Origin: Bacteroidia bacterium
GTDB lineage: Bacteria; Bacteroidota; Bacteroidia; JAIBAJ01
Reading direction: 5' to 3'
Length of the DNA stretch: 38,313 bases
Assembly: GCA_019695265.1 (NCBI GenBank)
Contig: JAIBAJ010000020.1
Coordinates: forward strand, 1 to 38,313
Shown here: one piece after another, positions 1-38,313 of the stretch
Numbering within the stretch: position 1 is the stretch's first letter
How the letters are laid out: every line of letters starts with the position of its first letter
Program-made: the position numbers and the translations under genes
Notes under the pieces: model-generated
What the model saw: the letters and a program-made list of their open reading frames with translations, nothing else
Told to the model about the DNA's origin: nothing
The model's database searches: none

Positions 1-110
1 ATAAATTTCATGCATAAATATACTGAAAATCAATGTATTGTGAATTTATTATCGGGTAAGTTATTAACAATCAGTAAGTTACAAAAAGGAGGGCTTTTTA
101 GACAAACTGT

Positions 111-131
111 CGTTGCCCGAGGTGCAAACCC
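111..131 (-). repeat. Fragment of dispersed repeat family 1 (5' tip only)
   Basis: Read on the minus strand, this is the conserved beginning of the type 2 form: a GGGTTTGCACC hairpin remnant followed by TCGGGCAACG. The rest of that copy is absent; the sequence diverges immediately beyond it. It points away from the full copy at 204-342, the same head-to-head layout as the pair at 7592-7988. The 95 bases before it hold nothing I recognise. Confidence 0.6.
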
Positions 132-203
132 AAGCTGTAAAAACTATTCCAAAATATGGCTTTATACCATCCATTTTGAGGAGCTTACCGATGGTTGGTT
201 TCC

Positions 204-342
204 CGTCGGGTAGGGATAGAGGCAGTTACCCCACAGGACCACGCAGCGCTAGCAAGGGGGCCGAGGAGTAACGCCGAAAGCCCGACCATGAGCCCGAAAT
301 CCTTTGGGAAATGAACCAAAACTCATGCGAATGGGACCCGCC
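204..342 (+). repeat. Dispersed repeat family 1, copy A
   Basis: The copy begins at CGGGTAGGGATAG, runs through the conserved core (CCCACAGGACC, GCTAGC, CCGAGGAG, AGCCCGACC) and ends in GCGAATGGGACCCGCC. The segment between core and end is unrelated to other copies but is bounded by CATGAG and CTCATG, which can pair. It lies downstream of the carbonic anhydrase gene. An open frame over bases 10-213 reaches into this element and has no protein-like features. Confidence 0.85.
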
Positions 343-407
343 TAAAAAAAATAATTGACTCTACCCTATTCCGGATATGGATTTTCGATCTTTTTTAACG
401 AAAAAGG

Positions 408-1052
408 CTAATCCTTTCTACGATCGAACTGATATTGGTAAATAGGAGGAATTTCATCACCGGGTTGCATGCGACATAACTCAGACAAAATACCATCGTT
501 CATGGAAAACACCCAACCATGCAGCATAGGTCGCTGCTCACTATCCCAGGCCCGCTGAACGATAGACGTTTTGGCCAAATTAAACACTTGCTCACAAATA
601 TTGATTTCTACCATGCGGTCGAATTTCTTATCAAAATCAGAAATTGCATTCAATTCAGCTTCATGAATGCGGTAAATATCCTTGATATTATGCAACCATT
701 TGTTCAACATTCCATAACTTTGACTACTCAAGGCGGCTTTTACACCACCACAACCATAATGTCCGCAAACTACAATATGCTTTACTTTAAGCTCATCAAC
801 AGCAAATTGCAATACACTTAGCAGATTTAAATCGGTATTTACAACCAGGTTGGCAATGTTGCGCTGCACAAATATATCGCCCGGGTCGGTATTGGTTATT
901 TCATTAGCCGGAACCCTGGAATCGGAACAACCAATCCATAAAAATTCAGGCTTTTGCTCCTTGGACATCCGGAGGAAAAAATCCTTATCCATTAACAATT
1001 TTTCCTGAGCCCAGGCCCTGTTTTCGAGTAATAGTCGCTTAAATGATTCCAT
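408..1052 (-). CDS. can: Beta-class carbonic anhydrase
   Basis: This is a 214-residue beta-carbonic anhydrase interconverting CO2 and bicarbonate in the cytoplasm. The three zinc ligands are visible as C42, H98 and C101 (motifs CSDSR and HYGCGG). The catalytic dyad D44-R46 is present, and the length is normal for the family. The start codon lies 9 bases after the stop of the SulP transporter gene on the same strand, so the two are almost certainly co-transcribed. That arrangement suggests the enzyme works on bicarbonate moved by the transporter. No terminator is obvious after the stop; repeat family 1 copy A follows within 70 bases. Identification is from motifs and is secure. Confidence 0.96.
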   Translation of the reverse strand: MESFKRLLLENRAWAQEKLLMDKDFFLRMSKEQKPEFLWIGCSDSRVPANEITNTDPGDIFVQRNIANLVVNTDLNLLSVLQFAVDELKVKHIVVCGHYGCGGVKAALSSQSYGMLNKWLHNIKDIYRIHEAELNAISDFDKKFDRMVEINICEQVFNLAKTSIVQRAWDSEQRPMLHGWVFSMNDGILSELCRMQPGDEIPPIYQYQFDRRKD

Positions 1053-1061
1053 AGATAAAGG

Positions 1062-2588
1062 TTAAATTTCTTTCCTGCGTCGTATTTCCAGGTTAATTTC
1101 TTTGTTTCGGGCAGCAATGCTAAACTCGTCGAGCAAATCCAAAATATCATGATCGATAAAAATTGGACGGCTGCAATCAATTACCAGATTAGCCTCGTTG
1201 GGGATTTTGTTGAGTTGGTTTTTCAAATAGGATTTGTTGGTAAAGGTAACATCCTTAACAAACTTAATTAAATAATCATTACCATCGGAAGTAACCAAAA
1301 TTGCTGTACGGAAATTGGTTTTAAGAATAAAGAAAATAGCCACCACCATACCCAGGGAAATTCCTCTAAGCATATCTGAAAAAACTACTGCTATTATGGT
1401 AACCAAAAAAGGGATAAACTGACTCCAACCTTTGTTATACATTTCTATAAAAATTGCCGGTTTAGTTAGTTTATAACCCACCATAATGAGAATTACCGCC
1501 AGGGAAGAAAGTGGTATCAGGTTTAATATACCCGGAATTATCAAAACACTAAAGAGAATAATAAAACCGTGAAAAATAGTAGACAATTTAGTAATTCCTC
1601 CGGCGGAAATATTAGCGGTAGTACGAACAATAACAGCTGTAACCGGTAAGCCTCCCAGCAAACCCGACACCATGTTACCGGCACCTTGGGCAATTAATTC
1701 TTTGTTTGTAGAGGCCGAGCGTTTAAATGGATCCAGCTTTTCTGCAGCTTCCAAACTCAGTAAACTTTCTAAGGAACCTACTATGGCCAAGGTAAGAGCA
1801 ACTTTCCAAACCAACGGATTTTGAAGCTGGGAAAAATCAGGAAAACTTAGCTGTGATTTTAATTCTTGAAAAGAACCTATGCTTGGTAAAGAAACCAAAT
1901 GCTCTTTTTGCAAAGACCAGGCAGGAAAAAACCGATTGAATACATAACTGGCAACAATTCCGGCAATTACCACAATCAAGGAAGCAGGAATGGTTTGAAT
2001 GGCACTTGATTTAATGAATTTGGTTTCAAAGAATAGCAGAATGGCCAACGAAATTATACTGATGCAAATTATTTCGGGCGAAAAGTTATCGGCCATATAC
2101 AAAAACTCACTAAACGTATTGTGACCATCGGGCTGAACAAAGTTCTCGTCTCCTTCGGCGTCGGCATCATACCCAACGGCATGGGGTATTTGCTTTAGAA
2201 TTAAAATAACTCCAATAGCCGCCAACATTCCTTTAATGACCGTGTTTGGAAAGAAGTTTCCTATAACCCCGGCTTTTAAGAAACCCAACACAATTTGAAT
2301 AATTCCACTCAGCAATAAGGCCAATAAAAAGGTTTGAAAAGCTCCTAATTCCTGAATTCCTGAAAGTACAATCATGGTTAAACCTGCCGCCGGACCGGAA
2401 ACACTAATTTGAGAATTACTGAGTAATCCAACCACAATACCTCCAACAACACCGGCAATTAGGCCACTAAGTGCCGAGGCACCGGATGCAAGGGCAATAC
2501 CTAAACATAAAGGTAAAGCTACCAAGGCTACGACCAGGGAGGCCGGGAGGTCGTAACCTAGGGTTCTGAACGCACTTTTTTTACTCAT
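1062..2588 (-). CDS. SulP-family anion transporter (probable bicarbonate or sulfate permease)
   Basis: This 508-residue inner-membrane protein has the SulP plan. The N-terminal segment YDLPASLVVALVALPLCLGI matches the first SulP helix, followed by about a dozen hydrophobic helices. A short C-terminal STAS-like domain starts around residue 455 (NLVIDCSRPIFIDHD). SulP proteins exchange or import anions such as sulfate, bicarbonate or C4-dicarboxylates; the substrate cannot be read from sequence. The carbonic anhydrase gene 9 bases downstream favours bicarbonate, a pairing common in Bacteroidota and other bacteria. The start is the first ATG of the frame and gives the expected N terminus. The 154 bases upstream contain TAGTTTGC, a poor match to a -7 box, so the promoter is uncertain. 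Confidence 0.93.
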   Translation of the reverse strand: MSKKSAFRTLGYDLPASLVVALVALPLCLGIALASGASALSGLIAGVVGGIVVGLLSNSQISVSGPAAGLTMIVLSGIQELGAFQTFLLALLLSGIIQIVLGFLKAGVIGNFFPNTVIKGMLAAIGVILILKQIPHAVGYDADAEGDENFVQPDGHNTFSEFLYMADNFSPEIICISIISLAILLFFETKFIKSSAIQTIPASLIVVIAGIVASYVFNRFFPAWSLQKEHLVSLPSIGSFQELKSQLSFPDFSQLQNPLVWKVALTLAIVGSLESLLSLEAAEKLDPFKRSASTNKELIAQGAGNMVSGLLGGLPVTAVIVRTTANISAGGITKLSTIFHGFIILFSVLIIPGILNLIPLSSLAVILIMVGYKLTKPAIFIEMYNKGWSQFIPFLVTIIAVVFSDMLRGISLGMVVAIFFILKTNFRTAILVTSDGNDYLIKFVKDVTFTNKSYLKNQLNKIPNEANLVIDCSRPIFIDHDILDLLDEFSIAARNKEINLEIRRRKEI

Positions 2589-2742
2589 AAGGTTTACAAA
2601 GCAAATTCTTCCTAAGCAAACTACCTAATAAAACAAACTTGAAAAAGGTTATCGATTGAACCTTAGGGGATTTCATTTTACAGGCACTTTGCTTTTCATC
2701 TGAAATTTCACCAACTCCTGTTAATTTTATCAAACAAGTCAC

Positions 2743-4401
2743 TTAGTCGTAGCGGTATTTGTTAAACGAAGGAGTCAGAATCCAACGTTCCTTCAATCCC
2801 AAAAACTGATCTGAAAACAGGTTTAGCTCCGGTTTATCTAAACTGTACCGTAAGTCGCTAGCACCTGCTAAAGAATAAAAAATCACCATGGAATTCAATC
2901 GATTTCCGGCATTTAGCCTGAAATGAGCAATCTTATCTTCATTCCTTTTTTCAGCGGAGAACCAGGCAAAAAATGGCACATGCACCTCTGGCTCGGTGGG
3001 ATGTTCGCTGCTGTGAGCAATGGAGTAACCTGCTAAGTCAAATATCAATTCTCCATGATCTGCCACAAAGAATAAACTTGACTTTCCGGGGAGTTTTTCT
3101 AACTGAGAAATAAATTCATTTACCAAAAAATCGGTGAATACAATGGAATTATCGTAACTGTTGATGGTTTGAGCCTTGTGTTGTACATCGTAATGATAAG
3201 GTTTGTCTTCCATACCTGGACTAAAACGTTTAAAAGCGGAAGGATAACGTAAACTATAATTAAAATGATTACCTATCAAATGAACAACTACGAAGAGTTT
3301 CTTGCCGGTTTTCCTTCTTAAGAGTTCATCCAAAGGCTTAATCAAAACCTGATCGGTATGTTTATAAACCGGAAAGTGAATTAAGCTGTCAGCATCCTGA
3401 GCTATAAACGAATAATCCTCTGCCAACAAACCTTGGTTGCTGAGTATCCAGGTTTCGAAACCTGCCTCCCGGTACAACGAAATAATACTTTTCTCCTTTC
3501 TAAAGAGCTCAAATTCCGAAGGATTGGCTCTCGATACAAGTTGAGGAAAACTCAACCGGGTATTGTTCCCTGTGGCTATGTAATCCGGACATAGAACCAA
3601 TTGACTTTTTCGTTTTTGAAGACAAGGATTGGTAGGCCTTGAATACCCGAAGAGTTGCCAATTTCTTGCTCGGGATGATTCCCCTAAAACCAGCACCACC
3701 ACTTCGCCTAGGCCATTGTCTGCCTTCTTAACCGGATTAAACTTAAACTTAGACCGTTGTTCCAGCAAGCTATGGTTTTCGGCATAATCTAATCCGAACT
3801 TCACAAAAGATAAGGGCAAATTAATTGGAGGGTATTTCCACCAATTGGAATAGCTGAGTTTAGGATCAAAGCCTTTCAGCGGCTTCGGAAACCAAGGCTT
3901 ATAGCCAAAATAAACAAACAGCACCACCGAAACTCCCAAACCAATTAACCTAGATTTCAGCTTAAACTCAGGGAATTTCAGCAAGGAATAACAAAGCCAA
4001 ATCCCGGGCGGAATCAGGAATGTTATAAATAAAAAGTAATTAAAGCCCTGGGAAAACTCGGTGGCCTTGGTTTGGTTCAGGCTTAAAACCAATTGCAGGG
4101 TTCCTGCATTAAATTGGGTTTGCAGATAATAGGAATGTATAATTTCAAATGGATTCAGGGTACCCAGGATACTGAATACCAGAGCTGCTTTCCTTAATCC
4201 CAACAAGCCGGTAGCTGCTAAAAATAACACTAGAAACTGAACCAAAATTCCAATCAAATTGCGGTAAACAGGCAAGGAATATATGTAATCGTACCAATGC
4301 CTCACCACCAAAGGCGAAACAACCAGCAATGCCCATATCAACCAATAGGAAATAGCTAGGAGTTTAGACTTGTTAATCAATGGAATTGGGTTGAATAACA
4401 A
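2743..4401 (-). CDS. EptA-like phosphoethanolamine transferase / sulfatase-fold membrane enzyme
   Basis: The 552-residue protein has about five hydrophobic helices in residues 15-170 and then a periplasmic alkaline-phosphatase-fold domain. The nucleophile region reads LGESSRARNW near residues 239-248, where EptA-type enzymes have GET; serine 242 would be the acceptor. FVADHGE near the C terminus supplies metal ligands, followed by HSSEHPTEPEVHVPFFAW, matching the HxxxxxxxxHVPxxxW layout of the family. Members move phosphoethanolamine from phosphatidylethanolamine onto lipid A or other envelope glycans; the acceptor here is unknown. It stands alone: 154 bases separate it from sulP, and the groEL terminator lies on its upstream side. 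The serine in place of threonine is a variation worth noting. Confidence 0.85.
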   Translation of the reverse strand: MLFNPIPLINKSKLLAISYWLIWALLVVSPLVVRHWYDYIYSLPVYRNLIGILVQFLVLFLAATGLLGLRKAALVFSILGTLNPFEIIHSYYLQTQFNAGTLQLVLSLNQTKATEFSQGFNYFLFITFLIPPGIWLCYSLLKFPEFKLKSRLIGLGVSVVLFVYFGYKPWFPKPLKGFDPKLSYSNWWKYPPINLPLSFVKFGLDYAENHSLLEQRSKFKFNPVKKADNGLGEVVVLVLGESSRARNWQLFGYSRPTNPCLQKRKSQLVLCPDYIATGNNTRLSFPQLVSRANPSEFELFRKEKSIISLYREAGFETWILSNQGLLAEDYSFIAQDADSLIHFPVYKHTDQVLIKPLDELLRRKTGKKLFVVVHLIGNHFNYSLRYPSAFKRFSPGMEDKPYHYDVQHKAQTINSYDNSIVFTDFLVNEFISQLEKLPGKSSLFFVADHGELIFDLAGYSIAHSSEHPTEPEVHVPFFAWFSAEKRNEDKIAHFRLNAGNRLNSMVIFYSLAGASDLRYSLDKPELNLFSDQFLGLKERWILTPSFNKYRYD

Positions 4402-4605
4402 AGGTAATACTGATTATTCATTGGCAACCATTCCATCTAAATTTGCTCCGGGAGAGGAGGTGAACAAATGATACCGATTGCCAATCTGTACTTGTCCAAT
4501 GATGTTTAGCAATACTTAACCTGCACAGTTTTTTAATGGCCTTAATAGAATCAATTGCAGCATTGGTGTTCATCCATTTTAGGAACTAGCACGAGGCAAA
4601 AAGCA

Positions 4606-4642
4606 ATAAAAAAGCCCCATCCCTTTGGAAAGAGATGGGGCT
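4606..4642 (-). terminator. Rho-independent terminator of groES-groEL
   Basis: Read on the minus strand, GATGGGGCT and AGCCCCATC (arms 4613-4621 and 4634-4642) form a perfect 9-bp GC-rich stem with a 12-base loop. A run of six T residues follows. It begins 22 bases after the groEL stop. The 200 bases from here to the transferase gene at 4401 show nothing else recognisable. Confidence 0.93.
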
Positions 4643-4663
4643 ACTAAGTTCAGGAGAAATGAA

Positions 4664-6301
<1,638 letters not shown>

Positions 6302-6327
6302 TTAAAATTTTAAATTAAGTGTTAGAA

Positions 6328-6603
6328 TTAAAGAATTGCGAAAATGTCGCTTTCACGCATAATGAGGTATTCTTTTCCCTCAACGGTGATTTCAGTGCCG
6401 GCATACTTGCCATATAAAACCTGATCCCCAACTTTAACTGTTACAGGCTCATCTTTTTTGCCATTGCCAACAGCAATAACGGTTCCACGTTGTGGTTTTT
6501 CTTTGGCGGTGTCGGGAATAATGATACCGCTTGCAGTTCTTTCTTCAGCAGGTGCTGCTTCAACAAGCACTCGGTCTGCTAATGGACGGATTGATACTGA
6601 CAT
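6328..6603 (-). CDS. groES: Co-chaperonin GroES (10 kDa)
   Basis: At 91 residues this is a normal-length GroES, the heptameric lid of the GroEL chamber. Diagnostic features are the N-terminal [11 protein letters not shown], the mobile loop around residues 18-33 ([18 protein letters not shown]), and [15 protein letters not shown]. It is the first gene of the groES-groEL operon. In the 175 bases shared with the divergent barrel-protein gene I find neither a CIRCE inverted repeat (TTAGCACTC-N9-GAGTGCTAA) nor a clear TAnnTTTG box on this strand. Heat regulation here therefore probably does not use HrcA. Confidence 0.99.
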
Positions 6604-6765
6604 GTTATTTTTTATTTAAAGGTTAATATTAGAGATTTTTGCTCCGCCCTTCTCAGATATTATGCCAACCAAAACTTTATTGTCAATTTTTCAGCCTATG
6701 GTTAAACCCTTTGAAATTTTGTCAGTTTAATTGGCAATATTTTCCATCTCTTAAATCTGGAGTCA

Positions 6766-6773
6766 TACCTTTG
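6766..6773 (+). promoter_or_regulatory. Bacteroidota -7 box, 5 bases before the start codon
   Basis: TACCTTTG matches the TAnnTTTG consensus. Only five bases separate it from the ATG at 6779, so transcription should begin at or very near the start codon, giving a leaderless mRNA. No TTG lies at the usual -33 spacing. Confidence 0.6.
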
Positions 6774-6778
6774 CCTAC

Positions 6779-7558
6779 ATGTTACATTTAAAAACCTGGT
6801 ATAAAAAAACTTCCCTGGCATTCCTTATTGCTTTTTCAGCTTACCTTCCCTCCAAGGCTCAGGTAAATGTAAAAGACAGCACTTTGGCTTTTCCCTTGTT
6901 TAAGTTTAGTTATGCCTATCAGTTGGTGGGTGGAGATATGGCCAAACGTTTTGGTAATAATTCCTCCGTTGGATTTGATTTTCTATACAAAACAAAAAGT
7001 AGAATCCTGGTTGGAGCAGATTTTCGTTACTTGTTTGGCAATGAGGTTAAAGAAGATCCATTGGTGCATTTACGTACGCCCGACGGTAACCTGATTGGAC
7101 AAGATGGTTACTACATTGGTGTAAACATGTTTGAAAGAGGCTGGAGTGTGATGGGCAAAATAGGATATATATTCTCCTTCAAAGGAATTACCGGGCCCAA
7201 TCCAAATTCCGGACCTTTTATAACGCTTGGTGGAGGTTTTATGGAGCATAAAATCCGCATTCAGGTGGAAGATAATAATGTAACTACCCTGGATAAAGAA
7301 GGCAAAAAAGGTTACGATCGATTAAGTAATGGCCCGGCATTTGGAGCAAGTATCGGATACATGTATTTGAGTAATAAACGTTTGATTAATTTTTTTGTGG
7401 CTGCCGAATTTATTGGTGCTTTTACCCAATACCAACGTGCCTATGATTACACTACCGGATTACCTAACAACGACAAGTATTTCGACCACTTATTAGGTTT
7501 TAGGGTGGGTTGGGTAATTCCTTTATACAAACGCTCTGCCGCAGAGTATGTTTATTAG
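6779..7558 (+). CDS. Predicted outer-membrane beta-barrel protein, function unknown
   Basis: The 259-residue product starts with a clear signal peptide (KK near residue 9, a hydrophobic core, cleavage likely after SKAQ at residue 28). The mature part alternates short amphipathic strands with turns. It is rich in Gly and aromatic residues and ends close to its C terminus with a strand (LGFRVGWVIPLYKR), as porin-like barrels of Bacteroidota do. Phrases such as SVGFDFLYKTKSRILVGADFRYLFGNEV support a barrel. I do not recognise a specific family or ligand. It is transcribed alone, divergently from groES, from a -7 box that abuts the start codon, and is followed by the repeat pair at 7592-7988. Confidence 0.75.
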   Translation: MLHLKTWYKKTSLAFLIAFSAYLPSKAQVNVKDSTLAFPLFKFSYAYQLVGGDMAKRFGNNSSVGFDFLYKTKSRILVGADFRYLFGNEVKEDPLVHLRTPDGNLIGQDGYYIGVNMFERGWSVMGKIGYIFSFKGITGPNPNSGPFITLGGGFMEHKIRIQVEDNNVTTLDKEGKKGYDRLSNGPAFGASIGYMYLSNKRLINFFVAAEFIGAFTQYQRAYDYTTGLPNNDKYFDHLLGFRVGWVIPLYKRSAAEYVY

Positions 7559-7591
7559 CAAGCCTTCTCATTTAACTCGGTGTTTGTTTAT

Positions 7592-7749
7592 GCGGGCCCC
7601 CTCCGCCCATATTTGGCTGCATAGCAATTCCAAGCGGTATTGCATGGGCGTTCGGGTCACGCTATCGGCTGTAGTCCTCGTCGCACTTGGCTAGCGCCGC
7701 GTGCTCCTGTGGGCTACTTGCCTCTATCGTTGCCCGAGGGTGCAAGCCC
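7592..7749 (-). repeat. Dispersed repeat family 1, copy B1 (type 2)
   Basis: Read on the minus strand it begins GGGCTTGCACCCTCGGGCAACGATAG, passes through the conserved core (GTAGCCCACAGGA, GACGAGGACTACAGCC) and ends GGGGGCCCGC. The variable segment is closed by CGCCCAT and ATGGGCG, a perfect 7-bp stem. It is almost identical to copy E at 34188-34343 except within that segment. Confidence 0.9.
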
Positions 7750-7850
7750 AACTGCCAGCATTTCAAAATAACAAATGGGGAAAAAAGGTGAAACAAAATT
7801 AGACAGCCAGCCAGGGAAATGGAACCCAAACCATGGTTTTGCACTTCAGC

Positions 7851-7988
7851 TTCGGGTAGGGATAGCAGTGGAAAGCCCGCAGACGACCGTGGCACTAGCC
7901 CGGGCGGTGAGGACTTGGAACGAATAGCCCGACCTGAGCCTTACAAAAGTTGGTTAAATAGGTTTAAGGTTGTGCGAAGGGACCCGCC
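7851..7988 (+). repeat. Dispersed repeat family 1, copy B2 (type 1)
   Basis: This forward copy starts at TTCGGGTAGGGATAG, carries the core (AAGCCCGCAGACGACC, TGAGGACTTGGAACG, ATAGCCCGACC) and ends GGGACCCGCC. It is head-to-head with B1, 101 bases apart. Its closing stem is weaker than in other copies. The remainder of 7559-8107 holds only the CATCTTTG box at 8079-8086 ahead of the YhhN gene. Confidence 0.88.
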
Positions 7989-8078
7989 AAATTCATCTTA
8001 AACAGGTTAACCTGCACAAACACCCTTTACATCATTTTACAATTCCATTTTTATTCCTGGAAAATAAAAGAATAGTAC

Positions 8079-8086
8079 CATCTTTG
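8079..8086 (+). promoter_or_regulatory. Probable -7 box (CATCTTTG) for the YhhN gene
   Basis: CATCTTTG, a one-base variant of TAnnTTTG, sits 21 bases before the ATG at 8108. The same variant occurs ahead of the deacetylase gene at 11020-11027. No -33 TTG at the proper distance is evident. Confidence 0.4.
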
Positions 8087-8107
8087 TGAACCTAATTCTA
8101 TTACTTA

Positions 8108-8806
8108 ATGGACAAATCAAACTTTACGAAATATTTCCTCGGTCTGTTTCTTCTTGAACTAGGATTGGAATTTTTCCATATTCAATGGGCTATTTTCCTT
8201 GTAAAACCAGCAGTTACCGGGTTTATCATTTACTATTTCTATACCCAAAGCAAAAAGAATGTTTCAGTGTTTAGCAAATCCATTCTGATAGGATTAATAG
8301 CCAGTTTGGGTGGAGACATTTTCCTGATGTTTCCCCGGTATAACCCGAATTTTTTCCTGGTGGGATTGGTTTCCTTTTTAATTGCCCATTTGTTTTATAT
8401 ACGGGGATATTTTCAAAACATCAAGCAAAGTGGACATTCCAATTCATTTTCGGTGAAAGTGATGGTAAGCAATCCTATCGTTTTAATGAGTTTGGCCATG
8501 TATTCGCTAATGAAAAACGATTTGGGGGAGATGAAAATTCCGGTATTATTTTATATGACAGCTATTACCTGCATGGGCGTGATGGCCGGTTTACGAATCA
8601 ATCACACCAGTTCGAGCAGTTGGAAAAAGGTATTGGGTGGCGCTATCCTTTTCTTACTATCTGATTCTATTATAGCGCTCAACAAGTTTGTACATCCGTT
8701 TGAATATTCCAATTTGGCCATTATGTCAACTTATTATGTGGCTCAATTTTTCATTGCCACAGGATGTTTGGAGCATTTAGAAAGAAAGGCGACACTTAGC
8801 GAATAA
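8108..8806 (+). CDS. YhhN family membrane protein (lysoplasmalogenase-like)
   Basis: The 232-residue protein is almost entirely hydrophobic, with about eight transmembrane helices. Family signatures are KPAVTGFIIYYF near residue 33, the SLGGDIFLMF segment near 65-74, and GLVSFLIAHLFYI near 83-95. These match the YhhN/TMEM86 family, whose animal members hydrolyse the vinyl-ether bond of lysoplasmalogens. The bacterial role is poorly defined, and the two conserved acidic residues of the family are consistent with D71 and a later Asp in LLSDSIIALNKF. Its last 11 bases overlap the end of the convergent T9SS cargo gene. Confidence 0.88.
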   Translation: MDKSNFTKYFLGLFLLELGLEFFHIQWAIFLVKPAVTGFIIYYFYTQSKKNVSVFSKSILIGLIASLGGDIFLMFPRYNPNFFLVGLVSFLIAHLFYIRGYFQNIKQSGHSNSFSVKVMVSNPIVLMSLAMYSLMKNDLGEMKIPVLFYMTAITCMGVMAGLRINHTSSSSWKKVLGGAILFLLSDSIIALNKFVHPFEYSNLAIMSTYYVAQFFIATGCLEHLERKATLSE

Positions 8807-10913
8807 CGGTAACATGACCGTACTTTTTGGCTGAATCGCCCATGGGAGTAAAAAACTCGAATACATAGGTAAAGGTACCTTCAACAGGTTCACCTTGGCG
8901 ATTGGTTCCATTCCAACCCCAGGTTGGGTGTTTAGCGCGGTAAATTTCTGCACCCCAACGATCGTAAATTCGCACTTCCGACATATTAAAACCTTCTCCA
9001 ACGGCATACCACATATCATTGACATTATCTTCATTAGGAGTAAAGGCATTGGGCAGGTAAACATTTAAATCGGGGAAGGCATGAATCATCAGAACGGCTG
9101 TATCCAGGCAGCCTTCGCGATTCTCGGCAAGTAAGGTAACATCGTACCATCCGGAGTCGGCATAAACATGAGCAGAGTTATAAGTTGCTGCAGTATCACC
9201 ATCGCCAAAATACCAAATATAGTTAATGGCATCGATGGAAGAATTAATAAAGACAAATTCTCTTGGTCCATTTTGACGGGAAGTAAACCGGGCTTCAGGT
9301 CCAACCACTTCAACTAACACCTTAGCCGAATCTACAATTCCACAAAGGTCGGTAACTTCCACGACAAAATATCCGGAAAATGCGGGACTGGCAAAAGCCT
9401 GATCGGAGGTAGATTGATCAAATTTCCATCGATATGTATAAGGAGCTTTACCTTCCGAAACATCGATGGTCATGGTAGCAGTATCGCCTCTGCAAATTCG
9501 GGGTGAATTCACAACAAATTGCATTGGAACATAACCTGGTATGGTGATGGTAACCGAATCTTTTACCAATTGAGTTCCACAGGTATCAGTTACCTCTACA
9601 AAGTAAGTGGAAGTATTTAAGGGGAAAACGGTAACGGTATCGCGGGTAGAAATTTGAGTTCCATTTTCATTGGTCCAACGGTACACATATCCGGGGTTTC
9701 CGCCTTGTGGGAAAACCTGCAAAAGTGTTTGGGCAGGACAAGGAGTTAATACATCCGGAGTAGTAGTTAAGGTAATTGGAGTTTGGTCTACAATGGTGAG
9801 GGTAAGGGTTGGGACTTCGCTTTGGCAAGCAATATTGATTAGGGGAGTAACGATAATGTTTTCAGCACCTTCTGTAATGTTATCCTGAAGAATGGTAATA
9901 TCAACAGAAGCTACATTAAATCCAGCAGGAATGGTTACAGAAGTGGCAGAAACCTCGTAATCCAATCCTTGAGTAGCAGAACCATTCAATGCAAAATTGA
10001 TGGTAAGAGGAGAACTGGTATTACCGGTACGGCTAAAAATAATCTTTGAATTTCCACAAGCTTCCACCAAAGCCGTATCGTTTAAGGAAGCAGAATAATC
10101 CGATTGAGCTGAGAGCCCGATGGAACCGGCAGAAAAAGAGCCTGCTTCCAAAAATACGGCTGAATCAAAAGCCCCATCAAACACGTCGGCAACTGCGAGT
10201 TTAATGTGGTAAGTTTGGCAGGCATGAACGATTGCAGTAGCAGTTAAAACATTGGTAAAACCATCGTATTGAACAGTTTGTCCATCACCCGGGGTAAAAG
10301 AATCACCGTCGCCATTATCTACATAATAGGAGGGGTTATTAAAAGCATTCACGTTATTGATGCTTACCATGGTGGAAGTGCCCGGAATAAGAGCAATGTT
10401 CTGAACACCGGTGATTCCGGGACCCGAAATAAAAAAACCAAAAATATCGTTGTAATCAGAATTGGCGTATTCCATATATTCCTCGGATGCAAACACATAA
10501 CGAAAGCTAAGGGTATCGGAAAGAGGAATAAAATCAAATTCAAGAATAGCGGCATCCTTGGAGACAAGTCCGGGGTCGAGACTTTCAAGGGTGGCATCGC
10601 CGGGCAGGAGTAAGTCAGTACTGGTACTTCCACTGTTATTAGGCCCACCGGCATCAATGGAATTACCGGTACTTAAGATAATTCCAGTTGCCATTCCTAA
10701 ATTAGAACTACCATAAAAATAGCCAATTTGAGGGCCATTTCCATTGGCGGTACCATTAAAAACCACATTTGAAGCAGAAACACCTCCTCCCAGTAAAACA
10801 TCCTGAACCAATTGCTGGGATGTTTGAGTATCATCCACTACCAATTGCCCAAACCCCTCTAAAACAGTGAGTTTTAGAAGGAAAAACAAAAAGATATAGC
10901 GTTTCAGTTTCAA
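8796..10913 (-). CDS. Secreted choice-of-anchor L / PKD protein with T9SS type B sorting domain
   Basis: I take a TTG start at 10913, giving 705 residues and an ideal signal peptide (MKLKRYIFLFFLLKL then cleavage after GFGQ). The upstream ATG at 10952 adds 13 poor residues and lies upstream of the promoter -7 box, so it would not be transcribed. Domains in order: choice-of-anchor L (about 25-260, with FVFASEEYMEYANSDYNDIF), a Calx-beta-like region (about 290-380), repeated Ig/PKD-type segments rich in Thr and Val (380-600, including YIWYFGDGD), and a CHU_C type B sorting domain at the end (VYLPNAFTPNEDNVNDMW, IYDRWGAEIY, PVEGTFTYVF). It is exported by Sec and then T9SS, and anchored or released at the surface. 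The ligand is unknown. PorX, the T9SS regulator, is encoded 9.5 kb away. Confidence 0.92.
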   Translation of the reverse strand: MKLKRYIFLFFLLKLTVLEGFGQLVVDDTQTSQQLVQDVLLGGGVSASNVVFNGTANGNGPQIGYFYGSSNLGMATGIILSTGNSIDAGGPNNSGSTSTDLLLPGDATLESLDPGLVSKDAAILEFDFIPLSDTLSFRYVFASEEYMEYANSDYNDIFGFFISGPGITGVQNIALIPGTSTMVSINNVNAFNNPSYYVDNGDGDSFTPGDGQTVQYDGFTNVLTATAIVHACQTYHIKLAVADVFDGAFDSAVFLEAGSFSAGSIGLSAQSDYSASLNDTALVEACGNSKIIFSRTGNTSSPLTINFALNGSATQGLDYEVSATSVTIPAGFNVASVDITILQDNITEGAENIIVTPLINIACQSEVPTLTLTIVDQTPITLTTTPDVLTPCPAQTLLQVFPQGGNPGYVYRWTNENGTQISTRDTVTVFPLNTSTYFVEVTDTCGTQLVKDSVTITIPGYVPMQFVVNSPRICRGDTATMTIDVSEGKAPYTYRWKFDQSTSDQAFASPAFSGYFVVEVTDLCGIVDSAKVLVEVVGPEARFTSRQNGPREFVFINSSIDAINYIWYFGDGDTAATYNSAHVYADSGWYDVTLLAENREGCLDTAVLMIHAFPDLNVYLPNAFTPNEDNVNDMWYAVGEGFNMSEVRIYDRWGAEIYRAKHPTWGWNGTNRQGEPVEGTFTYVFEFFTPMGDSAKKYGHVTVIR

Positions 10914-10927
10914 ATTATGACAACTTA

Positions 10928-10957
10928 CAAAAATACACAAAATTCCGTTCAATTCAA
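10928..10957 (-). promoter_or_regulatory. Bacteroidota promoter for the T9SS cargo gene
   Basis: On the minus strand, TTG (10957-10955), 19 bases, then TATTTTTG (10935-10928) match the -33/-7 consensus with correct spacing. The box ends 14 bases before the TTG codon at 10913, which decides the start in favour of that codon over the ATG at 10952. Confidence 0.7.
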
Positions 10958-11032
10958 ATTAACGCAATGATTTTGAAAAAGTTGCTAAAAACAGTGGTTT
11001 AGAATTGGAAGTATTGAAGCATCTTTGCATAC

Positions 11033-12061
11033 ATGACTGCATTACCTCCCTGGATTAAACAAAAGCTATTAGGCCTTTTTGTAAAGACTAATGGTTTGGT
11101 TTCTAGTCCGATATTTGGTGGTAAAGGAATCATTTTTTGTTTTCATCGTATACTGCCCAAAAATGAACAGTCGCCCTTGTTTGGAGCCAAAGGAATGGCT
11201 GTTTCGCCGGAATATTTGGAATGGTTGATTCAAGTTTTAAAAGAAAAAAACTATGAATTTATCGACATGGATGAGGTGTTGCTTCGGATTCAAAATCCTG
11301 ATAAAACTCGGAAATTTGTGAGTTTTGGATTTGATGATGGCTATGCAGATAACTTGCGGTTTGGATTACCCATTTTTGAAAAGCATGGGGTACCATTTAC
11401 CATTTATCCGAGTTTAAATTTATTACAAGGAACCATGATACGGTGGTGGGATATTTTGGAGGAGCAAGTTTGGAATCATTCCAGCGTTAAATATGAATTT
11501 CCTGACAAAACACTGGAATTAAGCGCAGAGAATAAGGAAGAAAAGACCAAGGCCTGGTGGGAAATCAGGTCTCATATTTTAGATTGGGAAAGCCGACTCA
11601 GCAGAAACGAACTTTTGAGTTTGTTTTGCAAAGATGAGGCATGGAGTAAGGACTATACCTTATCGGTTGCCATCCCGGAAGCCAGTTTAATTGCCTTACG
11701 AAACCATCCCTTATTACACATAGGATCCCATACTGTTAATCACCTACCCTTAAAAAAATTAAAAGAAGAAGAAGTTCGTTACGAAATGTTGGAATCGAAG
11801 CGTTATTTAGAAAAGTTATTGGATAAGGAAATCAGACATTTGGCTTACCCGTATGGCTCCCCAAACGAATGTGGAGATCGAGAATTTAGAATGGCAAAAG
11901 AAATTGGATATCAGAGTGCGGTGACCTTTCAACCCGGAAATTTAACCGGGAAAAAACTTAACCCATTTGCCTTACCCCGATATGCCGGAGGAGAAATGAT
12001 TGATAATGAAAAGCTACTACACATCCTTTCCGGAATACGACACTTTGCCGATAACTATTAA
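11033..12061 (+). CDS. Polysaccharide deacetylase (NodB domain) family protein
   Basis: The 342-residue protein has the carbohydrate esterase 4 motifs in order: FGFDDGYAD with D101-D102 (catalytic base and metal ligand), GSHTVNH around residue 230 (two metal-binding histidines), and LAYPYGSPNE. Such enzymes remove acetyl groups from N-acetylated sugars in peptidoglycan, chitin-like polymers or exopolysaccharide. The substrate is not evident. There is no signal peptide, so action on a cytoplasmic or membrane-linked precursor is possible. CATCTTTG at 11020-11027 lies five bases before the ATG, so the mRNA may be leaderless. The next gene has its own TACCTTTG box 72 bases away. Confidence 0.92.
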   Translation: MTALPPWIKQKLLGLFVKTNGLVSSPIFGGKGIIFCFHRILPKNEQSPLFGAKGMAVSPEYLEWLIQVLKEKNYEFIDMDEVLLRIQNPDKTRKFVSFGFDDGYADNLRFGLPIFEKHGVPFTIYPSLNLLQGTMIRWWDILEEQVWNHSSVKYEFPDKTLELSAENKEEKTKAWWEIRSHILDWESRLSRNELLSLFCKDEAWSKDYTLSVAIPEASLIALRNHPLLHIGSHTVNHLPLKKLKEEEVRYEMLESKRYLEKLLDKEIRHLAYPYGSPNECGDREFRMAKEIGYQSAVTFQPGNLTGKKLNPFALPRYAGGEMIDNEKLLHILSGIRHFADNY

Positions 12062-12106
12062 AACATAAAATTCTTACTATTTTTCACAAACTCCACCTTC
12101 CAAACT

Positions 12107-12114
12107 TACCTTTG
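12107..12114 (+). promoter_or_regulatory. -7 box for the tandem FAD oxidoreductase genes
   Basis: TACCTTTG lies 19 bases before the ATG at 12134. No TTG is seen at the normal -33 distance. Confidence 0.55.
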
Positions 12115-12133
12115 TCAGCCTACCTAAATACCT

Positions 12134-13654
12134 ATGAAAGTTAACATAATCGGTGCAGGAATTTCAGGACTTAGTGCCGGATGTTACCTTCAAATGTGCG
12201 GGTTTGAAACGCGGATTTTTGAAAAGCATACCATTCCCGGCGGACTTTGTACCAGTTGGAAAAAGGGAGATTATACCTTTGATGGATGCGCACATTGGAT
12301 ATTAGGAAGTGATTCAGGAAGCTCTTTTCATAAAATTTGGGATGAACTGATGGATTTGAATGCTATTCAATTTCATCACCATGACGTAAGGATGGCCATT
12401 GAACTCAAGGACCATGTAAACAAATATGGAGAAAAGACCTTCTATTTCTATACCAATCTGAACAAACTGGAAGCGTACTTATTGGATCTTGCACCGGAAG
12501 ATAGTTATGAAATTAAGCGATTGGTGAATTCGGTTCGAATCATGCAAGAATTTGATTTACCGCCTATTCTGGATGATTTACCCTTTTGGGAGGCTACCAA
12601 ACGAGGAATCAAAATGGCCAGGTATTGGAGGTTTTTCAAATTACTGATGGAATGGAAAAATGAGACCAATTTCAGTTTTGCCAAGAAATTGAAAAACCCC
12701 TTTTTGGCAGAAAGTATTCGCACGTTATACGACGAACATGAAGTGAATATGTTAGTGTTTACCATGCCATTAGCAGCAATGGATAAACAAAGTGCCGGTT
12801 ATCCGATTGGTGGTTCCTTAAAATTTGCTGAACATTTAGAACAACGCTACCTGAGTTTAGGAGGCAAAATACACTACAAAACACCGGTACATAAAATATT
12901 GGTTAAAGATGGCAGAGCCACCGGTTTGCTTGTAAGAAACAATGTAGTACATGAATCCGACATAACGGTTTCGGCAAGTGATTGGCATTGGACCCTTTTC
13001 GAAGCTTTGGATGGAAAATTCATAGATAAAAAATCCCAACAATTTGCTGATTTAAAGGTTCTAGAGCCTTATTACGGGGTAGTACAGTTCTCCTTCGGAA
13101 TCAATGCAGATTTACGTCACCTACCCCATTTCACCCGATTCCCGTTAGAAAAACCCATTGTTTCGCCTGATGGAACCAGCTATGACCGGTTTGAGGTTCA
13201 TTTATACCACTATGACCCAACGATGGCACCCGAGGGAAAAACTTCCGTGGTAGTTAGTTATTACACCAAAAAAGGCGACTTCTGGATTCAGTTAAGAAAA
13301 TCCAACCGGGCCCAATACCGGGAAGTAAAAAAAGCATTTCAGGAGCAAATTTTAAATGAGCTTGACAAACGATTAGGAGGAATAAAGGACAAGGTAGAAG
13401 AAATGGATTTTGCTACTCCTGCTTCGGTTTTAAGATATACGAACAATTGGAAGGGAAGTGCACAGGGATGGTTGCCCAGCAATAATATTTTTGAACTTTA
13501 TTCTATTGGATTCTACCTGCCCGGACTCAGAGATTTCTTTTATTCCAGTCATTGGAGTCAACCCGGCGGAGGCTTACCTGTTGCTGCCAAACAAGGCCGG
13601 GATGTAGCAAAAGAAATTTGCAAAAAATACAAAGTGCCATTCAAGACCAGGTAA
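12134..13654 (+). CDS. FAD-dependent oxidoreductase, phytoene desaturase / CrtI-RetSat type (first of pair)
   Basis: The 506-residue protein opens with a dinucleotide-binding fold (GAGISGLSAGCYLQMCGF, then E30 of RIFEK holding the FAD ribose). It continues with the GGLCTSWKKGDYTFDGCAHW segment typical of CrtI-like desaturases, isomerases and retinol saturases. It ends with a C-terminal FAD motif region (WSQPGGGLPVAAKQGRDVAKEI). Such enzymes act on polyene or unsaturated lipid substrates; no carotenoid synthase (crtB, crtY) is nearby, so the substrate is open. A single base separates its stop from the ATG of the next gene, which encodes a second enzyme of the same family, so translation is probably coupled. 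A heteromeric or sequential pair is plausible but is inference. Confidence 0.85.
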   Translation: MKVNIIGAGISGLSAGCYLQMCGFETRIFEKHTIPGGLCTSWKKGDYTFDGCAHWILGSDSGSSFHKIWDELMDLNAIQFHHHDVRMAIELKDHVNKYGEKTFYFYTNLNKLEAYLLDLAPEDSYEIKRLVNSVRIMQEFDLPPILDDLPFWEATKRGIKMARYWRFFKLLMEWKNETNFSFAKKLKNPFLAESIRTLYDEHEVNMLVFTMPLAAMDKQSAGYPIGGSLKFAEHLEQRYLSLGGKIHYKTPVHKILVKDGRATGLLVRNNVVHESDITVSASDWHWTLFEALDGKFIDKKSQQFADLKVLEPYYGVVQFSFGINADLRHLPHFTRFPLEKPIVSPDGTSYDRFEVHLYHYDPTMAPEGKTSVVVSYYTKKGDFWIQLRKSNRAQYREVKKAFQEQILNELDKRLGGIKDKVEEMDFATPASVLRYTNNWKGSAQGWLPSNNIFELYSIGFYLPGLRDFFYSSHWSQPGGGLPVAAKQGRDVAKEICKKYKVPFKTR

Positions 13655-13655
13655 C

Positions 13656-15167
13656 ATGGACAAGTTCGATGTAGTGGTTATTGGTTCCGGATTAGGTGGA
13701 TTGGAAACAGCCTGTATCCTTGCAAAAAACGGATACAAGGTTTGTGTTTTAGAAAAAAACCGGCAATTTGGGGGAACCTTGCAACTGTTTTCACGGGGAA
13801 AAGTGGTTTTTGATGCAGGTGTTCATTATATCGGAGGCTTAGGAGAAGGACAACCATTGCACAGACTTTTTAATTACCTGGGAATACTTGATAAGCTTCA
13901 AATAAAACCCTTGAATGCGGACGGATTTGACCACATCCAATTGGGAAGACGGGAAAACACCTATAAAATACCGCAAGGAAAAGAGGAATTTATTAAGACT
14001 ATGGCAGCCTATTTCCCGGACGAAAGAAAGGCTATTGAAACGTATTGGGAAGATTTACAACGAATAACTGAGCAAACACCCTACTACAATGTTCATATTG
14101 AACCCGGTGAGTTTGTTCTATCACCCCACTACCAACAAAGTATTGGAGAATACCTCGATCAACTGACGGACAATACTACCTTAAAAAAAGTATTGGCCGG
14201 AAACAACTTACTTTATGCAGGGCAAGCCTACAAAACGCCTTTGTATGTACATGCCATGGTGGAGTTTGCCTACCTCCAAAGTGCCTGGAAATGCATAGAT
14301 GGTGCTGACCAGATTGCCAAACTTTTATTAGAAAAGTTAAAGGAATGGGGAGGAGAAGCCAGGAATTACTCCGAAGTTCAATCCATTCAAACTAGTGGAG
14401 GAAGCGTTTCATCAGTAAAATTGACTTCAGGCCAGGAAATAACCTGTAACCGTGTAATAGCCAACATCCATCCGGAGAAATTGTTTGAAATGCTAGAACC
14501 AGGCTTATTAAGACCGGTTTACATCAATCGTATAAAATCATTGGACAATTCCACCTCGGCCTTTACCCTCAATTTAGTTCTTAAGCCCGAAACTTTACCT
14601 GTATTTAACCACAACATTTATTATCACCGATATCCTGAAATATGGACAACCGATTATGAATTAGAGGAATGGCCCAAAACAATAGCCGTATTTTGTCAGC
14701 CGGGAAGAAAGAACCCGAACTATGCAGAGAGTTTATCGGTTATGACTTATATGAAATGGGAAGAAGTAGAGCCTTGGGCGAGCACATTTCGGGTAATTCC
14801 AGGACATGCTGAAAGCAGGGGGGAGACTTATGAGCAATTTAAAAAAGAGAAAGCCTTAAAGATTATAGAGGAATTAGACAAGGTTTTACCCGGAATAGAA
14901 AAGCATATTCAGGAATATTCAGCACAAACGCCTTTAACCTACCGTGATTATTTAGGAACTCCCAAAGGAAGTATTTATGGAATCAGCATGAATTCAGAGG
15001 AGGCTATGAAATATATTTTTTCAAGCAGACAACGGATTGAAAACCTTTATTTGACAGGGCAAAACCTGAATCTGCATGGTGTTGTTGGAGTTACGATATC
15101 CGCTATAGTAACTTGTTCCGAAATACTTGGAAATTCGTTTTTATTAAACCAACTAAGGAAGGCTTGA
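13656..15167 (+). CDS. FAD-dependent oxidoreductase, phytoene desaturase / CrtI-RetSat type (second of pair)
   Basis: This 503-residue relative of the preceding gene carries [18 protein letters not shown] with E34 of VCVLEK for FAD binding. It has the [20 protein letters not shown] signature after it, and a C-terminal stretch ([21 protein letters not shown]) where CrtI-type enzymes contact the flavin. It is most like the all-trans-retinol 13,14-reductase branch. The two proteins share layout but have diverged clearly, so the duplication is old. The pair forms an operon starting at 12134. Function in a pigment or lipid saturation step is inference; the substrate is unknown. Confidence 0.85.
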
Positions 15168-15173
15168 TTGCAC

Positions 15174-15181
15174 TACCTTTG
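15174..15181 (+). promoter_or_regulatory. -7 box for prfC
   Basis: TACCTTTG lies directly after the preceding stop and 17 bases before the prfC ATG. This suggests prfC and the ABC-F gene form their own transcription unit. Confidence 0.55.
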
Positions 15182-15198
15182 CGGCCCGAATTTTTAGG

Positions 15199-16797
15199 AT
15201 GAAATTAGAAGAAGAAATCCAAAAGCGCCGCACGTTTGCGATTATTTCCCACCCGGATGCCGGTAAGACAACCCTTACCGAAAAGCTATTGCTTTTTGGT
15301 GGTGCCATACAAACGGCCGGTGCTGTTAAAAACAATAAAATCACCAAAACGGCGGCTTCCGACTTTATGGAAATTGAGAAACAGCGGGGGATTTCGGTGG
15401 CAACCTCGGTGATGTCGTTCGATTACCACGGAATTCGGGTAAACCTGTTGGATACCCCCGGACACAAAGATTTTGCTGAGGACACCTACCGCACCTTAAC
15501 TGCAGTAGACAGTGTAATATTGGTCATCGATTGTGTAAAAGGTGTAGAGGAACAAACCGAGAAACTCATGGAAGTGTGTCGTATGAGAAACACCCCGGTG
15601 ATTACCTTTATTAACAAAATGGACCGAGAAGGAAGCAATCCGTTTGACCTTTTGGATGAGATTGAGAAGAAGTTGAATATCAAGGTAAGACCATTAAGTT
15701 GGCCCATCAATATTGGTGCACATTTCAAAGGTGTATATAACCTATATGATAAGTCCTTAAACCTATTTAGTGCCAACAAAACCAAAATTTCTGACGATGT
15801 AGTTTCGATACAGAATTTGAAAGATCCGGGTTTGGACGAACTGATAGGAGAAAAGGATGCTAATCAATTGCGGGAAGACGTTGAATTAATTGAAGGGGTA
15901 TATGATGAATTTGATGTAAACACCTATTTGGAAGGAGAAATTGCACCTGTATTTTTTGGATCGGCTGTAAACAACTTCGGGGTGAAAGAACTGCTAGAAA
16001 CCTTTGTTCGCATAGCCCCTACTCCTATTCCAAGGAATACCGATGTAAGAATAGTAAAGCCGGAGGAATCTAACTTTACCGGTTTTATTTTTAAAATCCA
16101 CGCCAATCTGGATCCCAAACATCGGGATAGGATTGCCTTTTTAAGGATTTGTTCAGGTAAATTCGAGCGAAATAAATTTTTTAAGCATGTTCGACTTGGC
16201 AAGGATTTCCGATTTTCCAATCCTTATTCCTTTCTGGCCCAGGATAAATCTGTGGTGGAAGAAGCTTTTCCCGGTGATGTAGTAGGATTGTACGATACAG
16301 GAAATTTCAAAATTGGCGACACCCTTACTGAAGGTGAAAAAATAATGTACAAAGGCATTCCAAGTTTTTCGCCGGAGTTGTTTAAGGAGGTAATTAATAC
16401 CGATCCTATGAAGAGCAAACAACTTGAAAAGGGTATTGAACAATTATCGGATGAAGGAGTTGCCCAATTGTTTACGGTAAATCCGGGTAATAGAAAAATT
16501 ATTGGAACCGTAGGAGACCTTCAGTTTGAAGTAATTCAATACCGTTTATTGAATGAATACGGAGCCTCGTGCAGATACCAGCATTTGAATTTTTACAAAG
16601 CCTGTTGGATTACTTCCGATGATGAAGCGGCCTTGCACGACTTCCTTCAATTTAAAGCCGGAAATATTGCCTACGACAAGGACCAAAACCCGGTTTATTT
16701 CGCCGAAAGTTCCTGGATATTAAACACCCAGATTGAGAAATATCCCAAGTTACAGTTTCATTTTACCTCAGAATTTAAAATGGAGGCTGCCAAGTAG
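15199..16797 (+). CDS. prfC: Peptide chain release factor 3 (RF3)
   Basis: This 532-residue translational GTPase recycles RF1 and RF2 from the ribosome after termination. G motifs are clear: SHPDAGKTT (residues 17-25), the switch I region with [22 protein letters not shown] near 84-91, and NKMDRE near 138-143. The length matches RF3 and separates it from EF-G and LepA. The sequence is complete. An ABC-F ATPase starts 21 bases downstream on the same strand, so two ribosome-associated factors are probably co-expressed. Confidence 0.98.
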
Positions 16798-16818
16798 TCT
16801 CCCAAAACCTATATAACC

Positions 16819-18768
16819 GTGATTTCAGTATCAAACCTTTCCGTTCAATTTGGAGGAACCTATTTATTTGAAGAAGTATCATTCCTGGTTAACCCTAGAG
16901 ACAGGATAGGATTAGTTGGAAAAAATGGAGCAGGAAAATCGACTCTACTAAAAATTTTAGCCGGCAAACAGGCTTACGACAAGGGCGATATTGCAAAACC
17001 GGCCGGAAGTCATGTGGGTTATTTACCTCAGGAAATGAACCATGCGGATGGTTTCACTGTGATGGAGGAGGCTAAAAAGGCTTTTATTGAATTGGTGGAA
17101 TTGGAGCAAAAAATCGAATACATCAACCAACAATTAACCGAACGTACCGATTACGAAAGTGATGGGTATTCGGATCTTATTCACCAATTACACGATGCCA
17201 CCGAACGTTTTAGCATGCTGGATGGATATAACGTGGATGCTGCAACCGAAAAAGTACTGTTGGGTTTAGGATTTACCAGAGAAGATTTTGGAAGACAAAC
17301 CTTGGAATTTAGCGGAGGTTGGAGAATGCGGGTTGAGTTGGCAAAAATCCTACTTCAAAAACCTGAAGTATTACTACTGGATGAGCCCACCAACCACCTC
17401 GATATAGAAAGTATACAATGGATTGAAGAATTCCTGGCCGACTATCCGGGAGCTATTTTACTCGTGAGCCACGATAAAGCATTTCTAGATAACATTACCA
17501 ACCGAACCATTGAAATTTCACTTGGCAAAATTTATGATTACAGGGCCAATTATTCCAAATATGTGGAATTACGCGCTGAACGAAAAGCTACCCAGGAAGC
17601 AGCAGCCAAGAACCAACAAAAATATATTGAAAAAACTGAGCAATTAATTGATAAATATCGGGCTAAGGCAAACAAAGCATCCTTTGCCCAATCTCTTATC
17701 AAAAAATTAGATCGAATTGAGTTGGTTGAAGTGGATGAAGATGACAATGCCACCCTGCGCTTCTCCTTCCCTCCTGCTCCACACTCCGGAAAAGTTATTG
17801 CAAGAGCCGAACGATTAGGAAAAAGTTATGGAGACAAAAAGATTCTGGAAAATGTTGATTTCATTTTGGAACGTGGAGACAGGGTTGGATTCGTTGGGAA
17901 AAATGGAGCAGGAAAAACTACTTTGTCAAAAATTTTGGCTAAAAAACTCGACCATACCGGAATTCTGGAAGAAGGCCATCAGGTGAAATTAGGCTATTTT
18001 GCTCAAAACCAGACCGAAACCATGGACGGTGAAAAAACAGTTTTTGAAACCATTGACGAAGTAGCTGTTGGAGATGTACGCAAAAACATTCGTAACCTCT
18101 TGGGATCCTTCCTATTTGGAGGAGACTCGGTAGATAAAAAAGTGAAAGTACTTAGCGGTGGGGAAAAAAACCGCCTGGCTATGTGCAAATTGCTTTTAGA
18201 ACCTTATAACTTTTTAGTACTGGACGAACCCACCAACCACCTCGACATGCGAAGCAAGGATATGTTAAAAACAGCCTTACTAAAATACGATGGAACCTTG
18301 GTTGTAGTTAGCCACGACAGAGATTTTCTCCAAGGATTAACCACCAAAATTTATGAATTCCCGGGAGGAACTGTTAAACAACATTATGGAGATATTTATG
18401 AATTCCTCCGATCAAAGAAGATTTCTAATCTGGCCGAATTAGAAAAAAAAGCAGCTAGCCCCAAAGTAGAAGAAAAGAAAAAAGAGGTTAGTTCTAACCC
18501 GGTTGATGACGAGAAAAGAAAACAAATGGAGAAACAAATCAAACAATTGGATAACTCCATCAAAAAACATGAAGAAATCATTGGGAAACTGGAAGAAGAA
18601 CTAAAAAAAATCGACGAACTGATGACTCATCCGGAACAATTTAAGGAAGTTTCGAAGAATGACCCAACTATCTTTGAAAAGTACCAACGTCTTCAGGATG
18701 AACTTAATACAACCATGGAAACCTGGGAAAAACTACTAGAAGAAAAAGAATTAACAATGAAAAGTTAA
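16819..18768 (+). CDS. ABC-F family ATPase (ribosome-associated)
   Basis: The 649-residue protein has two ABC domains and no transmembrane region. Domain 1 has Walker A GKNGAGKST (34-42), signature FSGGWRMR and Walker B LLLDEPTNHLD. Domain 2 has GKNGAGKTT, LSGGEKNR and LVLDEPTNHLD. The linker is highly charged (P-site tRNA interaction motif), and the last 120 residues are a Lys/Glu-rich coiled coil like that of Uup and related housekeeping ABC-F proteins. The start is GTG at 16819, giving the expected ISVSNLSVQFGG beginning. ABC-F proteins act in the ribosomal E site; some give antibiotic resistance, but nothing here specifies that. A terminator follows the stop. Confidence 0.94.
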   Translation: MISVSNLSVQFGGTYLFEEVSFLVNPRDRIGLVGKNGAGKSTLLKILAGKQAYDKGDIAKPAGSHVGYLPQEMNHADGFTVMEEAKKAFIELVELEQKIEYINQQLTERTDYESDGYSDLIHQLHDATERFSMLDGYNVDAATEKVLLGLGFTREDFGRQTLEFSGGWRMRVELAKILLQKPEVLLLDEPTNHLDIESIQWIEEFLADYPGAILLVSHDKAFLDNITNRTIEISLGKIYDYRANYSKYVELRAERKATQEAAAKNQQKYIEKTEQLIDKYRAKANKASFAQSLIKKLDRIELVEVDEDDNATLRFSFPPAPHSGKVIARAERLGKSYGDKKILENVDFILERGDRVGFVGKNGAGKTTLSKILAKKLDHTGILEEGHQVKLGYFAQNQTETMDGEKTVFETIDEVAVGDVRKNIRNLLGSFLFGGDSVDKKVKVLSGGEKNRLAMCKLLLEPYNFLVLDEPTNHLDMRSKDMLKTALLKYDGTLVVVSHDRDFLQGLTTKIYEFPGGTVKQHYGDIYEFLRSKKISNLAELEKKAASPKVEEKKKEVSSNPVDDEKRKQMEKQIKQLDNSIKKHEEIIGKLEEELKKIDELMTHPEQFKEVSKNDPTIFEKYQRLQDELNTTMETWEKLLEEKELTMKS

Positions 18769-18797
18769 TTTTCTTACAAAAAAGCAAACCTTTCCTT

Positions 18798-18828
18798 AAC
18801 CTTGGCGTTACAACCGAGGTTTTTTTTC
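18798..18828 (+). terminator. Rho-independent terminator after the ABC-F gene
   Basis: AACCTTGG (18798-18805) pairs with CCGAGGTT (18814-18821), with one G-U pair and an 8-base loop, followed by nine T residues. It closes the prfC-ABC-F unit. Confidence 0.85.
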
Positions 18829-18838
18829 TAACCCACCT

Positions 18839-19417
18839 GTGATAGTTAATTACCTAACGCTAATCAATCAGCTCTACGCCATCGATAAGATAATGGAAGA
18901 GAACGAGCTGATTATGGTATACAAAGACGAAATCAGTTCCCAAACTTTGGATCGGATTCTTTCTATTACTGAATTTAAAATCAATCATTTAATTGATGAA
19001 AAGTCAATTAAAAAGAAAATGTTCAATGTGCTGGTTGAAGCCGTACAGAACATTTTAAAGCATGGAGAAGGAAGCCCAAAAGTGATGGAGCATTACAAAT
19101 CCATGTTAGTTATTGGACGAGAAGCCAGAGCATTCTTCATTATTACCGGAAATGTACTAAAGAGAGATAAAATGGAAGGTTTAGTAAACCGATTAGAGTC
19201 TATTAACAGTTTAGACGACATCGGATTACGCAAATTATACAATCAAACCATTCAGGAGAATCCATTTTCGGAAAAAGGCGGAGCAGGATTAGGCTTAATT
19301 GATATGGCCAGAAAAACGGGTAATAAAATTGCCTACTCCATTAAGGAATTGGATTCGGAGCATGTGTATGTAAGCATGAAAACCTTGTTTTCGGTTGAAC
19401 CACATGCAGTTAACTAA
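18839..19417 (+). CDS. SiaB family protein kinase (GHKL-type ATPase)
   Basis: The 192-residue protein resembles SiaB-type kinases, the GHKL-fold enzymes that phosphorylate an anti-sigma-antagonist partner in Pseudomonas. An N-box-like helix is visible (NVLVEAVQNILKHGEG, about residues 63-78) and a G2 box (KGGAGLGLIDMARKTG, about 149-164). Bacteroidota carry many such proteins, often near signalling genes; the partner here is not adjacent. The start is GTG at 18839, giving the family's usual TLINQLYAIDKIMEENELIMVYKDEI beginning in two pieces around residue 19; an ATG at 18893 would cut that off. Its last 8 bases overlap the convergent glycosylase gene. Confidence 0.82.
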   Translation: MIVNYLTLINQLYAIDKIMEENELIMVYKDEISSQTLDRILSITEFKINHLIDEKSIKKKMFNVLVEAVQNILKHGEGSPKVMEHYKSMLVIGREARAFFIITGNVLKRDKMEGLVNRLESINSLDDIGLRKLYNQTIQENPFSEKGGAGLGLIDMARKTGNKIAYSIKELDSEHVYVSMKTLFSVEPHAVN

Positions 19418-20042
19418 GCATATCCATTACTTTTTTTGAATCTTCCCAGGTTAGCCAAAAGCGATAAGGCAAATTGGCATCTTCCTTGGCATACTCCACT
19501 CCAATACGTTTTCCCACCTGAATCCATTTCACCGGAACTTCCAAACCGCGATCCAGAATTCCCAATTCGGGATGTAAGCCCACCTGAATGCCATTGTGCA
19601 AGGTTCGAATACCCAGGGCTGCCGAAACAGTTCCGGGACCACCCGATGTAGTTTTGGTTAAACTAGATTGATTTCGGCGTTTCAATATAGTTTCTAAGCC
19701 TCTGAAAGGAAATACAGCCCGAACTAAAACGGCATGAGGAATATTTTCCCGGTTGGTAACCACGTTAAACAAGTGGTGAATACCATAGCACAAATAAACA
19801 TAAGCCGTTCCTCCGGGTGCATACATGGTTTCGGTACGAGCCGTTCGGCGGCCACCAAAGGCATGAGAGGCTTTGTCTGAAACCCCTGCATAGGCTTCCG
19901 TTTCGGTAATGATTCCGGAACTTAGTTGACCATTAAAACAAGTAAACAATTCCTTACCAATTAAGTTTTTAGCCAAGGCAACCACATCTTCCTGCTCGAA
20001 ATAGGTTTGGCTGAGGCGAATTGAAGGATTTAACCCCGACAT
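19410..20042 (-). CDS. 3-methyladenine DNA glycosylase (Mpg/AAG family)
   Basis: This 210-residue monofunctional base-excision enzyme removes alkylated purines. Family motifs are IITETEAYAG (catalytic Glu in ETEAY), KASHAFGGRRTART, GGTAYVYLCYGIHHLFNVV and TSGGPGTVSAALGI. I choose the ATG at 20042, giving MSGLNPSIRLSQTYF, rather than the ATG at 20087 that adds 15 residues without similarity to the family. Neighbours are unrelated. The 3' end overlaps the kinase gene by 8 bases, tail to tail. Confidence 0.94.
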   Translation of the reverse strand: MSGLNPSIRLSQTYFEQEDVVALAKNLIGKELFTCFNGQLSSGIITETEAYAGVSDKASHAFGGRRTARTETMYAPGGTAYVYLCYGIHHLFNVVTNRENIPHAVLVRAVFPFRGLETILKRRNQSSLTKTTSGGPGTVSAALGIRTLHNGIQVGLHPELGILDRGLEVPVKWIQVGKRIGVEYAKEDANLPYRFWLTWEDSKKVMDMLS

Positions 20043-20163
20043 ATTTTCTAATTTAAAATAGGAAAAACCAATTGGATCAGGCCTCAAATATCGGTTTTAT
20101 TACAGATACCAATAAAAAATAAACAAATCAGAACAAAACCACCTTTGGATAAAAGCACAGCCA

Positions 20164-20316
20164 TTCGGGGTTGAGTTCGGTTAGGGATAGAAGTGGATAG
20201 CCCACAGGACCCCGACGGCGATAGCCAAGGGGGACGAGGACTAGGAACGGATAGCCCGACCATGAGCCTTGTAACTTTTAGTAAGAAGGAGGATTCTTAT
20301 GCGAATGGGACCCGCC
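20164..20316 (+). repeat. Dispersed repeat family 1, copy C (type 1)
   Basis: This copy has the conserved core (TTAGGGATAG, ATAGCCCACAGGACC, GGCGATAGCC, GGACGAGGACT, ATAGCCCGACC) and the GCGAATGGGACCCGCC end. The closing stem is CATGAG with CTTATG, one G-U pair replacing the G-C of copy A. It fills most of the gap between the glycosylase gene and porX; the only other visible signal there is TACCTTCG at 20389-20396, a near -7 box. Confidence 0.88.
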
Positions 20317-20425
20317 TAAAAGAAAAAAATATAACAATCATTTACCATTTTTATCCGGAAGGAACCAAGGCTCAAGAAACAATATTCCTACCTTCGCAGC
20401 GTTCCCAACCTTCTAAACCAATCGA

Positions 20426-21979
20426 ATGGAAAAAATTAAAATCCTGTGGGCTGATGACGAAATAGATTTATTGAAGCCACATATCCTTTTTTTAAAAGAA
20501 AAAGGTTACGAATTAAAAACAGCTACCAACGGGGACGACGCTCTGGACCTGGTAAAAGACGAACATTTCGACATTGTATTTTTAGATGAAAACATGCCCG
20601 GAATTTCCGGTTTAGAGACCTTGAATCGCATAAAACAAATTGATTCAGGATTGCCGGTAGTAATGATTACAAAAAGCGAAGAAGAAAGCATTATGGAAGA
20701 TGCCATCGGGTCGAAAATTGCAGATTACCTGATTAAACCGGTGAATCCCAACCAAATTTTGCTTACGCTGAAGAAAAACCTGGACAATAAGCGCCTGATT
20801 CGTGAAAAAACCAGCAGCGGATACCAACAGGAATTCAGGCAGATTGGAATGACCATGAGCGACCGGCTTAGCCTGGAAGAATGGACAGAATTGTATAAAA
20901 AACTGGTGTTTTGGGAGCTTGAAATTAACAGCACTAAGGAAGAAGGAATGGCCGAAGTTTTGAATATGCAGAAAACAGAGGCTAACAACCTTTTTGGGAG
21001 ATTTATTGACCGCAATTACATCAATTGGGTTAATGGTAAAGATTCTAATCCGCCGGTGATGAGCCATACCTTGCTCAAAAAGAAATTAATTCCGGTTTTA
21101 GATAAAGAAGAATCGGTATTTATGGTGGTTATAGACAATTTGAGGTATGATCAATGGAAAGTGATACAACCGGTAATAAATGAGCTTTTTAGGACCGAAC
21201 AAGAAGATATTTACTTCTCCATTTTGCCAACGGCTACCCAATATGCCCGAAATGCCTTGTTTGCCGGATTGCTACCCAGTGAAATAGAAAAACGTTTCCC
21301 GAAAATGTGGTTGAATGATGAGGACGAGGGAGGAAAGAATCAATTTGAAGGAGAATTTTTGGCGGATCAATTGAAACGTTTGGGCAGGGATATGAAGCAT
21401 AGTTATACCAAAATCACCAATTATGCTGCCGGAAAAAAATTGGCTGAAAGCGTTTCAAACCTCATGCAAAACAAGCTGAACGTGGTGGTTTACAACTTTG
21501 TAGATATGCTATCGCATGCCCGCACCGATATGGAAGTAATACGTGAATTAGCCGACGATGAAAAAGCCTATCGCAGCATTACCTTAAGTTGGTTTGAAAA
21601 CAGTCCGTTATGGGATATTTTACAACAAGTAGCAGCAAAAAAGGCTACCCTGGTCATTACCACCGACCACGGAACCATCCGCGTAAAAAATCCTTCCAAA
21701 CTGATTGGAGACCGCAATGTAAATACCAATTTGCGCTACAAACAAGGTAAAAACATGCAATGGGAAAAGAACGATGTGTTTGAAGTGAAAAATCCGGGCG
21801 ATGCCTTTTTGCCAAGGGTCAATGTGAGTACTGCCTTTGTTTTTGCCAAGGAAGACTATTTCTTTGCTTACCCCAACAATTACAACCACTATGTAAACCA
21901 TTACCGCAACACCTTTCAGCATGGTGGAATTTCGCTGGAAGAAGTGTTGATTCCATTTGTTGTTTTGAAGAGTAAATAG
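20426..21979 (+). CDS. porX: PorX, type IX secretion response regulator with PglZ phosphatase domain
   Basis: The 517-residue protein joins a receiver domain (1-120) to a PglZ domain of the alkaline phosphatase fold (about 205-515). Receiver residues D10, D11, phospho-acceptor D54, T82 and K104 are all present. In the PglZ part the metal-binding and nucleophile positions are visible: D237 in VVIDNLRYD, T271 in ILPTATQYAR, DMLSHARTD and TTDHGT. This arrangement is specific to PorX, which with the histidine kinase PorY controls T9SS genes; PorX homologues are reported to have zinc-dependent phosphodiesterase activity. tsaE begins at the very next base after its stop, a linkage seen widely in Bacteroidota. 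Confidence 0.97.
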   Translation: MEKIKILWADDEIDLLKPHILFLKEKGYELKTATNGDDALDLVKDEHFDIVFLDENMPGISGLETLNRIKQIDSGLPVVMITKSEEESIMEDAIGSKIADYLIKPVNPNQILLTLKKNLDNKRLIREKTSSGYQQEFRQIGMTMSDRLSLEEWTELYKKLVFWELEINSTKEEGMAEVLNMQKTEANNLFGRFIDRNYINWVNGKDSNPPVMSHTLLKKKLIPVLDKEESVFMVVIDNLRYDQWKVIQPVINELFRTEQEDIYFSILPTATQYARNALFAGLLPSEIEKRFPKMWLNDEDEGGKNQFEGEFLADQLKRLGRDMKHSYTKITNYAAGKKLAESVSNLMQNKLNVVVYNFVDMLSHARTDMEVIRELADDEKAYRSITLSWFENSPLWDILQQVAAKKATLVITTDHGTIRVKNPSKLIGDRNVNTNLRYKQGKNMQWEKNDVFEVKNPGDAFLPRVNVSTAFVFAKEDYFFAYPNNYNHYVNHYRNTFQHGGISLEEVLIPFVVLKSK

Positions 21980-22402
21980 ATGAAATTTCAGATAGAATCA
22001 GAAGATGAATTAAACCGGATAGCCCGCAACATTTTGGATAGTTTTCCGAAGGAGCGGGTCTTCCTGTTTCAAGGAGATATGGGAAGTGGAAAAACCACTT
22101 TAATAAAACGCATTTGCAAGGAATTAGGTGTAACCTCTTCCATGGGTAGCCCAACCTTTGCATTGGTAAATGAATATCTTAGCAAAGACGTTGGTAAAAT
22201 CTACCATTTTGACCTTTACCGCATTAAAAGCAGCAGAGAATTGGCCGAACTTGGATTCTCCGATTATTTAGACAGCGGCAGTTATTGCTTTATTGAATGG
22301 CCTGAATATGGTCAGGAATTCTACGAGGATTTTGTAAACGTATTGATTAGTGCAGAAGGCAACAAACGAGAGTTTAGGATTTCAAAAGGTTTGCACCCAT
22401 GA
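21980..22402 (+). CDS. tsaE: tRNA t6A biosynthesis ATPase TsaE
   Basis: This 140-residue P-loop protein supports TsaB-TsaD in adding threonylcarbamoyl to A37 of ANN-decoding tRNAs. Walker A is GDMGSGKTT (32-40). The family motifs SPTFALVNEY and IYHFDLYRI (Walker B-like) follow, then CFIEWPEY. The length is normal. It abuts porX upstream with no gap, and its stop codon overlaps the start of the racemase gene by four bases (ATGA), so the three genes are translated as a coupled unit. Confidence 0.97.
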   Translation: MKFQIESEDELNRIARNILDSFPKERVFLFQGDMGSGKTTLIKRICKELGVTSSMGSPTFALVNEYLSKDVGKIYHFDLYRIKSSRELAELGFSDYLDSGSYCFIEWPEYGQEFYEDFVNVLISAEGNKREFRISKGLHP

Positions 22403-23877
22403 CAGCCCTAGCTATTGTACTATCATTGCCGCAGCGATTTAGACCCGAAAAGTGGAATGGTAAAACCATGCGGGTTCAATTGGATTTTTCTGAGCCTCAG
22501 GCCTTACAATATTTGGTTACTGTATCGGAAAAGGGATGCAGTTTGGAATCAGGAGTGAGTGACAGCGCCGATTGTGTTGTTCGATGCAGTGGAGAGAACT
22601 ACGCAAAGATGGAAATGGGCGAACTGAATCCACAGTGGGCCTTGATGAGTGGAAAGGTTAAAGTGAGCAATGTAGCGATGATGCTGGAATTTACCAAGCA
22701 ATTCAGACGGATAAAACCAGGAAGTATGCCGGACTCCCCTACTCTTTCCAGGCCCAAGATAAGCGGCCCGTTGGAAGGAATTAAAGTATTGGATTTGAGT
22801 CGGTTACTACCCGGTCCATTGGCTAGTTTATGGTTAGCCGAACTGGGAGCTGAAATAATTAAAATTGAAGACCCGGATTCGCCCGACCCTATTCGGGAGT
22901 TTGTTCCTCTGGTAAAAGGAGTTTCTGTTTTTCATACAGCCTTAAACCGCCATAAAAAAAGTCTTGCCCTTAACCTTAGAACCGATCAGGGAAAGAAAGC
23001 TTTTTTGAAACTGGTAGCAAAGGCCGATATGGTGCTGGAAGGCTTTAGGCCGGGAGTGATGGCGAAAATAGGCCTCGATGCAGAAACCTGTCGAAAAGCC
23101 AATCCAGGTCTGATTTTCGTTTCCATTTCGGGGTATGGACAAACCGGTCCGTTGGCCCACCTGGCAGGACATGATTTAAACTACCTGGCTATGTCGGGAT
23201 TGCTCAGTCTGATTGGAGAAGGACAAATGCCATCGTTTCAAACGGCCGATGTAGCCGGAGGTTCTTACGCTGCTTTGAGTAGTATTTTGGCGGCTCTTCT
23301 TCAAAAGCATCGTCAGGGAAAAGGAGCATTTTTAGACATCAGCATGACCGAGGCTGCCATGCCTTTAGGGTTGCTGGCAAATGAACACCGAAAAGCCTTG
23401 CCGGATGCCACTTTTGAACTTTCAGGGAGCATGCCCAATTACCGTTTGTATTCCACCAAAGATGGCCGTTTTATTGCTTTGGCCGCTTTAGAACCCAAAT
23501 TTTGGGAACTGTTTTGTCGACACGCTGGTAAGGAACATTTACTGAATATGTATTTATTTTCCGAAGAAAAACGCCATGAATCCATCGCTGAACTGGAGCG
23601 TTTCTTCCTGGAAAAAACAATGAAGGAATGGATGGATTGGACGGCCGGACAGGACTTTTGTTTGACCCCGGTTTTGAACCAGATGGAAGTTAGGCAACAT
23701 CCTCATTTTAAGGCAAGGAATAGCTTTAATGAAGCTGGTTATCAACGAAATCCATTTGGGTTTACGGTTCAGGAAAACCAAGGTTGGCCGGCACCGAGTT
23801 TGGGAGAAGACAGTGAAGCAATTCTTATCGAATTTGGGTTTTCGAAGTCAGAAATCAGTTCTCTTTTGACTATTTAA
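22399..23877 (+). CDS. Alpha-methylacyl-CoA racemase-like CoA transferase (family III) with N-terminal SCP2-like domain
   Basis: In the 492-residue protein, residues 125-490 are a CaiB/BaiF family III domain. The AMACR-branch residues are conserved: H258 (LAGHDLNY), D284 (TADVAGGS) and E365 (ALEPKFW), matching the His, Asp and Glu active site of mycobacterial MCR. It probably epimerises 2-methyl-branched acyl-CoA. Residues 1-105 do not belong to that family; their pattern (LQFSE-type start, DCVVRCSGENYAKMEMGE, WALMSGKVKVSN) resembles an SCP2 sterol/lipid-carrier domain, normally a separate protein. The fusion looks genuine: one uninterrupted frame, overlapping tsaE by four bases. Domain identity at the N terminus is an inference from pattern. 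Confidence 0.85.
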   Translation: MTALAIVLSLPQRFRPEKWNGKTMRVQLDFSEPQALQYLVTVSEKGCSLESGVSDSADCVVRCSGENYAKMEMGELNPQWALMSGKVKVSNVAMMLEFTKQFRRIKPGSMPDSPTLSRPKISGPLEGIKVLDLSRLLPGPLASLWLAELGAEIIKIEDPDSPDPIREFVPLVKGVSVFHTALNRHKKSLALNLRTDQGKKAFLKLVAKADMVLEGFRPGVMAKIGLDAETCRKANPGLIFVSISGYGQTGPLAHLAGHDLNYLAMSGLLSLIGEGQMPSFQTADVAGGSYAALSSILAALLQKHRQGKGAFLDISMTEAAMPLGLLANEHRKALPDATFELSGSMPNYRLYSTKDGRFIALAALEPKFWELFCRHAGKEHLLNMYLFSEEKRHESIAELERFFLEKTMKEWMDWTAGQDFCLTPVLNQMEVRQHPHFKARNSFNEAGYQRNPFGFTVQENQGWPAPSLGEDSEAILIEFGFSKSEISSLLTI

Positions 23878-23886
23878 TATTTATTT

Positions 23887-24043
23887 GGCGGGTCCCATTC
23901 GCCTATTGGAAGAAGGTGCTAATTTCGGAGGATAATGCCAAGGCGAATGGTCGGGCTATCCGTTTCAAGTCCTCGCCGCCCGGGCTAAAGCCGCGGCCGT
24001 CTGTGGGCTTTCCACTTCTATCCCTACCCGAGGGTGCAAACCC
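23887..24043 (-). repeat. Dispersed repeat family 1, copy D (type 1)
   Basis: On the minus strand it runs from GGGTTTGCACCCTCGGGTAGGG, through the core (AAGCCCACAGACGGCC, CGAGGACTTGAAACGG, ATAGCCCGACC), to GGCGAATGGGACCCGCC. The stem closing the variable segment is perfect: CCATTCGCCT with AGGCGAATGG, 10 bp. Its 5' tip GGGTTTGCACCC can itself form a small hairpin. Confidence 0.9.
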
Positions 24044-24138
24044 AAAGGTCATAGCTTTGTCCAACTATTCCCTTGTCATTAGAAAAAGAAAACAAGGGAA
24101 CAATTTTAGCAAGCTATAAACCATGATACAATAGCCCT

Positions 24139-24146
24139 TACCTTTG
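24139..24146 (+). promoter_or_regulatory. -7 box for nrnA
   Basis: TACCTTTG. It overlaps the first in-frame TTG (24144), so that codon cannot be the translational start. The next in-frame TTG at 24162 is preferred. Confidence 0.55.
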
Positions 24147-24161
24147 CTAAAAATATACGCT

Positions 24162-25181
24162 TTGACCACACACGAGATCTTGCAACTACAGGAATTACTT
24201 TCCCCACAAACCCGAGCTGTTATATTAACCCATCGCAATCCGGATGGTGACGCATTGGGTTCCACCTTAGGATTAAAACATTATTTAGACAAAAAAGAAA
24301 TACGATCTACGGTGATTGTACCCAACGCTTTTCCCGGATATTTTGATTGGATGCCTGAATCGAAGGGGATAGTGGTTTTTGAGAAGGAACAAGCCAAAGC
24401 CAAGGAGATAATTGAAGAAGCTGAGTTGGTTTTTTGTTTAGATTTTAATGCGTTGAGTAGGGTTGAAGAGGGTTTAAAGGTATTGGTGGAAGCCTCACCC
24501 GCTTACAAAGTATTAATTGATCACCATTTACAGCCCGAAGATTTTGCGGATTTTATGCACCACAAGGTAGAAGCCAGTTCCACGTGTGAATTGGTGTATG
24601 AATTTATTGACCTATTGGGTGATGAAGCAATGATAGACAAGGCCATTGGCACCTGTTTGTATACGGGTATCATGACCGACACGGGCTCGTTCCGTTTTTC
24701 GTCTACTTCGCCCAAAACCCACCGCATTGCAGCCCGATTGATTGAATTGGGTGTTGACCATACGGTAATTCACAACGAAGTTTTAAGCACGTATACCATT
24801 GACCGGATGAGGTATTTAGGTTATTGTATTTCCGAAAAACTGGTAGTGAAATTAGAGTACCAAACCGCCTATATTTGGGTTACCCAGGAGGAATTGAAAC
24901 GATTCAACCATCAGCAAGGCGATTCAGAAGGAATAGTAAATTATGCCTTATCCATTGCAGGGGTGAAATTTGCGGCCTTTTTCAGTGAGCGAGGCCAAGA
25001 GATTCGGATTTCCTTCCGTTCGAGTGGTGGCCTGGATGTAAACCAATTTGCGCGTAAGCATTTCAATGGCGGCGGACATGCCATGGCTGCCGGCGGAACT
25101 TCGTATGAAAACATGGCCGAAACACTGAGCAAATTTGAGGGTTTATTAGAAGAATATGCCTCTGAACTGCTAGTTAAATAA
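24162..25181 (+). CDS. nrnA: DHH family phosphoesterase NrnA-type (oligoribonuclease / pAp phosphatase)
   Basis: From a TTG start at 24162 the product has 339 residues. DHH motifs are in order: HRNPDGDALGST (motif I), CLDFNAL (motif II), LIDHH (motif III) and TDTGSFRFSST (motif IV). The DHHA1 domain ends in GGGHAMAAGG, the RNA-contacting loop. NrnA-type enzymes degrade nano-RNAs and dephosphorylate 3'-phosphoadenosine 5'-phosphate. No ATG occurs ahead of motif I, and an earlier TTG at 24144 sits inside the promoter box, so the start is a reasoned choice. The gene stands alone between repeat copy D and the tRNA gene. Confidence 0.92.
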   Translation: MTTHEILQLQELLSPQTRAVILTHRNPDGDALGSTLGLKHYLDKKEIRSTVIVPNAFPGYFDWMPESKGIVVFEKEQAKAKEIIEEAELVFCLDFNALSRVEEGLKVLVEASPAYKVLIDHHLQPEDFADFMHHKVEASSTCELVYEFIDLLGDEAMIDKAIGTCLYTGIMTDTGSFRFSSTSPKTHRIAARLIELGVDHTVIHNEVLSTYTIDRMRYLGYCISEKLVVKLEYQTAYIWVTQEELKRFNHQQGDSEGIVNYALSIAGVKFAAFFSERGQEIRISFRSSGGLDVNQFARKHFNGGGHAMAAGGTSYENMAETLSKFEGLLEEYASELLVK

Positions 25182-25209
25182 GGTTTTGGCGAAATTTTTA
25201 AAAATCATA

Positions 25210-25238
25210 TTGACAAAGCAATAAGCTTTCTATATTTG
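25210..25238 (+). promoter_or_regulatory. Promoter of the tRNA-Met gene
   Basis: TTG (25210-25212), 18 bases, then TATATTTG (25231-25238) is a near-ideal Bacteroidota promoter, 46 bases before the mature tRNA. Confidence 0.8.
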
Positions 25239-25284
25239 CACCCCCGAAAAACAAGGATTAATTTCCGGTTACTAGGGGAATTTT

Positions 25285-25358
25285 GGCGGGGTAGCTCAGT
25301 TGGTTAGAGCACAGGATTCATAACCCTGAGGTCACGGGTTCAAGTCCCGTCCCCGCTA
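25285..25358 (+). tRNA. tRNA-Met (CAT), elongator type
   Basis: A full cloverleaf can be drawn: acceptor GGCGGGG with CCCCGCT (first pair G-U), D arm GCTC...GAGC, anticodon loop ATTCATAACC with CAT, T arm ACGGG-TTCAAGT-CCCGT and discriminator A at 25358. CCA is not encoded. The body resembles elongator Met tRNA rather than the initiator, whose first pair is unpaired and which has three G-C pairs above the anticodon. A lysidine-modified Ile(CAT) tRNA cannot be fully excluded from sequence. Confidence 0.95.
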
Positions 25359-25360
25359 CG

Positions 25361-25397
25361 AAGGCAGATTTACAACCATGTAAGTCTGCCTTTTTTT
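25361..25397 (+). terminator. Rho-independent terminator of the tRNA gene
   Basis: Two 14-base arms (25361-25374 and 25379-25392) pair throughout with a single G-U and a four-base loop. A T run to 25397 follows. It begins two bases after the tRNA. Confidence 0.95.
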
Positions 25398-25524
25398 GTT
25401 GGAATTCCTTATATAAAGCAAAAAAATTCACCCAGTATTATTTGCTATATAGTTACAAAACAAGGTTTAAATTAGACCCTTCAAACTCGAACCCCAAAAA
25501 CAACTTGCTGTTTTTACCTATGTT

Positions 25525-25695
25525 TACCAGCAGCGTCACCCAAATCCTCCAACTCGAACAACGCCAACTCTACGGCAGCTCCCGCTTAGGGGTAATACCC
25601 CAAGAAGTGCTAATTGCTGAAAATGCCTCCTGGCCCAATGTAACACCTACCTGCGATACTGCCAATTCACCTTTTGTGCTTTGGAATTCCTTTAA
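25525..25695 (+). pseudogene. Rhs/YD-repeat protein relic 1
   Basis: The frame encodes VTQILQLEQRQLYGSSRLGV and then NASWPNV, the phrase that precedes the conserved core of Rhs-type polymorphic toxin proteins (LYGSSRLG). Nothing of the upstream YD repeats or the downstream core remains. About 150 bases are nearly identical to relic 2 at 26395-26635. Both are preceded, 55-80 bases upstream, by GTTTAAATTAG. It lies between the tRNA terminator and the RelE-type toxin gene. Confidence 0.65.
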
Positions 25696-25740
25696 GCAAA
25701 CGCCAATAAAACATTTTAAGGTGTACTCTAATTTCTTGAA

Positions 25741-25998
25741 TTATTGGTAAACATCTTTTCTATGACCAAGGGTAATTACATCAACAATAAGCTCCTTGTC
25801 TAAAATTTCATATATGATTCGATAATTACCAACTCTTACCCTATAACCCAGGCGTCCTTTTAACTTTTTACTTCCTTTTGGTCTAGGATCTTCTGCTAAC
25901 TTACTAATGGATTCCAAAATTGGAAAAGCATTTTCATCCGAAAGTTTATCAAGTTGCTTTTCCGCTTTTTTAGAAAGTATAACGGTATACCTAACCAT
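25741..25998 (-). CDS. RelE/ParE superfamily toxin
   Basis: The 85-residue protein has the compact RelE fold signature: VILSKKAEKQLDKLSDE at the N terminus, the basic KLKGRLGYRVRVGNYRIIYEI centre, and VDVITLGHRKDVY at the end, where the arginine and terminal tyrosine match catalytic residues of ribosome-dependent mRNA interferases. It is intact. Its start overlaps the end of the antitoxin gene by 8 bases, the usual order with antitoxin first. It is the only accessory module in 25.4-29.2 kb without a visible lesion. Assignment to RelE rather than ParE is by similarity of pattern only. Confidence 0.9.
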   Translation of the reverse strand: MVRYTVILSKKAEKQLDKLSDENAFPILESISKLAEDPRPKGSKKLKGRLGYRVRVGNYRIIYEILDKELIVDVITLGHRKDVYQ

Positions 25999-26194
25999 TC
26001 TTTTCTTTCCTCTTATTTAAGTATTCAGAAAGCAAAATTCGTTCGCCATTATCTTCCTTTTTTGCATCATCATAGGCGCGAATGTCCTCTAAGTCTTCAA
26101 TTTCAGTCAATAATGAGTCAAACTCCTTTTCGGGAAGGATAACAAGGGTATTTCCAGCTGAATCCTTTATAAATTGAGGGTTTATGCTTATCAT
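25991..26194 (-). CDS. Antitoxin of the RelE-type pair (RelB/Phd-like)
   Basis: The 67-residue protein has an N-terminal beta segment (NTLVILPEKEFDSLL) typical of Phd/YefM-type DNA-binding antitoxins. An acidic, disordered-looking C-terminal half (YDDAKKEDNGERILLSEYL) would wrap the toxin. It overlaps the toxin gene by 8 bases. CAAAAATA at 26217-26224 is a minus-strand TATTTTTG box 22 bases upstream, the likely promoter, which the pair probably represses itself. Confidence 0.85.
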   Translation of the reverse strand: MISINPQFIKDSAGNTLVILPEKEFDSLLTEIEDLEDIRAYDDAKKEDNGERILLSEYLNKRKEKNG

Positions 26195-26216
26195 ATGCCT
26201 TGCGATTATATTTTAG

Positions 26217-26224
26217 CAAAAATA
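26217..26224 (-). promoter_or_regulatory. Probable -7 box of the RelE-type toxin-antitoxin operon
   Basis: TATTTTTG on the minus strand, 22 bases before the antitoxin ATG. No TTG at the standard spacing. Beyond it, 26294-26302 and 26313-26321 form a 9-bp inverted repeat (TTAACTCAA / TTGAGTTAA) of unknown role. Confidence 0.5.
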
Positions 26225-26394
26225 ATCAAGTTTTTCAAATTTTAATCATCTGACAGTTACAGTTACTAAATGGAAACCCCAATGAAAAAAGTATTAACTC
26301 AATTTCCTTTACTTGAGTTAAGGAATACATTCAGTAAAAATGTTTAAATTAGTCCGTTGAAATCAAATACAAATACTGAATATCAGTTGCTCTC

Positions 26395-26638
26395 CAAACC
26401 CGATAGCAGCGGCACCCAAATCCTCCAACTCGAACAACGCCAACTCTATGGCAGCTCCCGTTTAGGGGTAATAACCCAAGAAGTGCGAATTGCTGAAAAT
26501 GCCTCCTGGCCCAATGTATTACCTATACACGATACCGCCAATGCACCTTTTGTGCTTTGGAATTCCGATAGCACCTACCAAGACAGTGTGTTCATAAACC
26601 CATTTGATTCGGTGGGGTATAAATTGGAGGGCTAGTCT
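26395..26638 (+). pseudogene. Rhs/YD-repeat protein relic 2
   Basis: The frame encodes GTQILQLEQRQLYGSSRLGV, NASWPNV and FVLWNSDSTYQDSVFINP, then stops. It is the same Rhs fragment as relic 1, with about a dozen substitutions over 150 bases, and extends a little further. The rest of an Rhs gene is missing on both sides. The two relics flank the RelE-type pair as direct repeats, so the pair either inserted into a duplicated remnant or could be lost by recombination between them. Confidence 0.65.
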
Positions 26639-26647
26639 CCGTAAATT

Positions 26648-27027
26648 CTACATCGCCCAAGGATCTACAACTATCAAGTTTGGAATTTGTTTAAAATCAG
26701 AAATATTTCGGGTGACAATAACTAAACCATAGACAAGTGCAGTAGCTGCAATAATTGCATCACCAAGAGCTATTTTTTTTGTTTGTCGAATTGCTATTGT
26801 TTCATGAATAACAGCTTCATTTATGGGAAGTATAAGAGCCAATTCCATGAAGGCTCGTAAAGGCTTAAGTTGCAGTTCAGAAGCACCATGCCTGCCCAAA
26901 AGTTCAATTTGCGTTACCGCTTAAATAGTTATGTTTAAATTATTCAAAAAAGAGCTGGCTTTTGGAGGGAGCTTGTCGCCAAACTCATCAATAATAACAT
27001 TGGTATCAATCAAATATCTCTGTTCCA
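26648..27027 (-). pseudogene. VapC-type PIN-domain toxin with premature stop
   Basis: From the ATG at 27027 the frame reads MEQRYLIDTNVIIDEF, the start of a PIN ribonuclease with the first catalytic Asp (D8). A single TAA at 26922-26920 interrupts it, and the same frame continues with AVTQIELLG, then the GDAIIAATALVYGL segment with the later catalytic Asp, ITRNISDF and a normal end. Everything apart from one codon is intact, so the lesion is a recent nonsense change (or a sequencing error). A downstream start at the TTG 26899 would lack the first catalytic Asp. It overlaps the antitoxin gene by 18 bases. Confidence 0.8.
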
Positions 27028-27246
27028 TTCTTTTCGGGCTTGCTCAGTATGGGCCTTTAAAGCTTTATAGTCATTGTCAGAAAGAATTCCTCGGAAGGAA
27101 GCCATTGACTTTTTAGGCATACTATTCCCTTCTTCCGAAACCTCATCCAAAGCATACAAAAGGATCTCAATTTTTCGGCCAATATAATTGGTGGGAATAT
27201 TTAGGTGAACACTACTTTCTTGTGGAGTTACAATGGTCTTTATCAT
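27010..27246 (-). CDS. Antitoxin partner of the PIN-domain toxin (VapB-like)
   Basis: The 78-residue protein starts with a short beta-rich half (KTIVTPQESSVHLNIPTNYIG) and ends in LKAHTEQARKEWNRDI, a C-terminal helix that recurs in the antitoxin at 37895-38110 as LNQHIKQMRNEWNDI. That shared tail probably clamps the PIN toxin. Its stop lies inside the toxin gene (18-base overlap), the normal layout for such pairs. The antitoxin is intact while its toxin carries a stop codon. Confidence 0.8.
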   Translation of the reverse strand: MIKTIVTPQESSVHLNIPTNYIGRKIEILLYALDEVSEEGNSMPKKSMASFRGILSDNDYKALKAHTEQARKEWNRDI

Positions 27247-27519
27247 ATCAACACTATTAAACCTGAATCCTAATTGAGGTTGGATTTGGGTATGAAAGTA
27301 ATTAGAAAATCAATATAACCACCAACTACAAAGAAAAACTCCTTTACACCTCCAATAGAAATATCCTATCTTTGTTATACCGATAGGGAAAAACTAACCT
27401 TTCCATTACATTCCAAGGAAGTTTTTCACCATCGGCATTGGAAGGAGTAAATCTCGTAAAGACTATCGTCGTTTCTCGATTAACTCCTTCATAAAGATAC
27501 GCCGAAAACACCAACCCCA

Positions 27520-27645
27520 TGAACAACCTCACTTACCACTACAAACCCGGCACTAACCAGTTGCAGTTTGTGGAATATGCTATTGCAGATGGGGACTATA
27601 CACTAGATATCGTTTTACAGCAATTTAATTTTTCAAAAAGCTGAA
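27520..27645 (+). pseudogene. Rhs relic 3
   Basis: The short frame begins NNLTYHYKPGTNQLQFVEYA, matching the LTYxYxPGTNxLxxV pattern of Rhs repeat proteins in Bacteroidota, and stops after 41 codons. No flanking repeats survive. The remaining gap from 27247 to 27519 shows nothing I recognise; an antisense frame there lacks protein-like character. Confidence 0.55.
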
Positions 27646-27687
27646 TTCTATTTAAACCATTAAATTTGTAGTATAAAGAATTCAACA

Positions 27688-28660
27688 ATGGTCCACCGCT
27701 TTTCGGACATTATTCAATTAATTAAACAGGCTCAGGCTAATGCAACTAAGGCCGTCAATACGGAGCTTATTAATCTTTATTGGAAAATTGGTGAATACAT
27801 AAGCAAAAAAATTAAACAATCAGAATGGGGAGAGTCGGTTATTAAGGAATTGGCTAACTTCATTCAATCGAATGAACCTGAAATAAAGGGCTTCTCCGAC
27901 AAAAACATATGGAGAATGAAGCAGTTTTATGAAACTTATCAGGACCATCCAAATCTCGCACCACTGGTGAGAGAAATTAGTTGGACCAATAATTTGCTTA
28001 TTTTTTCAAGATGTAAAAAAATTGAAGAAATTGAATTTTACTTAAAACTCGTAAAGCAGGAAAATTATAGCAAACGGGAATTAGACAGGCAAATTTCATC
28101 AAGTCTATTTGAGCGGTCAATAATTGGCAACTCAAAACCCTCACCATTGGTGAGAGAAAACATGAATGAAATTACCAAGGCCATTAAAGATAGTTATGTT
28201 TTTAAATTTACCGGATCCGCATACCGAATGCGACTTGCAACAAGGACTTGTAAGGCAAATAAAAGATTTTATACTCGAATTAGGGAAAGACTTTTTATTT
28301 ATAGGTGAAGAATATAAATTACAGGTTGGCAACAGCGATTTTTATATTGATTTACTATTTTATCACCGAGGACTACAGTGTTTAGTTGCCTTTGAGCTAA
28401 AGGCTGACAAATTCAAACCGGAGCATTTAGGGAAATTAAATTTTTATCTAGAGGCTTTAGATAGGGATGTAAAAAAACCAAATGAAAAACCAAGTATTGG
28501 TGTTTTGTTATGTAAGGACAAGGATAGTGAAGTTGTAGAATATGCTTTAAGCCGAAGTCTTTCACCTACGATGGTTGCAGAGTATCAAACACAACTGCCG
28601 GATAAGAAGCTATTACAACAAAAACTTCAAGAATTGTTTGACAATGACTCGAATAGCTGA
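27688..28660 (+). pseudogene. DUF1016 (YhcG-type) PDDEXK nuclease, frameshifted
   Basis: Two frames together encode a complete YhcG-type protein of about 325 residues. Frame 1 (27688 to about 28206) gives the N-terminal DUF1016_N domain: GFSDKNIWRMKQFYETY and SWTNNLLIFSRCK. Frame 2 (from about 28208 to 28660) gives the nuclease domain: NLPDPHTECDLQQGLV, FIGEEYKLQVGNSDFYIDLLFYH and FELKADKFKPEHLGKLNFYL, including the D and ExK residues of the PDDEXK core. The junction GTTTTTAAATTTACCG suggests loss of one 8-base unit from a tandem TTTTAAAT pair. YhcG-type nucleases occur in defence islands and with restriction systems; none is next to it here. Confidence 0.9.
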
Positions 28661-28693
28661 AAGAAAATTAATTCTACGGGTACTATCTTAAAA

Positions 28694-28815
28694 TGGACTA
28701 AACATAAGGTCTATTCGGCATAAGCGATAAATTTGGTGAAATATGCTTCTTAATGATTTCAAATAAAATACAGAATTTCAACAATTTATACCGAATGGAC
28801 ATTATGTTTAGTCCA
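28694..28815. repeat. 122-bp element with 29-bp imperfect terminal inverted repeats
   Basis: The left arm, TGGACTAAACATAAGGTCTA and onward (28694-28722), and the right arm (28787-28815) match at 25 of 29 positions when one is reverse-complemented. The 64-base centre is AT-rich and codes for nothing. Size and layout fit a miniature inverted-repeat element or a long regulatory hairpin. No transposase is present. Confidence 0.6.
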
Positions 28816-28859
28816 ATTTTTGTATTAATTTTATTTGAAAAAATTGGCCTAACATTCTG

Positions 28860-28950
28860 TATCCTCGGCATTTACCAATGTTGAAAATGCCGAGGATAAA
28901 AATAAATGATTCCAGGAGGCCTAAGCGAACTGGAATCATATTATTTTTTC
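28860..28950 (+). terminator. Two consecutive perfect hairpins, the second terminator-like
   Basis: Hairpin 1 pairs TATCCTCGGCATTT (28860-28873) with its exact complement (28885-28898), 14 bp. Hairpin 2 pairs ATGATTCCAG (28906-28915) with CTGGAATCAT (28930-28939), 10 bp, followed by ATTATTTTTTC. No intact gene lies just upstream on the plus strand; the nearest is the broken nuclease, 200 bases away. Confidence 0.5.
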
Positions 28951-29039
28951 TCTCGGTATAAATTTATAAATTTCCTTTGGACTATTTATTAATTAAAATT
29001 GGTATTATTATCCTCAATCTATTATTTAAAGTTTATTTG

Positions 29040-29147
29040 AAAGCTAAAACTACCTAAGCTAAACCCGGTAGAGCCAAATAGCTTTGCCTGGCAGACTATT
29101 CCGGAGATGGTAAAAAGTTATTAGGCAAACTATAGGCGATAACGGGG
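29040..29147 (-). repeat. Dispersed repeat family 2, copy 1
   Basis: On the minus strand: CCCCGTTATCGCCTATAGTTTGC, an unrelated middle of about 40 bases, then GCAAAGCTATTTGGCTCTAC and GGGTTTAGCTTAGG. It matches the copy at 37124-37232 at both arms (about 23 and 49 bases, few mismatches) but not in the middle. The inner ends ATAG-TTTGC and GCAAA-G-CTAT can pair. Confidence 0.8.
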
Positions 29148-29212
29148 ATGAAGATTATTCGGGCCTCTGAAGCCACGTTTTCAAATAAAAACAAGAAAAT
29201 CAGACTGAAATT

Positions 29213-29701
29213 TTACTTTTTCAACCCTTCAGCCCTAAACATAAAAGGAAGAAAAACATCAATGGAATCGGCTTCCATTACCTCGCCATTGGGATTAAGC
29301 AACAGTATGCGAATGGGCTTTTTGAATTGACTTTCGTACTCCGCCACCACCTGACGGCAAGCGCCACAAGGGGTAATTGGAGTATCCGGATCCATAATGA
29401 TGGAATGGGCAGTAATAGCCATGGTTTTTACAGCAACCCCCGGATATTGCGCTGAGGCAGCAAAAATGGCCACTCGTTCGGCACAAATACCTGAAGGATA
29501 GGCCACATTTTCCTGGTTATTACCTATGACTTTTTTACCATTCTCCAACAAAATAGCACAACCTACATAAAACCTGGAATAGGGCGCATAAGCCTTGTTG
29601 GAAGCCTGAACGGCTAATTGAATCAGGTCTTGATCCTCCTTGGACAACTCATTTACTGAGCCATACACCACATAGGACAATGTTAAATCAACCTTTCTCA
29701 T
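29213..29701 (-). CDS. cdd: Cytidine deaminase
   Basis: The 162-residue enzyme deaminates cytidine and deoxycytidine to uridine forms in pyrimidine salvage. The zinc site is complete: C73-A-E75 in GICAERVAIF, and C112 and C115 in TPCGACRQV. NQENVAYPSG just before C73 binds the ribose. The length fits the homotetrameric or slightly extended class. The start codon follows the ispF stop by six bases, so the two are one transcript. Confidence 0.96.
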   Translation of the reverse strand: MRKVDLTLSYVVYGSVNELSKEDQDLIQLAVQASNKAYAPYSRFYVGCAILLENGKKVIGNNQENVAYPSGICAERVAIFAASAQYPGVAVKTMAITAHSIIMDPDTPITPCGACRQVVAEYESQFKKPIRILLLNPNGEVMEADSIDVFLPFMFRAEGLKK

Positions 29702-29707
29702 TCCTCA

Positions 29708-30199
29708 TTATTTATTTTTAACAATCAAAGCTACGGCCGAAGCCTCCAAACCTTCTTCGCGGCCAACAAAACCAAGCTTTTCTTTGGTAGTCGCTTTGAT
29801 AGAAACACAATCAACTTCAACCTGAAGAAGTGCTGCAATAGTTACTCGCATATCCTCTACGAAAGGCATTATTTTAGGCTTTTGCAAGCACAAGGTAGAA
29901 TCAACATTTCCGACAATCCATCCTCGACTGTGCAATAAGGCTACAACCCGTTGAAGTAAAATTTTGCTGTCGATGTTTTTAAACTCCTTGGAGGTATCGG
30001 GGAAATGTTTGCCAATATCGCCCAAGCTGGCAGCACCTAGCAAGGCATCGCAGATAGCATGCAACAACACATCGGCATCGCTATGCCCCAGTGCCCCTTT
30101 GCTGTGAGGAATTTTAACACCACCCAGCCAAAGTTCGCGTCCTTCGACCAGTTGGTGAACATCGTAGCCATAGCCGATTCGAAAAGGTATTTGGTTCAA
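29708..30199 (-). CDS. ispF: 2-C-methyl-D-erythritol 2,4-cyclodiphosphate synthase
   Basis: This 163-residue enzyme of the non-mevalonate isoprenoid pathway cyclises CDP-ME-2-phosphate with loss of CMP. The metal ligands D13 and H15 (GYGYDVHQL) and H47 ([10 protein letters not shown]) are present, as are DIGKHFPDT and the C-terminal [14 protein letters not shown]. It is complete. A CATCTTTG box lies in the 41 bases after rpiB, so it may start its own transcript with cdd. Confidence 0.97.
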
Positions 30200-30240
30200 A
30201 TTTTAAAAATTGGGGTGCAAAGATGGGATTTTCTTCCTTC

Positions 30241-30678
30241 TTAACACCTGGGTATTTTATCGACCCGAGTTTGGTGGCGACCACCTTCAAAGGCCGTTGA
30301 GAGAAACAAACGTACGCATTCTTTTGCATCATCCACCGCAATAAATCGCGCAGGAATAGCCAGAACATTGGCATTGTTGTGTTGTCTTGCCAAGGCTGCT
30401 AACTCAGGAGCCCAGCACAAGGCAGAACGAATGCCGGAATATTTATTCGCTGTTATATTAACTCCATTACCACTTCCACAAATAATTATTCCAATGCTGA
30501 ATTTTCCATCGGTTAAATCCTTGCACAAGGGATGAATAACATCCGGGTAATCCATACTGGCAGTGGAATGGGTGCCAAAATCAATGGCATCAAACCCCAG
30601 TTCGGCAAGCAATGGCTTAAGAATTTCCTTCAATTCGTATCCGGCATGGTCGGCAGCAATTCCGATGGGTTTTGGCAT
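30241..30678 (-). CDS. rpiB: Ribose 5-phosphate isomerase B
   Basis: From the ATG at 30678 the protein has 145 residues, the normal size. It interconverts ribose 5-phosphate and ribulose 5-phosphate. The RpiB/LacAB signatures are IGIAADHAGYELK with D10-H11, ICGSGNGVNITANK with catalytic C67, and ARQHNNANVLAIPAR. A longer frame to 30789 would add 37 residues unrelated to the family and overlap the divergent promoter at 30753-30781, so I reject it. Confidence 0.96.
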   Translation of the reverse strand: MPKPIGIAADHAGYELKEILKPLLAELGFDAIDFGTHSTASMDYPDVIHPLCKDLTDGKFSIGIIICGSGNGVNITANKYSGIRSALCWAPELAALARQHNNANVLAIPARFIAVDDAKECVRLFLSTAFEGGRHQTRVDKIPRC

Positions 30679-30752
30679 GGTGGGTTTTGGTTTGGTATGG
30701 ATTACAAAGTTGGGATTTTTTTTGCAGTACCCGGCAAAAAAGCGAAAATTGA

Positions 30753-30781
30753 TTGAATGAATCCTGAAAATTTTACATTTG
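30753..30781 (+). promoter_or_regulatory. Promoter of the small membrane protein gene
   Basis: TTG (30753-30755), 18 bases, then TACATTTG (30774-30781), matching the Bacteroidota consensus. It lies 22 bases before the ATG at 30804. Confidence 0.7.
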
Positions 30782-30803
30782 TCCAACATACCAATTGAAA
30801 AAA

Positions 30804-31220
30804 ATGAATCCTATCATCAAAAACGTTTTGGGCTTTGTGCTCGGGGCTTTCGGTGCAGTTATGTTAAACGGACTTATTATTCGGATCGGGGGCAGCATCA
30901 TCCCTCCTCCTCCGGGCACCAATCTCAGCACGCCGGAAGGAATAAAGGCTGCTATGCCCTTGTTGGAGGCCAGGCACTTTCTTTTCCCTTTTATTGCTCA
31001 CGCTTTGGGTTCTTTAGCCGGAGCCTTTATCGGATCCATGCTATCGGCAAGTTACAGACTTATTATTGCCTTAGTTATCGGAGGCTTGCACATGGTTGGC
31101 GGAGTAATGATGGTAATGATGGTACCGGCACCGACGTGGTTTAACATCTTGGATTTGGGCATGGCCTATCTTCCCATGGCTTGGTTAGGATGGAAAATTG
31201 CAGAGTCTATTCGCAAATAA
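30804..31220 (+). CDS. Small membrane protein of unknown function
   Basis: The 138-residue protein has four hydrophobic helices (about residues 5-30, 60-85, 88-110 and 115-132). The first loop is rich in Pro (IIPPPPGTNLSTPEGIKAAM). The pattern of a Gly-rich first helix and a HALGSLAGAFIGSMLSA segment is common in small, uncharacterised Bacteroidota membrane proteins; I do not recognise a named family. I prefer the ATG at 30804 to the TTG at 30795, which adds three residues. It has its own promoter, divergent from rpiB, and converges on the ceramidase gene. Confidence 0.75.
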   Translation: MNPIIKNVLGFVLGAFGAVMLNGLIIRIGGSIIPPPPGTNLSTPEGIKAAMPLLEARHFLFPFIAHALGSLAGAFIGSMLSASYRLIIALVIGGLHMVGGVMMVMMVPAPTWFNILDLGMAYLPMAWLGWKIAESIRK

Positions 31221-31267
31221 GGAGTGTCTAAACACTTCCATACAATGAAGCAATCCTGAAAAAAGAC

Positions 31268-33049
31268 TTATCCGGCAAGAGGGTTTCCCAGCTTTTTTGC
31301 CTTGAGCAATGGTTCCTGCGTTTTGTGGTCGTAGGTTCGTTTGGCAAGTTCTTCCTCTGTAAAAAACACCGGATTGGTTTCGTGATCTAAATGCCGCTCC
31401 TGGGCAGGTTTCAACATTTCTTCCGCTAAATCCTTGTACCTACTTTGAAAGGCTGCCAAGGTGTATTGTCCATAAACGGTATGACCACCTTCGTAGCATT
31501 GCACTTGGTATTCTTCAAAGGTAGTTACATAGCCGTGGTAGGCATTGCAATAGGTTGAGATTATAACTTGCTTTACCCCTCGTTTAGACAAAACCTCCAA
31601 AACTGTTTTTTCTAATCTCCAGGAAGCAACCGTGGTTAATTCTCCGGCCACACCAACAATAGCAATTTCACCCAGGATAAAAATTTGCAGGGGTAACACC
31701 AAGGGAGTCCAGGGTTTATCGGCCAGACTTCCGTTGGCATGAAAGCGTTTGAAAGTAGCGATTCCCCGGTCGGCCCAACCCGGAATGATGAAATTTTTCA
31801 CATCTCCGGTACCCATTATTTTTCGCTCGCCCGACTCTATCAGAATTTCCTTGTTTCCTTGTGCCTTATCCCGCTTCCGGATTCTTTCACCAAATTCCTT
31901 TTTCGAAAATGGGGCAATGGCATATTCCCAGGCCCGAACCAGTTTGATAAGTCCTTTGGCTGCCGTAGCCACTGCTTTAGCCATGCCCGGACCTTCGGCA
32001 GTACCTTCAAAAAATGCTACTCCCTGACACGGAGGCGAAGTAAAGGCATCGGTGTTACCATTGGCAAATTCGGGATAAGCCGTGGTATCGGCAAACTTCA
32101 CATAGCACAAGGCCGCATCTAATGAAGGAGCCAATTCAGGTGAGGAGAGGGCTTGTTCAAAGATTTCATTTGCCTTTTCAAACTGCACTTTTCCATTGTA
32201 TTTAGCACTTTCCACATAATCCTCTTTGAATTTCCCCATTACCTGTCCACGTTCTTTCACATAGATAAAGTTGGGACTGATATCGCCACAAGCCCGCTGT
32301 GCAAAGGAGGAAAGCACCGGCTTTCCGAAGCGCTTTTCAAGGGCTTCTTCCATCCAGGTTGCAGCATAACCTTTGTTATCTGCATTGATGTTGGTATTGT
32401 AATTAGGCACCGAGGTTGTATGAATACCAAACCAATTGATGGTAAACAATGGGTTTCCATTTAAATCTTCGGCTAGGAGCAAAGTCATACGTCTATCGAA
32501 AGCCAAATGGGTTTGATCTTTGGAATATTTGGTCACTTCCGGGTTTTGATTCCAGGCATCGATGCTGCGGTTGAAGGCTACTTCTTTGTCGGTTGGCATT
32601 TCGCCGGTGGAAACACGCAACCTGGCAGGAACGGCATTTTCATGTGCTTCAATAATGGCATCGGCAATTCCATCCACAATGGTGGCATAGTTTTCAGGCA
32701 TAAATCCGGGTATGCTCATGTTGTAGAGACCGTAGTGCGAATAGCCTCCCGGACCACTGTGAGTGTGTTGTGCGGTGAGCATTACATTTTGGTCATGAAA
32801 ATCCAACTCGGCATGGTGGCGACTCAAGCGTTTCATCACTCCGCGCTTAATTGCCACGGTAATAAAGCAAATTTCGGCGTTAACAAAGGCTATTTTCTTA
32901 CCGGTTTCTTCATCGATAAACACATAAGCCCTGGCATGCAATGGAGTTTCAACTCCCTTTACAATATTAAACCACATTCCAAATCCCATCATTCCTACTC
33001 CGGGTTTAAAGTAGGTAATGTCTTTTTTTGCTGAACCACAACGTAACAT
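31268..33049 (-). CDS. Neutral/alkaline ceramidase family protein
   Basis: The 593-residue protein (ATG at 33049) matches neutral ceramidases, which split ceramide into sphingoid base and fatty acid. Zinc ligands H95 and H97 are in TAQHTHSGPGG; the later IHTTSVPNYNTNINADNKGY carries a third histidine, and ACGDISPN holds the catalytic serine (DVSPN in the Pseudomonas enzyme). The C-terminal part is the Ig-like domain of the family. A GTG at 33103 would add 18 residues that do not form a signal peptide. Lack of any signal peptide is unusual, as known bacterial members are secreted. Many Bacteroidota make sphingolipids, so a cytoplasmic turnover role is conceivable. Confidence 0.9.
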   Translation of the reverse strand: MLRCGSAKKDITYFKPGVGMMGFGMWFNIVKGVETPLHARAYVFIDEETGKKIAFVNAEICFITVAIKRGVMKRLSRHHAELDFHDQNVMLTAQHTHSGPGGYSHYGLYNMSIPGFMPENYATIVDGIADAIIEAHENAVPARLRVSTGEMPTDKEVAFNRSIDAWNQNPEVTKYSKDQTHLAFDRRMTLLLAEDLNGNPLFTINWFGIHTTSVPNYNTNINADNKGYAATWMEEALEKRFGKPVLSSFAQRACGDISPNFIYVKERGQVMGKFKEDYVESAKYNGKVQFEKANEIFEQALSSPELAPSLDAALCYVKFADTTAYPEFANGNTDAFTSPPCQGVAFFEGTAEGPGMAKAVATAAKGLIKLVRAWEYAIAPFSKKEFGERIRKRDKAQGNKEILIESGERKIMGTGDVKNFIIPGWADRGIATFKRFHANGSLADKPWTPLVLPLQIFILGEIAIVGVAGELTTVASWRLEKTVLEVLSKRGVKQVIISTYCNAYHGYVTTFEEYQVQCYEGGHTVYGQYTLAAFQSRYKDLAEEMLKPAQERHLDHETNPVFFTEEELAKRTYDHKTQEPLLKAKKLGNPLAG

Positions 33050-33300
33050 TCCGTAAATTTTTATTGATGGGCTAAAATATGCGAAATCACAGTTGTGATG
33101 CACTTTTTAAGAACTTAATTTTATGGAAAATATGTTAAAATAAAAGCAGGTAATTTTCCGGCTGGAATACTCGGTTTTAAACCTCTAAATGTATCAGTTA
33201 AGCTATCAAAATCAAGGATTTAGAGTAACTTTCCTTAACTATCTTCACAACTTTTTGCACTTTACCAAAGTCTAATTCGTACTTTGCCTTGTCCTTTTTT

Positions 33301-33308
33301 TACCTTTG
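33301..33308 (+). promoter_or_regulatory. -7 box abutting the hydrolase start codon
   Basis: TACCTTTG ends six bases before the ATG at 33315, predicting a leaderless or nearly leaderless mRNA. It overlaps the in-frame TTG at 33306, ruling that codon out as a start. Confidence 0.6.
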
Positions 33309-33314
33309 CGCTCA

Positions 33315-34076
33315 ATGAATCCCGAAATACAACAAGAAGGAAAATTCAAATACATCGAAAAGGGCCAAGGTCCTGTCCTCATTTCCTTGCATGGATTGTT
33401 TGGGGCATTGAGTAATTTTTCTGACCTTTTCAATCATTTTTCAGGCCACTACCGGGTAATCATCCCCTTGATGCCCATTTACGAATTGCCTGTTGATGAA
33501 ACCAATGTAAAATCTTTGGCTTCCTACATTCAGGAATTTATTGAATTTAAAGGACTAGGTAAGGTAAACTTGTTGGGAAATTCATTGGGTGGACATGTGG
33601 CCTTGGTTTATACTGTTGCCAATTTAGACAAGGTAAATCTGCTTATACTTACCGGAAGTTCAGGATTGTACGAAAATGCCTTTGGAGGTTCATTTCCACG
33701 CAGAGAAGATAAATCCTTTATTCGCGACCGGGTGGCTTACACCTTTTACGACCCTAAACATGCCAATGACGAGTTGGTGGATGAGGTGTTTGGATTGGTA
33801 AACGATCGCGAAAAATTGATTCGAATTTTGGCCCTGGCCAAGTCAGCCATCCGACACAACATGGCTGAAGAATTGCACCATATTCAAAGTCCGGTTTGCT
33901 TGATTTGGGGCAAGCAAGACAATATTACCCCGCCCGATGTGGCAGAGGATTTTCATAAATTACTTCCCAACAACGAGCTATTTTGGATTGACGAATGTGG
34001 CCATGCACCTATGATGGAGCAACCACAGCAGTTTAATTCCATTCTAGATTCCTGGCTGAGTAAGCAAAAAGTTTGA
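33315..34076 (+). CDS. Alpha/beta hydrolase
   Basis: The 253-residue protein has the complete alpha/beta hydrolase triad: nucleophile Ser in GNSLGGH (about residue 92), Asp in WGKQDNITPP (about 205), and His in ECGHAPMMEQP (about 232). The oxyanion-hole motif is SLHGLFGA. It is cytoplasmic, with no signal peptide. Closest in pattern to the MhpC/haloperoxidase-type esterases; the substrate cannot be inferred. The start is the ATG just after the promoter box. It is monocistronic, with repeat copy E downstream. Confidence 0.92.
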   Translation: MNPEIQQEGKFKYIEKGQGPVLISLHGLFGALSNFSDLFNHFSGHYRVIIPLMPIYELPVDETNVKSLASYIQEFIEFKGLGKVNLLGNSLGGHVALVYTVANLDKVNLLILTGSSGLYENAFGGSFPRREDKSFIRDRVAYTFYDPKHANDELVDEVFGLVNDREKLIRILALAKSAIRHNMAEELHHIQSPVCLIWGKQDNITPPDVAEDFHKLLPNNELFWIDECGHAPMMEQPQQFNSILDSWLSKQKV

Positions 34077-34187
34077 TCGCTTCTTTTCAATTAAGCGTTG
34101 GCCTTCCCCCGGGAATTTCCTTCGAGGTTTGGTAAAAATCCGGCAATTAATAGTTACCCTAACTAGTTGGGTTATCTGTTGCAGGCT

Positions 34188-34343
34188 GAGGTTGCGCCTC
34201 GGGCAACGATAGAGGCAAGTAGCCCACAGGACCACTACGGCGATAGCCTAGGGGGACGAGGACTACAGCCGATAGCGTGACCCGAACGCCCATGCAGAAA
34301 ATTGAGGGATTAGCTAAAAGATAATTGGGCGGAGGGGGCCCGC
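34188..34343 (+). repeat. Dispersed repeat family 1, copy E (type 2)
   Basis: The copy starts near CCTCGGGCAACGATAG, has the core (GTAGCCCACAGGACC, GGCGATAGCC, GGACGAGGACTACAGCC, GCGTGACCCGAACGCC) and ends GGGGGCCCGC. The variable segment is closed by CGCCCA and TGGGCG. Its nearest relative is copy B1, 26.6 kb away. It fills most of the 333-base gap between the hydrolase and gamma-carbonic anhydrase genes. Confidence 0.9.
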
Positions 34344-34409
34344 ATACTAAAAATTATAAAAATTGGATCATTCCCGGTCTTGGACTTCTTCTACCCACTC
34401 CATTTATTC

Positions 34410-34922
34410 TTATTTAAACCAGGAAGAATACATGACATAATTATCGGCAATGCGTTGGTTAAGCGTTTCAAACTGTTCGGGGCTTAATTGTTTCACCTTT
34501 TTGGCAGGAACACCGGCATAAATAGAACCGCTTTCGACCCGGGTATTTTCGAGTAAAACCGCGCCGGCAGCTACAATACTGTTGCATTCTACCACACAAT
34601 TATCCATCACAATAGCACCCATTCCAATCAAGACATTATCTTCCAGGGTACAACCATGAACCAGTGCATTGTGACCAATCGACACGTTATTTCCGATGGA
34701 TGTAGGAGCCTTTTGATAGGTACAATGAATTACGGCACCGTCTTGAACATTCACCTTATTTCCCATTTTAATCCAATGCACATCGCCACGAACTACGGCA
34801 TTGAACCATACACTGCAGTCGTCGCCCATGCTTACATCGCCCACCACGGTAGCGTTAGGAGCCAAAAAACAATTAGAACCAAATGAAGGAAGCTTTCCTT
34901 GAACGGGTAATACCAAAGCCAT
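34410..34922 (-). CDS. Gamma-carbonic anhydrase family protein (left-handed beta-helix)
   Basis: The 170-residue protein is built of hexapeptide repeats. The metal-binding histidines H66, H84 and H89 (VIHCTYQ and SIGHNALVHGC) and the Cam-like R45 and Q60 are present. Its CaiE/YrdA-type C terminus (YAGVPAKKVKQLSPEQ) indicates the short, acidic-loop-free branch, in which carbonic anhydrase activity is often absent or unproven. The start codon lies 9 bases after the stop of the ScfR-type regulator on the same strand, so they probably share a transcript. The window thus encodes both a beta- and a gamma-class protein. Confidence 0.93.
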   Translation of the reverse strand: MALVLPVQGKLPSFGSNCFLAPNATVVGDVSMGDDCSVWFNAVVRGDVHWIKMGNKVNVQDGAVIHCTYQKAPTSIGNNVSIGHNALVHGCTLEDNVLIGMGAIVMDNCVVECNSIVAAGAVLLENTRVESGSIYAGVPAKKVKQLSPEQFETLNQRIADNYVMYSSWFK

Positions 34923-34931
34923 GCTGCAAGT

Positions 34932-36434
34932 TTAATTTTTTTTCCCCCTCAATTCCGAAATTTCTGCGTCGAGGGCCAACTGCCGTTGCAATTCGTGCAA
35001 AACGCTAGGTTCAGCGCCACGTTCCAGGCAATTCTCAATTCCGCAGCGTTGGCAGGTTTGATTCACCACTTTTACCGGTACCGAAGGCGAATTCCAAAAC
35101 CTAACCTTCTTTTTAAACTCATTGTTAATCAGGAAACCAATGGTTACAGAAAGGCCTTTTTCGGGAGTTCGACCCAACCATCGGGCCAGGGTAAAATTAA
35201 AATATTCATTGCCTGATTGTTCAAACTGAGAGCGCTGCACACTAGCTACAGGAGCTTTGGGAAGATGATCGGCCTTTTGCTTTTCCAAATCATTGAAAAT
35301 ACGAATTGCCAACCAGCGACGGCAATACACTTCATCGATTTGGTTAGCGTGGGGATTGTGCAACTGAGTGAGGTGCAATTCCTTCGTTAAATCGAAATGA
35401 TCGACACCTGAGGAATAATTAAATCTCAAAAAGAAAAGGTTTTTAATTCCGAAATGAGAAGGGATAATGTTGGTGAGCCGGTGCATAAACATCTCGGGCG
35501 AAGAATTGTATTTTTCCAAAAAGCGAAGAAACAATTCAGGCCTCCACTCCGCATTATTAAAAAACAGGTGCAAATCGGCAATCAACTGAGCTTTAGGAAT
35601 CATTAGCGCCCCGGAGAAATAGCTTGCTTTCATATTGGCCAGCACTTGTTCAAAGCTACCGGCCTTTTGCCATGGGGTAACAAATGCCCGTTCAGAAAGC
35701 TGCATTTGACTGTAGCCAAGTTCCTTACCATAGATAAAAGCCTTTTGCGTATCGGCTAATTGCTCGTTGATAAGCAGCGTTTTTGTTTCAGGCAAAAAAA
35801 TGGAACGAATGGGCGTTAGAACAGAACTTTTTTCATTGGGTAAACTTTGTATGGTATAACCGAATTCACTTACCAAAATTTGCTTCAGGTTTTCCGACTT
35901 CACCGGTAAATCCTGGGCCAATCGGTGAGAAATAGCAAATTTTTCGGCTTCTTGCTCCAGGTCCTCGAAATAATTTTCATGCATTTCCTGATACGAGCGC
36001 AAGGCTGCAAAATAAAAATGTTCCTGGGTGAGGTTATAGTTACGGGCAATTTCTATGATGGTTGAAATAAAGGCATTTATTTTGGCTGGGGCCCTCGATA
36101 TGAGTTCGATCAACTTACCCTTATCAATTCCAAACAAATCGAGTGGAACTTCGCGCATGATAGGAGATTCCAATATTTGGATAATGGGTGATAGGTTATT
36201 ATCCATTTTCAGCGAAACCAAATCATCGTAAGCTACCCCTAAAGCTTTTGCCAGCATGAGAATTTTATCGGGTTTAGGAAACTTTTTTCCTTTTTCAATT
36301 TCATTCACATAAGAGACTGAACTTTCGGTAAGTCGGGCCAAATCGGTTTGCTGCAAACCCTTTTCGTTTCTTAACTGTTTGATTTTCAGGCCAAAAATCA
36401 AACGAATATTTTCTTCGGTGGAGAACAAGTCCAA
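34932..36434 (-). CDS. XRE-family regulator with degenerate ImmA/IrrE domain (ScfR/RamB type)
   Basis: The 500-residue protein starts with a helix-turn-helix (about 14-70: LRNEKGLQQTDLARLTESSV, then YVNEIEKGKKFPKP). The middle part aligns in pattern with ImmA/IrrE proteases, but the zinc motif HELGH is replaced by KELGY at 237-241, so no protease activity is expected. The C-terminal DUF2083 region ends in a cysteine cluster (CQRCGIENC). This layout matches short-chain fatty acid or acyl-CoA responsive regulators such as RamB and PrpR. The gamma-carbonic anhydrase gene follows 9 bases later. The targets are not identifiable here. The gap upstream (36435-36807) shows no gene or promoter that I can support. 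Confidence 0.88.
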   Translation of the reverse strand: MDLFSTEENIRLIFGLKIKQLRNEKGLQQTDLARLTESSVSYVNEIEKGKKFPKPDKILMLAKALGVAYDDLVSLKMDNNLSPIIQILESPIMREVPLDLFGIDKGKLIELISRAPAKINAFISTIIEIARNYNLTQEHFYFAALRSYQEMHENYFEDLEQEAEKFAISHRLAQDLPVKSENLKQILVSEFGYTIQSLPNEKSSVLTPIRSIFLPETKTLLINEQLADTQKAFIYGKELGYSQMQLSERAFVTPWQKAGSFEQVLANMKASYFSGALMIPKAQLIADLHLFFNNAEWRPELFLRFLEKYNSSPEMFMHRLTNIIPSHFGIKNLFFLRFNYSSGVDHFDLTKELHLTQLHNPHANQIDEVYCRRWLAIRIFNDLEKQKADHLPKAPVASVQRSQFEQSGNEYFNFTLARWLGRTPEKGLSVTIGFLINNEFKKKVRFWNSPSVPVKVVNQTCQRCGIENCLERGAEPSVLHELQRQLALDAEISELRGKKN

Positions 36435-36807
36435 ATTTTTGTCAATAATGGGAATAATTTATGAAAGCCGAACATTTGGTTGGCAAATTGTTCAATTTAA
36501 ATTATTCCGCAGTAATCCGGGTTATAGCGATTGTTAATCTGTAACTGTCCAATTATCCATCCCTCTCCTTTGTCTAAACAGCTTTTGCATCAGCCATAAC
36601 ACCGTACATTTCAAAATAGATTTGGGACAATTTTTCAATTGGAAAAGGAATTAGGAAAGGTAGCGGGGAGATTTACTAAGAATTCAGAAACTATTTTTTT
36701 TGTCAATCTTAACAAAACAAGTTACCTCCATTCCATTAAAAGTACCAATTTCTTAATATCCACATCAAAACTTATTAGCAACTTGTACTTCCAATTTCCT
36801 AATCAAC

Positions 36808-36999
36808 GTGAAGATAAAACCTTGGAATAAAGTTAGGCCGTCTTGTCCCAGGTGCAACTCACCTTTATCGAAAAGAAGGCCCACTATAGCGATACAATTT
36901 GCCAATTTAGCAACATTTTTCCTTTTTGATTTCGAACCATTTATTTGCTACCGATGCTTGTGGAAAGGGTGGAAATCCAAGTTTTCGCAACGCAGCTAA
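36808..36999 (+). CDS. Possible small zinc-ribbon protein
   Basis: This 63-codon frame with a GTG start has two Cys pairs, CPRC near residues 13-16 and CYRC near 47-50. They are separated by a basic KRRP stretch and a hydrophobic run (FFLFDFEPFI). That spacing recalls small uncharacterised proteins with a CPxC...PxRCxxCxW layout. No promoter or partner gene is evident. A frame overlapping it upstream (36639-36830) has no such features. I give it as a weak call. Confidence 0.4.
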   Translation: MKIKPWNKVRPSCPRCNSPLSKRRPTIAIQFANLATFFLFDFEPFICYRCLWKGWKSKFSQRS

Positions 37000-37123
37000 C
37001 TCAAGGCTTTACGAGTTCAATTTTCGGGGCTACCAACTTGTTTTTCAATCGTATGCACCTGATGTAAGATAATGAAAGGAAGATAAATGGAAAACAATCT
37101 TCAGTGACCCGAAAAATCACCTG

Positions 37124-37232
37124 CCCCGCTATCGCCTATAGTTTGCGAAAAAGGCTGGTTGAAAATTCAATGTTTAGTGTGTCGCAAAGCTATTTGGCTC
37201 TATCGGGTTTAGTTTAGGGAGGTTTAGCTTTC
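37124..37232 (+). repeat. Dispersed repeat family 2, copy 2
   Basis: Arms CCCCGCTATCGCCTATAGTTTGC and GCAAAGCTATTTGGCTCTAT with GGGTTTAGTTTAGGG enclose a middle unrelated to that of the copy at 29040-29147. The two copies are in opposite orientation, 8 kb apart. The rest of 37000-37894 holds no gene I can support. Confidence 0.8.
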
Positions 37233-37894
37233 AACCAATTTTCAGTTAATCCCGAATTCTATAAGTAGGCTCCTATTAGAATTTGGGTTAATACCTTTAA
37301 CCCAACCCGGGTGCAACTGAAAATAGTAAAAGGCCTGACAAATTGTTACAGGGTTGGTAGTCATTCTAACAACTCCAAGTCTTCCCTCTCCACCGGAATA
37401 GGCTGCGGCTAAATCAAGTTTAAACAAAGGTAGTAAGGGTTTATGGAGTAAAGATGCGATAAAACCCCTTCCAAATAGCACTAAATCAACTTGTTTTGAC
37501 CTATATTGGGTATTTGGATAAATGGTCTTGTTGGTTGGTTTATCCAAGAGGTCTGCCCCGTTGTAACCCGCCCGGCATAAGTAGTTTGGTGGAGTAACTT
37601 TTTTATATCACAACTCTGCGGCTTTGTGGCCTTACAAACGCTGGTCTTCGTCAAACCCGTAGTTAATAGGTTCGAAATATTTACTTATCGGTCACAGACC
37701 GAAAAATCAATGGTTCAGGATGCAAAACTGAACCAGCGGGATTGGTTCATAGAAAAGACCTTTCCAATAAACCAAATTTTTTCATAGAGAAAAGAAGTAA
37801 ATCCCAAATTCAAACATTGTTATTAAGTTGTCCGAAATTCTTGCTAATTTTGACCTACATTTCTTAAAATACCATCAGCTAAATTATTTAACAC

Positions 37895-38110
37895 ATGGAT
37901 AATACAATGCTCATACAGGTAACCAACCAAAAAGCCATCGGACTTTTACATGAGTTGGAAGAATTGCACTTGATTAAAGTTTTGAAAGAAAATTTATCTA
38001 CAAAAAAAACCAAGCTCTCTGATAAATACAAAGGTACCCTATCGCCTGAACAAGGAAAAAGCCTGAATCAGCATATAAAACAGATGCGTAACGAATGGAA
38101 CGATATCTGA
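37895..38110 (+). CDS. Antitoxin of a truncated PIN-toxin pair
   Basis: The 71-residue protein (MLIQVTNQKAIGLLHELEEL start) ends in LNQHIKQMRNEWNDI, the same C-terminal helix as the antitoxin at 27010-27246, though the N-terminal halves differ. The partner vapC starts 16 bases before its stop. TAATTTTG at 37845-37852, 42 bases upstream, is a plausible -7 box. The antitoxin is complete while its toxin is cut short. Confidence 0.8.
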   Translation: MDNTMLIQVTNQKAIGLLHELEELHLIKVLKENLSTKKTKLSDKYKGTLSPEQGKSLNQHIKQMRNEWNDI

Positions 38111-38250
38111 TTGATACCAATGTAGTTTCTGATTACCTCTCTGCTTCCCTACCAATTTCGGGTATGGATTTTTTAGATGGTGTGATTGGAAAATCCGGTG
38201 AACTTGACCACCTCAGTCCGGTTCAACTTGACCACCTCAGTCCGGTTTAA
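38095..38250 (+). pseudogene. vapC (PIN toxin) truncated by a mobile-element end
   Basis: The frame opens MERYLIDTNVVSDYLSASL, the PIN-domain start with the first catalytic Asp. After about 30 residues it runs into 24-bp tandem repeats, encoding LDHLSPVQLDHLSPV, and stops. The remaining three quarters of the toxin, with the other catalytic acids, are absent from this window. Confidence 0.8.
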
Positions 38251-38287
38251 ATTGACCACCTGAATCCGGTTCAAATTGACCACTAAA
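38194..38287. mobile_element. Probable IS21-family end: four 24-bp repeats
   Basis: Four units of about 24 bases begin TCCGGT and carry TTGACCACCT (unit starts 38194, 38217, 38241 and 38265). IS21-family elements carry several such transposase-binding repeats at their ends, and the CCGG and TTGACCACC words recur in Bacteroidota members. The transposase genes would lie beyond 38313. The outer tip may be near TGATTGG at 38182-38188 but cannot be fixed without the other end. Confidence 0.6.
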
Positions 38288-38313
38288 AAGCGATAAAAAA
38301 AATCATGTTGTAA

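Follow-up and report, generated by a model that had tools for sequence, protein, structure and literature searches.

The gene at positions 22399-23877 (plus strand) of the window, by which we mean the whole 38,313-nucleotide stretch of DNA analysed, encodes a two-domain protein in which an SCP2 domain is joined to a CoA-transferase family III domain. The frame opens with an ATG and runs for 492 aa, and its product is probably an SCP2-equipped racemase serving the entry step of branched acyl-CoA beta-oxidation. The parts of the gene and its two upstream neighbours, neither of which is considered part of its function, are as follows.

20426..21979, plus strand: porX, response regulator of the type IX secretion system (NF052313, 850 bits against a cut-off of 300)
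21980..22402, plus strand: tsaE, sharing 4 nt with the fusion gene
22399..22737, plus strand: N-terminal SCP2 domain, residues 1-113 (Pfam match at 17-90; profile match to mammalian SCP2 structures)
22738..22758, plus strand: linker, residues 114-120, weakly conserved in the alignment of fusion proteins
22759..23874, plus strand: alpha-methylacyl-CoA racemase-type domain (CoA-transferase family III), residues 121-492 (PF02515; best solved relatives AMACR/MCR)
23170..23172, plus strand: codon of H258, aligned with MCR His126
23248..23250, plus strand: codon of D284, aligned with MCR Asp156
23491..23493, plus strand: codon of E365, aligned with MCR Glu241

Domain composition and catalytic residues

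The resemblance of the N-terminal part to an SCP2 lipid carrier, noted in the first-pass annotation, was borne out by profile searches. Pfam SCP2 (PF02036) was matched at residues 17-90 when the whole protein was scanned (E 5.6e-9, 36.7 bits against a gathering cut-off of 21.3), and with a higher score when the N-terminal part was scanned alone (E 4.7e-10, 40.2 bits, cut-off 21.3). Mammalian SCP2 structures were matched at E 8e-4 by the single window sequence, and at E 3.9e-11 by a profile built from 14 related domains, over positions 6-102 of 113. The SCP2 domains of SCPx and MFE-2-type proteins were among the best solved matches of this profile, and all 14 of the related domains matched Pfam SCP2 at E <=0.1. 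AlphaFold run without an alignment was uninformative (pLDDT of 45.4 for window residues 1-119 and 32.8 for the full length), and the SCP2 fold predicted for the N-terminal domain therefore rests on sequence profiles.

The remainder of the protein matched CoA_transf_3 (PF02515) at residues 125-471, over positions 1-365 of the 366 in the profile (E 2.7e-89, 300.3 bits), and this score, too, exceeds the curated cut-off. The seven solved sequences at the top of the list are all named racemases, the best of them scoring 193.6 bits as against 163.4 for the best CoA-transferase, and the match to Mycobacterium tuberculosis MCR over the catalytic part reached an E of about 1e-55. H258, D284 and E365 align with His126, Asp156 and Glu241 of MCR, for which a His126/Glu241 dyad and Asp156 are postulated as the key catalytic residues (PMC12246613). 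The same source postulates that the side chain of the substrate moves over a methionine-rich hydrophobic surface, which makes a neighbouring lipid-binding domain plausible for long chains. MCR (PDB 1x74, 9i2t) thus shares with the fusion the family III match and the aligned His-Glu dyad and Asp (residues as given in PMC12246613), but its chains of 360-365 residues are without an SCP2 domain. H258, D284 and E365, together with D259, were identical in all 38 aligned sequences, that is, the window protein and 37 relatives preselected by similarity.

A catalytic domain that is a family III CoA-transferase and not a racemase would belong to the same Pfam family and would likewise match CoA-transferase models, as this one does. 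Seven NCBIfam models matched the catalytic domain, but none of them at its cut-off, all scores being well below it and the best reaching 166 of 522 bits. With the nearest solved sequences named as racemases and the racemase residues invariant across the set examined, we regard a CoA-transferase as improbable. To our knowledge, CoA-transferases are without a histidine at the position equivalent to H258. The placement of the domain in the racemase branch on the strength of H258, D284 and E365, as originally proposed, is accordingly retained: the nearest solved structures are alpha-methylacyl-CoA racemases, and the three residues stand at the claimed positions.

Neighbourhood of the fusion gene

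The fusion gene had been described as overlapping tsaE and abutting porX, and as being tied in this way to a secretion regulator. The overlap with tsaE is present (4 nt, ATGA); the abutment is not, as porX abuts tsaE and the fusion starts 419 nt past the porX end. In the window the fusion gene adjoins porX-tsaE and not recognised beta-oxidation genes. A role in type IX secretion together with porX would be in keeping with the contiguity of porX, tsaE and the fusion gene on the same strand, but the comparison of loci makes such a role highly improbable. porX was found in 57 of 60 relatives, and tsaE lay downstream of it on the same strand in at least 16 of the 29 porX loci read (window included; 1.5-kb flank; 30 loci fetched), whereas a fusion-type gene followed the porX-tsaE pair in the window alone among these 29. 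Conversely, no porX or tsaE match was obtained in the retrieved flanks of the seven other fusions described below (roughly 5-9 kb in each direction, except that one flank in G123 measures 139 bases). Because tsaE is common beside porX and none of the seven other fusions has either gene in its fetched flanks, the neighbourhood provides no evidence for a secretion role, and the suggested tie was dropped. An alanine-dehydrogenase-like motif was seen near porX in 13 of the 30 fetched loci and was confirmed by Pfam for one of them.

Several repeats were observed in this region. A repeat element occurs on both sides of the porX-tsaE-fusion block, at 20177-20271 and, in the opposite orientation, at 23939-24031, with arms of 43 nt (86% complementary) and 31 nt (94% complementary), and a further copy is found at 34199-34265 (82%); Rfam gave no match at gathering score at the flanking copies. 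A 162-nt direct repeat, 92% identical between 25529-25690 and 26405-26566, lies among small ORFs labelled by eye as toxin-antitoxin-like. Sites in the region that resemble sigma-70 promoters or terminators were no commoner than in shuffled sequences and were dropped.

Distribution and evolution of the fusion

The order SCP2-then-racemase was found in at least eight of 395 class genomes, the window's included, and in five families (G000, which is the window's own genome, G045, G123, G090, G093, G013, G056 and G206). To judge from PorX and the genes present, this class is Bacteroidia. The survey threshold was E <=1e-10 and the eight fusions are a lower bound; G350, G263 and G382 were left out, as their matches begin at query residue 85-96 and contain internal stops, and no SCP2 was detected in the retrieved loci of G350 and G263. 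Seven of the fusions could be aligned over their full length, and both domains were confirmed by Pfam in the three others that were scanned whole (G123, G206 and G045). The G056 fusion was read in pieces only, its frame being broken; in that genome both the SCP2-racemase gene (L037 4797-6262) and a dehydrogenase-SCP2 gene (L103 3547-5174) are frame-broken, through sequencing error or decay. That just eight of the 395 genomes, among the matches listed, carry the fusion might be taken to indicate an artefact of assembly or gene calling. However, the frame in the window is uninterrupted, and six further genomes encode colinear proteins with 39-45% identity to the window protein, which in effect refutes the idea; recurrence of the fusion across five families also argues against an assembly artefact, and we attach virtually no probability to this explanation. 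A phylum sample of 395 genomes gave six matches at E <=1e-60, of which the window's own was the sole full fusion; the seven other fusion genomes are not among these six matches.

In the racemase tree, which took in the racemases with a retrieved locus and left out L002 (a truncated copy of the window gene), all eight fused rows fell into one supported clade (96/94) together with 14 unfused rows. The fused rows do not form a single group within it: five changes are required on the tree, and a single group was rejected. No SCP2 match was obtained by tblastn in the DNA retrieved around the 14 unfused racemase genes, and the SCP2 domain is thus dispensable over evolution. The SCP2 domains of the eight fused proteins formed one group in the best SCP2 tree, with weak support (44/54). 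The simplest reading is a single fusion followed by several clean losses; repeated gain of SCP2 by the racemases is also possible. The fused gene of G045 and the unfused genes of G049 and G003 lie near a like neighbour, presumably a cystathionine-beta-synthase-like gene, and so appear to represent two states of a single locus. Of the nine genomes of one genus, two carried the fusion (G090 and G123), six an unfused racemase, and one gave no match at E 1e-60. As to whether close relatives share the fusion, a question raised by the first-pass annotation, the outcome is mixed among the nearest genomes compared, all of the same class as the window genome: the fusion recurs in several of them, and other racemases of its clade are without SCP2.

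Outside the class, the one relative found in a contig scan came from a deltaproteobacterial MAG, where an unfused racemase gene has a separate SCP2 gene upstream; this pair was not counted as an operon, a terminator-like hairpin apparently lying between the two genes (by eye). A scan of viral contigs gave no relatives. Matches were present in 1217 plasmid records, 19 of which have one place covering >=80% of the query, and in one of these 19, C. necator pBB2, no SCP2 match was found. Neither an SCP2-racemase nor an SCP2-dehydrogenase fusion was met with in the literature searched (titles and abstract starts). Both domain families are known; what is new, within this literature, is their combination in one protein.

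SCP2 domains in lipid oxidation and the proposed role of the fusion

The window genome (99.4% complete) holds two SCP2 domains and one CoA_transf_3 gene. Its second SCP2 domain occupies residues 422-510, at the C-terminal end of an acyl-CoA dehydrogenase of 514 aa, every part of which scored above the Pfam cut-off:

G000:C66:12059-13600 (L001 1486-3030): acyl-CoA dehydrogenase with C-terminal SCP2 domain

The SCP2 domains of this protein and of the fusion belong to one subfamily (34.6% identity); the protein differs from the fusion in that the enzyme is another one, the SCP2 domain is C-terminal and not N-terminal, and the catalytic part groups with bearers of another SCP2 type. By our own count, at a threshold of E <=1e-100 and with some cases at contig ends, dehydrogenases with SCP2 are present in about 35 of the 395 class genomes. 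These dehydrogenases carry one or the other of two types of SCP2 domain: type A, to which that of the window genome's dehydrogenase belongs, forms one clade with the racemase-fused SCP2 domains (98/97), and type B, which has a classical ending, forms a separate clade (100/99). In the tree of catalytic parts, the dehydrogenase of the window genome falls among bearers of type B (100/99; the label was set there by ORF length, not by profile, and L085 is cut at a contig end), yet its SCP2 domain is of type A; the domain therefore seems to have been exchanged. Filters dropped a number of rows, for example L071 from the SCP2 and dehydrogenase trees, and L077 and L085 from the SCP2 tree.

Two cysteines, C47 (22537-22539) and C59 (22573-22575), are invariant in the 14 aligned type A SCP2 domains, and C59 of the window protein aligns with a mammalian SCP2 cysteine. 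C47 is absent from the SCP2 domain of the G093 dehydrogenase, and both cysteines are absent from L120.

All eight fusion genomes also possess an SCP2-bearing acyl-CoA dehydrogenase (in two pieces in G056), and most genomes with such a dehydrogenase are without the fused racemase. A Fisher test of this co-occurrence gave p 1.3e-9 (34 genomes) or 1.7e-9 (35 genomes), values that ignore shared ancestry and some contig-end cases and serve as a rough guide. In G206 the two genes stand close together on one strand, in the order fusion, TetR-like gene (23.8 bits, slightly below the cut-off of 24), dehydrogenase-SCP2 (type B by its ending).

Separate SCP2 genes keep similar company. In family f80, of another class, an SCP2 gene lies directly behind the AMACR gene in five of the six genomes with an SCP2 match, the exception being G513; in G432 the genes upstream of the pair code for a TetR protein, an AMP-binding enzyme and an SDR, and one further gene intervenes. 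These are the same two partners as in the fusion, adjacent and in G432 and G396 overlapping by 4 nt, but they are two proteins, with the SCP2 gene downstream and of another subfamily. In the phylum of G730, 179 of 235 genomes gave an SCP2 match, and in 13 of the 30 loci read an SDR start appeared by eye to be in frame with SCP2. One such protein, L147 (G906), is an SDR with two SCP2 stretches and with MFE-2 hydratase and MaoC domains (Pfam), and L155 1-1821 (G795:C11) has its SCP2 domain C-terminal to an AMP-binding enzyme of the acyl-CoA ligase type. Both resemble the fusion in that SCP2 is attached to an enzyme acting in the oxidation or activation of fatty acyl-CoA, and differ from it in the partner, which is the MFE-2-like SDR in L147 and the AMP-binding enzyme in L155. 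L158 (G790) is similar to L155, judging by its start, and three SCP2 matches (L115, L116, L118) were observed within one 1002-aa open frame at G730:C88:2334-3374. The f80 pairs, the G206 row and the MFE-2-like and ligase fusions indicate that SCP2 accompanies CoA-linked lipid metabolism in several lineages.

The same association is known from mammals, where SCPx and MFE-2 (HSD17B4), like the fusion described here, combine SCP2 in one protein with an enzyme of the branched acyl-CoA beta-oxidation route. In MFE-2 the SCP2 domain is C-terminal and sits on a later step of the spiral. In SCP2-thiolase, too, SCP2 is C-terminal and on a later step (PMC3406046), whereas the fusion has it at the N-terminus of the racemase. 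As a caution, the same source describes a protein from mycobacteria that bears the annotation SCP2-thiolase but whose C-terminal domain turned out to have a quite different fold; in sequence, however, that domain is unrelated to SCP2.

We infer substrate, lipid binding, stereochemistry and direction of flow as follows. The SCP2 domain would bind acyl-CoA esters, long or branched, by their acyl part, and the racemase part, to judge from its conserved residues, would interconvert the 2R and 2S epimers via H258/E365 and D284. The window genome's acyl-CoA dehydrogenase, with its C-terminal SCP2 of the same subfamily, would then take over the 2S product, so that two successive early steps of beta-oxidation would be SCP2-equipped. 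The first-pass annotation had argued that a direct fusion of the two domains makes biochemical sense, and this argument gains strength from the SCP2-bearing acyl-CoA dehydrogenase that the window genome also encodes; the G206 tandem, the f80 AMACR-SCP2 pairs and the SCP2 domains of the acyl-CoA ligase and the MFE-2-like enzyme point in the same direction. Matches to methylmalonyl-CoA mutase at four places in the window genome would fit propionyl-CoA disposal, but this enzyme is common in Bacteroidota.

Another possible explanation is that SCP2 is a structural or localising module, involved in stability, oligomer contacts or membrane attachment and carrying no substrate, and that the racemase works like its unfused relatives. 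The unfused racemases nested among the fused ones are presumably functional without SCP2, and the window SCP2 sits on a long branch in the SCP2 tree, both of which favour this explanation. Against it, the same SCP2 subfamily is found at the opposite terminus of a different enzyme (C-terminal on the dehydrogenase, N-terminal on the racemase), and in f80 a separate SCP2 gene accompanies AMACR. Its presence on two enzymes and as a separate gene points to a function of the domain in the pathway and not in the folding of one enzyme, and we consider a purely structural role unlikely. The SCP2-equipped racemase for the entry step is the reading we prefer.

A wider interpretation, offered tentatively and with more doubt than confidence, is that in some bacteria of this class successive enzymes of branched or isoprenoid acyl-CoA oxidation, the racemase and then the dehydrogenase, share a dedicated SCP2 subfamily as their common handle, which holds or passes on the poorly soluble chain, and that SCP2 is a general carrier tag of lipid oxidation that has been repeatedly attached, lost and exchanged; its fusion to ligase and MFE-2-like enzymes in other bacteria speaks for such a general tag. 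If true, this arrangement would be a counterpart to SCPx and MFE-2 of peroxisomes, located instead where the spiral begins. A single clade, and even a single genus, contains both fused and unfused racemases, and such natural pairs offer a direct way to measure what SCP2 contributes. The proposed function would, if correct, also hint, on genomic grounds, at the degradation of 2-methyl-branched or isoprenoid lipids by these bacteria.
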